A stretch of DNA of 64,000 bases from Heterohyrax brucei (taxonomy: Eukaryota > Chordata > Mammalia > Hyracoidea > Procaviidae): NCBI GenBank assembly GCA_028571685.1, contig CM053143.1:151460329-151524328 (forward strand). The letters are read 5' to 3'. Positions 1 through 64,000 of the stretch are shown one piece after another. The translations under genes were made by a program, and so were the position numbers. Position 1 is the stretch's first letter. Each line of letters starts with the position of its first letter. A model generated the notes under the pieces. It searched no databases and had not been told where the DNA came from. It was given only the letters and a program-made list of their open reading frames with translations.

Positions 1-303
1 ATAATTTGGGGAACTGTCTTTTGGAATTGCGTCAGAACTTGTCATGAATCCCCCATTGGAGAGAAATCTCTTTACTTCAATCACAAGTAAGAGTTTCAGG
101 TAGCAACCAGGACATAATTTAGTGGATAAAACAAAATAGGCCATTATTCAGCATTGGTATTGCTTTTGATTTCACCTTTCCAGTGACACATACAGCTAAC
201 TTGATCTTTTAAAATGATCACAGTCAGGTTCAATGAAGCATTGTTTTTTTCTCACTTGTAGTAGTAAAATTAATGTTCATTATATATGTTTTATATATTA
301 TGT
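1..303. other. Unassigned AT-rich sequence
   Basis: I see no ORF of note and no repeat I recognise here. Confidence 0.4.
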
Positions 304-378
304 AAACCGGATGCTGTTGATTCCAACTCATAGTGACTGTATAGAGTAGAGTAGAACTCCCCTATAAGGTTCCTAAGG
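304..378 (-). mobile_element. AfroSINE fragment
   Basis: The antisense 3' half of the SINE is readable (target-like 'gattccaactcatagtgac', then 'agagtagaactcccc'). It breaks off before the tRNA-like half. Confidence 0.7.
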
Positions 379-416
379 GTGTATATGTGTGTGTATTATA
401 TGTTTATATAGTCAGG

Positions 417-580
417 AAAACCAAACCTGTTTCTGTTACATTGATTCCGACTCACAGCAACCCTCTAGGACAGAGTATAACTGCCCCACAGAGTTGCCAA
501 GGAGTGCCTGGCAGATTTGACCTGCCAGGCTTTTTGGTTAGCAGCCATAGCACTTAACCACTGTGTTGCCAGGATTTCCA
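417..580 (-). mobile_element. AfroSINE, near full length
   Basis: The antisense copy runs from 'aaaaccaaacc' through 'gattccgactcacagcaacc' and 'gttagcagccatagcactta' to 'ttgccaggatttcc', so both the RTE-like tail and the tRNA-like head are present. Confidence 0.85.
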
Positions 581-590
581 TGTATCTGTA

Positions 591-642
591 TGTATCCTCA
601 TGAGTCAGAGTAGACTTGACAGCAACTGACAACAACAAATGT
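591..642 (+). mobile_element. Isolated SINE/RTE 3' tail
   Basis: Only the terminal 'tgagtcagagtagacttgac' plus 'aacaacaa' remains, an extremely 5'-truncated copy. A TG/TA-rich stretch follows to about 672. Confidence 0.65.
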
Positions 643-1435
643 TTGTGTGCGTATATGTATGTATGTGTATAATAAACACTAGAATACTGTTGAAAGAGAA
701 GCGGTAAAACGAGCAAGCATTTTGTAAGATGTGCTGTACTACAGATATATATAAATGAAATGTCTGCTTATTTGCTGTGTGTTAAGTGAGTCCTCATCAC
801 AGTGGTGTATGTTTTATGACTAAATCATGACACAATTATCTTTTGATTGTAGACTACACTTTGGGGAGCCTAGAAAAATAGAATAGTTTCATTTCTGCCT
901 TAAGGGCATCCTTTCCCCTTCGAATGCTATTTGTAAAGTAAAATGCACTGCCTAACCCCTAGGTTGACTACTTTCTATTTCCCATTCTTTCTGAATTGCC
1001 CCCTCCAGCTTTCTAGTAACATTTTTGTGCAATCAATCATGTGTACAACATGCTGCAGCGTTTCCTCCTGTGAGGTTTGTCCTTTAAGAAACCAAGGAGG
1101 CTGTTAGGAAAAAGAAAAGTGTGTGAGAAATTACAGTTTTCCTAAGAGTTTAGAAAAGTCAAAGAGTGCCTTGCTCCTAGTTTTAAAAGAAATGGTTACA
1201 TCATTTTTTTTCTTGAAAGTGAGTACTTTTAACTAGGTGTGGTTAGATTCATTGGTAAGCTATAAAAGCAGAAGTATACACAGAGGAAACCCAATTTAGA
1301 TGATGCGACAGTGGGTTCACCGCTTCATTGACATTGCTAAAAGTGTAGTCTCACATCACCTCCCAACTTGGCTGCGTCTGGGGAACTTCATGTGGCCTCC
1401 ACTCTAAGGTGAAAGTGCTCATAAATCTACCAAAG
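643..1435. other. Unassigned non-coding sequence
   Basis: No recognisable gene or repeat, apart from the TG/TA-rich run at its left edge. Confidence 0.4.
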
Positions 1436-1550
1436 AGGTGTTTTGAAGATTAAGTGAGAACATCTTCATAAAGGTCCTGTAACAGTATCTGGCATATAAT
1501 AAGAGCGTAATACATGTTAGTGGTTACTATTATGTTGATCATCATTGTTA
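1436..1550 (+). repeat. MIR SINE, 3' part
   Basis: The sequence resembles the MIR core and tail: a 'gaagattaagtgagaacat' segment, then 'agtatctggcatataataag' and a 'gttactattatg' end. Divergence fits an old mammal-wide repeat. Confidence 0.65.
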
Positions 1551-1591
1551 GTATAGTTCACCATATCAAGGTTTGGATTTCTTTTTTTTTT

Positions 1592-2694
1592 TATTATAAT
1601 GATTGAGTGAAAATGTATAGTCCCGTATAAATTTGCGTACCCACCTATATGCAGCTCCCACTGCTCTCCCTGCCTGGTGACAGCGCACTCTTCCTCTCCA
1701 CTCCGTACATGTCGTATCCTCCCAACAGTCTCCTATGCCCTCCTCTCCACGCACTCCCCCACCTCCAGTAAGAGGTCAGCAGGATGACATGCTATGGATG
1801 TCTAGAACCATAAAGTGCACACATGATATGGTCACTCTGTGTCGCCAAGTCCAAACCATTCGTGTTCGAGAGTTGACCTCCATTGTGATCTATGGACAGG
1901 GGCAGCATCAAGGCCAGGGGCCATGCTCCCAGGGGAACCCTGAGGTCCCTGGACCATCAATTGAGGTCGTTTAGTGGAGATCTCAGGGGCACCCCTTTTT
2001 ATTCTTGTGTTGCCAGTGAGACTCAACTCTATGAGGTCTGTCACGGCTATCACTGGTGATGACCAGGCACCATCCAGTTCTTCGGGTCACAGATTGGTGT
2101 AGTTACCCACTCACATGGGTCTCTCTGTCTTTTGACTTCTCTTTCCCCCATGTCGTTTTAGTCCTTGGTGATCATGTGTTCCTGTTGAGTTGGGACCATT
2201 TGCTGTACCCTCAGATGGCACGTTGCCAGCTTTTAAGACCCCAGACACCACTCACCAATGTGGGGTGCAGAGGCTCTCTTAGCAAAACGCTAGTTGTGCC
2301 ACTTGGCCTGGATTTCCCCTGAGAGTATGATCCCTGGCACCCCGCCCCAACTACTGTGTCCTTGCAGTATTGGGTTAAGATGGGAGGAGTAATCATGTTA
2401 TGAAGTCCAGTTAATATTGATCTTCTTTCTAATGTGTGCTGTCACCAATTTCACCCAACCAAATTTCTATAAACTATCTAATCTGAACTCTCCCCCTCTC
2501 CCCCTCTCTCCTTCCCTCCCCACCCTTGCAGCCATCAAGGAGTCTTTACTGTTATGCACAAATCAGTTTTTAAGTTCTTATCGTATGGATCTCATACAAT
2601 ATTTGTTCTTTTGTTGCTGACTGCTTTCACTCAGCATAATGTACTCCAGTTGAAAGGTTATGGGATGTTTCCTAAAATCATTGTTGTTCTTTAT
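1592..2694 (-). other. L1 3' UTR and last part of ORF2
   Basis: This is the reverse complement, with divergence, of the 3' end of the sense L1 (27,340-28,447). It includes the G-rich (here C-rich, 2487-2527) run just after the ORF2 end, a feature typical of L1 3' UTRs. Open frames inside it are chance frames of the UTR. Confidence 0.85.
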
Positions 2695-2699
2695 CATTG

Positions 2700-3287
2700 G
2701 AGAAGAAAGTGTAGTTGTCCGCTGATAAATAGAAAGTTCTGTTTATGTTGATGATGTCTAGTTGGTGAATTGTAGCAACAAGGTCTTCTGTGTCTATACT
2801 GAGCTTTTTTCTAGACGATCTGTCCAATATTGAGAGTAGAGTGTTGAAATCTCCCACTATTATTGTGCAGTGGTCTGTCTCATTTTTGACTGTAGTTAGT
2901 GTTTCTTTGATGTATTTAGGTGCTCTAATATTAGGTGCATAAATATTTAATATTGAGTCTGATCCGACTTGACGGCACTTGGCTTGGCTACATGTGTATT
3001 GAACCTTTTAGCAGTAGTGTCCATCCTTGCCCACAGTGGTAGATTTTACATTAAAATCGATTTTATCTGAGATTAGAATTGCCACACCTGCTCTTCTGAT
3101 ATACATTCTTCCATCCTTTAATTTTCAGTTTGTTCATATCTTTAAGACTCAGGTGAGTTTCTTGTAGACAACATATGGATGGGTCATGACTTTTGGTCCA
3201 AGATGTCACTCGATGTCTCTTTACTGGAGTGTTCAGGCCATTCACATTCAGTGTAATTATTGATAGGTATATGTTCAGTACTGTCAT
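2700..3287 (-). pseudogene. L1 ORF2 endonuclease remnant
   Basis: Read from 3287 downward, the frame starts with the L1 ORF2 N terminus (the motif 'LNVNGLN' and 'CCLQETHL', which hold the catalytic Asn and Glu of the APE-like endonuclease). It runs on, with frameshifts, to a 'VGDFNT' stretch that keeps the catalytic Asp, and a 'LDRSS' motif. In the autonomous element this domain nicks genomic DNA for target-primed reverse transcription. The frame is disrupted by a roughly 32-nt insert at 2958-2990 that resembles a SINE tail, and it ends at the internal deletion near 2700. There is no RT domain, so this is a dead remnant. Confidence 0.85.
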
Positions 3288-3734
3288 TGTGATGCATTTA
3301 TTTTTCCATTGATGTTTTCTCTGTTGTTCTTATTAATCTGTTCTGGGACATTCTTCTCTCTGAGTTGATTTTTCACCTTTTTCAGGGTTGTTTTCTGGTT
3401 GTTGAGACTCCTGTATTACATTTCTTGATTTGATATGTTGCATCTTTATTGTGCTTTACGGCTGCCCTATGGTCCCTCTTAATAAGCTATGTAAAAACCC
3501 AGCGTTAATTACTACCAGTCTTATTAACTTCCTCTCTGTCTGGAAGGACTATAACGACTGCAATACATCCCTCTTTTTAATATGATGACATCACAGTGTT
3601 CATGATATGATCACTGGGTCATTTATTTCACTGCTATAGCTTTGATTTGGCATAGCTTTGATTGAGTTTGGAGCCTTCCCTAACTGAGTAGGTTTCTGGG
3701 TGATGTGTCGTATGTTTGCTTCTAAAATATAAAG

Positions 3735-4683
3735 TTAGTGGTTTTGTTTTTCTAAGCCAAGACATTCTTTCAGTATTTCTTGTAGCTTTGGTTTGGTTTT
3801 TACAAAGTCTCTGAGTTTCTGTTTATCTGCGAATGTCTTAATTTCCTTTTCGTGCTTGAAAGATAGTTTTGCAGGCTATATAATTCTTGGTTGGAAGTTC
3901 TTCTCCTTCAAGGCTTTGAATGTGTCCTGCCACTATCTCTGTGCCAGCATTGTTTCTGCTGAGAAATCCAATGAAAGCCTACAGAGGTTCCCTCTGAATG
4001 TCAGCTTTGCTTTGAGTCTTGCTGCCTTTAAGAGTGTCTGCTTATGTTTCCTTTTGTTAAACTTGATTATGTCTTGGAGTCTTTCTTTTGAGATCTATAT
4101 TGAGTGGCATTCAATATGCATCTTGAATATCTATATTCTTTCCTAATTTCTGGGAAGTTTTCTGTCAGCAGCTCAGAAACAATACTCTCTGTGTTCTCAG
4201 GTGTCTCACCCTGTTCAGGAACTCCAGTTAATTGTAGATTGTTCTTCTTAATAGAGTCCCACATGCTTCTTAATGCTTTTTCATTTTTCTTGTTTTTTTC
4301 TACTGATTTCTCCTCATAGATGCTGGAGTCAGTAGCTCTGTCTTCCAAGTAAGAAAGTCTCTTTTCCATTTGTTCCATTCTGTTTTCTTGGCTTTGAATT
4401 GAAGTTTCTATGTCTTTGATTTTGTTATTGATTTGTTGGATTTCAGAGTACTGGTGTTCCATCAGATCGAAAAGCTTGCTTAAATTTTCATTTTGCTCTG
4501 CTGCATTTTGTATGATGTCTAGGAGGGCTCTATCTATAATCCTTTTGTATTCACCTTCCAATAGTTTCAGCAGGTTTCTATATATGAGAAATTCTTTGGT
4601 TCATCCTTTTGGGGGCCTTCTGAAGCCATGTATAATTTCTTCATTGTGCTTTTATCAAGAGTTTTTTGCTTTTGGGGCATCAT
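3735..4683 (-). pseudogene. L1 ORF1 (RNA-binding protein) remnant
   Basis: ORF1p coats L1 RNA as a trimer and acts as a chaperone. The likely start codon is at 4683 or 4680 (a Met-Met-Pro-Gln-Lys start), just upstream of a Lys-rich N terminus. A frameshift near 4590 precedes the long readable segment 4561-4067. That segment shows a heptad-like coiled coil ('IQQINNKIKDIETSIQSQ' and onward) and then the start of the RRM ('NNLQLTGVPEQGETPEN'). It stops at 4067, but the C-terminal domain continues in other frames down to the stop at 3735-3737, including a 'DFSAET' motif and a 'TKPKLQE' tail like those of other mammalian L1 ORF1 proteins. The protein is broken by frameshifts but its domain order is complete. 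Confidence 0.8.
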
Positions 4684-5508
4684 GTGAGTCAGTAAAGGCT
4701 GGAAGAGATGCTGTGAGGATGGACTGCAGTTGTTTCTCTAGGCCATCTTAAAATGAAAGGTAAAATGTATCTGAGAACTTCCAAAGTCAGTCAGATTTTC
4801 AGGTGTATAGGTCCCTCTTCCCAGCTGGCAAAGTAAGCACCTCTATATCCAATCCAAGATGTTATAAACTAGCTCTAAATATAAAAAGGCTACTGCCCTG
4901 CTGGCCTCTGCTGTCGGGCCCCAGCTGTAGATGACACTGTGTAGAATACTGCTTTTCTGCCAGAAAAGCTCTCTCCTCTGGGCAGGCGCTGCCTCCCAGC
5001 CTAGGAATTAGGTCCAGCTAAGGCCTCTGTATGTTTAACTCCACCTCCCAGTGGAACAAGATGGCATCCTGCACAAGCTCCCTGCTTGTCACAGCACAGG
5101 CCACTCAATGGCAGAGGCGGAAAGAGAGGCCAAAGGTGCCAAGATTCACAGAGTCCAAAGCTGGGCTCTCAAAGTGTAGCAGTTTTGACCACTGATCTCA
5201 CCAGCAGTGCACCTAAGACCAGTTGCCAGTCAAGTCACATCTCCACCCTCTGGCCAAGACAGAGGAAAAAAGATTAAAATGGTGAGTTATCCTTGATCCA
5301 TGAAAACCAGCACTCACTGAGAGTGGGGGTCAGCAAAAGAGAGGAAGTTTTCCATTCAGTGGTATGAAGTCCAAATTAACAGCCCTATACTGTGTCCTAG
5401 GGCTCATTAGGTGTCCAGAAGGCTCTGTTTAGTTATCAGTTCAGGTCTTCATTTCCAGAGGGATTTAGGGGGACGTGTGTTTAGTCTACCATCTTGAGTC
5501 TGCCTGTC
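4684..5508 (-). promoter_or_regulatory. L1 5' UTR with one promoter-like unit
   Basis: This matches the 5' UTR of the sense L1 at 23,775-25,020 but holds only one of the roughly 250-bp units that are repeated three times there. The shared landmark 'ttttctgccagaaaagc' lies near 4950. The 5' end abuts the target duplication, so this copy is not 5'-truncated. Confidence 0.7.
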
Positions 5509-5621
5509 TGGATTTCTTTTAATTGTGAATTACCTGTATTTTGGACTCCAACTTTGGTTAAGACTTTCTGGACCACAATGGCAGGATTTTGTTTGTCTTG
5601 ATCTTTATATTATCAATGCAT

Positions 5622-5685
5622 GTGAGCATAGTAGCAGGTGAGCATAGTAGCAGGTGAGCATAGTAGCAGGTGAGCTTAGTAAATG
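5622..5685 (+). repeat. 16-bp minisatellite, 4 units
   Basis: Three perfect copies of 'gtgagcatagtagcag' (5622-5637, 5638-5653, 5654-5669) are followed by a degraded fourth (5670-5685). Confidence 0.95.
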
Positions 5686-6089
5686 AGAATTAATTAAATG
5701 AATAAGAATGGAAGCCATCTGCATACCCCAGCAATGGGCCTCATGTGGTAAGTAAGCCATTTGATGTTATGTCATTATCAGTGTCTGGTTTTGGTACTGA
5801 GTATGTATTATTTTGATGATACTGTCTTGTAATAGGTAAGGCTGTATAACCACAGTCATTGGGGAAGGCACAATGAATTTCTTGGGGCCTGCTGTCTGTC
5901 AGATATAGTTCAAGTTCAGGTAGCCAAACTGGCACTTGAATCCAGCTCTTCTGACATTGCTTTTCCTCTACACTATAATCTCCACACTTAGGCATGTGGT
6001 CCCAGAGGCTGAATGTATCATATTTGTCAGGTTCATCTTAAGAATGTGGAAAATGGAAAATTATGTTTTAGAAGATCCTTCACTTCCTC
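5686..6089. other. Unassigned sequence
   Basis: An 84-codon antisense open frame (5995-5741) has no features I recognise; I treat it as chance. No repeat is recognised. Confidence 0.35.
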
Positions 6090-6330
6090 TGTGCAGCTGA
6101 GACTTAGCTGAAATATTGTCTCCTCTGTAAAGCCTTTCTAGACTATCTCATCTGTAGAAAGTTCTGTTTCTGTTTTCACATCTCTGTTTTGGTCCTCTCA
6201 ATGGTTTACAGCCATACTCATAAATTTCCTTTTAGACTTAGAGCTCCAGGTAAGCAGGAGCCAGGTTTTCATTATGCATGTGTGTGAACATCTTTACATG
6301 GTATTTGACTCATAGTAAGAGACTCCATGA
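6090..6330 (+). repeat. L2 LINE 3' end
   Basis: The order 'aaagcctttctagac', 'gagctccaggtaagcaggagc' and 'tttgactcatagtaagagac' resembles the L2 3' end, including the part that reads 'gggcagggactt' in the consensus. Old and diverged. Confidence 0.7.
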
Positions 6331-6497
6331 ATGCTAATGATTCGCTGGTTGGCTGGATGGAGCTTGACTGCAATCATGTTGGGGTATGTTGCATGTAACA
6401 TGTTTGGTACATCAGTGCACCATATATAAATAGAAAAAGTAAGCACAGCTTATATGAAATAATTATATATGACTTCTAGATTTTCTTATATATTCTA

Positions 6498-6657
6498 GGA
6501 TGGCATGGTAGTTAACTGCTAGGGCTGCTAACCAAAAAAGGTCAGCAATTCAAATCCACCGGGTACTCCTTGGAATCACCATGGGGCAGTTCTACTGTGT
6601 CCTTTGTGGTCGCTTTGAGTCAGAATCAACTTGGCGGCAATGAGTTTGGTTTGTTTT
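6498..6657 (+). mobile_element. AfroSINE
   Basis: Near full length: tRNA-like head 'gctgctaaccaaaaaaggtc', middle 'ggggcagttctactgtgtcc' and tail 'ttgagtcagaatcaac'. The tail contains TGAGTCA (6616-6622). Confidence 0.85.
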
Positions 6658-7591
6658 AGGGTACTGGGAGGTGCAAAGAACTGGTGCCGATAATTTAGTC
6701 TACGACAAATATGCTTTGTGTTTGTATCTATGGTCCATGAGTTAGAGGGCCATTGTGGTTTTAGTTGCCTTCACTCTTTGCCTTGCATGACAGGCACATT
6801 GATCCACGTTGCTGTAGAGTTTAAATTATTTGACATATTAAATTGATTTGTTAGTCTTGAGGCAAGCTAAACAGAATTTTTTTTTTTTGCTAGCTGGATG
6901 GCTGATGAGAATGAAAACCAAGGCACAAAACCTAGTTATGTCAACACAACTGGTAGCACTTCTTATTTCTGGCCTAGTTAGCTTAAGAGTGTTAAAATTT
7001 TGGATACGTTTGTGTTATTAGCACTCTGAGAAACTTCTTTTAAATATGTAATTTCAGCCCTAAATAATTTTAAAATTACTTTTTAAAAAGCTTTCATCTC
7101 TACTTTCTTGAAATTCTGGGATATAATGCTGGCCGAGTTTTCAGCTGTTTGCCTTGCTGAATTAATTTTAATATTTTAGGCACCCTTTAGTGAGTCACTA
7201 ACCTCCTTGTCTTGTCTTCTCTTTGGAGAGTTCCATGATATGACAAGAGTAGTTCAGGAAGACAGATGTGAGAGACTTCTAAAATAGCTCAGGCACAATG
7301 TGTTCTGGGGTAGATGGTATACTTTCAAATTAGATTTTAGTACCTCAAGGGTAAGATGTATAAAAATATGTCTTATCTCACCCCATGAGCTTAAGGAAGA
7401 AAATGATTTTGCTCATTTAAACAGTTTTGGAAAAATCTACACAGAAAATACATTCAATGGAATGTTCAAGATAGTTTGGGGTGCTGCCTTGCATCTACTG
7501 AGTATTATTCTAGGTGCTTCAGGGAACAAAAAGACAAGTGCAATGGGATGAATAGCAGCAAAAGTCTAAAAGTCTAAGACCGAGCACAGAC
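6658..7591. other. Unassigned sequence
   Basis: The 83-codon + frame at 7300-7551 has no motif I recognise and no splice-site support, so I do not call it a gene. No repeat is recognised. Confidence 0.35.
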
Positions 7592-7799
7592 TAAAAAAAC
7601 CAAACCCATTGCTGTTCAGTGGATTCATCATAACCCTATGTGTTGCAGAGTAGAACTGCTTCATAGGGTTTTCTTGCCTGTGATCTTTACAGAAGAAGAT
7701 CACCAGCCCTTTCTTTCATGGAGCTGCTGGGTAGATTTTAACTACCAACCTGTAGGTTAGTAGATGAGTGCCAACTGTTTGTGCCATCCGGGGACTCCA
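7592..7799 (-). mobile_element. AfroSINE, long variant
   Basis: Antisense copy from 'aaccaaacccattgctg' to 'tgtgccatccggggactcc'. It carries the extra central segment ('gatctttacagaagaagatc') that separates this longer subfamily from the short one. Confidence 0.8.
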
Positions 7800-8406
7800 G
7801 TGAGCACAGGCAGTATGTGTCTGTTACAGGTAGAACTTGGGAAGAGCTGTAAGCAACTGGAGTGCTATTAGGTACAGGTTATCTAGAGGAGAAAGAAACC
7901 CAAATTGATTTGAGTGTGTTGATGTGAGGACACTTGAAGTTATCTGTGTTGGAGGTTGAGTAGACTTTAAGCTAGTAGAAATTTTGGTAACTCATTACCC
8001 CTCAGAGCCATTGAAAAACAAGGAATTTTTTTTTTTAAATCACCAAATAAGTTTAATTCATGATTTTCCCTTTGTTTATCTCTACTGATACTTTGAAAGG
8101 CAAAAATCCTAGTTCTCAATTTTGCAAGTAGTGTAGCCTCTGGAGAGAAGACAGTGTGGACAGATAGTGACTACTTAAGATGTTCGTCTTTCATGAGGTG
8201 CTCCCAGAAGTGCTGGGTAATGCCATCATACCTGTGGAGGAGGACAGGTAGCTGCTGTGAGGCAGTGCCTAAGGTTTTAGGGGGTGACTCCGTGGGATTC
8301 TAGAAAAACAAATGTTCTCGGCCCTTTTCAGAAAATTTTCTGGCCAAATTCCATCCTAAAGTATTTGTTCAGAATCATTATCCTTACCAAAGAATCTTAA
8401 TCTCTT
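7800..8406. other. Unassigned sequence
   Basis: No gene or repeat recognised. Confidence 0.35.
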
Positions 8407-8530
8407 CACCATTACCCAAAGATTGGCAGTTCAGATCTAGCAGCTGCTTCCTGGAAACCTTCTGGGACACTTCTCTGTCCTGTAGGGTCCTTATGAGTGG
8501 AATCAACTTGGCAGCAACAGGTTTGCTCTT
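8407..8530 (+). mobile_element. AfroSINE, 5'-truncated
   Basis: Begins inside the tRNA-like half ('cccaaagattggcagttcag') and continues through 'tctgtcctgtagggtcc' to 'tggaatcaacttggcagcaa'. Confidence 0.75.
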
Positions 8531-9271
8531 TTTAATCCTCCTGTCCATCTGTCCATCAATCTGTTGAGACATTTATGGCTTTAAAAGGCAAAGAGCTTCA
8601 GTAATATGCAGATAGTCGTCAAGTCTGCATCTGTGGGAACCAGAAATAGATTGATAAGGTCCCTGTGATTCTCTCTGAGCAGTATAATCCGTTTCCATGT
8701 AAGTTAGCAGTTCAAGAGTTTATGAATGTGTTCATCATTTCTTTGTTCCTTAGTTCACTCATTCATTTGTTAATTCATAGGTACATATACATGCCAGTCT
8801 TTTTTTAGTAGCTACAGTACTCTGTGTACTGTAGCTGTACTGTGTACTGCTGGGCACCCAATTCAGAGTCATAAATTAGAGCCATACTTTGACCTCAGAT
8901 GGCTCACACATGGTTTCTGCCTCCATGGATGAAGGTCCCACCATACAGAGAGTAGCTTCCAAAAGTTGTCCATGTCTTCATCGCGTTCTGCACATATCAC
9001 ATGTCAGTATCAATGAAGAAGAAAGCCCCCAGACTCCTGGTACTCCCATTTTCCAAGCAAAGAAGAGTATGAGATGTTTACACATGTTCATATCTAATCC
9101 CTCAACCTCTGCAACATAGAAGAGATGTGAGAGGATATTTGCAAAAATCTGTCGTGTTCAGAATTTTCTCAGAGAGGAAGCTATCAGTGGCAGGTATCAT
9201 TAGAATTGGCAGCAAGTCAAATGTGTTACAAGAAACCTCAGAGAACATTTAGCGTAAAGCCTTCATTGTAG
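8531..9271. other. Mostly unassigned; weak L2 end at 8755-8800
   Basis: The stretch 'cattcatttgttaattcat' near 8760 resembles the end of an antisense L2. Nothing else is recognised. Confidence 0.3.
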
Positions 9272-9442
9272 AAAACCAAACAAAACCAAATCCAATGCTG
9301 TCGAGTCGATTCCAACTTGCAGTGACCCTATACAACACAGTAGAACTGCGCTATAGAGTTCCCAAGGAGCATCTGGTGGATTTGAACTGCCAATCTTCTG
9401 GTTAGCAGACATTGCACTTAACCCCTACACCAATGGGGTTTC
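9272..9442 (-). mobile_element. AfroSINE with target duplication
   Basis: Near full-length antisense copy. 'cattgtag' occurs on both sides (9264-9271 and 9443-9450), which I read as an 8-bp target-site duplication. Confidence 0.88.
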
Positions 9443-9591
9443 CATTGTAGAGATGAGGAGATTGAGACGTGGACTTGATCTTGGTGAACTTGAACCTCCA
9501 GCCCCAAACTGAGATTGAGAGTAAGAGCAGAAAAGGCAGCAGAATATGATAAAGGCTCAGTAAAGCTTGACATTTGGCAGTGGGCTTCACT

Positions 9592-9733
9592 CTGTTGTTG
9601 TTATTAGGTGTCAGCTTGATGGTTAGTTCCCACTCGCAGAAACTCTGTATTACAGAATGAAATAGTATTTGGTTCTGTGCCGTCCTCACAATAGTTGGTA
9701 TGTTTGAGCTCATTGTTGCAGCTCCAGTATCAG
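9592..9733 (-). mobile_element. RTE LINE 3' end
   Basis: Antisense tail starting 'ctgttgttgttattaggtg' and continuing 'ggttctgtgccgtcctcac', the same order as the longer RTE copy at 50,456. Confidence 0.75.
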
Positions 9734-9849
9734 TGGTTAGAGAGTGGGATAATTTGGGGAACTTCCTTTTGATCAGAGCTTAAGAACTTAGAGGTAATAA
9801 AAATAACAGCCATATTTTCCTTTCCTTTGTTTATAAAAACAAAAATACG

Positions 9850-10152
9850 AATCAGTTGCCAGTTGAGTTGATTATGACTGGTGATGGCTCCATATGTTTC
9901 AGAGCAAAACTGCCCATGGGGTTTTCAAGACTCTGTCTTTTTGGAGGCAGATCTACAGGTCTTTCTTCTCAGTGTCTTTGAAGCAGATTGCCAGACCTGT
10001 CTTCCAAGTGCTTCTGGGTAGGTTGATCTGCCAAACTGTCAGTACATGGTCCAGTGCTTGACCAGTTGGCCTTTCTTGTCAGGTATCTTTGAATTACCAG
10101 ACTTTTGGTTGGTAGTCAAGCATGTTCCTTTTCATACCACCCAAGGACTCCT
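9850..10152 (-). mobile_element. AfroSINE, long variant with duplication
   Basis: Antisense long-variant SINE ('gaatcagttgccagttgag' to 'cataccacccaaggactcc'). The middle section 'aggtctttcttctcagtgtc' / 'ccagacctgtcttccaag' looks partly repeated, so the copy is longer than usual. Confidence 0.7.
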
Positions 10153-11105
10153 TTCCTTTGCTTAAGACACGTTTATTGCTTACTGAATAGGCAGAGTTTT
10201 CTTAGGACCTATTGTGGGATATACAAGAAAAAATATGACCTCAACCTTGGAAACTGACAATTTAAAGAAATGTCGGGGTAAGATGATGTCATAGAAGCTG
10301 CAGAGCTCACAAACAGGTAGTGCTGGAGAGACTGTGCCCACGAACATATTTTACTTGGTGGGCAGAGTGTTTTAGAAAACTTTGCATCTGATGCCAATGC
10401 TTAGAAATTGAGCTATTCTGCATAAAACTATGAGTCTCTCATTTCTCTTTTAAATTCAGAAATCTCAAAACGTTGGGCTGAAACATCAACAAGACAAGTC
10501 ATCTTTTGGCCAGGACTGAAAGCCCCTTCTTAGATGGTCCTGTCTTTTCCAGTCAAAGCATTGAGCTTGTGGACCCCTGCTCCAAGTGATTCAGCCGTCA
10601 TGTATCCATGGGACTAGTATGGTAAAAAGAACTAGGTTAATGTGAGTCTTAGCTGTTTACATGTAAGTGTAACGCCATAGTAGCAGCATCCTTGGATGAG
10701 GAAGCTGCAGACTTCTTTTAATCATAGTTGCCCCACTCTCAGTCTTTTGCCTTCTGGTAGAGTCATAAAGTGTGACATGAACTGTTAAGCAAAACATGGT
10801 TGAAATTTCCTAAGACATCTTTAGATGACTTCTCGGAGCTCTCCATCTGTTAATTCGGTTAGCGTTTGAAAAGCTATGCTGTGGGTGGTTCATAAGTTTT
10901 GTGCTTCATGTGTGACTCAGTTAATACACCCAGATCACTTTCATGAATGTAGTTACAGATTACACTGACTGTAAGTTCATGGTTCTGTATAGAACAATAA
11001 AAGTTTGCAGTAAAACCTTCATAGTCAAAGAGAATTGACTGGAAGGATCAAATTATTTGGTTGTTAGAAAATCATAAGTATTCAAAGGCAGAGAGGGTGA
11101 AATGG
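10153..11105. other. Unassigned sequence
   Basis: No gene or repeat recognised. Confidence 0.35.
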
Positions 11106-11180
11106 GCAGTTTTTCCCCATCCTACAGAGTCACTGTGAGTCAGAATTGACTTGATGGCAATGGTTTTTTTTTTTTTTTGT
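11106..11180 (+). mobile_element. AfroSINE 3' end
   Basis: 5'-truncated: 'gcagtttttccccatcctac', tail 'tgtgagtcagaattgac' and a poly(T)-rich end. Contains TGAGTCA at 11136-11142. Confidence 0.75.
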
Positions 11181-11437
11181 GGTGGTGGGATTCCTATACA
11201 AATAGGCCAAATTGGTATGTTTGGAATATTATAATGGTAGGTCTCCATCCTATAAGTGCTCGGTTTGGAAAGCTAATATTTTGATCTGTTGCTTGTTCAT
11301 TACCAGGGCAGTTTTTCTTAGACACATGATGACATATGTGGTGATTAAGTATACAAGATAGCTGGCCCATGAAAGCCTATTTAATCTTTAATGGATATGT
11401 GGAGTGATGTTACCAAAACCACAGAACCTACTTTACG

Positions 11438-11580
11438 TAGTTAAGAGCTACGGTGAGCAGTAGCTCACCAATCTACCAACCACTCCTTGGAAAGCCTATG
11501 GGGTAGCTCTACTCAGTCCTGTAGGGTTGCTATGTGTCAGAATTGGTTCAACAGCAAGGGGTTGTTGTTGTTTGTTGTTA
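11438..11580 (+). mobile_element. AfroSINE
   Basis: Sense copy with head 'tagttaagagctacggtgag', middle 'ggggtagctctactcagtcc' and tail 'tgtgtcagaattggttcaac'. A GTT-rich run follows (11559-11578). Confidence 0.75.
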
Positions 11581-11837
11581 TAATTATTGTCTTATGTCTG
11601 CTTATAAGATGGTAAGTTTCTTCAGGATATAGTTTTTCCTTTATTCATCTTCCCTTTTTTTAATTCCCAGAAATGAGTTTCTACAATGAGTGCTGATACA
11701 TGATTAGCACAACTAAATGAAAAATTTTACTATTTATACTGGCACTATAACAAAATGTATCGATTTATCTCCAAGAAGTTATTGAAAATTTGAGATGAAT
11801 AAATCCTCTACTTCTCAGAATGTAATGTGGGAAAAGA

Positions 11838-11940
11838 CTTACCTGGGAGCTTGTTAAACGACAGATTCTGATTGTATAGGTCTGGGCTTGGGGCCTGAGA
11901 TTCTGCATTTTTAACAAGCTCTCAGGCAAAACTGATACTT
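11838..11940. mobile_element. MER5A-like hAT element
   Basis: 'ttacctgggagcttgttaaa' and 'gattctgcatttttaacaag' with 'agctctcaggcaaaactgat' form the typical MER5A interior. Non-autonomous DNA transposon, old. Confidence 0.7.
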
Positions 11941-12009
11941 ATAGTGCTCAGTGACATTTTGTGTGATCAGGCTCAGCATGAATGTGAAAGAGTAAAGGGC
12001 TCATATCTG

Positions 12010-12275
12010 TGGGGCACTTGTACTCTATGGGGCAGTTCTACTCTGTCATATAGGGTTGCTATAGGGTTGTTAGGAAACCCTGGTGGCTTAGTGGTTAAGT
12101 GCAACAGTTGCTAACCCAAAGGACGACATTGTCCCATCTGCCAGGCACTCCTGGGAAACTCTATGGGGCAGTTCTGCTCAGTCTGTAGGGTTGCCTTCAC
12201 TTGGAGTCAGCTCTATGGCAGTGTACAGAGGGTTGCTATAAGTTGAAATGTACTCAGTGGCAATGGGTTTGGTGT
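12010..12275 (+). mobile_element. AfroSINE, split by a second SINE
   Basis: A 5'-truncated sense SINE is interrupted after its 'gggttgctata' by another SINE (12064-12228). It resumes at 12241 with 'agttgaaatgtactcagtgg'. Confidence 0.8.
12064..12228 (+). mobile_element. AfroSINE nested inside a SINE
   Basis: Full sense copy from 'aggaaaccctggtggctta' to 'cagctctatggcagtg'. It is flanked by the 12-bp duplication 'agggttgctata' (12052-12063 and 12229-12240), part of the host SINE. Confidence 0.88.
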
Positions 12276-12431
12276 TTTGGAGGGGATTTAGACTAAATAG
12301 TGCCTGGGAGATACTAAGTGTTCAAATATTGTTGAAATGAATAAATTTACCCCAGGATATAAATAGTGAGACCAAGAAAGTTTTTGTCAAGTGTTAAATG
12401 TATAGAACACAAGGAAGACAGGAGGAGAGTT

Positions 12432-12812
12432 GACAGCTTTGAATTGTGGTGCTGGAGAAGAATATTGAATGTCCCATGAACTGCCAAAGGACAAACAGTT
12501 CAGTTCTGGAGGATGTACAACTAGAGTGCTCCTCAGAAGCAAAGATGGCCAGACTGTGTCTTACATACTTCAGACATGTTGTCAGGAAGGATCTGCCCCT
12601 GGAGAAGGACATCATGCTAGGTAGAGTGGAGGGTCAGTGAAAAAGAGGAAGAAGCTCAACGAGATAGATTGACAGAGTGGCTGCAGTGATGAGCAGAAGC
12701 ATAAAAATAACTGTGGACATGGTGCAAGACTGGGCAGTGTCTTGTTCTGTTGTATATAGGATTGCTATGAGTCAGAAGTAACTTGATGGCACTTAACAAC
12801 GAGTGTATAGAA
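12432..12812 (+). mobile_element. RTE LINE 3' end
   Basis: Covers the last part of the RTE ORF ('gaatattgaatgtcccatga', 'catacttcagacatgttgtc', 'gagaaggacatcatgctagg') and the shared tail to 'ggcacttaacaacga'. Open frames here are remnants of the ORF end. Confidence 0.85.
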
Positions 12813-13187
12813 CAGACAAGGGTCATGCAGTTTCTGGTGTGCAAGGTATTATTTGACAGAAGGTCTCTTGGTAACACAAGGAGAACAGAATGTAAGAATG
12901 GGTGTTTACACAAGTAAAAAGAGTAGAGGGCACAAAGGAGAAGCAAGTAAAAGAAGGAATTGCTCTAGGGCAGTATCCTCAGACGTTTGGTCTTGGCACT
13001 CCTTTATACTCTCAAAAATTGTTGAAAACCTCAGAGATCTTTTGCTTATGGGATTTTGCCTATCCATATTTACTGCACTAGAAAATTTGAAACAGATTAG
13101 AAACATGTATTCACTTAGAATAATAGCAGTGTGAAACCTGTCATTGTTAATAAAGTAGCACTTTAAAAAAAATTTTAATGTCTATGT

Positions 13188-13222
13188 TATAACTTGAAGG
13201 CATTTGGCTTTGGCTTGGCTAT
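13188..13222 (+). mobile_element. Isolated SINE 3' tail
   Basis: 'aacttgaaggcatttggctt' followed by 'tggcttggctatgt' resembles only the last bases of the AfroSINE tail. Confidence 0.45.
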
Positions 13223-13229
13223 GTAGAAC

Positions 13230-14149
13230 ATGTCTTTGTTTTTTAATTTAATTTCTATTGTGCTTTAGGTGAGAGTTTACAGAGCAAGTTAGATTCCCAT
13301 TTGGTAGTTTATATATAAGGTCTTTTATATCCTTGGTTTTATTCCCCACAAAGTGTCAGCGCTGTGCCATAGGTTCCATGTTTCATTTCTTCCTGATTTT
13401 CTGTCCCTTCCTGCCTTTGCATCTTGGCCTTTGTCACATATTACCGTTTTGATCTCATATAATTGATGGTGAGGATCATATCCCTTTTGAGTATTGTTGT
13501 TTATTTTATGGGCTTGTCTATTGTTTGTCTACAGGGTGGTCTTCAGGAGTGGCTTCAGTTCTATGTTAGAAGGGTGCTTTAGGGCCGTAGTCTCAGGGAT
13601 TCTCCTAGTCTCTGTCATATCAGTAAACCTGGTCTTTTGAATGAGTTTCATTATGTGTTCTAAATTTTTCACCTCCTTAGTCTCAGACCTTCTGTTGTGA
13701 TCCTCGTCAAAGACCTGTAATGACAACGAGGTGCCATCTAGTTCTTGTGGTCTTAGGCTTCTGCAGGCTGTGGTTCATGTGGTCCATTAGCCCTTGGACT
13801 AACAGGTGGTTCCCTTGAATCTTCTGTTTTCTTCATTCTCCTTTTCTCCAGATGGGAAGAGACCAGTGGTTGTATTTTAGATGCCTACTCGCAAGCTTTA
13901 AGGACCCCAGATGCTATTAACCAAAGTAGGGTGCAGAACATTGATTTTATGAATTGGGTTTTGCCAATTGATGGGGAGATATCCCCTGAGTCTACAGCCT
14001 AGGAATTTCATCCCATGACATATTTGGTTATATCTGAGAAGCTTTCCTGACTGTGCCCCTTGTGTGTGCAGTTGTTTATATTAATATATGCAGAATATCT
14101 GCGGTCATGTATGTAGAAATATCTACCAGCGAACGTATCTGTAGTGAAA
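13230..14149 (-). mobile_element. L1 3' UTR, second family, 5'-truncated
   Basis: Antisense. It shares an ordered series of blocks with 16,800-17,530 and 20,607-20,985: 'ctttaggtgagagtttacag', 'ctccagatgggaagagacca', 'actcgcaagctttaaggacc'. It differs from the 3' UTR at 1,592 and 39,588. Insertion into the hAT element at 12,968 dates it as younger than that element. Confidence 0.7.
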
Positions 14150-14511
14150 GTAGCACAATTTTAAATGAAAAATAACTTTTTCCCCCAAACCAACAATTTA
14201 GTGAGAAGGAAGTGGCGTTGTTTTAAGTATCTGAAAATGCCTTTAACATGTGGCTTAATTGAAGGCATCAGAATTCTACATTTAGTCTATGTGAATATAT
14301 TGTTTTTACTGAAGTAGATGAAGAAAATTTGCTGGTCTCGTTTAACTGTATAGGTGGAAAAGAAAGGACTATTTAATAGACTTTTCAGATAATTGGTGAT
14401 ATTCCATTTTTACAACAAAAGCTCAACACATAGTTGTTTCTTAAAGGTTAGTGTCACAGTAAAATCTGAAACCATAATAATGAACGTTTTTATACCATTA
14501 TATTAAATTGC

Positions 14512-16132
14512 AGCCTCGAGTTGCAATATTAAAGGATTCCACAGTGAAAATACCAAACAAAGGAAGCAAAAAGACGAGATGGAAGGAATGCCCGTAGTCA
14601 CTATAGCGTAGGTAATTGGTTGATGTTCAGTCATTTCAGGAGGGAGCATGTAATCAGGACCCAATAGTACTAGAAGAAACGGTCCAAGCTGCACTGAAGG
14701 TGTTAGTGAGAAACAGGGCTTCAGGAATTGACAGAAGATCATATAGATGTCTCAACAAATGAATGCAGTGTGGAAGTGCTCAGTCCTCTGTGCCGAGAAA
14801 ATTGGAGGACAGCTATCTGGCTGACCAAATGAAAAGGACCCATATTTATGCCTGTTCTCATGAAGGGTAATCCAAGTGAATGTGGAAACTATCAAACAGT
14901 ATCATTAATATCACACACCAACAGAATTTTTACAAAGATTATTTAAAAGTGGTTGCAGTAGTATATTGACAATTACCAGATATTCAAGTTGAATTCAGAA
15001 GAGGACGTGGAACCAGGGATATCATTGCTGATGTCGGATGGATTCTGGCTGAAAGCAGAGAATACCAGAGAGATGTCTACCTGTGTTTTATTGGTCTAGT
15101 GAGGTACTTGCCTGTGTGAATCATAACAAGTTATGGAGAACGTTAAAAAGAATGGATGTTCCAGAACTCTAAATTGTGCTTACAAGGAACCTGTATGTAG
15201 ATCAAAGGGCAGTCATTCAAACAGAACAAGGGGACACTGAGTGGTTTAAACTCAGCTAAGGTGTTATGTCAGGGTTGTATTTTTTCACTAAGTCCATCTG
15301 TATGCTGAGAAAATAATCCAAGCAGCTAGATTGTATGAAGAAGAGTGAGACATTAGGATTGAAGGAACACTCAGTTACAACCTGCATTATGCAGATAACA
15401 CAACCTCGCTTGTTGAAAGTGAGAGAACTTGAAACTCTTACTGATGAAGATTAAAGACCACAGCCTTCAGTATGGATTACAGTTTAACATACGCCAAGCC
15501 AGAAAACAAAAATCCTCATAACTAGACCAGTAAGCAACATTGTGATAAATGGTAAAAAGACTGAGGTCATCAAGGATTTCCTTTTACTTGGATCCAGTCA
15601 ACACCCGTGGATACAGCAGTCAAAAAATCAAATGATGCTTCCACGGCCACATCTGCTGCAGAGGACCTCTTTAAAGTGTTAACGAAGCAAAGATGTCACC
15701 ATGAAGACAGAAGTGCACCTGACACAAGCCATGGTGTTCAGTCACTTTGTATGCATGGGAAAGGTAGAAACTGGATTAGGAAGAATTGATACCTTTGAAT
15801 TAGGGTGTTGGCAAAAAATAGTGTATATACCATGGACTGCCAAAAGAGTACAATCAGAGTGTCCCTTAGAAGCAAGGATGGTGAAACTACACCTCACATA
15901 GTTAGACATTTTATTAGGAGGGATCAGTCTCCAGAGAAGGACATCATAAACTTGGTGAAGTAGAGATTCAGTGAAAAAGGAAGACTGTCAATGAGATGGA
16001 TTGACACAGTGGCTGCAACAATGGGCACATGCGTAACAATGATTGTAAGGATGGTACAGGACTGGGCAGCGTATTGTTCTGTTGTACATAGGATCAAGTC
16101 AGAACCGGCTTGACGCCACCTGACAACAACAT
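14512..16132 (+). pseudogene. RTE LINE reverse-transcriptase relic
   Basis: The longest sense RTE copy. It covers the region leading into the RT domain ('cctcgagttgcaatattaaa' near 14,512), the RT palm and thumb, the ORF end and the shared 3' tail. Translated in pieces it shows an 'FRRGRGTRDI' stretch (about 14,995), a 'DVYLCFI' stretch where the first catalytic Asp motif lies (about 15,076) and 'YNLHYADN' (about 15,377). The last is the catalytic YxDD box, with the second Asp changed to Asn. Many frameshifts and stops are present, so no protein can be made. An RTE of this kind would supply RT for its own copying and probably for SINEs that share its tail. Confidence 0.88.
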
Positions 16133-16799
16133 TAAAATTCTTTGGTCTGTCATATGTGTTATGAACATTTTGCATAATTTTATAGCATTGTGCAATGGTG
16201 ATTTGGAAAATAATGGTTCAATGAGTTATGAAGATTTTCCAAATGTTGACACATTTCATTATACAGTATCAAAACACTGCATTTATTACCATCACCACCC
16301 TTCTCATCACAAGAGTCTTTAATTATTGGAAAGCTGTCAGGTTCACAGTGGTAGCTACAAGTTTCCTAAAATTCTAACTTCTGCTTGAATGCTCACGTTT
16401 TATCCTTGGCAACAAACACTGTCAGTTGTTTTCACTGAAGTGACACGCTTGCTTTGTTTGTTGAGAAGATGTCTGCCCAGTTTTGAAATTTGAAAAGCTA
16501 CCCTTTGTTAGTCACTCTTTTAAATGAAAGCAGCTGGTTCAGTTTTCAACTAAGTTACACTTCTCTTTGAAACAACCATCATCCTTTAAAAGCAGCAGAA
16601 ATGTATTTTGGATACTTACATTCAAAAGGCATATGCTTTGGGTTGGTATCTGATGAAATAAAAAAAATTTCACTGCTTCATTAAGGACTTTTTAAACATA
16701 AAGCTGGCATTGTTTTTACTGGGATTCTAGGGTATTGAATACAGTAACTGCTGAAGTCCATGCTCTGATTCATGCTATGTAGCCAGCAGTTTTAGCTAC
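16133..16799. other. Unassigned AT-rich sequence
   Basis: No gene or repeat recognised. Confidence 0.35.
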
Positions 16800-17530
16800 C
16801 TTTTTTTTTTAAAACAGTTTCTGTTGTCTTGTTTTTCTTTTACTCTACATGAAGGTTTACAGAACAAACTGACTTCGCATTAGAGGGTTAGTACACATTG
16901 TTTTCTGATGTTGGCTAACGATCCTACCGCATGTCAGCACTCTCCCTTCGTGGCCTTGGGTTCCCTACTGCCAGCGTGCTCGTCCCCTCTTGCCTTCTCT
17001 AGTCCTCGCCCCTGGGCTGGTGTGCCCCTTTAGTCGGTCTCGTTTTGCATTATGGGCCCGTCTAGTCTTTGGCTGATGGGTGAACCTCGGGAGTGACTTC
17101 ATAACTGAGCTAAACAGGTATCAGAGGGCATCCTCCTAGGGTCTGTCCGGTCTCTGTCAGGCCAGTAAGTTTGGGAGTCTGAATTTTGTTCTACATTTCC
17201 CTCCCACTCTGTATGGGACCCCCTGTTGTTATCCTTCACAGAGCACTCTGGGGTGGCCGCCAGGTACGATACAGTTGGGTTGGCCTCAGTCAGGTGGCAG
17301 CTGTGGTAGTTGTGGTCCATTAGTCCTCTGGACTCACTTTTCCTTGGTGCCTTTGGTTTTCTTCATTCTCCCTTGCTCCAGATGGGGTGAGACCAGTGGA
17401 GTATCTTAGGTGGCCACTCATAAGCTTTCAAGACCACAGATGGTACTCATCCGTGTAAAATATGAAACTTTTGTTTAAAAATCGTAAGCTAGATGTTCCC
17501 TGAGAGACCTTTTGTATGTGTGTGTGTATC
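16800..17530 (-). mobile_element. L1 3' UTR, second family, 5'-truncated
   Basis: Antisense, starting at a poly(T) run (16801-16810). Same block order as 13,230-14,149, but more CpG-rich ('gtctcgttttgcattatggg') and so perhaps younger. Confidence 0.72.
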
Positions 17531-17599
17531 GTCAGTTAAATGTCTTCACAGTGAAAAAAGATATTGATAGCATCTTCCATAAAATAAATAATAATTAAA

Positions 17600-17750
17600 A
17601 AAAACCCACTGCTGTCAAGTCAATTCCAACTCACAGCAACCCTATAGACAATAGAACTGCCACATAGAGTTTCTGAGGAGTGCCTGGTAGGTTTGAACTG
17701 CCAGCCTTTTGGGTAGCAGCCCTAAGACTTAGCCACAGTGCCATCAGGGA
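17600..17750 (-). mobile_element. AfroSINE
   Basis: Antisense, near full length, from 'aacccactgctgtcaagtc' to 'cagtgccatcaggg'. Confidence 0.85.
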
Positions 17751-17765
17751 TAGCATCTTATTGTT

Positions 17766-17917
17766 AGATGGTGTCATGTCAGTTCCAACTCATAACAACC
17801 CTATAGGTCAGAGTAGAACTGCCTCATAGAGTTTTCAAGGAGTGTCTGGTGGATTTGAACTGTTGACCTCTTGGTTAGCAGCCATAGCATTTTACCACTA
17901 TGCCACCAGGGTTTCTA
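17766..17917 (-). mobile_element. AfroSINE
   Basis: Antisense, near full length ('gtgtcatgtcagttccaac' to 'ctatgccaccagggtttc'). Head to tail with the preceding copy. Confidence 0.85.
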
Positions 17918-17937
17918 CCTTAGTATTATGAAAACAG

Positions 17938-18020
17938 GAGTCCCTGGGTCACACAGATGGTTAAGTACTGGTCCACTGACTAAAACATTGGTGGTCCAGT
18001 CTGTCAAGAGGCCTTGAATC
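17938..18020 (+). mobile_element. AfroSINE long-variant head
   Basis: Starts 'ggagtccctgggtcacacag' and keeps only the tRNA-like half. Opposite strand to its two neighbours. Confidence 0.65.
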
Positions 18021-18059
18021 AGTCTTTTTGCTCTTTAAAATATTAAACTTGAGTTAGCC

Positions 18060-18535
18060 ATATGCCTAGTGCTGCTATAACAGAAGTAACACAAGTTGAT
18101 GGCTTTCACAGGGAGAAATTTATTTCCTTACAGTCTAGTAGGCTAGAAGTCCAGATTTAGGGTGTCATCTCCAAGGGAAGGCTAGCTTTCTTTGTTGTCT
18201 CTAGAAGAAGTTTCTTCTCATCAGTCTTACGTGGACTAGGAGCTTCTCTGAACAGGTATCCCAAGCCCAAAAGACATGACATGCTATGTTCTTGTCTCTG
18301 TTTTCTTGGTAGTATCACGTCCTGCTGTCTCTCTGCTCACTTCTCTTTTTTATATCCCAAAAGAAATTGAATTAAGACACAGTCTAATCTTACAGACTGA
18401 GTTCTGCCTCATTAGCACTTAACTAGCACTAATTCCTACTCATGGAGACAGGATTTAGAATATATAGGTAAATCACATCTGATGACAAAATTGTAGACCG
18501 TCACACAATAATCGGAATCATAACCTAGACTAATT
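18060..18535. repeat. Ancient mammalian repeat, family not assigned
   Basis: 'tgctgctataacagaagtaa', 'aaatttatttccttacagtc' and 'ggctagaagtccagattta' have the look of a widespread old mammalian repeat. The same type occurs at 41,770-42,575. Confidence 0.5.
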
Positions 18536-18689
18536 GGTGTACATATTTTCAGGGAGCACACTGTTTTTCTAGAATGATGCCTGATACCTCATTTTCTAGT
18601 AAATGAACTGTCAAATCCAGTAAGTGACACATTCCATTTCTCTTATTTCTACTCCTGTATTGTGCAGTGTGTGCCGTGGTAGTCTCTGT

Positions 18690-18983
18690 GCTCACTTCCC
18701 TCTCTCACTTCTCTCTGCTCATTCTGTCAGCGAATTCTCACCTTCCATACAGGAGACCTGGATTCAGTTCCTGCCTGGTGCACCTCACGTACAGCCCCAC
18801 CCACCTGCCGGTGGAGGCTTGCGTATTGTTGTGATGCGGAACACAGCAGAGCTTCCAGACTGAAATGGACTAGGAAAAAAGGCTAGGCAACCTGCTTCCA
18901 GAATCCGCTGATGAAAGCCCCATGGATTCCAAAGGTCCAGGGTTACCAGGAGTTGGGGCTGACTTGATGGTAAAACAGCATGC
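18690..18983 (+). mobile_element. Composite SINE with RTE-like body
   Basis: Sense. A tRNA-like head ('caccttccatacaggagacc') is joined to a segment that matches the RTE 5' end ('cagagcttccagactgaaat', 'gcttccagaatccgctgatg') and an RTE-like tail. Sisters at 44,288 and 47,975. Confidence 0.75.
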
Positions 18984-19867
18984 TACAGTGTAGGGGCCAC
19001 TTGCTGAGAAACAACTGTGCTGTCCCATCTGCAAGCTGATATGAGTCTCTGCCAGGTAATATGCCCAAAAGACTTGACTAGGTGGCCTTGGATCAGGCTG
19101 AGAGGCTCCAAACTCAGGCCCGAAAAGCAAATCCATCTCTCAGTAGCGGACTCATTAGTTATGTTCATGAGACTGGTACAGTAATGCCAAATTACTGATT
19201 TGTGATGAGACCTGTCGTTGTCCCAGGTACTAGATTACTCGATACTGCATGGACAGTGCATACTCTCAATGTCTGGGTATTGTTTCATAACCAGAAATAA
19301 TTAATCACAGGGCCTAATTTGCCCCAAACTGCATGACTAGGCATTCTCTCCCTCCAGACATGGTATGTGGGAAACCAAGGCACAGTTGAAGATTCCTTGG
19401 GGAACATGTTCCCACTTGAAGAAGAGTCAGGGATGAATCTAATGTTTAAATAACATCCCTCTGGGGTAGTCTGTTCTTCTGCTTGGGATTGTGTGACCAT
19501 GGACCGAGAATCCTTGAAATGCATTGGCTAACATTCTCTGTTCTTTGGAGTTTGAATCTATGATCAAATTTTTCTGAGCTACGTAGGCTTCTGATTGACA
19601 CAATCTTTCTTAAAATATAGCAGTATTTTCTGTTAAGTTAAAAGGAAGTCATACTGTGGTGGGGAGCCATCTTAGCTCATTCTTAAACGTGTTTCTTGAC
19701 TTTGATCTATGTGCAAACTAATACCTTGAGTTACATAGCAGCTTCCATCTACAAGTCTGCGAGGAAATCTCAGTGCAGCTACTGGGTCACTGTTTTCTCT
19801 GAGTTTGGCCTGTGGTCTACCTGCATAGGAATCTGCTAGCTGTGTCTTCCACTATGTTTCCCTGGCC
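18984..19867. other. Unassigned sequence
   Basis: Several short open frames overlap on both strands; none carries a motif or splice-site pattern that supports coding. Confidence 0.35.
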
Positions 19868-19968
19868 TGAGCCTTGCAGAGTCAGCCTCTGGAGGTGGGT
19901 CTCAGGAACCTGCATTGTAACTCCCTCCTTGGGAATCCCCCTGCACACTAAGTTTGAGAACCACAGCT
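19868..19968. mobile_element. MER5A-like hAT element
   Basis: 'ggtctcaggaacctgcattg' and the end 'ctaagtttgagaaccacagc' fit a MER5A-type element with its 'gagaacca' inverted-repeat end. Confidence 0.65.
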
Positions 19969-20334
19969 GTAATTTTGATGTAGGATCTGCTTATGTAGGC
20001 TTTCTCTTGGATATCAAGTACAGTGTTCCTCTTAGAGAGGATGCTGAGCTGACTACAATTTTACAAGAATTTCAGTTCTAATGATAAACATATGTAAAAC
20101 ATTAATTTTCTTTAAAAAATAACTTGTGTTTTGTATTGTTTTGGGGTGGTAACAGGGAAAAGAATTCTTAATTGCTTATTTGCTCCAGAAATTATACCAC
20201 TAAAGTCCTGCTCACTAGTTCTTGGTCCTGAAATGGTATCTGTGGCTTAAGCTTTGAGGCATCACGATGACTAGCTGTTTAGATTTCCAGCTCTCTTGTT
20301 ACCAAAAAGGCCATTCCTGAACATCACATGGTTC
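19969..20334. other. Unassigned sequence
   Basis: No gene or repeat recognised. Confidence 0.35.
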
Positions 20335-20455
20335 CTCCTCCATAAAGTGGGATTAATAGTAATAACTGCCTCACAGGGTTGTTGTGATGATTAAATAAAA
20401 ACAAGGCCCACAGAGCACTTAGGACAGTGATTGATGTGTGGTAAGGGCTCAGCAA
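20335..20455 (+). repeat. MIR SINE
   Basis: 'gtgggattaatagtaataac', 'cctcacagggttgttgtgat' and 'gtaagggctcagcaaag' match the MIR core order. Confidence 0.8.
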
Positions 20456-20606
20456 AGATTTGGTTTTGTAAGTACTCTCATATGGAATATTAACTCTCTA
20501 AAGGGAAGCAAAAAAGGAAGGAGAAACTATGCTTGTGTGCATAAAAACAAAATAACTTCAGATAAGCAGAAAAATAAACTAGAACCTGAAGACATGGAGG
20601 TAAGTT

Positions 20607-20985
20607 TTTTTTTTTAATTTTTTTTCATGCTTTAGGTGAAAGTTTATAGTACAAGTTAATTTCTCATTCAAAAATTTGTACACAAATTGTTTTTGTGACA
20701 CTGTTTGCAGCCACTACAATGTGCCAGCCCTCTTCCTCTTTCCTTTTCCACCTTAAGTTCCTCGTGTCCATCTGTCCAATTTTCCAGTCCCTTCTTGCCG
20801 CCTTCTCTTCACTTCTGGACAGATATTAGCCACTTGGTTTCGTATACTTGATTGAACTACAGAGTATGTTTCTTCTGTGTGTCATTGTTTGTTTGATAGG
20901 CCTCTTGAACCTTTGGCTGAAAGGTGGACTTTAGAAATGGCTTCAGTTCTGACTTAGCAAGATGTGTGGAGGATCATAGCCTAAA
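20607..20985 (-). mobile_element. L1 3' UTR, second family, 5'-truncated
   Basis: Antisense, starting in poly(T) (20607-20616) with 'catgctttaggtgaaagttt'. Shorter than its sisters at 13,230 and 16,800. Confidence 0.68.
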
Positions 20986-22103
20986 AGAGACAATTCTTGA
21001 TAGAGATATTGCAAGGGAAAAGCATGTGTTCAAGGCTAGCCTGGTTTCTACTGATCCCTGCAGAGTTTAGTTTATGACACATTGCTCATGAAGCTCAGCT
21101 TGAGCTGCAAGGATGGAGGAGAAGAGGAGCAGGTCCTGCAGGTGGTCCCAGGTCTGTCCATTAGGAGCCTGGATTCTCTTCCTGGCACTCCCACTCACAA
21201 GTTTAATACCAAGGTCACTCACTTGCAGAGGGCACCACCCTTTCCATACAGTCATCCCATACTTCCTCAATGAACAATCTTCCAAGGGTCTCTCTTCCTT
21301 ATGGAATTTTAGAAGACGTCCAGGAATACTGTCTAGGAGACATTTAAAGTGCTGTTTCGCTATAGCTGCTAAAGTGAACTGGAAAAAAAAAAAAGCATCA
21401 ATAAGAAGTCAGGTGAGCTATCAAAGCTTTCATTCTCAATGAGTTTTCCTGCACACTAACTATAGAAAATATCAGTCGAGATGCTTTTCTCTCTGCAGAG
21501 TTTTTGGCTTTGCTACTCTCAACACAAGTTTGGTGATGAGTGCTTGTAGGTGCATGAGTGTGTGTATGTGTGCACATAGGTGAGAAAGAGAGGGAGAGAA
21601 AATAAATCTGCTAGGTATATGGCACTGTCACTGGTAGGATGTTAATAATAAACTTCTAGTTTCGGATTACTATGAGTATCCTCATCGAAGATTTTTAAGA
21701 GGAGCCATACAGCTCACATTTGAAGGGATAAGCTGAATAGCATCTTCCATTCAGATACCATCTAGTGTTGTGTAAATTCTAGAAGAAATCTAGAAAACTG
21801 AGGGATAAGCTGAGGTAACATAGGAGAACTATCTGAATAATTTTTGAAGATTATAAATTAAAAAAGGAGGTTTATTTTTGATGGAAAGGATAAAAAATCA
21901 GGACCTTTATCTGTACCCTTTGCCTTTTTTTCTACTTATTTGCCCAAACAACAGACAAAATTGCCTCATGTCAGGGCTAAAAAACTGCAAGGAGTTGCTA
22001 TGTAGACGGTCCCTAGGTTACAGAGATCCAGTCCTAACTGTGTCTTTAAGTCTAATGTGTAGGTAAGTCAGAACAGGTGCATATGGTTCTGATTTAGCCT
22101 TAC
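20986..22103. other. Unassigned sequence
   Basis: Includes a 109-codon + frame (21,113-21,442) that overlaps other frames and has no recognised motif. A GT-rich run lies near 21,556-21,580. Confidence 0.35.
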
Positions 22104-22252
22104 TTTAGTGCACAGGGTTTAAGAGTTCAAGCTGCTCGCCAAAAAGTCAGCGGTTCAAATCCACCAGATGCTCCTTACAAACCAGTGGGTTGCTTCTGCT
22201 CTGTCCTATATGCTCACTGTCTGTCAGCAGTGGGTTTGTTTTTTGTTTTAGT
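22104..22252 (+). mobile_element. AfroSINE
   Basis: Sense copy: 'gctcgccaaaaagtcagcgg', 'ttcaaatccaccagatgctc' and tail to 'cagtgggtttg'. Confidence 0.78.
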
Positions 22253-22412
22253 CCAAGAAAAGGTTTGAAGCTTTTGCAGTGCTTTAAAAGCTGCATGTGC
22301 AGCAAATGAAGGTGATTGTGATGAAGAATTTAGTGTGAGTTAGAGCTGAGTAGGCATTGGTTCAGTCATTTCAAAATAAGGGAAAATTTATATAGCATTA
22401 AAAGGCAAGTTC

Positions 22413-22858
22413 CCCTGGTAGCTGTCAGTTTGTTGTACTGTAGAGGCCTTGTGTGTTGCAGTAATGCTGGACACAGTGCCAACAGTAGTCAGATACCCGT
22501 AGGATCACCCATGAATATTGAATGTGCCGTGGACTGTCAAAAGAAGAAACAAATCTTTCTTGGAGGAAGTACAGTCGTAATGTTTCTTGGTAGGATATGA
22601 GGCTTTGTCTCCCGTACTTTGAACATGTTATTAGGAGGGACTAGTCTCTGGAGGAGGACACTGTGTTTGGTTAAGTCAAAAGTCAGTGAAAAAGAAGAGA
22701 TAGATTGACACAGTGGCTTCAAAGATAGTCTTAGGCATAACAAGGACTGTGAGGATGTCACAGGACTGGTCTGTGTTTCAGTCTGTTGTACGTATAGCCC
22801 CTATGAGTAAGAAGTGTCTCAACAACATCTGGTAACAACAAAAACAAAGTAACAGTTG
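22413..22858 (+). mobile_element. RTE mini-element, 5' end fused to 3' end
   Basis: The first ~95 nt match the RTE 5' end ('gtcagtttgttgtactgtag', 'gtcagatacccgtaggatca'). At about 22,510 it jumps straight to the end of the ORF ('gaatattgaatgtgccgtgg') and the 3' tail. Some 3 kb of coding sequence is missing. Confidence 0.75.
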
Positions 22859-23276
22859 TTGGTAATCTGAAGACATATTGTACTTAGAGATCTATCAACA
22901 TGTGTTTTCCTCTATGCTCTGTGCAGATATTTAAAAAAAATAAACAGGATCACTTGGTACGTATTATTCTGGCCCTCTGTAATTTCATCTGAAGTATTTT
23001 GAAAGATATACTTAATCTTAAAAGATAGAACAGATTAATTGATCTAGAGCTGTGACAGTTTCAAAATGAACTTATGCATGTTCTCCAAGGAACTTTTTGT
23101 CAACACTAGGAAGCTAATTAGAAATTTAAAAAATCAAAACCCAATCCAAAGTGACTAGAACTCTCTGTGTTCAGCTGACTAAATCTCTCAACCTCCACTC
23201 TCTATTCAGGCTTCTTCCGGAATACTTCTCCCTCCAGTCTTTCATTTGCTTGCATAGAGCATATTTTCAGCTTAGC
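22859..23276. other. Unassigned AT-rich sequence
   Basis: No gene or repeat recognised. Confidence 0.35.
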
Positions 23277-23396
23277 TATTTCCATCGAGTTGATTCTGAC
23301 TCCTGATGACCCCACGTATGTCAGAGTAGGACTGTGCACCACAGGCTTCCCCCTGGCTGATTTTTGGAAGTGGTTGTCAGCCAAGCACATTAACCA
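23277..23396 (-). mobile_element. AfroSINE, long-variant fragment
   Basis: Antisense: 'catcgagttgattctgactc', 'ggctgatttttggaagtgg', then a shortened head. Confidence 0.7.
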
Positions 23397-23774
23397 TTTT
23401 CACAACCTAGGGATTCCATATAGATATATTTTAAAATAAATTGTAGAGTCTCTCGGCAGGTAGAAGAGAAGATGCCATATGCAGTTTGGAGTAATGTGAT
23501 AAAATGTGATTTTAAAATGATAAATGTAGTTTGGGATGAAATACATTGCTGTTTAATCTCTGTCATTTTGCCCATATGGTCAGACTTGTACCTGCCAGGC
23601 ATCCCTTGGACAATGCTGTATTTGGTTGGGATTGCATCAGGATGAATCATTTCCCCCCTGAGCTTGCCATAGTTCCTTCAGGAACTTTGTGAAAATCTGA
23701 GAGATTTGGACTGATCACCTTTTGTAATGCTCAGCTGTTAACTGAGTTACTTTTTTGTTTAAAAAGTGGAAATG
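23397..23774. other. Unassigned sequence left of the sense L1
   Basis: No gene recognised. The last bases ('aagtggaaatg') serve as the left target duplication of the L1. Confidence 0.4.
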
Positions 23775-24116
23775 GGTCAGAGTCAAGAAGGCAAACTAAA
23801 CATACGTCTCCCTGAATCCCTCTGGAAAACAAGACCTGAACTGATAATTTAATGGAGCCTTCTGGATGCCTAGTGAGCCCTAGGACGTGGCATAGGGCTA
23901 TTAATTTGTACTTCATACCACTGAACGGACAGCCTTCTCTCTTTCACTGACCCCACTCTTGGTCAGAGCTGACTTACACAGACTGAGGGTAACTCACCAT
24001 TGTAACTTTTTTTCTCTGTCTTAACTGGTGGATGGAGCTGAGACTTGACTAGCAGCTAACCTCAGAGGCACTGCTGGTGGGATCAGCAGGTGAAATTGCC
24101 ATATTTTGAGAGCCAG

Positions 24117-24869
24117 GCTTTGGACTCAGTACATCTCAGCACCTTTGGCTTCTCTTTCCACCTCCAAAATAGAGTAGTTGGTACCTAAGCAGGCAGCGAG
24201 CTTGTGCAGAATGCCATCTTGATCCATTGGGAGGTGGAGACACCTGTATATAGGCCCCAGCTTGACTTAATTCCTAGGCTGGGAGGCAGCACCTGCCCAG
24301 AGGAGAGTGCTTTTCTGGCAGAAAACCAGTATTTTACACAGTGTTGCCTACAGCTGGAGCCTGGCAACAAAGACTGTGGACTCTGTGCATCTTAGAACCT
24401 TTGGCCTGTCTTTCTGCCTCCACCATAGAGTGAGCTGTATCCAAGCAGGTGGCAAGCTTGTGTGGGACACAATCTTGATCTATTAGGAGGCGGATACACC
24501 TATACAGAGGTCCCAGCTGGACTTAATTCCTAAGCTGGCAGGCAGCACCGGCTTGGAGGAGAACACTTTTCTGGCAGAAAAGCAGTATTTTATGCAGTGT
24601 CGCCTACGACTGGAACCTGGCAACAGAGGCTGTGGACTTTGTGCATCTCTGCATCTTTCACCTCTCTTTCCACTCATGCCATAGAGTAGCCTGTTCCCAG
24701 GCAGGCAGTGAGCTTGTGCAGGAAAGGAGGCAGAGATGCCCAATACAGAGGCCCCAGCTGGACCTAATTCCTGGGCTGGAAGTCAGTGCCTGCCTGGAAG
24801 AGGGCGCTTTTCCGGCAGAAAAGCAGTATTCTACACAGTGTCGCCTACTGCTGGGGCCTGACAGCAGAG
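24117..24869 (+). promoter_or_regulatory. Three tandem 5' UTR units of the sense L1
   Basis: Three diverged units of about 256, 256 and 241 bp follow one another. The landmark 'ggcagaaaa' sits at 24,317, 24,573 and 24,814. Each unit also repeats 'aggcagcg/ggtggca/aggcagtg agcttgtg', a 'ccccagctt/ctggac' block and an 'acagtgtcgcctac'-like block. The antisense L1 has one such unit. In mouse L1, tandem 5' units (monomers) act as the promoter; that role here is inference. Confidence 0.8.
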
Positions 24870-25430
24870 GTGAGCAAGCAGTAGCCTTTCTGTATTTTGA
24901 GCTAGTTATAACATCAGGGGTTGGATATAGAGGTCCTTACTTTGCCAGCTAGGAAGAGGGACCTATACACCTGAAAACCTTACTGATTCGGGAAGTTCTC
25001 AGATACTTTTTACCTTTACGGGACACATCACCCAGAAACCTACTCAGCTAGGGAAGACTCCAAACTCAATCAAAGCTATAGTGGTGAGAGAAATAATCCA
25101 GTGATCATATCATGAAAAATATGATGCCATCATTTTAAAAAGAGGGATGTACTACAATTGTTATAGTCCTTCCAGGTGGAGAGGATGTTGATAAGAATGG
25201 TAGCAATTGAAATTGAGTTTATATATAGTTTATTAAGGGGGATCATAGGAGTAGCCGTGAAGCACAATAGGAATGCAACATAATCAAATGAAGAGACATA
25301 ATACAGAAGTCTCTGCAACCACTAAGCCAACCCTGAAAAAGGTGAAAAATCAACTCATAAGGAAGAATGTCCCAGAACAAATTAATAAAAACAACAGGGA
25401 AAACATCAACAGAAAAATAAACATATCACA

Positions 25431-26171
25431 ATGACAGCACTGAACAAATACCTATCAATAATTACATTAAATGTGAATGGACTGAACACTCCAATGAAGA
25501 GACATCAAGTGACATCTTGGATCAAAAGACTCAACCCACCCATATGTTGCCTACAAGAAACTCACCTTAGACTTAAAGATATGAACAAACTGAAAATTAA
25601 AGGATGGAAGAATATATATCAAGCTAACAACGATCAAAGAAGAGCTGCTGTGGCAATTCTAATCTTAGATAAAATGTATTTTAATATAAAATCAACCGTC
25701 ATTGACAAGGATGGGACGCTATTGCTGAAAGGTTCTATACACAGACAGGACTTAACAATGTTAAATACTTATGCACCTAGCATCAGAGCACCTAAATACA
25801 TCGAAGAAACACTGACTACACTCGAAAAGGACATAGATCACTCCACAATAATAGTGGGAAACTTCAACACTCTACTCTCAGTATTGGACAGATCATCTAG
25901 AAAAAAGCTCAATAAAGACAGAGAAGATCTTATTGCCACAATTAACCAAGTAGACCTCATCGACACATACAGACCTTTCTGTCTATCAGTGGACAACTAC
26001 ACCTTCTTCTCCAGTGCACATGGAACATTCTCCAGAATATACCATGTGTCAGGACATAAAGCAATTCTCAATAAAATCCATACAATTGAATTAATGCAAA
26101 GCATCTTTTCAGATCATAAAGCCATAAAACTCAGAATCAATCCCAATACAAATTGCAGTGACATTTTTTAA
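25431..26171 (+). pseudogene. L1 ORF2 endonuclease domain, truncated
   Basis: An open frame of 246 codons covers the whole APE-like endonuclease domain of L1 ORF2, which makes the target nick. The catalytic Asn ('LNVNGLN'), the Glu ('CCLQETHL'), the Tyr in 'LNTYAPS' and the terminal 'SDHKAIKL' motif are present. The motif normally written GDFN reads 'VGNFNT', so one catalytic Asp is Asn. The frame stops just after the domain, where sequence jumps to the far side of the RT. Even if translated, the product should be nicking-defective and without RT. The start fits the usual ORF2 ATG, after the inter-ORF spacer. Confidence 0.88.
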
Positions 26172-26199
26172 TGAGATGGAGAAAGAAATTACCAACTTT

Positions 26200-27425
26200 G
26201 GAAAGGGAAGAAGCCCCAGGTAAGTAAAGCACTCCTGAAAAAGAACATACTGGGAGCCCTCTCACTGCCCGACTTTAGAAAACTATTACACTGCCACAGT
26301 AGTCAAAATCACCTGGTACTGGTACAAAAAGAGACAGATAGATCAGTGGAACAGAACTGAGACCCCAGAGATGATACCATCTTCTTATGAACAGTTGATA
26401 TTTGACAAAGGCCCTAAGACATTAAACTTGGGTAAAAACAGTCTCTTCAACAAATTGTGCTGACATAATTGGATATCCATCTGCAATAAAGTGAAACAAG
26501 ACCGTATCTTACACCTTTTACAAAAACCAACTCAAACTGGATAAAGATCTAAACATCAAAACTAAAACGATAAAGCTCATCCATGAAAAAGTAGGAACAA
26601 CAATGGAAGTTTTGATACACAGTGCAGACAGACTTCAGAATCTGTCAAACAAACCACAAACAACAGAAGAAAATAGCTAAATGGGAACTATTAAGAATCA
26701 AACATGTTTGCTCATTCGAAGACTTTATTAATAGAATTAAAAGGCCATCTAAATAATAGGAAAAAATATTTGGTAACTGTGTCAGACTGATGCCTGATCT
26801 CCATAATCTATAAGGTACTACAAAGTATCAACAAGAAAAAGATAGATAATCCAATTAAGCTTTGGGCAAAGGAGGTGGACAGACACTTCTCTGAAGAGGA
26901 GATCCAGGCAGTCAAAAAACATATGCGGACATGCTTACCATCATTAGCTGTTAAAGAAATTCAAATGAAAATTACAATGAGATACCGCCTAACCCCAGCA
27001 AGGTTGACCATGATCCAAAAAACACAAAACAAAAAATGCTGGAGTGGCTGTGGAGAAATTGGAACTCTCCTACACTGTTGGTGGGATTGCAAAATGGTGC
27101 AGCCTCTTTGGAAAGCAATCTGGCACTTCCTTAAACAGCTGGATATAGATATACCATTTGATCCAGTAATTCCACTACTTGGAATATATCCTACAGAATC
27201 AAGTCGTTCACCCCAACTCATACATGCACACGAATGTTTATTGCAGCACAGTCCACAATAACAAAAAGATGTGGTCAACAACAGAGGAATGGATAGGTAA
27301 ACTATGGTATATATACTCAATGGAACACTATGCAATGATAAAGAACAGCTATGATTTTTGGAAACATCTCATAACCTTGTTTCAATTGGAGGACATTATG
27401 TTGAGTGAAAGTAGTCAGTGACGAA
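26200..27425 (+). pseudogene. L1 ORF2 C-terminal region
   Basis: The part of ORF2 after the RT core, read in more than one frame. A stretch near 26,285-26,350 reads as the conserved '[17 protein letters not shown]' segment. The open frame 26,875-27,261 starts 'MDRHFSEEEIQ' and holds the L1 zinc-knuckle-like cysteine motif CX3CX7HX4C ('CWSGCGEIGTLLHCWWDC') with every Cys and His in place. The final segment continues in another frame to 27,421 ('EEWIGKLWYIYSMEHYAMIK'). Several frameshifts separate the pieces. Confidence 0.85.
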
Positions 27426-28447
27426 AAGACAAATATTGTATGAGACCCCTATGATATGAACTTAAAAAGAGACTCATGCATAGAAGAAAAGACTCTTTGA
27501 TGGCTGCAAGGGTGGGGAGGGAGGGAAGGTGGGGGGAAGAGTTTAGATTAGATAGTTGATAGAAATTTGGTTGGGTGAAATCTGTGACGGCACACATTAG
27601 AAAGAAGGCCAATATTAACTGGACTTCAACATAAAATGATTACTCCTCCTATCTTAACCCAGTATTGCAAGGACAGAGTAGCAAAGGTAAAGGGCCATGG
27701 ACCATGCTATCAGGGGAAATCGAGACCAATTGATACAACTAGCATTTTGCTAGGAGAGCCCCCTGTAACCCACATTGGTGAGTGGTGTCTGGGTTCTTAA
27801 CAGCTGCCAAGCTCCCATCTGAGGATATAGCAAACGGTCCCAACTCAGCAGGAACGGATGATCACCAAGGACCAAAATGACATGGGGGAAAGAGAACCCA
27901 GAAGACAGGGAGACCCATGTGAGTGGGTGTCTGCATTGACTTGCAACCAGAAGAACCAAATGGTGCCCGGCCTCCACCAGTGATAGCTGTGGTGGAGGTC
28001 AACGAAGTTGAGTCTCACTGGCAACACAAGAATAAAAAGGAGTTCACCCTGAGATCTCCAGTAAAAGACCACAGCTGATCGTCCAGGGGCCTTGCGGTTC
28101 CCCTGGGAGCATGGCCCCTGGCCCTGATGCTGCCGCTGTCCATAAATCATAATGGAGTTCAACTCTTCAGACAGGAATGGATTGGACTTGGTGACACAGA
28201 GTGACCATATCACGTGTGCACTTTGTGATTCTGTGCATCTAGAGGATGTTGTCCTGCTGACCTCTTACTGGAGGAAGGGGAGTGGGTAGAGAGGAGGGGA
28301 TAGGAAGATTGTTGAAGGGACAAGACATGTATGTGGCAAAGAGGAAGAGTATGTTGTCACTGAGCATAGAGAGCAGGGGGAGCTGCATATAGGTGGGCAT
28401 GGCAGATTTATATGGGAATGTATATTTTTCATTCAGTCAATAAAAAG
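27426..28447 (+). other. L1 3' UTR, first family
   Basis: Contains a G-rich run (27,510-27,537) soon after the ORF2 end and ends with 'aataaaaag' before the target duplication. Homologous to 1,592-2,694 and 39,588-40,490 on the other strand. Confidence 0.85.
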
Positions 28448-28734
28448 AAGTAGAAATGACACATGTGGCTTTCATGAAAAAGCTTTGGAAATATTTTAGT
28501 ACTTCCTTTAGGCACTTTTGTAAAAAGAAGACTTCCACTAAGATTAGACAATGGATACAGCTGGAACATTCCTGTGATGCTATACAACAACCAGGCAGAG
28601 TTTGTCTGTCACCTAGTAATTCCCTTCCTGAACTCATGGTCCTGGTTAATGAAATACATCAGGACATTTTTCCAGGGAGTGCTCCTTCTCAGTGTACAGC
28701 TTTGTTCACAGCTTTGTTCACGTTTACCCTTCAG

Positions 28735-29012
28735 TAACTGAGATGAGCTCAGGCTATGCCAGAGATCCTCTAGTAGAGTTCCTGAGTTTGTGTGACTTCA
28801 AGGACCAGAAAAAGGGGATAAGGTGTCATTCAAAATTAGGAGACATGTTCAGTCTGTATGCTGAACAGATAATCCGAGAAGCTGGATTATATGAACAGAA
28901 CACAGAGGAATCATCAGGATGGCGTGAGACTGGGCAATGTTTTATTTCATTTTACATGGGGTCACTGTGTGTCAGAACCCACTTGATGGCATTTAACCAG
29001 CACAACAATATT
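28735..29012 (+). mobile_element. RTE mini-element, internally deleted
   Basis: RT-domain fragments ('tctgtatgctgaacagataa', 'gaagctggattatatgaac') are fused to the 3' tail ('gcgtgagactgggcaatgtt', 'gtgtcagaacccacttgatg'). Confidence 0.75.
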
Positions 29013-29249
29013 GTATTATGTGTGTATGTATATGCCCAGTATACAAAAATAGAAATTTAAAATGGATAAGATAAAAAAAATAAATGGAAGATGTAGTACT
29101 TTCCCCTTGATACTAGTGGGCCGTCTCATAGCCTTCCTACTTTAGAGGCTGCTGGTCTGGTAGGTGGGCCAAAGACCTATGCTGGGTAGGTAGATCACAG
29201 GTGATGGGTTCTCAAAAGAAGTGCGTAATTGTTCTTGGGCAAGGATTCA

Positions 29250-29445
29250 GCTCGGTGGTTCTCAACCCTGACTGCACATTGTGATCTCGTAGAGAGCTTA
29301 AACAAAAGTCTTCTGCATTGGAGTTTTCTCACCATAGGTTCTAATTTGACTGGTTTGTGATGGGAGCAGTATTCACTAAAAGCTCTTGGTATTCTGAAAG
29401 CTCTCCAGCGGTCTCCACTGAGAAGCTAGAATTGAGAGCCACGGA
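29250..29445. mobile_element. MER5A-like hAT element, near full length
   Basis: Both ends are readable: 'cggtggttctcaaccctgac' on the left and 'attgagagccacgg' on the right. These are inverted copies of the hAT-Charlie terminus. Confidence 0.78.
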
Positions 29446-29518
29446 CTAACTGTTCAGTAATTTCTTGGTTTGTAAAACACTGTGGACAATGCTCTTGGGG
29501 GAGTGACAGTTATCACTG

Positions 29519-29905
29519 TTTATTGAATGCCTCCTAAGTGTCAGGAGGACCCTTAGTGGTGCAAATTGTTCATACGCTCACTGCTAAGTGACAGTTTGGT
29601 GGTTTGAACCTACCCAGAGGCGCCTAGCAAGCAGAGCCTGGCCATCTGCTTTCGGAAGATCTTGGCCTTGGAAACCATATAGAGCACAGTTTTCTGTAAC
29701 ACATGGAGTCACATGAGTCAGCATTAACTGGACGGCAACTGATTGATTTTACTATGTGTCTGGCTCTATCTAAGCATAAAGGAATTTAATCCTCACTGCA
29801 GTCCTGCAGAGTAGATATTATCACTTTTTAAAAGAGATGAGGGAGCTGAGGCTCAGGAAGCTACACAAAGAATCGTGGCTAAAATTACATAGCTAAGTGA
29901 CCAGG
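29519..29905 (-). repeat. MIR SINE, split by an AfroSINE
   Basis: Left piece 29,519-29,544 ('tattgaatgcctcctaagtg'); right piece 29,750-29,905 ('tactatgtgtctggctctat', 'gatgagggagctgaggctca', 'aaattacatagctaagtgac'). Confidence 0.82.
29545..29749 (+). mobile_element. AfroSINE, long variant, inside MIR
   Basis: Sense, 'aggacccttagtggtgcaaa' to 'ttaactggacggcaactga', with the middle segment 'ctgctttcggaagatcttgg'. 'ctaagtgtc' / 'ctatgtgtc' around it looks like a decayed target duplication. TGAGTCA at 29,714-29,720. Confidence 0.82.
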
Positions 29906-30133
29906 ATGCTGGGGATTCATGCTGAGAACTGTCTGCCGGAGAAGCGATGCTATCCCTTCCTTTATAATGGAATTTCTGAAAATGTGAATGAAAGTCTGAT
30001 GGGCAAAGATGGAACAATAGAGGGAAGGGGTCTGCTTCCAGAGCACTAAAGAAGGCCCTCCACCCCATCTTTGGGACCCCTTCTTTGATGACATGGTTTT
30101 AGTATTTTGTATGCATTCTTTCATGTTCTTCTT
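29906..30133. other. Unassigned sequence
   Basis: Overlapping open frames on the minus strand continue from the exon-like segment but in different frames. No motif recognised. Confidence 0.35.
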
Positions 30134-30365
30134 TTATCCAGCTGAACAGGGTCCCCTGAGGATCTTTTTGAGACCAGGATGCACTCTTCCTGAACACCCA
30201 GTGATTGTTATCTTGGTTACCATTGGATTAGAAAGTCTGGTTGGGAGTGATATTTCATCTGCAATTGTGGTGCCTATGAAAGCATCCCCGAGAGCAAACA
30301 CATTCCCATCCTGATGAAACTGTGTTGGCACAGGGACCATCCTGAAGCCCAGTGTGATAGTAACA
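30134..30365 (-). other. Exon-like antisense open frame
   Basis: Read antisense, an uninterrupted frame of about 75 codons runs from an AG acceptor-like site (exon would start at 30,365) to a stop at 30,134. The peptide has balanced, globular composition ('GFRMVPVPTQFHQDGNVFAL', then 'GTTIADEISLPTRLSNPMV', then 'TGCSGRVHPGLKK'). It is not low complexity and does not overlap any repeat I recognise. An in-frame stop lies just upstream of the acceptor. No consensus donor is visible, and the frame ends 'GPCSAG' before the stop. It could be an exon, a last exon, a retrocopy fragment or chance. I do not recognise the protein. Confidence 0.3.
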
Positions 30366-31374
30366 CTGACCGTGGTTCAGTAGGAGCTTCTATAATAATC
30401 TATGCAATGCGGGCACCTCCCTGAGTCACCTTATATTGTTAATGGAAGCACAGCAAATAAGGGATACACCACAAATTAAAATAAATAGATAACTAGTTTG
30501 AACAACCAGTTAGTGTTGCATATTGAAGATAGCTTTGGAAAAATATACCATTTATGTGCTACTCAAGGGAAATAAAAAACTCTTGTGTTCTATTGATCTC
30601 CACTAAGCTCATCTCTCTGCACATTATTTTTATCAGCACTAAATGATGACAGAAATCCTATAGTTTTTGGAAACATAGATTTTAGATGCAGAGATTTTGG
30701 TTTTTCTTCTAGCAAATGAGCCCTGTCTGCAGAGGAGGTCCCCAACCCAGGAGGCATTTTTCATGTCCACTCCGGTATGCAGCAGTGAGCAGCCGAGGGG
30801 AGAATGCTTCCTTGTGCCGCTGTTCTGGACTTTATCCTTCTGTCTCAGACTCCTAGAAAGTGCCAAGGCATGATGGGAGGCCTACCTCCTTTGAGAGTTG
30901 AACTAGTAATGATGTTCTTGGCACTGTTAAAACTGTCCTTAGTAAAGGAGGTAGAAAAGTGGATATCTTGCCTACCTTTTCTCTTTCATCTCCTCCATTG
31001 AAAAATCCACTGTCCAGGAATGAGGAAAACTACTTCATTGATTTGACATTCATCACAACAGTATTAATTACATGCTAACTCTGTGTTAGCTGTTGGCATT
31101 TTAAAACAAAAAGGTGGATTGTTGGGAAGACTGGCTTTAATTCTTTTGTATTTGAATGCCAAGTGCCGTTGAGTCGGATGTGAAAGTAAAGGTGTTTAGC
31201 ACAAGTGTAATGGGAACAAGGTATTTGTGGTTGAGTTTGGCTCTGTAGCTGTGAGGACTGTGTATGTGGTGGTAGAAATACGGTTTTGAAATTCTTGTGT
31301 CAGAATTGACTTAAATCACCTTGGGCCGTAATAGTCATGAAGACTATTTCTCACTTCTCACATGTGCAGTTTGT
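30366..31374. other. Unassigned sequence with one SINE-tail trace
   Basis: Nothing coding recognised. At 31,155-31,181 an isolated antisense SINE tail ('gccaagtgccgttgagtcgg') stands alone. Confidence 0.4.
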
Positions 31375-31465
31375 TTGCATGCATTATCTCAGTTCTCAAA
31401 ATAATTCTAGATGTCATTGTTCCATTTTTCAGACCTGGAAACTGAGGTTTAGAGAGATTAATTTT
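31375..31465 (-). repeat. MIR SINE core
   Basis: 'cattatctcagttctcaaaa' and 'gacctggaaactgaggttta' fit antisense MIR. Confidence 0.72.
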
Positions 31466-31565
31466 TTTTTCTGGGAAATGCTAATGTTTCCGTATAACAT
31501 CTTATTTTAGTAAAACAGAAGACTGTAGAATCTTCGAAGGGATCTTATACTTAATCTTAGTGGTT

Positions 31566-31740
31566 TGGTGATGAATATTGAATATACCATGAAGTGCCAG
31601 AAGAACAAACAAATCAATCTTGAAGGAAGGCTAGGTAGAATATACCTTAGAAATAAGGATGACGAGACTTCATCTTGCTTACTCTGGACACATCATCAGA
31701 AAAGACTATTAGCTATGAAAAACATCAACATTTTCTATTT
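31566..31740 (+). mobile_element. RTE LINE fragment near the ORF end
   Basis: 'gaatattgaatataccatga', 'aagaacaaacaaatcaatct' and 'tactctggacacatcatcag' follow the RTE order, but the usual 3' tail is missing. Confidence 0.75.
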
Positions 31741-32215
31741 TGTGGAATAGTTCTGATCATCAACCAGAAGCATCTTTGGATTTCTTATGCCCTGCTTAGG
31801 AGAGCTGCACATGGAGAGCTTGTGTTCAATCATTCATTTTGCAGAAAAGATTGCTATCTAAATTTAAACACATTTTGAAGAGGTAGTTATTGGATTGAAA
31901 TTCCAAATATTTTTAAAAAAAAAGGTCCCATGAAATATTAAATAGGCTGTGTTATCCCTTAGGGCACAAATCAATATCCGAAGAGAACAAGATGCATTAA
32001 AGAACCAGTGCAGTATAATTTATAATCAGACTGATTGTTCTGTAACTTGAGCCTAAGAAATTTGCTGAACTGAGAAAGAAAACAACTTTCAACAATCACT
32101 GCCAGATTCTGAAGTATATTTTGTGCCTGCCAAGTTATAAATCAGTCTTTCAAACTTTGACAGGACACTAAATATGAATAATAAAAAGGATACATTTATT
32201 ACTATTTGGGTATGT
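31741..32215. other. Unassigned AT-rich sequence
   Basis: No gene or repeat recognised. Confidence 0.35.
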
Positions 32216-32537
32216 TAACCCATTGCTTTTGAGTTGATTCTGGCTCATAACAACCTCATAGGGCACAATAGAACTGTCTTAGGGCTTCCAAGGAGCATGT
32301 GGTGTTCAAACTACTGACTGCGTAGCAGCCAAGCTCTTAACCATTCAGTGAAGAAAAGGTTAGGCATTGTAAATAAACATAGAAACCAAAACCAAACCCA
32401 TTGCCGTGAATCCTAGTGACCTTACTGGACAGAGTAGAACTGCCCCATGGGCTTTTCAAGGAGCTCCTGATGGATTCAAACCACTGACCTTTTGGTTAGC
32501 AGCCAAGCTCTTAACCACTATACCAGCAGTGCTCTTT
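32216..32537 (-). mobile_element. Linked pair of AfroSINEs
   Basis: Two antisense SINEs (32,216-32,349 and 32,388-32,537) are joined by a 38-nt spacer (32,350-32,387, starting 'gaagaaaaggttaggcattg'). A similar pair with a similar spacer lies at 35,742-36,116. Confidence 0.82.
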
Positions 32538-33405
32538 GGTAAGTATAACTTGGTATATTGTTTAATTTTCAGTTTTTTAGTTTTCTAAACTTTTCAAGTA
32601 AATGGCAAGCTGTGGTACAGAGTTAAAGTTTTTATTTGATAATTCTCTTACGAGTAATACTTTCTTAGATACTAGTTTTCCTCCTATGCTGTATGGAAAA
32701 AAAACAGTTTTCTTAGTCATTTTGGCTGTGATTTTTAGCTTTGCTTTAAATGATTGATCACAGTAGAAGGGGGAAGGGGCTTTCTGATGAGTACAGCATT
32801 CTTCCATGGCTTTTTATGAAATTGATTTCTATGATTGCTGCTGTGTTCCTTCATAGTACTGAAGGTTAAGAAACTTGTGAAGAATTTTTGTCTCCTAAAT
32901 TTGTCTTGATAATTTTTTATAATTTCCGTGACAAAAATCCCCCCATACAAATAATTTAAAACAAAGATCTTTTTTAATAGTTTCTTTTGTGTTTGCAAGA
33001 GAGGTATGTGTGAAGAGTTTTTGTTGTTTAGGTGACTACTTAGTATCAATCCTTAGTGGTGGATTGATGCAATAGATTTATGGTTGAGATGCCCTGTTTC
33101 TAGCTCTTGTCTCTTGAATGGAATAGCAGAGAACCCAGCCTTGCCTAGCTGCCTTGTCCTCAACTCATCAAGACACAGAGGCACGGATTCTGTGTGCATG
33201 TAGAGTGTCAGTAGTATGGGGTCCCTGCAAATGTACATGGCAGAGGTGGTTTTATTCACCTGCACAAAGCCTGATTCTGCTTTTTATGTTTATACATAAA
33301 GCTGCTAGCTCTGCTTCAAATGCGGAACTGATTTAGAGACATGCGAAGGAGGATGGAAAACTGCTGAGAAATGTAGCTTAAGTGCCTAGTCACAACTAAG
33401 GGTTG
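32538..33405. other. Unassigned sequence
   Basis: The 104-codon antisense frame (33,049-32,735) has no recognised motif. No repeat is recognised. Confidence 0.35.
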
Positions 33406-33484
33406 TAAAACCAGATGCCTCCCAGTCATTTTCAACTGATAGTGACCCGTGTAGGTCAAAGTAGAGCTGTGCTCCGTAGGGTTT

Positions 33485-34593
33485 GTCTTTTATCCAACAT
33501 TGTATTTTCTCATGTATTTTGCTTGTTTGAGTGGTGGATTAGAACTTTTTTTTTTGAGTCTTCACGACTACCCTGTTTTGTGCCTTCGATTCACCGTTCC
33601 ATACTGCGGAAGACAAAAAAATAAATACATTTTCTCCAGCTCAACATTTTACCATCAACAATTGTCATAATCGACTGCGCAACCCTCTCCTTTATCAGTG
33701 CCGCCTGCACAGCACCATACGCCAGCACTCAGTGCTCCATAAGCATTACCTCCTCTTTTCCCCTCCTCCTGTTCCTGGTAACCTGTCATAAACTTTGGTC
33801 CCTATGTGTTTGCCTTTTCTTGTCTTTTTCTGTAAGTGAGTTCGTACATTCATCCTTTTGTGATTGACTTATTTTGCTCAGCATAGTGTCTTCAAACTCC
33901 ATCCGCACTGCACCGTATATCAAGCATTTCTCTTACTGATGGAGCAGTATTCTGTTGTATGTACATACCACATTTTGTTTACCCATCTATCTGTTGATGG
34001 GGCATTGACGTTGTTTCACCTTTTGGCTATTGTAAGTAATGTTGCAGTAAACACTGGCATATGAATCTTTGCTTTCAAATCTTTTGAGTTTATACCAAAG
34101 AGGGAAATTGCTGGGTCATATGGTAGTTCCAGAAATCTTGACAGCATAGTGGCAAAGTGCTACAGTTGGCAGTTTGGAAGCACCAGCTGCTTCTTTGAAA
34201 CAGTGTGGGGCATTTGTACTCTGTCTTATAGGGTCGCTGTAAATTGGAATTGATGGCAATGAGTTTTTTGTTGGTTTTATTGTAGTTCTGTTTTTAGTTT
34301 TTTGAGGAACCAATACACTGTTTTCCACAATGGCTATATTACCATTTTGCATTCCTACTAGCAATGGATAAGCACCCCAGTTTCTCCACATCCTTATCAA
34401 TGTTTGTTATTATTTTAAACCTTATCCATTATAGTGAGAGTGAAGTGGTATTTCATTGTGGTTTTGATTTGCATCTCTTTGACGGCTAATGACACCAAGC
34501 TCCTTTTCATGTATGTGCTATTCATTTGAGTGTCCTATTTGGTGAAATGTCTATTCAAGTCCTTTGCCCATTTTATGCTTGGTTTATTTGTTT
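33485..34593 (-). mobile_element. L1 ORF2 C-terminal fragment, 5'-truncated
   Basis: Antisense L1. A poly(T) run lies at 33,547-33,556. Read from the other strand it carries the end of ORF2 and an untranslated end ('acccagcaatttccc' region near 34,110; 'tccacaatggctatattacc' near 34,325). 'tccgtagggttt' (33,473-33,484) and 'tccgtagtgttt' (34,594-34,605) form a 12-bp target duplication with one mismatch, cut from the host SINE. The 62 nt between the left duplication and the poly(T) do not look like L1 and might be transduced flanking DNA. Confidence 0.8.
34131..34281 (+). mobile_element. AfroSINE nested in the L1
   Basis: Sense copy ('gacagcatagtggcaaagtg' to 'ggaattgatggcaatgag') between 'gtagttc' at 34,123-34,129 and 34,282-34,288, a short target duplication. 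Confidence 0.82.
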
Positions 34594-34730
34594 TCCGTAG
34601 TGTTTTCAATGGCTAATTTTTTGGAAGTGCATCACTAGGCCTTTCTTCTGAGATGCTTCTGTGTAGACTCTAATCTCTTACCTTTCAGTAAGCTAAATGT
34701 GTTAACCATCTGTACCACTCAGGGGCTTGT

Positions 34731-35689
34731 AGAGGTTGTAGCTAATCTCTTATAGTATATGGTACTTATTTGGGTATATCTTACTTCTTGATTGCTCCAG
34801 AACATTTGCTTTTTAAACCATCTAATGTGTTAGATTAGCAATGGAATCATAAATAGAGGAAATAAACAATTTTGAATTGTTGGAGAACTTGAAAAAAGTT
34901 GTTTCTAATTAAAATTGTTTTTTCTCTGTGTTGAAGTTTGGACGTTGAGATCTGTGAAGTTTGAAAGCTTCCAAATAGAACTAGAATTCACTACCATACT
35001 TTGGGTTTCTCCAGGTGTCACTAATGCCTTCTCTGGGGTGACCTATAAAGTTACTGAAGTAGAATAAGTGTATGCTCAAGATAATGTATATCAGCAAGTT
35101 TATTCCAGCACTTTTTTACTGAAATGGCAGTGTAAACTGGATCTGAAGACTTGGATTTATTATTGGTGGTGCTGTTCATATACAATTTGACCTACATCTA
35201 GAAATGCTATTTTGTTACAGCTTTCCAGAAATTACTGATGTTCATCTTTTTACCCAGCTTCATTTTTTCCCAAAATAACTACTCTTGTGGCATTATCATT
35301 CTGTTGTTGTAATACTTAGAAATTTAATGTGATAAAACTGCACAAAAATGGGAAAAATATTACTTTAATTTCAGTATATCTGGTAAGAAACCTGCTTTTA
35401 ATAGTGAATAAAATTGCCTTGATTCTTGTCTTTTTGTTTATGTAGTTAATATAGTGAATGTGAAACTCACTATAACTATAGTGGATTTTACAGGGTAATG
35501 AAATCAATGCTATCTTAAAATGATCTGTCTTGTCACAAACACATCACAGCTGGCAGTGTACCTGCTGCTGGGTGCACACTTAGGTCCTACAATATTTTAT
35601 GTAGTCTTTTGGAAAGTACAAATTTTCTGCTATAGATAATTCTGCTGAAATGGATATTGGCTGACTCAATGAACACAGTTTACAACTCC
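34731..35689. other. Unassigned AT-rich sequence
   Basis: No gene or repeat recognised. Confidence 0.35.
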
Positions 35690-35738
35690 TGTTACTGTTA
35701 GATGCCACTGAGTCAGTTCTAACGTACGGTGGCCTTGC
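35690..35738 (-). mobile_element. AfroSINE 3' fragment
   Basis: 'gttagatgccactgagtcag' followed by 'ttctaacgtacggtggcc', a stub of an antisense long-variant copy. Confidence 0.5.
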
Positions 35739-35741
35739 CTA

Positions 35742-36116
35742 CCAATCAAAAACCAGACCTGTTGGCGTCTAATCAGTTCCAGGTCATACTAACTTCGTAG
35801 GACAAGTAGAACTTCCCCACACATTTTCCAAGAAGTGCCTGGAAGATTTGAACTGCTGGTCTTTTGGTTGGCAGCCATAGCTCTTAATCACTACACTGGC
35901 AGAATTTCCATTCGCTGAAGAAAAAGTGAGATGTTGTAGATAAACATGGAAACCTAAACCAAACCTGTTGCTGTTGAATCAGTTCGGACTCACAGTGACC
36001 CTGTGGAACAGAGCAGAACTGCAAATAGAGTTTCTAAGAAGCTCTTGGTAGAGCTGAACTGCCGGCCTTTCGGTTAACCACTGTAGCACGTAGGCCACTG
36101 TGCCACCAGGTTTCTA
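35742..36116 (-). mobile_element. Linked pair of AfroSINEs, second copy
   Basis: Antisense SINEs at 35,742-35,912 and 35,955-36,116, with a 38-nt spacer (35,917-35,954, starting 'gaagaaaaagtgagatgttg') that resembles the spacer at 32,350. Confidence 0.82.
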
Positions 36117-36477
36117 GATAAACATAAAAGTACCATTAAAAATCGGTAACTCTACTATCAAGAAGAATTGTTACATTTTTTATGACTGTGCTTTCAGACT
36201 ATGTGCTATGGAGTTCTCTCTGTCTCTCCATATATTCATGTTTTTCCTTCTGAACTGAAGTAAAATTGTTGACCACGTTATTTGATAACTTATCCTTTTC
36301 ATTTATTATTACATTAAATATTAAATATACTGGTATAGCGTCATGTCAGTAAATATGCTGCCATTGTACAGTTTTTATTGGCTGTATAACAGCGTGGTTG
36401 TGGAATACTGTAATTTATTTAATTTGTTTCATTTTTGGACATTTAGGGTTTTGTTTTTTCCTTCAACTGATTCATTT
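36117..36477. other. Unassigned AT-rich sequence
   Basis: No gene or repeat recognised. Confidence 0.35.
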
Positions 36478-36713
36478 GATAAATATTAACTTATTTCCTA
36501 GTATGTGTCAGCAGTAGCATAGATTTCAAAGCAGTTATGGTCCCCTATAGTTTATGGATCACTGGAAAGAAGAAATATCTGGTTACTCTTTGAGTGTATA
36601 GACAGGAGAAGAGATCTGGCTTGGGGTCCTAGAAAGACCTTCCTAAGGAGGTGATACTTGCAGGAGATCAGAGGGATGAGAAAAAATGATTTAACCATAC
36701 CCTGGGCTGGGGT

Positions 36714-36868
36714 TGGGGTCCTAGTGGCTCAGTGTTTAAGAGCTACAGCATGCTATGGCTCCTAACCAAAGGGTAGGCAGTTCAAATCCACCAGCAGCTT
36801 TTTGGCAACCCTCTGTGACAATTCTGTGTCCTGCAGAGTCAGAACTGACTCTATGGCAGTGGGCTTTT
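36714..36868 (+). mobile_element. AfroSINE in L2
   Basis: Sense: 'gggtcctagtggctcagtgt', 'cctaaccaaagggtaggcag' and tail 'agaactgactctatggcag'. Confidence 0.82.
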
Positions 36869-37175
36869 TGGATCTCCTAAGGAGGTGGTGTTTGCAGAAA
36901 ATCTGAGAGATAAAAATGGTTAGCTGTGTCTGTCCTTACAGTGATGTTTGCAGGAGATCTGAAGGACAGAGGGTAGTTACTTGTGTCAACAGTTGGAAGC
37001 AGAGGTTGCTTGGGAGATGCATTCTCAGCAGACATAGGTAGGAGCAAACACCTTGGTGTGCAGGTGGACTGTCAAAGTTGAGTAGCTGAAAGACAGTGGT
37101 GTCCCCACAACCTGAAAAACAAGTGAAAAATGGTACCAGGTGAGGCCACAGAGGTTGGCATGGCCACATTTGTGA

Positions 37176-37328
37176 GTACCCTGTTGGCATAGTGCTTAAG
37201 TGGCTACATCTGCTAACTGAAAGGTCGGCAGTTCAAATCCACCAGACGCTCCTCTGAAACTCTGTGGGGCAGTTCTACTCTGACCTGTTGAGTCACTTTC
37301 AGTTTCAATTGACTTGACGGTGGTAGTA
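37176..37328 (+). mobile_element. AfroSINE in L2
   Basis: Sense, well conserved: 'gctaactgaaaggtcggcag', 'ttcaaatccaccagacgctc', 'ggggcagttctactctgacc'. Confidence 0.88.
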
Positions 37329-38250
37329 TTTATTTATTTATCTTTTGATTGGTCTTTATTAGCAAGGTAGTGGGCCATCCTTGTAGGGCGACATAATCAG
37401 ATTTGTTTGTTGAGAAAACAGCAATGAGTTTGATATGAAAAAAACTAACAAGAACTGCTGATCTTCCTTGTGCCGTGAACCTCTTTGGCTGCCTGAGGAG
37501 ACTTGTGGGCACCTTCTAAGAATAATGTTTTTAAATATGTGAAATAAAACATCTAGGACTACAAAAGGAATCCAGGTATACCGAGATATGGCTAATAAGC
37601 TATTAAGCACATTAAATAATATATTTTATTGAGTGGGGTGTCATAATTACTGTAATTTCAAATTGGTAATGAAAGTAAAAATGTCTGTAACAACTGCCAT
37701 GTGATATGAGATTTCTGTTGGTGATAGAATCACAGATTCTACTAATACTACTGTGTTTTGTTACTGACATTCTAAATTGAACAAAATGATAAATTTCAGT
37801 TAGATATTAATGGAAACAAAAGTATAGTTGCTTTCCCTATCCATGTTCATGGTCCCCCTGAGTTCTAGCCCCAGACTTCTTAGGAGGCACATGGAACCCA
37901 GGTTAAGGACCCCCTAAAAGGAAGGCAGAAGTGAAAACCCAGAGCTCGTTAGGAGGCACTTGCAATAGCCCAGGTGAGAGATTGTGTTAGACTGGGGATG
38001 GGAGTGTAGAGATGGAGTGAAGGTATCAGATATGAGAGAGACACCGCTGGTATCCATCATAGGATTAGATTTAGGAGTGCAAGGAAGGCTTGTTAGGAGA
38101 AGCCCTACGTATGGGCTAGATGGATGAGATAGGGAACAATGGAAGAGGGAAAACTTGGCCTTGAACACAGTGAGTTTGTCAGTGTCAACAAGTGATGTTG
38201 CAGGCTCAGGAATCAGCTTTCACCACTGAAAGTCCAGGATAATGAGATGA

Positions 38251-38814
38251 GATAGTAAATGAGACTGAGAGTTGGTGAGAGGTAACAGGATAGCCCAGAA
38301 GGGTTTGGTTTCCTAGAATGCACTTCTTTAAGGAGACATTAGTAATGTGGTGGATATTGTATAGGGTTGAAGGATGCTAAGAGGTGAAGAAAAATAAGAT
38401 TTGAAAAATGTGTCTTGAGCTTACTATCATGGAGTCCCTAATGGCTTGAGGAGAGCAGTTTTGAAGAAATGATGTTGCTAGAATTCAGTTTGGAGTAGGA
38501 TTGGGATTGTGAATGGGAGGAGAGGACTTGGATGAAAGTTATTATAGATATTTGAGGTTGTAAAAAAGATTCAGACAGTTCTGATAGATAGATTTACAAG
38601 TCAGAATCCCCTTCTAGACCCATCCTACTTCCCTCATTTCTTAGAGATGATAAAACATGTAAATATTAGTGCAGACTACTAGATTCTGTCCGAGAGAGAA
38701 ATGTGTGGCTGTGACTTGTTGGTTTTATTTTATATGAATAGGATACTGCTATATATATTTTTTATCCTCCCCCATAGGCACCCCTCTCCCCCCACAAGAA
38801 CAGCTCTAGTATTT
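38251..38814. other. Unassigned sequence
   Basis: No gene recognised. May hold further, too diverged L2. Confidence 0.3.
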
Positions 38815-39008
38815 CAAGCAACAACCCAAACAGTTGCCAACAAGTCGGTTCTGAGTCATGGTAACTCCATGTGCATCTCAGTAGAATTGTGCTCCATGGG
38901 GTTTTCAGTGGCTGATTTTTTGGAAGTAGATTGCTAGGCCTTTCTGTGAGGCACCTTCAGGTGGACTTGAACCCCAGTCTTTTGGTGAACAGCTGAGTGC
39001 ATTAGCTG
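38815..39008 (-). mobile_element. AfroSINE, long variant
   Basis: Antisense, with the long-variant block 'ggctgattttttggaagtag' and the weak head 'aacagctgagtgcattagc'. Confidence 0.8.
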
Positions 39009-39189
39009 CTCTTAGCTGCACATACCTATGCATACTTGATGTGTATTAGAGATAATCATACTAATAGCAAACTCTTCCGTAACCATTATTCCTCAGTTGA
39101 CAATATATTAAACACTTAAGTACCTCACATCAACCCTAAAAGTAAAGCACTATTGATATCTGTGTTATGTAATATGGTAAAACAGAGGC

Positions 39190-39353
39190 CCCCCCAAACC
39201 TATTGCTGTTAAGTTGATTTCCAACTCATAGCAATGCTATAGAATAGAGTAGGACTGTTGCATAGGGTTTCCAAGGAGCACCTGGTGGATTTAAATTGCA
39301 GACGTTTTGGTTAGCAGATGTAGCACTTAACCACTATGCCACTAGGGTTTCAT
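39190..39353 (-). mobile_element. AfroSINE
   Basis: Antisense, near full length ('aaacctattgctgttaagtt' to 'tatgccactagggtttc'). Confidence 0.86.
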
Positions 39354-39417
39354 GCTGGAGCTAAAACTAAAAATAGATAGATGGATAAGCAGATCTATAT
39401 ATAGGTAGATCAATCAA

Positions 39418-39513
39418 TCAAACAAACCCCACTGCCATCGAGCCAATTCTGACTCACAGTGATGCTACAGGACAGAGTAGAACTGCCTGATAGGATTTCC
39501 CAGGGGAGGACTA
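39418..39513 (-). mobile_element. AfroSINE 3' half
   Basis: Antisense: 'cactgccatcgagccaattc', 'ctacaggacagagtagaact', then stops. TGACTCA at 39,450-39,456. Confidence 0.78.
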
Positions 39514-39587
39514 GAGACTTAAAAATAATAAACAGAAATATTTCCTAAGGTCATGTAGTGAGACCCCTAAGCAGAGAAATAAAGATT

Positions 39588-40490
39588 CATTTTTTTTTTT
39601 AAATTGTGATTTAGTGGAAGTATACAATCCAAGTCAATTTTGCATACGCGCCTCTCTTCAGCTCCTTCTGCTCACCTTGCCCCAGTGACAGCACACTCCT
39701 CCTTTTTGTTCTACGCTTCTAGTATCCTCTTAACAAGCTCCTGTCTCCTCTTCTGCATTCTCTTCTCTCCCATCTAGAAAGACACCAATAGGACAGAGTC
39801 CTATAGATGCGCAGGACCATAAAGTACACACAGCATATGGTCACACTGTGTCCCAAGTCCAGTCCATTCTTGTCTGAAGAGCTGACCTCAGTAGTGTTTT
39901 CTGGTCAGGGGCAGCAGCAGGTCTAGGGGCCATGCTCCCAGGGGATCCTCCAGGCCATCGGACCATCCGTTGGGGTCTTTTAGTCAAGTTCTTGAGCTGG
40001 AATCCTCTTTTTCTCATGGCTGTCTGGTGGTGGCCAGGCACCTTCTGGTTCTTCTGGTCACACGTTGGTACAGTCTCACATTCACCTGGGTCCTTCTGTT
40101 TCCTGGGCTCTGTTTCCTTCTTGTCTTTGTTCTTCGTCATCATCTGTTCCAGATGAGTTGGGACTATCTGGTGTACCTCAGATGGCAGCTTGCTAGCTTT
40201 TAAGACCAAGATGCCACTGATCAATAAGGGGTGCAGAAGACTCTCTTAGCAATAGGCTAATTATGACAATTGGCTGCAGTGTCACCCAGAAGCATGGTCT
40301 CCAGACCCCTGCCCCTGCTACTCTATCCTTGCCATACTGGGTTGAAATTAGAAGAGCTGTCAGTTAATGGTGAAGTTCAGTTAAGTTGATCTACTCTCTA
40401 CTGTGCGCTGTCACTGCTTTTAGCTAACCGAATTTCTGTCAGCTATCTAATCAATTACCAACCCTCTCCCTCCCTCCCCATGTGAGGATT
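39588..40490 (-). mobile_element. L1 3' end, first family, 5'-truncated
   Basis: Antisense, starting in poly(T) (39,591-39,600) and running to the C-rich run near 40,465-40,480. Same blocks as 1,592-2,540 ('ccataaagtacacacagcat', 'ggggccatgctcccagggga'). The open frames inside are UTR frames. Confidence 0.85.
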
Positions 40491-40659
40491 CTTGAAGAGA
40501 CGTTTGTCACAACTTTGTGTACACCAGTACAGTTTTTTAGAAGAGGTATCTCTCTAATACATAGTGGAACTGTGATTAGAAACCACTCAGTGTAGCTCTA
40601 GATTCCAAGCATAGTACAAAGACCTCCATTGTTTGGCTTAGTAATTTAGATACGGGTGT

Positions 40660-40985
40660 CTTGTTCTAAGCTGCTGTCCAGTTGGTTCCAAATCATGGCG
40701 ACCTTAGGTCCAACAGACTGAGCTTTGCCTGGTCCTGCTTGGAGTGTTAGAGTCCATGTTGTGGTAGTTTCCAGCTATATCAGACATTGCTCTGTTGTGA
40801 TCCACAAGATTTTAATTGGCTAATTCTTAGAAGTAGATCAGCAGGCCTTTCTTCCTAGTCAGTTTTAGTCTGGAAGCTCCACTGAAAACCTGTCCACCAT
40901 GAGGAACCCTGCTGGTATTTGAAATGCCAGTGGCATAGTTCCCAGCATCGTAGCAACACACAAGCAAACTGACAGGCAGGTGGTA
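40660..40985 (-). mobile_element. RTE mini-element, 3' tail fused to 5' end
   Basis: Antisense. The left part is the RTE 3' tail ('ctgctgtccagttggttcc', 'ctttgcctggtcctgcttgg'). The right part is the RTE 5' end ('tagtctggaagctccactga', 'ccctgctggtatttgaaatg', 'agcatcgtagcaacacacaa'). The coding region is missing. Confidence 0.75.
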
Positions 40986-41030
40986 GAGATGTAAATATAT
41001 TACATTTATTTTGCTATTTAGGCATTTAAA

Positions 41031-41225
41031 TGAGCCCCAGTGGCACAGTGATTAAGTGCTCAACTACTATTCAAAGGATTAGCAGTTGGAATCTACCAGC
41101 CTCTGTATAGGAAGAAGATGTGCCAGCCTGCCCCTCTGTAAAGGTTTACAGCCTTGGAAATCCTATGGGGTAGTTCTACTCTGTACTGTAGAATCGCTTT
41201 GAGTCAGAATCAACAGTATAGCACA
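41031..41225 (+). mobile_element. AfroSINE, long variant
   Basis: Sense: 'gagccccagtggcacagtga', the middle 'gaagaagatgtgccagcctg' and tail 'ttgagtcagaatcaac' (TGAGTCA at 41,200-41,206). Confidence 0.83.
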
Positions 41226-41769
41226 TCTCATGAATATGTGTGAGTATTTTTCTGGTAAAGTTATCCTCTTAAGGACTTTTTGAAAGGCACCTCTTCCAAG
41301 AAGATTTATTGGTGTAAACAAGGCTGTGACAAGCATCTGTTAATGAATTGCTGTTTCCTTGACTAGAGTATCAGAAATAATACTAAATACTGTATGCACT
41401 GAGAAGGTGTAGTTTAAAAGCAGGAAAACATAAGGAATTTTTTTTAATTCATTTCATATACAACCCCCTCACATGAATAATGTGATATGTGTACATCTTT
41501 ACTGTAAACTGTTTTGTAACAAAATAGAATAAGCAGAATACTGTACTTCCAGCTTCTTCTAGGTGCATTTTTCTCTGCCTCTTTGCTTCTTGTTAGCCGT
41601 TACTGTACTTTGTGGGGCCCCAGGGGCCTGGATGTCACTACAGAGACCCTTGCCACTCTGCAGTGACTGAAACAACTGCTTCTGACCTGGGCTCTTGAGT
41701 GAGGATATCAGGGAACTGGACTTCTTTCACCCCACCTGCCATCTGGTTAGACCTAGCATTAGTTTCTTA
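41226..41769. other. Unassigned sequence
   Basis: No gene or repeat recognised. Confidence 0.35.
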
Positions 41770-42575
41770 AGGCTGGTGTAACAAAATGTCACAAACTAGG
41801 TAATAGAACCTAAATTTTTGTCTCACAATTTTGGAGGCTACTAGCCTGAATTCAGGGTGTCAGGAGACCCATGTTTTCTCCAAAGGCTCTAGGGGAAAAC
41901 CTTTGCTTGTCTCTGCCAGTTTCTGGTGGCTGCAAGTGTTCCTTAACGTTCAGCTGCATCTTCACATGGCCCTCTTTCCGCTGTTTGTCTCTCTTCATTG
42001 TCATAAGGGCTGATAACATCTTCCCCCCACTTGTCTGTCTGTTGTTTCATTGACCATGCAAAGGCATTCTGCTGTGTGGATCATAACAAATTATGGCTAA
42101 CACTGTGGAGAAGGGGAAGTCCAGAACATTTAATGGTGCTCTTCAGGAATCTGTGCATGGACCAAGAGGCAGTCATGCAACTAGAACAAGGGAACACTGC
42201 ATGATTTAATGTCTTATGGTGGCGAGACTGCATTTTACATACTCTGGACATGTTGCCAGGAAGGATCAGTCCCTGGAGAAGGACATTATGCTTGACAAAG
42301 TGGGGGGTCAGCAAAAAAGAGGGAGACCCTGGGGAAGATGGATAGACACAATGGCTGAAGCGATGGACTTAAGCATAAACACAATTGTAGACGTGGTGCA
42401 AGACCAGGCAGTGTTTCCTTCTTTGTGCGTAGGGTCACGGTAAGTCTGAACTGACTCGATGGCACTCAACAACAGTGCCATCTTCCAAGACCCTGTTTCT
42501 AAGTGAAGTCAAGTTTATAGGTACCAGAGGTTAGAACTTTACTTTTGATGGAGACACCATTCATTCTGTAGCAGA
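41770..42575. repeat. Ancient mammalian repeat, split by an RTE
   Basis: Left part 41,770-42,058 ('ctggtgtaacaaaatgtcac', 'ggctctaggggaaaaccttt'); right part 42,478-42,575 ('ccaagaccctgtttctaagt', 'ataggtaccagaggttagaa'). Same type as 18,060. Family not assigned. Confidence 0.6.
42059..42477 (+). mobile_element. RTE mini-element, internally deleted
   Basis: An RT-domain fragment ('attctgctgtgtggatcata', 'aggaatctgtgcatggacca') jumps near 42,212 to the ORF end ('tacatactctggacatgttg') and a well kept 3' tail ('gactcgatggcactcaacaa'). Confidence 0.82.
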
Positions 42576-42651
42576 CCCTCCTCTCCTCCCGCTGTCATCT
42601 TTCCTGCCTTCTTGGTGGAGTAATTGATTTAGCCAGTGACTCTGTGCCCTT

Positions 42652-42815
42652 TAGGAAACTCTGGTGATGTAGTGGTTAAGTGCTACATCTGCTCATCAGA
42701 AGTTCAGCAGTTCAGATCTGCCTGGTGTTCCTTGGCAACTTTACGGGGCAGTTCTACTGTGTTGCATAACATTGCTATGAGTTGAAATCGACTCAACAGC
42801 ACTGTTTTTTTTCTC
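42652..42815 (+). mobile_element. AfroSINE
   Basis: Sense, near full length ('aggaaactctggtgatgtag' to 'gaaatcgactcaacagcact'). Confidence 0.86.
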
Positions 42816-42967
42816 TTTCTGTGCACTCTATCAAAAACCACAAATCCACATTTATTCCACCTTAGCAACTTTGACCTCTATTTTCACAGAAATTTGGTTC
42901 CTTAAGATCCTTGAAAGGTAGAAAGAAAGCTCTGGACTCACTCAAAGATTACTGATTCTAAGCTGCT

Positions 42968-43182
42968 TTTTGTTGTTGTTGTTGGGTGCCATCAGTCTGC
43001 CTCTGACTTGTAGTGACCCCATGTGGTGACAGAGCAGAACTGTCTCACAGGCTGTTCTTAGCTATAATCTTCATGCAGCAAATCACGAGGTCTTTCTCCC
43101 ATGAAGCTGCTGGGTGGGTGTGAACTGCCAACCTTTCAGTTAGCAAATGAACATTTCTCTTTTGTGCTACCAGGGCACCTTA
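42968..43182 (-). mobile_element. AfroSINE, long variant
   Basis: Antisense, beginning with 'gttgttgttgttgggtgcc' and ending 'tgtgctaccagggcacc'. Confidence 0.8.
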
Positions 43183-43192
43183 AAAAATGACA

Positions 43193-43338
43193 AACAAACA
43201 CTGCCATTGAGTTGATTTCTGGCTCATAGTGACCCTATAGGAGAAAGCAGAATTGCCCCATAGATTTTCCAGGAAGCACCTGGTGGCCTTCTTGGTTAGC
43301 AGCCATCACACTTCCCCACTTCCCCACCAGGGTTCCCA
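43193..43338 (-). mobile_element. AfroSINE
   Basis: Antisense, with a short deletion in the middle ('ggtggccttcttggttagca'). Confidence 0.82.
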
Positions 43339-44071
43339 GGGCTCCTTAGTTACATGAAAATTTATGAGACAACAGAAATGCTCAAGACCCTGAGATGGCC
43401 AGCTTCCCAAGAGGTCAGCCCCCTAAGGGGTTCACCGTGAATACCGCCTGTCTCTGCTGTGAAGGGCTTCTCGTGCCTGTGGTTCTTGACGGCTGAGACT
43501 GATGAGCCACCGGTTTTTAAGCCACGTCCAGTGATCCTTTGCACAGGTAGTTGTGCTCTGCTGCCTTCTCTTGCCTCCCGGGTTGGAAACTGCGTTGTGA
43601 ATCTGTGAAACAGTCCACCCACAGCACGTTAACCAGATGCTGCTGACGCAGGGCTTCCTTCGGGTCATTTCATTAATCACTGAACTCCCCACTAACAGTA
43701 TTGCAAGTAGGAATCGTTCTTTTTTCATCCTCCACAAAAAACTTCATGATAGAGGGATTGAAAATCCACAGAAATTGAATAATACGTTGTAGGGGCTTGG
43801 AATTTTTGAGACAGTCTACTATGTCTGTTTTGTAAAGCTTTAGATATTTTCCCCATAAATGAAAGCAATAATATTTGCCTCTTACAGAGGTACGGAAGAT
43901 AAATTTCTGTGAAGTGTGCACTAGTTCACAGTGTTTTACATTTATATTATGTAAATGTAGAGTTCATTCTTTTCACTAGAAGCGATACTCTTCAGGTCAT
44001 GAGTGGGGGGATAGATTGCTGAAAGACTGCTTTAAAATCATTCTTGCTATAGTGCCAGCTTTAACAGAGAG
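43339..44071. other. Non-repetitive stretch with raised CpG
   Basis: About 43,430-43,670 has more CpG and GC than its surroundings. Two antisense frames overlap here (43,737-43,432 and 43,622-43,362) and neither has a recognised motif. Could be a conserved regulatory piece or an old exon; not resolvable by eye. Confidence 0.3.
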
Positions 44072-44285
44072 CAGAGAGGGTAGTGTTTAAGAGAATAGTC
44101 TGTGTGGGTTTGAATCTCAGCACCACTGTTTATTAGTGATGTGTCTTTAAGGCCTCTTAATTGCCTTTTTTCTCACTTGCCTGGTCTGCAAAATGGGAAG
44201 TTTTGAGAATTAAATTAGTAATACCCACAAAGTGCTCAGAACAGCCTCTGGTATGAGCAGAGTAAATGTTATCTGCTGTTTTTGC
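44072..44285 (+). repeat. MIR SINE, near full length
   Basis: 'gagggtagtgtttaagagaa', 'ggtttgaatctcagcaccac', 'ctggtctgcaaaatgggaag' and 'gtgctcagaacagcctctgg' follow MIR from tRNA head to tail. Confidence 0.82.
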
Positions 44286-44287
44286 AG

Positions 44288-44605
44288 GGAGCAGTTGGTG
44301 GTTCAGTGGTGGAATTACCACCATCCAAAAGACCTAGGTTCTATTCCCAGCCAGTGCACGTCAGGCACAGCCACTGTGTGTCAGTGGAGGCTGATGTGTT
44401 GCAGAGCTTCCAGACTAAGGCATTCTAAGGAAGAAGACCTGGTTGTCTACTTCCGCACACTGGTCAACGAAAAGGCTTTGATAACCATGGTCTGGTGCAC
44501 AGCCAATCATGGACATGGCGCAGGACTAGACAATGTCTCCTGCGGCTACACACAGGGTTGTCGTGAGTTGAGGGCCCGCCTAATGGCAGCTAACAACAGA
44601 ACATG
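44288..44605 (+). mobile_element. Composite SINE with RTE-like body
   Basis: Sense: head 'gttggtggttcagtggtgga', RTE-like body 'gcagagcttccagactaagg' and 'ctggttgtctacttccgcac', tail 'ttgtcgtgagttgagggcc' and 'ggcagctaacaacaga'. Open frames over it are chance. Confidence 0.8.
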
Positions 44606-45884
44606 ATTTTTGCGATCCTAAATATAGTGAATGTGGCTTCCTTGTCAGCTTTTGTACTTATTTTCTTTCAAACTGTAGTGCAGGAGGGCGCAGTGGTGGT
44701 CAAAAACCTGGTACATGCTAGCTGCGTGTCAGATATCTCCTACCTGTTGATCCCAAAGGTCGGGTGTGCTGCTTGTATGCCTGCTACATTTGAACAAGTA
44801 GGAGGACTTTTGGAACTTGGATATTCAATCTCTTGGGAAGGGGAGGAGACATTCCCCTGGTATCCTGGTGGGAGTAGAGATGGAGAGCAAACCGGGCCAC
44901 ACAGTTGTGGTCTGGTCTCTGTTCACCTGAGTTATTGAATATCAGTCCTGGGGTGTGGCATCATCTTGCTTCTTTCCTCGTTGAATTGGTGCCCTGTGTG
45001 TGCTTAAGATTAACTGTTAAAAATTAAAATTTACTTTTAAGTGATGAGCAGAAGTAGGCAATCTGCATCTTTTTGCTTTTTGTTAACTCTTTGTTACCTA
45101 CTTTATGACTAAAGAAATAACCAAAATTAAAGATTTCCAGGGAAAGTATGTCATTTTTTTGGTCATTGAATGAATATATTTTCTAAATTTGAGGGGCAAA
45201 AGTTGTCACTATAACCAGAAAACTCCTCAGCATTATCTGAAGAAAAGTGTAGCTAGAATATAACTTCAACCACCTAGTTTCTTAACTCTGGTTATCTGTC
45301 ACTCAAGGGATTTTCTATCTGATGAAGGTGGTGACTATAGACAGGTGTTTTGTGAAGTCGAGTGAAATCACACAGTATTTTAAGTTACCTTCTACTTCCC
45401 GGTGTGAATTCTGCACGTGAGAGACTGACAGCCCAGTATGAGAACGTACCTGCTGCAGTGGGAGAGTTCCCTAGGCTCCGATTAGGGTGAACAGGGGCCC
45501 AGTGCGGATCATCACGGTTGCCTCTTTGTCAACAGGGAGCAGAGACCACGTGCGCAGCCACAACAGAACGTGTTATACAGACTTGGTGAGTGGTTGGTAC
45601 AGGAGGGGGCTCAGTCACGAGCCTTCTCTTATAAACTATCCTAGTGATAATACGATGTTATGTCAAATTTTGCACAGGTCATAAAATGCTAACTAACCAC
45701 AGGCCTCTGTGAAATGGAAAATTTTCCCCTTGATGTTGTATATATATCATTGTCGCTACAAAGTCATTTTATCTTTAGTGTGCAATTATGTATAGTAATG
45801 GAGGAGAGTATTAGTGTGGAAAACAGAAAGGTGTTGATTCATTTTCAGTGTCCTAGTCTATTTCATTATGTTTTACATTCTGGA
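44606..45884. other. Unassigned sequence with a possible small exon
   Basis: No repeat recognised. Holds the exon-like segment at 45,538-45,587. Confidence 0.35.
45538..45587 (+). other. Possible 50-bp exon
   Basis: A pyrimidine-leaning tract ending 'tctttgtcaacag' precedes the segment and a strong donor 'gtgagt' follows it. The segment is open in one frame within the surrounding 65-codon frame ('SRDHVRSHNRTCYTDL'). Nothing identifies a gene; splice-like sites occur by chance. Confidence 0.2.
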
Positions 45885-46000
45885 TTCTAATTCTGGCTCT
45901 TTTCCTTTGTAACCTTTGTCACCACAAACAGGCTACCTAGCCCCATCCTCCTCGTCTGCAGAAGGGTGTCATTGGCCAGGTTAGATGATTGAATTGCAAA
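45885..46000 (+). repeat. MIR SINE, partial
   Basis: 'ggattctaattctggctctt', 'gtaacctttgtcacc' and 'ctcgtctgcagaagggtgtc' resemble the first half of sense MIR. Confidence 0.6.
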
Positions 46001-46334
46001 ACTAATGGGCTTACGACTTAATATCATCACAAAAGTGGCAGCTGCCATACTCATGGGTCCTGTCCGTTCTCACAGGGAGGGGTCAGAGTATGCAGGGCCC
46101 ATAGACCACCGGCAACAGTCTTGAGGCCATCTTAGAAATCTGCCTGCATTCATTACATGTTCAACACCCCATCATGCCCTTCAATTGACCAGAAACTTTA
46201 AGTATACTAATTTCTGAGAATCTCTAATTAATTGTATGGATTCTAATCTGTGGCTTTTTTTGATAATGTTTCTAAGGAGATTTAGCTTTTCCTTCTAGAC
46301 TGCAAAATCACAAGAGTGCTAGAATAACCCAGAG
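46001..46334. other. Unassigned sequence
   Basis: No gene or repeat recognised. Confidence 0.35.
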
Positions 46335-46450
46335 CTCATCCAGTTACCTGCCCTCATTGTGCAGATGAAGAAACTAAGCATTAGCAAAAGAGGCCCCCAA
46401 GGTCACAGAGCAGAGCCATCTGCTAGCTTCTACACCAGGATGCCTCCTGT
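46335..46450 (-). repeat. MIR-like SINE
   Basis: 'tgtgcagatgaagaaactaa' and 'ccaaggtcacagagcagagc' fit antisense MIR or a relative. Confidence 0.6.
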
Positions 46451-47552
46451 GCTTCCTTTTCCTTTGACACTTTGTTTGTTTGTTTTTTAAGATGTGCTTC
46501 AAGTACTCTCATTACTTTGAAGCTCATTGACTTCAATGAACATTTCTCTTTGTTTCTCATTACCATCTTGAATTAGAACATTCTTCTTTTAATGTGTTTA
46601 TGAATTAGTTACTAAGTGAAGTGGAATATTGGGTGAAATGAGCTTTTGATTGTTTCTTTGTATATGTATAATTGTCATAATTTTCATGATGGCTCAGATA
46701 AGAAATTGTAGAGCTGAGAGTAGGAAGAGGGACTAGAAAAAGCTTATTTATTCCAGTTGTCATACAGGAAAACCTTCTGAAAATAAAACTTTGACATGCT
46801 TTTTTCCTAAAGAAAATATTCAGTGATTACTGATTGTTATATATATATATATATATTTTTAAATAACAATTGACATATTCATGTAGTTGAATATTTGTCC
46901 ATTTTCTCTCATGGAGTAAAAGCCTTGTGGTTGATCAGACAGTGTTTTTCTGTTACAGTTTGTAGTTTAAACTTTCTTTCTGGAGCACATGACTTCTCAG
47001 GGGATATTCACACTTGACTTGGATCTCAAGGGACACTCACACTTAACTTGGAAAAGTGACTGTTACTAATAAGAATCTAAGTTACTGTCGTGGCCTTCGG
47101 ACTGGGATGTTTTCAAATAAGGCAGAATGTCCTTAACCAGCATGTGCGACTAGAATGATGTGTGACTTAACCGAACCATAAGCTGCCCAGTTTGGGGTGA
47201 ACAAGGGCCTGTTGACTTGTGTCTAGAGATGCATGTCTCTTGTAGTTCTCAAGGCATGTTTATGGGCTAAATCCCCACAACTGAGAAAATAACACAGACA
47301 CAGGCAATTTTGGACCACCCTCATCTCCATGGTTTTATGTTTTAGTGCTTGGCTGTGGTTTTAAGGGAGGAGGTTGCTATTGTATGCGCGTAAGAATAGC
47401 TGGACCACTTTCCAGTTTGTGCTCTGAAGCCTCTTAGACCATCTGTCTTGTCACTAAGTCATACACTCCTGAGCCCTGGAACGTGTTTTATACCGAGGTT
47501 TACATTTTATACCTACCTTATGTGAAACTCATTTGCACATGCGAATGTTATA
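46451..47552. other. Unassigned sequence with an AT microsatellite
   Basis: A (TA)n run lies near 46,838-46,855. Otherwise nothing recognised. Confidence 0.45.
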
Positions 47553-47640
47553 TCCACTAGAATGTAGATGCTTTGAGATCAGGAGCAATGTCCTTGTAAC
47601 TTTCTGTTGATCATCTTTCCATCTATAGTAGTTCCGCAAC
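47553..47640 (+). repeat. L2 LINE 3' end fragment
   Basis: 'actagaatgtagatgctttg' and 'gatcaggagcaatgtcctt' match the L2 end pattern. Confidence 0.7.
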
Positions 47641-47784
47641 TGGAGCCTCAGACCTCTGGGAATAAGGCACTATTCAGAATGTGTATGTGCGCGGGTATTT
47701 TGTATGTGTGTGAATTTTTCTTCAAAAAATACTCTTGAGATGAATTAAAACACAGATTTATTTAAAAATAAACTAAATTCACCA

Positions 47785-47953
47785 TAAACCCAAACCAAAC
47801 CAAGCCCTTTGCCTTCACGTCAATTCTAACACATAGCAATAGTATGGGACAGAGTAGAACTGCCCCACAGGGTTTCCAGGAGCAGCCGGTGGATTCAAAC
47901 TTCTGACCTCTTGGCTGTCAGCCAACCCCTTAACCACTACAGTGCCAGAGCTC
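47785..47953 (-). mobile_element. AfroSINE
   Basis: Antisense, near full length. 'aattcaccataa' on the left and 'aattcattataa' on the right suggest a target duplication with two changes. Confidence 0.86.
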
Positions 47954-47974
47954 TGAATTCATTATAACAGGATC

Positions 47975-48302
47975 TTTCTATCAATTCTCACCTGCCATAT
48001 GGCAGACCCAGGCTTGATTCCTCACCAGAGCACGTCCTATATAGCCTCTGTCTGTCCGTTCACGGAGGCTTACATGTTGCTCTGATGTGCAACAGGTTTC
48101 AGCAGAGCTGCCGTTCTAGGATAGACAGGAAGAAAGACCTGGTGATCTGTTTCTGAAAATCAGCTGTTGAAAATCTTGTGGATCACACTGGTCTGATCCC
48201 CACGGGATCATGCGGATGGTGCAGGGCTGAGCGGCGTTTTGTTCCGTTGTGTTTGGGGTTGCCATGGTTTAGGGCCCACTCACTGGCAGCTAACAACAAC
48301 AA
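47975..48302 (+). mobile_element. Composite SINE with RTE-like body
   Basis: Sense: 'caattctcacctgccatatg', 'tgctctgatgtgcaacaggt', 'agaaagacctggtgatctgt', tail 'ggcagctaacaacaacaa'. Contains GTTGCCATGG near 48,257, half of an RFX X-box. Confidence 0.82.
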
Positions 48303-48769
48303 CCTACTAAGAATACAAGAAAGGACATCCTCATGCATGGATGTTGTGGCCACTGCCTGTAAGTGTCCATTGAAGTACTTTTTATTTTGAAATATTTGAG
48401 GTGTTTCACTGTTGGAAATCCCCTGGCTCCATGTTTCTTCTGTGAAATATGCAAAGAAAGCTGGCAATGTGTCTCCTTTGTAGTACCTGCAACCATTTCA
48501 GTTCTTTGTTTGAATGAATATATGGTTAACATTAACGTCTGCCCTTTGGTTGGGAGCTCATGATCCCTGGGTCTGTCTATGACCTTGTATCTATCCATGA
48601 CCTTAGCAGAATGACCTTAACAGAGTAACATCAATAAATACATTAGTGGTCAAAGGCTGTGTGATCACAGTTGATGAGTATTTTGGGGAGCAACTCTATC
48701 ATTTGTGTGTATTTTCATAGTTTTTAAGAATTGACAGTTCATATGCCAATATGATCCAAAGGCCTCCAG
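48303..48769. other. Unassigned sequence
   Basis: No gene or repeat recognised. Confidence 0.35.
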
Positions 48770-48912
48770 TCCCTGCACCAAAGTATTTAGGGGATACCTC
48801 AGCAATTAGAATCCTCCAAGCACTCCACTGGAAACTCTGTGGAGCAGTTCTAGTCTGTCCTATGGCATCACTAGGAGTCAGAATTCGCTTGATGGCAGTA
48901 GGTTTTGTTAAT
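48770..48912 (+). mobile_element. AfroSINE, diverged head
   Basis: Sense; the tail half is clear ('ggagcagttctagtctgtcc', 'gtcagaattcgcttgatggc'), the head only weakly. Confidence 0.72.
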
Positions 48913-48915
48913 GTA

Positions 48916-49082
48916 GGAAATCCTGATAGCATAGTGGGTTAAGTGCTATGTCTGCTAACCAAAAGGTTGGCAGTTCAAGTCTGCTGGGTACTCCTTGGCA
49001 ACTCTATGGAGCAGTTCTCCTCTGACCTACAGGGTCACAATGAGTCAGACCTGACTTGACAGCAGTGGTTTTGGTTGGGTTT
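48916..49082 (+). mobile_element. AfroSINE
   Basis: Sense, full head and tail ('tctgctaaccaaaaggttgg', 'acctgacttgacagcagtgg'). TGAGTCA at 49,041-49,047. Confidence 0.88.
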
Positions 49083-49199
49083 TTATTAATGTTAATATTA
49101 GAGCAAACTGTCTGCCACCTGGTGTGAGGTTAAGAATTAGCATCTTGCTTCATTGTCATGTTGAGCGAAACATGATCATTTTATGGCTTTATCGTTACA

Positions 49200-49366
49200 G
49201 TGGAAACCCTGGTGGTGTCATGATTAAGTGCTGTGTCTACTAGCCAAAAGGACAGCAGCTTAAATCCTCCAGGCACTCCTTGGAAAATCTATGGGGCTGT
49301 TCTGCTTGGTCCTGTAGGGTTGCTAAGAGTTGGCATTGATTCAACAGCAAAAGTTTTGGTTTGGTT
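49200..49366 (+). mobile_element. AfroSINE with target duplication
   Basis: Sense, full length. 'ttatcgttaca' (49,189-49,199) and 'ttattgttaca' (49,367-49,377) flank it. Confidence 0.9.
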
Positions 49367-49984
49367 TTATTGTTACACTAAATTACACATTTCAAGTTGA
49401 AATATGCATCGTTCTAAAATCGTTGCTGACTTGCTGCCATAAAACTGGGATATTGGACTTGTATGTAACGTTAGGGGGTGTTTTTTGTTTTTTTCATTTA
49501 CATAGCTATAAATTATAATTTGGAATTAGAGTCTAATTTTAGTAAATTTTCTATATACAGTTAACTCTAGCACTGAATTTTGTAGAAGAGAGATGTAATA
49601 ACTTTTATGTGAATCAAAAATAGCCTGAAATGTTGTGAATATTTTGTAAGTTTGCATAAATGTTATTACTGCTGTTATTTTCCTAATAATTTGGCCAGAA
49701 AGAAAAGGACGCAAATTTATTTTCAGAAAGTCTGAGTGACTTCATTTTAGTGATTTGTATTAAGTGAGAATGCAAATATTTATGAATTTCCTTAGAATTA
49801 TAGTCAGTCTAAGCCCTGGGTTAAGAAATAAGTGAAGATTTTGTTCTCTGTTTTTGTAAGGAACAAGTTTTTGTAGGAGAAAGCAGACTTTTCCTCTTTT
49901 ATTTCTTTCATGTCCGTTACTTGCCTGAATGCTGTTTATGTGCATACGGGCAGCTGTATGGTATAACGGCTTCCCTTCCAGGCC
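49367..49984. other. Unassigned AT-rich sequence
   Basis: No gene or repeat recognised. Confidence 0.35.
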
Positions 49985-50075
49985 AACTTGAAGATTATAT
50001 GGGATAAAGCCTATAGGGTACTTCATAGAGTGCCTGGAGCAGTAAAGACTCATAAATACTAGAAGGTAAAGATAC
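49985..50075 (+). repeat. MIR SINE 3' part
   Basis: 'tgggataaagcctatagggt' and 'gagtgcctggagcagtaaag' followed by 'actcataaatactag'. Confidence 0.65.
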
Positions 50076-50089
50076 CTGTTAATAACATG

Positions 50090-50215
50090 TAGCATGTACC
50101 AGGTATTGTGTAAGGTGCTAAAGGTAGATCTGTGAGGTTTAGAACCTCAAGAAGCTTAAATCCTAGTGCAGGAGTCAGATAATAATTAAACATATAATTA
50201 GACAAAATCAGTTGT
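50090..50215 (-). repeat. L2 LINE 3' fragment
   Basis: 'atgtaccaggtattgtgtaa', 'aagaagcttaaatcctagtg' fit antisense L2. Confidence 0.55.
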
Positions 50216-50455
50216 GGTTAGTACTCACATAGAAAACCAGGGGGGTGGAGGGGTCCAGGGGGGTGGAAGAGGAATGAGATGAGTGATTTGACACTGAAAC
50301 TAGGACAAAAGCCCTTTGAGAAGACACAAATAGATGTTTCATTGTTCCTGTGCTAAAGCACTTGAATTATTAGAAAGCCTTCAGATCCCTGCTGAGCACC
50401 TATTTGCTCTCATTTAGACATCTTTCTAGCATGGTTTCTTAGGTGACAAGAGATA

Positions 50456-52195
50456 GTTGCTGTTGTTGTTGGGTGCTTTCCAGCTGGTTCTGACTCATAG
50501 CAGCACCACATACAACAGAACAAACACTGGCCGGGCCTGTGTCTTCATGGACATCATGTTTGAGCCCGTTGCTGGAGCTACTGTATCAGTCCATCTTATT
50601 GAAGGTCTTCGTCTTTTTCATTCGCCCTCTACCTTACCAACCGTGACAACCTTTTCCAGGGATTGATCTCTCCTGATAACATGCCCAAATTGTGCAAGAC
50701 ATGGCCTCGCCATCCTTGCTTTTAAGGAGCATTCTGGTTGACTTAGTTTCTAAAGCAGAGTTATTCATTCTTTTGGCAGTCCATGGTATATTAATGGTAT
50801 ACTCTGCCAGCATCGTAATTCGGAGGCATCCATTCTTCTTAGGTCTTCCTTATTCATGATCCGGCTTTCACAGGAATATGAGGTGATTGAAAACACTGTG
50901 GTTTGAGTTAGGCATACTGTAGCTTTTAAGGTGACATTTTTGCTTTTCAGCACTTCAGAGAAGTCTTACGCAGCTGATTTGTCCTATAAAGTAATGCTGT
51001 TTGATTTCTTGACTGCTACCTCCATGGGTGGGGAAACCCTAGTGATGTAGTGATTAAGTGCTATGTCTGCTAACCAAAAGGTCGGCCGTTCATATCCACC
51101 AGGAGCTCCTTGGAAACTCTGTGGGGCAATTCTACTCTGACCTGTAGGGTTGCTATGAGTTGGGACCCAACTTGACAGCAGTGGGTTTTTTTGTACCTCC
51201 ATGGGTGTTAATTGTGGATCTAAGTAAAATGAAATCCTTGACAACTTCACTGTTTTCTCCATTTATCATAAAGTTGCTAATTCATCTGGTTGTGAGGATT
51301 TTTGTTTTCTTTATGTGGAGGTGTAATCCGTCCTGAAGACTGTGATCTTTGATCTATATCAGTAAGCACTTCAAGTTCTCTTCACTTGCAGCAAGCAAGG
51401 TTGTGCCATGTAGGTAACAGGGGTTGGTAAGGAGGTCTTCCTCCCATCCTGAAGCCTCATTCTTACTATATTGCAGCTTCTTGGATTACTTGCTCACATT
51501 ACAGATGGAGTAAGTATGGTAAAAGGATACAACCCTGACACACACCTTTCCTGACTTTATGCAGTTTCCCCTTGTTCTGTTTGAACTACTGCTTCTTGAT
51601 CAGTGTACAGGTTCTTCATGGGTACAATTAAGTGTTCTGGAATTCCCATTCTCGATTTTATGCATTATTTGTTGTGATCCACACAGCCTAATGGGTTAGC
51701 ATAGTCAGTAAAGCATGGGTAAACATCTTTCTGATATTCTCTGCTTTCAGACAGGATTCATCTGTCATCAGCAATGATTTCCCTGATTCTGTGCCGTCTT
51801 CTTAATCCAACTTGAATTTCTGGCAATTCCTTGTCAATGCAGCTGCTTCTAAATGCTTTTACTTTCATGTGATATTAATGATATTGTTTGAGAATATCCA
51901 CCTTTGGTTGGACCACTGTTTTGGGGAATAGGCATAAACAGAGATCTCTTCTTGCTGGTTGAGTGTCTTCCAAATTTCCTGGCCTAAATGAGTGAGCACC
52001 TCCAGCACTACATCTGTTTGTTGAAATACCTCAGCTGATATTCCATCAGTTCATGGAGCGTTGTTTTTTGGCCAGTGCCTTCATTGCCGCTTGGACCCTT
52101 TCCTTCAGTGCCTTGATTCATGGTTGAATGTCAACCAGTTCTTTTTGGTATAATGACTCAGTGGATTCCTTACATCTTCTTTTGTTGGTTAGAGT
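50456..52195 (-). pseudogene. RTE LINE, antisense, RT relic
   Basis: An RTE copy in reverse runs from its 3' tail (50,456, 'ttgctgttgttgttgggtgc') back through the ORF end, the RT palm and upstream parts to about 52,195. Landmarks read on this strand include 'tccagggattgatctctcct', 'gtgatccacacagcctaatg' and 'gcaatgatttccctgattct'. The catalytic box is destroyed and stops are frequent. It is interrupted at 51,031 by a SINE. It overlaps in content with the sense copy at 14,512, so the two can be aligned to recover shared positions. Confidence 0.88.
51031..51193 (+). mobile_element. AfroSINE nested in RTE
   Basis: Sense, full length. A perfect 14-bp duplication 'tacctccatgggtg' lies at 51,017-51,030 and 51,194-51,207, the clearest in the window. 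Confidence 0.95.
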
Positions 52196-52380
52196 TAGCA
52201 GGTTAGGGGGCAGCTGGATGGTGAAAGAAAACATCAGGAGAAAAATGAAGCTGTTAGAGCCATCCCCTCCGGTATTAGCAAGATTATAGCCTGGTGGTGG
52301 GAAAGGGCAGCGGAAAGATCCAGACTGAATCTAAGTGCTCAAAGAAGGTGACGTTTTAACAACAAATAAGGTAGAGGTAA

Positions 52381-52550
52381 AGGAGTCCTTCGGTAGTGTG
52401 GCTGGTTAAGCTCATGACCATTGACACAGAAGTTGGCAGTTCAGATGCACCCTGGGATGCTTTGGAAGAAGGACCTGTAGAGTGCAGCTCAACTCCAAAA
52501 CACATGGAGTTGCTGTGAGTTAGAATTGACAGCAGCTGCTTGGTTTTTGG
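52381..52550 (+). mobile_element. AfroSINE, long variant
   Basis: Sense: 'ggagtccttcggtagtgtgg' to 'gtgagttagaattgacagca'. Confidence 0.78.
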
Positions 52551-53084
52551 CTTGAAGGTGGAGGTAAAGAATTTAAATACCCATTATTGCAGCAGTTGAT
52601 ATTTGAAGTAAGAGGTTTGACTCATCAAAAAGAGGTAAAATTATTTGTGCACTTCAATAAAGCAGAAAAATGAGTAATGAATATTGGTACACAAACCCTT
52701 TAGTGTTTCTATATAAGGTTGTTTTGACTACACTAGAATGCAGTATCATACTCATTCTTCTATCCTCAGAAGTGAGCCCAGAATCCAGCTCAAAGTAGTG
52801 AATTGCTCAGCAGTCTCTGATTGTGTTAGATAAAAGAGGATTATTTCTCTAGACAGATCTTTATGGCAATATTAGAAATAGATACGCTCAAAATTTAATG
52901 CATGCTGAGAATCCCTGTTAACAATTATGTACTAGAAAGGAAGTGGTTAGGCAAAGGTCATAGAAATTTCTGTTGTCCTGTATTACTTCTCTTTCTTTAG
53001 TCTTTATTTCCATGATACATTTAACTATAATAAAATTACAGTAAAAAAAAATAGCTTATATGCCATTCATTTACTGACTTACTG
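52551..53084. other. Unassigned AT-rich sequence
   Basis: No gene or repeat recognised. Confidence 0.35.
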
Positions 53085-53205
53085 ATTTCTTGGGTGTCTG
53101 TTTCCGCATTTATTGTACCTTCTGTATGTTGGGCACTGGGCTAGGTCCCAGAGCAGTATGGTTAAGACTTCTTCCTGCCCTCAAACAATCTTGGATTTAG
53201 AAGAA
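53085..53205 (-). repeat. L2 LINE 3' fragment
   Basis: 'tgttgggcactgggctaggt' and 'cttcctgccctcaaacaatc' fit antisense L2. Confidence 0.65.
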
Positions 53206-53224
53206 GCTTCATCTATAATATGTA

Positions 53225-53735
53225 TCAGGGTCCTGACAAAAGATAGATGATCATTTCACTGGGGTAACCAAAGGGAATTTAAAGAAAGGACTATTTATAG
53301 AGACATGGGCAAGATTAAGAAGAACTTCCAAGGGACAGTGATTGAGGAGAAAATGTAGAACCTTCAAGGGATGGTGAAATTTTCTGGTGTGGGAAACAGC
53401 AAGGACCCATTAGCATGCCCGGGCTGGAAGGCAAGTAAAGGGAGGGCTCCTGCAACCGAGGTAGAGGTAGATTTCACCTTTGGATATAGGACAGGACACG
53501 TCCTGACCAGAGCCCCAGCCCAGACTGTGCCCTCGCAGAGAGGGAGCTGGAGAATTGATACTTTGACCTCTTTTTCCTCTTATGCTCAGACCTCCTGTTA
53601 CGTTTCTTATTGGCCCAGTCTGCTGAGAAAGCTCGTAGATGAGTCCCTGTAGTTTAGCCTCTCCGAACCTGGGGAAAAGTACAAACAATGGAGAACAGGC
53701 CTGAAAGGACAACTGGAAAATATTCTGTACATTTG
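53225..53735. repeat. Probable ancient mammalian repeat
   Basis: 'gggaatttaaagaaaggact', 'cttccaagggacagtgattg' and the end 'aaaggacaactggaaaatat' have the form of an old interspersed repeat. The overlapping open frames (53,371-53,652 + and 53,754-53,410 -) are probably chance. Confidence 0.4.
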
Positions 53736-53939
53736 TGATAAGGGTGTATGTCACTGAAATGCATCAGTTCTGTATGAGAGAGAAAGGATCTAACGTCTAA
53801 GGTAGTATCATCCATACTGCTGCTTCTCAGTAAGTGTCTGTGGTGGTGGATATAGGCTATCTAGAGATATTTATCTTTGAATCCAGTGTGCAAGACCATG
53901 GAATTGGCTCAACAAATTCTTACTAAGCTTCTAGTGTGT

Positions 53940-54132
53940 ATAGGAACCCTGGTGGCACAGTGGCAAAAGTCATCAGCTGCTTTGGTGGTCCCCAGCCACA
54001 AGCTGCTCCCCAGCACAAAGATGTGGCGATCTGCTTCCATAAAGATATACAGCCTTGAAAACTCAATAGGGCAGTTCTTCTCTGTCCTCTAGGTTTGCTA
54101 TGAGTCATAATCAACTCAGTGGCCATGGGTTT
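53940..54132 (+). mobile_element. AfroSINE, long variant
   Basis: Sense: 'aggaaccctggtggcacagt', 'agatgtggcgatctgcttcc', tail with TGAGTCA at 54,101-54,107. Confidence 0.87.
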
Positions 54133-54137
54133 TAGGT

Positions 54138-54240
54138 TTTCTAGTATGGTACCAGATACTGAACAGGTTCTGGGGATAAGCCTTGAACAAAATGGACTCT
54201 GTTCTTGCCAACATGGAGCTTACAGTCTAGTGAGAACAAG
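54138..54240 (-). repeat. L2 LINE 3' fragment
   Basis: 'gatactgaacaggttctggg' and 'catggagcttacagtctagt' fit antisense L2. Confidence 0.72.
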
Positions 54241-54249
54241 CCATATTTA

Positions 54250-54376
54250 AAAAAACCACTGCCATTGAGTCATTTCAGACTCGTGGTGACCCTATACATC
54301 AGAGTAAAACTGCCCCAGATAGTTTTCAAGGAGCTTCTGGTGGGTTTGACACTAAACCACTGTGCCACCAGAGTAC
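54250..54376 (-). mobile_element. AfroSINE
   Basis: Antisense, missing part of the head. Inverted relative to the SINE at 53,940. Confidence 0.82.
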
Positions 54377-54461
54377 CAACTATGTTAACATGGGCTGAAA
54401 CTCACACAGGACTCCTCTGACAATTTTCAGTATAACTCAAAGTTAGTAACAAAATGTCATC

Positions 54462-54590
54462 CTTCCCCTGTAGACCACAAGCTTCATAAGATCCATGATG
54501 GACTCTTGTGTTCACTGCTGTGTCCTGGCATCTAGGCTGGCATTTGATTCCTGACAGAGGTTCACTGAATGAATGAATAAATGACAAAGT
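54462..54590 (+). repeat. L2 LINE 3' end
   Basis: 'ccacaagcttcataagatcc', 'gttcactgctgtgtcctggc' and 'ttcactgaatgaatgaataa' match the L2 end well. Confidence 0.8.
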
Positions 54591-54599
54591 GCCTTGTCT

Positions 54600-54985
54600 T
54601 GCAACAGACTTGCCAGTTACTGCAATGCTAGAAGCTATGCCGCTGGTATTTCATATATCTGCAGGGTCACCTGTGGTAGAGAGGCTTCGGTCGAGCTTCC
54701 AGACGAAGGCAGACTAGGACGAAGAACTCTATGATCTGCTTTTTAAAAGAATTAACCAGTGAAATCCCTAGGAATAGTAGTGGAAACTTGTCTGATACAG
54801 TACCTAAAGATGAGCCCCTCAGATTGCAAGGCACTTAAAATGTGACTAAGTTAATAGCTGCTACTTAAGTAGAGTCAGTCTTAATGACATAGATGAAGAC
54901 GAGCTTTAGGGACTGTCACTTGTTGATGTGGCACTACTCAAAGTGAAAAGAAACAGCTGCAAATATCCGTAAATAATCAATTTAT
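54600..54985 (+). mobile_element. RTE LINE 5' end
   Basis: Starts near 'ttgccagttactgcaatgct' and continues through 'cgagcttccagacgaaggca', 'gagtcagtcttaatgacata' and 'gaaacagctgcaaatatccg'. This is the RTE leader that the mini-elements and composite SINEs carry in shortened form. Confidence 0.75.
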
Positions 54986-55323
54986 GCAGTTCAAGGGTTT
55001 CTGAAAATTGGTAGATGGCTTAAAATGTATAAAATTAGACAAATTAAATATTTTAAGGAATTTAAAAAATTTAAAATTATGATATCAATGAATCTTTTAC
55101 AAAAGCAAGTTTGTTAAAAACACTCTCTAGTGCATCTTTTATTAATCTGGATTTTCATTTTTGGGAATTTTGTTTTTCGTTAAGAACACCTATATTCAGT
55201 TTTAAAACTGGAAACCAAATATTATCTTTTTTTTCCCCCTTTGATTACTGTTCTCATAAACTCATTAACTCATAAGAAGAAGATGCACTAAATTATAGCT
55301 TGGTTATGAATCCAAAAGAATTT
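54986..55323. other. Unassigned AT-rich sequence
   Basis: No gene or repeat recognised. Confidence 0.35.
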
Positions 55324-55545
55324 GTGCCCTGCTGGCACAATGGGTAGGCACATGGCTGTTAACCAAAAGATTGGCAGTTTGAACCCCCCCAGCAGCAACA
55401 CAGGAGAAAAGATCTGGTGTTCTGCTCGCATAAAGATAACAGACTAGAGCACCCTACAAGCAGTTCTGCTCTGCCCACGTGGGGTTCCTCTGAGTCCGAA
55501 TGGACTTGTGGCAGTGGCACCTAGAAACAGTAACAACAACCGTGT
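55324..55545 (+). mobile_element. AfroSINE, long variant
   Basis: Sense: 'gccctgctggcacaatgggt', 'gatctggtgttctgctcgca', tail 'acagtaacaacaac'. Confidence 0.82.
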
Positions 55546-56629
55546 AGCCTTCTCACAGCTAAGTCAGTGGTTTGAATCTAGAATTTAGGGGGAATACCTT
55601 TACTAATTTGAATGTTGAAGGAAAATATCTGTCACCTAAGAATCCAAAAGGGTTAAGCAATTAAGTGATAGACTGTATTTCCCTGTTCACTAAATAATTT
55701 ATGGTATTAAGTGAGGACTATTAACTCAGTCCTCCTAAGTACCATTTAAGGCAAAACTTCTAGGAAAAATTGCAAAGAATTTGTGAGTAATTGTGTTGTC
55801 TAGTAGCTGCAGAACGGGGAAATTCAGAGAATGAAAATCAGCTGACTTGCTTTGTCTCACAGAAAGGTTTCTCCTATTTTTGCATAAAGACGTATAATGT
55901 GATCCTTAGAGAGTGTCACTCTAATTATGGTCTCCTTTATGTGAATGAATAAGCAGCAAATTTAGTTTTTACACTTGTCAGTAGGATAAAAATGCTCTCT
56001 CAGCTTAAAAGTAATTGAAGAAATTACTTGTAAAAGAATTAATGAAAGAAACTCAAGATAAAGGAAGGCAAGTTAGGAAACATCACGGGCCTGTCTCTCA
56101 GAATGCATAGAGAGAACTGAAGACTTTTCCCTTCTGCTGGCATTAGGGGCTCACGTGGAAGAACTGTGCTCACAGTGCCCTGTGGGTAGCTCGTGCTGGA
56201 GTTTGTGACTGAAATATGCTGAGCAGTAGGGAGACATTTCATTGCCTTGATGTAGGCATTACTCTCATGGAAGCTAGCTTGAGAGTTTACTCGTGCTAGG
56301 ATCTTCTAAGGCTACCAGTATTTAGGAGGAAAATTGCTTTCCCTTTGAGATGTATAAATTGTAAACAAATGGCACTTTCGAAAGGGACTGAAGAGTTACG
56401 GAACCATAGAGAAACAGAAGACACAGGGGCAAATGTCTCTTTACCCTCTGTGAGGGAGGAAGCTCTCTAAAGTTGGGCAGTAGCATTCTTTTGTGCTGGT
56501 GTTGGAGTGGTGGTTTACCAGGGACTGAGAAGTTTTCTGGGACACCAGACTTAGAGTACTATAAATGGGTATGTCCCAAGCCAGACAGGATGATCGGCCC
56601 CGCTAGCCGAACTGCTACGTTCCTTCTAG
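55546..56629. other. Unassigned sequence
   Basis: The 141-codon + frame that begins at 56,473 runs into the MER20-like element and has no recognised motif. Confidence 0.35.
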
Positions 56630-56760
56630 GACATTTACCACCCCTGACCCCTGCCCATCAGTGGTGTTTCGTAGTCATTGTGAGAATCCCAGGCCCTAGC
56701 GTGCATTTCCAAATGTCCTCTGAGGGGAGAAACTGTCCCCTGGTGAAGTCCACTCTGAGT
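56630..56760. mobile_element. MER20-like hAT fragment
   Basis: 'gtagtcattgtgagaatccc' and 'atttccaaatgtcctctgag' resemble the MER20-type interior in reverse. Confidence 0.5.
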
Positions 56761-57103
56761 CTTGCCTGTGGGCAGTCAGGTCCCACTGGCAGGACCATTG
56801 CTGCAGTAAGGTGGATGAATGAGGTTGCCTTAGACTTGAAACAAACACCTAAATGCTTTCGGCTAGAAAGGAGGGTCAGAGAGAGGCGGCAGTGTTGATG
56901 AAAGATCCTGTGCATTGAAAAAGTTAGGAAATTGATTTCATTTGTAAGCTTTTAATCATGTAGTCTCATCCACTGTGGCTCTTATTCAGAGTAATTACTG
57001 ATTTTCCCAGAATTTTCAAATTAATTTATGTAGTCACGCCAGGATGGCCAATGTTTAGGTAATTTTGCAGGATAGGAGAAATAGTAGACCTCCCTAGCAA
57101 AGG
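56761..57103. other. Unassigned sequence
   Basis: No gene or repeat recognised. Confidence 0.35.
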
Positions 57104-57270
57104 ATGGAAACTCTGGTGGTATAGGGGTGAAGTGCTACATCTGCTAACCAAAAGGTTGGCAGTTCAGATCCACCAGGCGCTTCTTGGACACACTATGGCG
57201 TAGTTCAACTCTGTCCTGCAGGGTCACTATGAATCAGAATCAACTTGATGGCATTGGGTGTGGCTTTTAG
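57104..57270 (+). mobile_element. AfroSINE
   Basis: Sense, near full length ('ggaaactctggtggtatagg' to 'tcaacttgatggcattgggt'). Confidence 0.88.
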
Positions 57271-58185
57271 GAGGGGATGGATCTCTCCTTCACACCATCC
57301 CGTGTCCTTGAATCAGGGAACCGTTTCCTAAGGAGAGTTCATCCTTCAGAAGGATCGGGAGGCAGAAGCATCTGGCAACTTCTGACTCAGGCAGGTTTAG
57401 AAGATCGGTAAGAGTAAGTGATGCGTATGTTTTGAAGAATCACTGACTAATTACAAGGCTGGTGTGTAGATCTGAAGTGTGTGTTATTATTACACCTGAA
57501 GACTACAAATGCTAAGCACAATTTTTATTGATTAAAAAAAGCCCACCCTTGTTCCATTGCTGAAGGAGATTTCTAAAGAGAGTCTGTTAGTTAACTTTGG
57601 GTTGAGACATATTTCATTTGCATTCTAAAATTGGTCAGTGTACTCTCTGCTGACGTGATCGTCCTGTTCCTGCTTTCAACATCAGCTTTTTCAGAGATAG
57701 AGCAGGAAGTCGTGTTGTCATGACAACAGTAACACGCTGAGAGGAAGGACTCTCACACAGCAAGTGACTGGGTTTTTATTGCTGATTTATATTGATAGTA
57801 AAATTGAATAGGGATGTCAGATTTGTAATTATATGTTTTGGCTCTATGTTTTCACTACTATTACTGATAATAAAATTGTTGAACATGCATTATGTTAATT
57901 TTTCCAATTATATACAACCCCATTTCATCTGTTCTCTGTATTGTCAGTAGTCTCAAAACACATGGTTTTCCTGATGGGAACTTTTGATAACATCCTTTTA
58001 CCAGTATAATAATGTCTAAATTCATGAGTGTGATATGCAGGGCCCTGTAAAAAATAGCTTCCACTGCCTTTAAACTTGCTTTCTCATCAGCTTCCTTTAT
58101 GAATCCCGCACGTAAATTGTCCTTGACTCCAGTCTTTAGAAGCTGAAGTGTCCCACACTTGCAGCTGTACTTGTTGTCCATCGTT
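57271..58185. other. Non-repetitive stretch holding an X-box cluster
   Basis: No repeat recognised in 57,280-58,180. The 106-codon antisense frame (58,181-57,861) has no recognised motif. The segment 57,610-57,730 holds several transcription-factor-like motifs, listed separately. Confidence 0.4.
57713..57728. promoter_or_regulatory. Palindromic RFX X-box motif
   Basis: 'tgttgtcatgacaaca' is a perfect 16-bp palindrome. Its core GTTGTCATGACAAC fits the RFX consensus RYYNYY-N(1-3)-RRNRRC on both strands. Within 120 bp to the left are ATTTGCAT (octamer, 57,616-57,623), ATTGG (reverse CCAAT box, 57,630-57,634) and TGACGTGA (CRE-like, 57,651-57,658). Function is inferred from motifs only. Confidence 0.45.
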
Positions 58186-58620
58186 GGTGTTGTGAGGCGC
58201 CATCAAGTGGGTGCTAACTCACACTGACCCTAGGCAGAATGATAATACACTGCCTGGTCTTGCCCCAAGCCCACGGTAATTGTTACTCTCAAGTCTGCTG
58301 TTGCAGCCACTGTGCCAGTCCATCTCCTTGAGGGTCTTCCTCTTTTTCACTGACCCTGCACTCTACCAAGCATGATGTCCTTCTCCAGGGACTGAGCCCT
58401 CCTGACAACATGTCCAAAGTATGTAGGATGCAGTTTCGCCATCTCTGCTTCCAAGGAGCACTCTGGTTGTACTTCTTCCAGAACAGATCTGTTGGTTCTT
58501 TTGGTGGTCATGGAACACTGGCTATTATTACAGTCATGCCAGACATGGCGCTCAGGGCTGGGATGAAGGTGAGATGCAAACATCTTGTGGTAAAAGAGTG
58601 TAGAGGCCTTTCATAGATGG
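58186..58620 (-). mobile_element. RTE LINE 3' end
   Basis: Antisense: 'gttgtgaggcgccatcaagt', 'ccaagcatgatgtccttctc', 'ccaaggagcactctggttgt'. The open frames come from the ORF end. Confidence 0.88.
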
Positions 58621-58769
58621 CAGTTAGTCCCTACAAAAAATTGTGGGAGCAAAAGTCTGAATTTGATAAAGGACCCCATGTGACAGAGAGAGGTGATTTC
58701 TGAATATTTAGTGTTTTAACTGTTAACACCAAGGTCATTTTGATTTTAAAAAAAGGCTTCATAGTGTTA

Positions 58770-59285
58770 CTGTTGTTGTCGTTGTGAGGTGCAGTTGAGT
58801 TGGCTCCAGCTCATAACCCTTTGTACAACAGAATGAAGCACTGCCCAGTCCTGCGCCCCCTCCCCATCATTGCTGTGTCTGAGCCTGCTGTTGCAGCTAC
58901 GACGTCAGTCCGTCTCGATGAGGGCCTTTGTCTTTTTTACTGACCTTCTTGTGTACCAAGCATGATGTCTTTCTCCAGGAATCAGTCCCTTCCAATAATG
59001 TATCTGAAATATGTGAGACGTCATCTCGTTATCCTTGCTTCTAAGGAACATTCTAGCTGTACTTCTTCCAAGACAGATTTGTTGGTTCTTCTGGTAGTCC
59101 ACAGTATCTTAAGTATTCTTTGCCAACACTGTAATTCACTGGCAATGATTCTTTATTGGTCTTCCTTATTCATTGGCCAGCTCTGATGTGCATACGAGGA
59201 AATTGAAAATATCGTGGCTTGGGTCACATGTACCTTAGTCCTCAAAGTAACATCTTTGCTTTTCAATGTACCTCATGGTAGTAGA
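58770..59285 (-). mobile_element. RTE LINE 3' end
   Basis: Antisense, same orientation as the previous copy: 'ttgtgaggtgcagttgagtt', 'accaagcatgatgtctttct', 'tggtcttccttattcattgg'. Confidence 0.88.
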
Positions 59286-59324
59286 TGCTTAAATCACACA
59301 TTTGTGTGTCTGTAATGATAAAAA

Positions 59325-59472
59325 TGAGCCCCGGTAGTGCAGTGATTAAGAGCTCAGCTGAGAATCAAAGGGTTGGTAGTTTAAACCCTCCAACTGCTCC
59401 ATGGGAGAAAGATGTGGTAGTCTTCTTCTGTAAGAATTAACAGCCTTGGAAACCCCACGGGACAGTTGATAC
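59325..59472 (+). mobile_element. AfroSINE, long variant, tail missing
   Basis: Sense: 'gagccccggtagtgcagtga', 'gagaaagatgtggtagtctt', ending 'aaaccccacgggacagttga'. Confidence 0.8.
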
Positions 59473-59802
59473 ACTGTATCAGGTTATCCAACTATATGTT
59501 ATCATTTGAAGTCATAGCCTCAGAATGAGTTAAAGTAGACATTTTCTTTTCTTTCAGAAAATTTCTGAGGAGCACTATTAATCCTAGAGAAGTTTTAAAA
59601 TGAGCAGTAGAAAGTTCTGAGTGCTTCAGAATTCTTAACAGTTGCTGACCTGGATTCTTAGTATTTAATCCTGAATCACATTTATATCCTTCCAATCAGG
59701 GGACCACGTTATGTTTCTTAGAGGCTTCTAATTTGAGGCTTCAAAGAAGCTTTTACAAAAAGAATCCCTCTTGAGTCCCTGACTTACTAGAAGCCTCTAG
59801 AA
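59473..59802. other. Unassigned sequence
   Basis: No gene or repeat recognised. Confidence 0.35.
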
Positions 59803-60267
59803 CAGCACTGTCCATTAGAAATATAATGTGAGCCAGATGTGTAATTTTAAGACACATTTAAAAAAAAAATCAGTGAAATTAATTTTACTCATGTATTTTA
59901 AGCCAATATATCTAAAATATTATTATTCCAATATGTAATCAATGTTAAAATTATTAGTAAGATAGTTTATATTCTTTTTATAGTAAGTCTTCTCAATCAC
60001 ATTTGTGTTTTATACTATTAAACCACTGCTGTCAAGTTGAGTCTGACTCACAGCAACCCTAGAGGTCAGAGTAGAACTGCCCCATAGAGTTTCCAAGGAG
60101 CACCTGGTGGATTTGAACTGCAGACCTTTTGGTTAGCAGCTGTAGCACTTAACCCACTATGTCACCAGGGTTTCCTTTATACGGTTAACACCTCTCTGTT
60201 TTGGCTAGCCAAATTCCATGAGCTTAGTAGCCATGGGGGCAAGTAGCCACTCTACTGGAGAGCACAG
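59803..60267. mobile_element. hAT DNA transposon with 8-bp duplication
   Basis: Non-autonomous element with inverted ends 'cagcactgtcca' (left) and 'tggagagcacag' (right). It is flanked by 'ctctagaa' (59,795-59,802) and 'ctccagaa' (60,268-60,275), the 8-bp target duplication expected for hAT, with one change. The interior is AT-rich ('gaaatataatgtgagccaga'). Confidence 0.85.
60016..60175 (-). mobile_element. AfroSINE nested in the hAT element
   Basis: Antisense, full length, between 'tttatac' at 60,009-60,015 and 60,176-60,182. TGACTCA at 60,044-60,050. Confidence 0.9.
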
Positions 60268-60275
60268 CTCCAGAA

Positions 60276-63029
60276 CTGCTAGCTTTTCAGAGCCCTGAGT
60301 GACTTCAGTAGCTACTTGAACAATGTCTTTACTGTTGATATTTTTTGTCAGTAGTAGTAGTTCTATTGTTAAGGAAAATGTGTCAGTGTTAAACAGTTGG
60401 TTTATATGAGCACTCATTTTGCAGAGGAGTGAGTTAATCATGGGCCCCAGTTATGACATACTTTCATCACATGCAAAACATGTGTTTTGTTTTGTGTTTT
60501 TATTTATCTTCTTGCTGTTCTTTTCTTACCTCACTCCCATCCTTTCGTCCCGTAGGCAGTCATTCAAATGTGTAACTTGTGGTTTGAAAATGTGCCCAGA
60601 CTATGTATCGTTGAGTTTTATGTGTGCTTTTAATTTTCTTAAAGGGTATTGGGTATGTATTTCTTTTTCACCATCTGCTGTGTTTTCAGATCTATCCATA
60701 ATGCCATGTGCACATCTAATCCAGGTCTGTATGAATGCAGCAAGTTGTACCTTCTTCCTCAGAGAAGGCCGGCCTCCCCAGTTGCCTCCTTTTCCCCATC
60801 ACCATAAAGAACTCTGCAGGAGCACCCTCATAGGTGTCCTCTGAGAAGGTATATAGGGTATATATACTTAGTATTACTGATTCATAGAGTATGTATTATT
60901 ACTGGTTCATAGAGTATGTATTATTAACTTGTTTTGAAAAGAAAATTATTTCTCTCTTATTTTTATGTCGATGAATATATGAATATACTTTTGGATGGTT
61001 TGGTTTAGTTAAAAATACAGCATCACAGTGTTCTACTGAATCAGATGTTTTTGTGAGACAGAATGAATCAAGTTGTGGCTGATTTTTATAGGGCTAGCTT
61101 ACCATTTCTGTCCTTACAGAAAATGTTTCTCAGACAGATATCAGTAGCTCTGCAGAAGACCAAGTTTTCCTAGAGTACCTCATTGAAATCTGAGATAAGT
61201 ACAAGTATAGTTTTTATACATAATTGAGAAAAATTTGCAGGGTCCTTATTCTGTCAGCAGAACAGAATCTATATGTTTTTAAAAGAATTAATCATTGAGA
61301 CAAAATGAAAGAAAAGTTGTCACCCTTAAACAGAACAAAAAAAATCAAAGTTTTATTGTGAAAAATGCTACGTATTTAAAAAAGGAAGAAAGAAAACTCA
61401 GTGTTTGTTCCACTTTAGGGAATTAAAAAAAAAAGTCAGTGTTTGTGTTCACTGAACGCCTTTCCGCTCCTGGCTCCATGGTTGAGTTCTTTCCACTGTC
61501 GTGTTTTTTAAAAGGAGTGGTAAATGCTCTCAGTTCATTCTTCAAAACACATCTGTGACACGGGAAGACACACAGAGTTTGTGTGTAGGAGGAAGTAAGC
61601 ATAAATAACTCTGCAGGATGACATTCTCCACATGGGCACACACTTGGTCCCCATTGATGTTCATCTGTTTTGTCTGCAACAAGGAAGACTTTGATACTGC
61701 ATCCTGATTCATTTGCTTCCAAAGAACATTCCTCTGTACCCACTTTCAAGATCTAAGTAAGATTTGTATGTGATGAGTGAGCTGTCTCTCAAAGGCCTGT
61801 AAATTATAATCATGTCTTTGATAGAGAAAGTAATGAAGTGAGTTACAGAAAGACATGCTTAGAACACAGCAGAATTCAAGAAGTGTTAGACCATCATTTA
61901 TAAATGGACACTAAATAGCAATACATCTTGGAAGAAGGCAGTTGAGCTAACTCAGACCAAAAATACTGTGTGGATCAGAGTTTTCACAAGTGAGAGGCTT
62001 AGATTATTTAAATTAGAAGAAACAAAAAGCTATTTCTGTTGCATGATAAATTTGAAATCCTTCCCAGACACCCAGAGATAAGAAACCTCTAACATGTCGA
62101 GCATTTTTCTAGTAGGAAAATAACTTTACCATATTGCTTAGGGTTTGATGCCTGGTGGGTTAGTCACTGCATTTGTGGGTAAATGAAAAGCAGCCAACAG
62201 TGGTTCCAGGTCGTTTATGGACATCATAGCAAAGCAGGACACATATTCAGTAGACAGGATGCTTGATACTACATGCTACCCCTGCCTCATTTTCCCTCTT
62301 TCCCACCTGGCCCCCATGTTGTGTAGCTTTATTTTATATGGATCTTTTCCAGGCATTCCCTACAGTTTTAAAGAATAAGATTTGAAAAAAGGGAACTACG
62401 TCAACTTGTAAAGACAGCATAGGGGCGGTGTCTGACCTCCTCCAGCCTCCCGTAGAGAGAGGAAAGCCCAGATCAACAGCCCAAGACTGATTTTCATGAG
62501 GTGCGGGTCAGATATGCCTCCTCTCTCTGCCATCTTCACCAATTCTGATACCAACCGTCCCTCACATAGCACTCTCTGCTTTTTGGCTGGGTGTGAGTAT
62601 TCCCTGAAATGGCCACACAGAATGCACAGACAACATTCACGATTGGGGAAGTAACAGGTCCCAATTCAGGCTGAGGAACTTTCCTGATACAGTTCTTCCT
62701 GCAGGACAGCCTCTTCCCAACTGTGCTGACAGGCATATTACCTCTCTCTGACCCTAGGTCTCTAGCCAAAGGCACTCAGCTTTCTCTCTCTCTGGGCCGG
62801 GGAGCCTACCACTCCATCTCCTGTAGCCAGATCTCTCCTTGAGTGATAATGGGCTCTTCTTCCTGCTTTGAAATTGGGTGTCTTTTAAGGCAAAACTGAC
62901 CAATGGCCTTGGTAGGCCACAGTCACCCTATCACACAGTCACTTCAGTGGGAGTCACAAGACTAGAGTCACAAGCTAGAAGGGCAACACACAAAAGTAAT
63001 TAATGGTATTGCATAAACACATGACATTC
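60276..63029. other. Longest stretch without recognised repeats
   Basis: Contains a 141-codon + frame (60,419-60,844) and a 108-codon antisense frame (61,749-61,423), both without motifs I recognise. 62,400-62,950 is richer in C and G, with 'tctctgccatcttcaccaat' and a short CT run near 62,785. It could be an unrecognised repeat or an LTR-like element; I see no TG...CA ends. Confidence 0.35.
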
Positions 63030-63135
63030 GGAAAATATCTACTACACACCTCCTATGTCTAGCACATGTCTGTGGTACCATGATTGATTAAAATGAAAAG
63101 ACAAAGCTGGTCTTTGCTTTAAAGAACTTATATCT
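63030..63135 (-). repeat. L2 LINE 3' fragment
   Basis: 'tctactacacacctcctatg', 'ggtctttgctttaaagaact' fit antisense L2, diverged. Confidence 0.5.
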
Positions 63136-63175
63136 ACTTGATTTATAAGGAATAGCATCTGTGTGAGAACTTTTG

Positions 63176-63378
63176 ATCCTAGAGTGGTGCAGATGGTTAA
63201 GCATTTGACTTACTATCTTAAAGGTTAGAACCGACCGAGAGACACCTTGCAAGAGGGACCTGTGGTGATCTCTTTCTGAAAGGTCATCACCTTGAACCCC
63301 TAGGGAGCAGTTCTGTGCTGCACACATGCAGTCTCCATGAGTTGAAATCAACTCTGTGGCAAGTAACTACAGCCAACA
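63176..63378 (+). mobile_element. AfroSINE, long variant
   Basis: Sense: 'gatcctagagtggtgcagat', 'ggtgatctctttctgaaagg', tail 'atgagttgaaatcaactctg'. Confidence 0.82.
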
Positions 63379-63954
63379 ATGAACTTATTGCTACTGGGGA
63401 CCTAGGATTTAAACTCTAAATAGTGCCATATTCTAATTGCTACAGAAAGGATGTGCTTCTAAAGTTGTTGTTTGAGAGTTTCAAAAGTAATTATTTCATT
63501 TGTCCTTTTCTAAGATTTCAGAGCAATTACCTAATGTGTCTTGTGCTAGATGCCGTTTTGAGAAATGTAAAAAAAAAAAAAAAGAAAGACACTCTTTCCA
63601 TGTACATCCTTGGCAGATGGGATCTACAAATATTCCTGCCTCCTTTCTGTCAGTATCAGACAAACTCAGAGTCCTCCATGTGCATATTACTCTTTCTTTG
63701 CTGAAAAGAAAAGGCAAACTCTTCTGCAGGTGTGTAGCCGCTAATTGGTTTTGTCGTTATATTCTCCCTTAGAGAATCTTTTTGCCGTTTTCTCCTGGCT
63801 TAGACTTGTAGGAGGTGGGAGTATGCAGGGATAATGCAGATCAAGGAATTAGAAGCCTTCAATAAAATGGGTGGTGTGATGTTACTTGAAGATGGTTGAA
63901 TCTTGGTAACTATTGCTGGAGGTTTCTAGAGAATTAGGCTCAACACAGTTTCTT
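63379..63954. other. Unassigned sequence with a poly(A) run
   Basis: A 15-A run lies near 63,569-63,583. Open frames that cross it are low-complexity. Confidence 0.4.
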
Positions 63955-64000
63955 CATTTTTTTATTTTTTACTTTTATTGTGATTAAGTGAAAGTATACA
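63955..64000 (-). mobile_element. Start of an antisense L1 3' end at the window edge
   Basis: 'ttttttattttttacttttattg' is abbreviated here: a poly(T)-rich run leads into 'gtgattaagtgaaagtatac', matching the L1 3' ends at 1,590 and 39,600. The element continues past the window. Confidence 0.75.

Follow-up and report, generated by a model that had tools for sequence, protein, structure and literature searches.

How a retrotransposon comes to carry several copies of one segment of its 5' untranslated region (UTR), whether by duplication within one inserted copy or in the source elements of a whole family, is the question raised by a sense-strand L1 in a stretch of 64,000 nucleotides from Heterohyrax brucei (the window). 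Tandem units in L1 5' UTRs are of a known kind, since they have been reported in several mammals (PMC9022269, in the part of that source available to us; PMC5872511). In mouse, according to the available text of PMC9022269, two-monomer constructs of the Tf_I, A_I and Gf_I subfamilies exceed one monomer plus tether in reporter assays, with the exception, for A_I, that the second monomer alone is stronger than the two-monomer construct. The same text names the L1 5' UTRs of hyrax, elephant, horse and opossum as monomeric and gives Boissinot and Sookdeo 2016 as its source for hyrax, elephant and opossum. Mouse G and T monomers carry the YY1 motif GCCATCTT (PMC6454616, available part), and in the type-1 5' UTR of horse L1 (L1_Ec1 families) three repeats are held to be ancestral, one of them having been lost and then regained (PMC5872511).

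Methods

Relatives of the window copy were collected with two queries. First-look candidates numbered 10,770 for the array query and 7,583 for the leader-only query; in each case 40 were scored, the window copy included, and the 39 others were all fetched. Units were assigned to a type by majority at ten of 14 diagnostic columns, and L093, which has a unit split by an indel, and L095, which is cut, were typed by hand. The choice of columns, the initial reading of recombinants, the unit tree and the divergence estimates were made without L047, L075 and L079 and before L085-L095 were fetched. Of 69 elements, 59 had leader, unit and spacer all recognised, and removal of every row not longer than 300 bases, the window sense copy among them, left 55 for the tree of spacer and ORF1.

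Results

Anatomy of the array and its element

A first-pass annotation of the window had placed three tandem units of 256, 256 and 241 bp at 24,117-24,869, and these are present. They are 80-81% identical to each other, with pairwise alignment scores of 160-248 against a shuffled maximum of -128. The parallel diagonals that the annotation expected appear in a self-comparison of 23,400-25,900 at about +256 (E 2e-102) and about +512 (E 8e-39), and TRF reports a period of 256 with 2.3 copies at 24,121-24,721. The landmark GGCAGAAAA stands on the plus strand at 24,317, 24,573 and 24,814, as had been noted; it occurs once on the minus strand (4,953) and has no further exact match within the window. 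The region around it, TTTTCTGGCAGAAAA (24311-24325, 24567-24581 and 24808-24822), forms a perfect inverted repeat of 15 bases centred on a single base; 31 of 126 units carry it exactly, units 1 and 2 of the window array among them, and unit 3 differs from it at one position. Self-comparison of the window also bore out the single unit attributed to the antisense L1, which is 81-83% identical to the three sense units in pairwise alignment. About 1.9-2.2 kb is missing from the antisense L1 near 2,695-2,699, and internal deletions are found in both L1s of the window. The features of the two elements are listed in Table 1.

Table 1. Positions of L1 features in the window
Feature	Position	Strand	Basis and remarks
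ORF1 region of antisense L1, decayed	3750..4756	-	Sequence comparison
Spacer preceding ORF1, antisense L1	4757..4905	-	Sequence comparison
Single unit of antisense L1, B-like	4906..5160	-	Self-comparison, alignment, diagnostic columns
5' leader of antisense L1	5161..5505	-	Sequence comparison
Probable target-site duplication, left copy AAGTGGAAATG	23764..23774	+	Found by eye in this one copy; 10/11 bases shared with 28448..28458 (1 mismatch)
5' leader of sense L1, 342 bp, true 5' end	23775..24116	+	Leader starts compared across elements
Unit 1, type A, 256 bp; retains GCCATCTT	24117..24372	+	Self-comparison, pairwise alignment, diagnostic columns
Unit 2, type A, 256 bp	24373..24628	+	Self-comparison, pairwise alignment, diagnostic columns
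Unit 3, type B, 241 bp; deletion of about 15 bp takes out the CCATCTT site	24629..24869	+	Self-comparison, pairwise alignment, diagnostic columns
Spacer from array to ORF1, 151 bp; in the position of the mouse tether	24870..25020	+	Comparison with relatives
Remaining sense L1: inter-ORF stretch, ORF2 fragments, 3' part	25021..28447	+	3' limit from probable target-site duplication
Probable target-site duplication, right copy AAGTAGAAATG	28448..28458	+	Found by eye

The array does not stand at the 5' end of the L1, where it had been placed. A leader of 342 bp lies upstream, and the array is internal because this leader starts at a common base with unrelated flanks. The leader start was reached in 27 of the 30 elements examined and is the same base in all 27; mean identity is 0.30 over the 60-bp flanks before the leader and 0.80 over the first 45 bp inside the element. 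Near the leader start the sequence TCAAGATGG, which we take to be YY1-like, is kept in 14 of the 27 elements (counted by eye) and is mutated in the window copy.

Matches to ORF1 and ORF2 follow the leader, units and spacer in this order in 19 of 20 relatives fetched at 7.5 kb. One of the 19, L017, is rearranged; the exception, L014, has an ORF1 piece of 53 bp and no ORF2. With both reading frames downstream of the 5' UTR in the family, the element is a LINE-1, and the array with its leader and spacer belongs to the 5' UTR of an L1 family now fossil. The window sense copy keeps pieces of ORF2 and has lost ORF1, whereas other copies carry both: a junction at 25,015/25,021 skips about 1.05 kb that is kept in four compared copies, and about 1.75 kb of ORF2 is absent near 26,138 relative to four relatives. 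No alignment spanned either the ORF1 or the ORF2 junction in 67 loci (L009-L036 and L046-L084), although for 47 of these the fetched sequence was so short that ORF2 would not be expected in it. The two junctions look private to the window copy. A subfamily lacking ORF1 was considered and rejected, as neither junction was spanned in these loci.

Unit number across copies

The family is large, and its 5' UTR carries head-to-tail units whose number varies between copies (one, two or three). Among the 39 other copies of the array query, a sample biased to three units by design, 28 have three units, eight have two and three are irregular; the third unit is cut in L085 and L095, and L090 has three units and a 90-bp piece of another. 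The leader-only query is blind to the array, and its 39 other copies, which like those of the array query are not a random list, comprise 26 with one unit, 10 with two, none with three and three that are broken off (L047, L075 and L079). Three-unit copies are therefore rare among the copies nearest this leader. Apart from the L1s, C26 has alpha-like globin copies at L040 and L041, separated by about 15 kb, whose second exons translate identically. Beta-globin exon 2 matched PDB entry 2qu0 (sheep) best and 3vre (mammoth) next, which does not decide the lineage, and myoglobin exon 2 encodes His at the distal site, where elephant has Gln. Contig size declines over the 21 of C1-C26 with a length on record, and C27, at 202 Mb, is probably the X chromosome; with 26 autosomes this would give 2n = 54, as in hyraxes.

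Unit types

Unit order is position-specific, being A-A-B, A-B or one B-like unit. Type A is common to the first and second units of three and the first of two, and type B to the last units; of the 14 diagnostic columns, column 3 is an exception that follows position next to the leader and not type. The first unit of three-unit arrays is A in 21/21, the second A in 20/21 and the third B in 20/21, two-unit arrays have A first in 18/18 and B second in 17/18, and single units are B-like in 25/27; these calls are partly by construction because the columns were picked on those rows. The 11 loci fetched afterwards, the net divergences and the unit tree are free of that selection. Seven of the 11 loci are A-A-B, as is L093 if the parts of its split third unit are taken as one, while L092 has a B/A middle unit and L090 and L095 are A-A plus a piece.

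With CpG columns masked, net divergence between units 1 and 2 of three is 0.45% (0.22-0.68); it is 3.2-3.6% between A and B, 0.9-1.1% between single units and B, and 2.6-3.0% between single units and A. In the unit tree, 59 of the 60 A units fall in one group (SH-aLRT 98), which they share with three single units and one B unit. Judged by the net value of 0.45%, the A units were nearly identical at amplification, and because units 1 and 2 differ so little the three-unit state was young when it spread. The position-specific pattern requires that source elements underwent duplication before amplification and were then copied.

Recombinant units that begin as type B on the 5' side and end as type A on the 3' side occur in four arrays (L021, L030, L036 and L092). 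The switch from B to A lies at columns 153-159 in L021, L030 and L036 and at columns 159-217 in L092, and the four are possibly a small subfamily of recombinant arrays.

Evidence on the direction of change

An old relative, at positions 805-1572 of L017, has the same leader, one unit and the spacer, and no internal tandem repeat was found within it. It is 68% identical overall and 63% in the unit (score 93 against a shuffled maximum of 33). Nine of the diagnostic columns can be read in it: seven match the single-unit majority, five match type A and four match type B. Leaving out the two CpG columns (96 and 235) brings these figures to five, three and four of seven, and as an outgroup this one copy is weak evidence. 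Columns 217 and 247 are among those at which it has the type-A base. This old relative lies directly upstream of a three-unit copy.

Single units have the A base at column 159 in 25 of 27 cases, and most are B-like at columns 105-153 and 217-250. One crossover between A and B does not yield this mix, and the single unit is therefore better read as near-ancestral. In L051 and L071 the single unit is of type A towards its 5' end and of type B towards its 3' end, and L081 is less clear; by their column patterns these two copies, and perhaps the third, appear to have lost units by recombination.

On the tree of spacer and ORF1 the unit-number labels require 14 changes against a shuffled mean of 25.8, and none of 200 shuffles was as low. 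The labels cluster yet mix, the tree is star-like, and support falls short of 80 on 33 of its 52 inner branches; because the labels mix and most inner branches are weak, no order of states can be read from it. Mean CpG-masked distance within groups is 0.188 for three-unit, 0.177 for one-unit and 0.151 for two-unit copies. By this measure three-unit copies are not younger and distance does not follow unit number, and since both samples were chosen for their similarity to the query and the tree has a star-like shape, these values do not rank the three states by age.

Motifs in the units

The heptamer CCATCTT is exact in 64 of 126 units, versus 1.3% in mononucleotide shuffles, and in 56 of the 64 it lies at position 96-98. 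It is present in every unit class, with 6 to 17 members each. An exact GCCATCTT, the longer motif, occurs in 36 of 126 units, but third units have none (0 of 21) and second units of two have it in two of 18 cases; in decayed copies such counts speak of presence in the source and not of constraint. Within the window copy the longer motif is intact in unit 1 and altered in unit 2, and the site is lost from unit 3. The window array has a GC content of 0.52 against 0.41 for the window, and no CpG enrichment was found in it (CpG/GpC 0.12 versus 0.21 for the window).

Discussion

Taken as a whole, the data are in our judgement quite probably explained by duplications of promoter units in source elements, spread by retrotransposition and accompanied by some losses. 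An internal segment of about 255 bp would have been duplicated in a source element, turning a single unit into A-B, and the A unit would have been duplicated again to give A-A-B. Each state of unit number would then have been copied through the genome by retrotransposition in roughly one burst, and recombination between units would have lowered the number in some copies. The units would most likely form part of the L1 internal promoter, where extra units would alter transcription as mouse monomers do. The interpretation offered by the first-pass annotation holds in so far as the unit was multiplied in an L1 family and inherited by many copies; its terminal position for the array does not, and the stronger promoter or release from repression that it proposed is at most a conjecture.

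That annotation had also allowed for extra units in this copy only, as a local tandem duplication after insertion would leave them. The one point for such an event is the single unit of the window's antisense L1. Against it, 36 of the 39 other array-query copies share the register of the window array with two or three complete or almost complete units, and a unit resembles those at its own position in other loci; the survey rules the event out, and we give it practically no credence. The opposite course within the family, in which a three-unit ancestor gave rise mainly by loss, through recombination between units, to two- and one-unit copies, draws more from the data. Some single units are recombinant, plainly in L051 and L071 and less plainly in L081, three-unit copies match the others in divergence, the outgroup has type A at columns 217 and 247, and in horse L1 one repeat was lost and later regained (PMC5872511). 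The column mix of the single units (A at 159, B-like at 105-153 and 217-250) nevertheless does not follow from one A x B crossover, the sole old relative has one unit, and the net difference between units 1 and 2 of three is just 0.45%, so that we regard loss as the main direction as unlikely. One unit is probably ancestral, on the witness of that single old relative, and the sequence comparisons make gain from one unit the likelier direction, with losses apparently occurring as well.

The promoter role is argued by analogy with mouse, the units being putative promoter modules. Alternatively, the units may be a neutral expansion of the 5' UTR with no promoter role, transcription being driven by the leader. 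All 27 placed elements have the leader as their fixed 5' end, 14 of them keep TCAAGATGG (by eye), and one unit is enough for many copies. Exact CCATCTT nevertheless occurs in every unit class, as GCCATCTT does in mouse G and T monomers (PMC6454616, available part), and the GC content of the array exceeds that of the window. A neutral expansion is on this evidence somewhat improbable, if less so than loss as the main direction, and we prefer the reading of the units as promoter modules.

The duplication of units in source elements admits a more specific form. Within one burst, closely related copies, as judged from spacer and ORF1, would have spread in three dosage states (one unit, A-B and A-A-B), and A would be a module that arose by duplication, diverged, and lies between an invariant leader and an old B. 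We hold this form only tentatively and would sooner doubt it than adopt it. If it is true, the family offers a natural dosage series of promoter units that arose by internal duplication, unlike the growth at the 5' end in mouse. The family is mostly ordinary, yet its copies record changes in unit number. One-, two- and three-unit states with traceable types allow one to read in what order and by what route units were gained and lost, and the family supplies native segments for testing unit number against transcription.

The nearest known systems are the mouse L1 monomers (A, Tf and Gf), which, as described in the available parts of PMC9022269 and PMC6454616, are likewise tandem 5' UTR units of variable number with a non-repeated spacer before ORF1; G and T monomers also share with the units here a YY1-type site (PMC6454616, available part). 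In the hyrax family, however, a leader of 342 bp upstream of the units is the fixed 5' end, and there are at most three full units (one copy has a further piece), with types fixed by position as A-A-B. The mouse array, by the account in those parts, is itself the 5' end of the element and starts at variable monomer positions, which was not found here, the leader being 5'-most in 27 of 27. Because a single leader forms the 5' end in all 27 placed elements, we do not class the structure as a mouse-type monomer array. No description of an internal placement with position-specific A-A-B units was found in the literature searched, Boissinot and Sookdeo 2016 being outside its reach. Horse type-1 L1 is alike by description and differs in that three repeats are inferred to be ancestral there, whereas here one unit is likelier to be ancestral. 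The 5' UTRs of hyrax, elephant and opossum L1s are named alike, as monomeric, in the available text of PMC9022269, and the structure here may be the hyrax L1 family already reported as monomeric, or a related one. Taken alone, the family adds detail to a known pattern, in which repeated promoter units arose in several mammalian L1 lineages.
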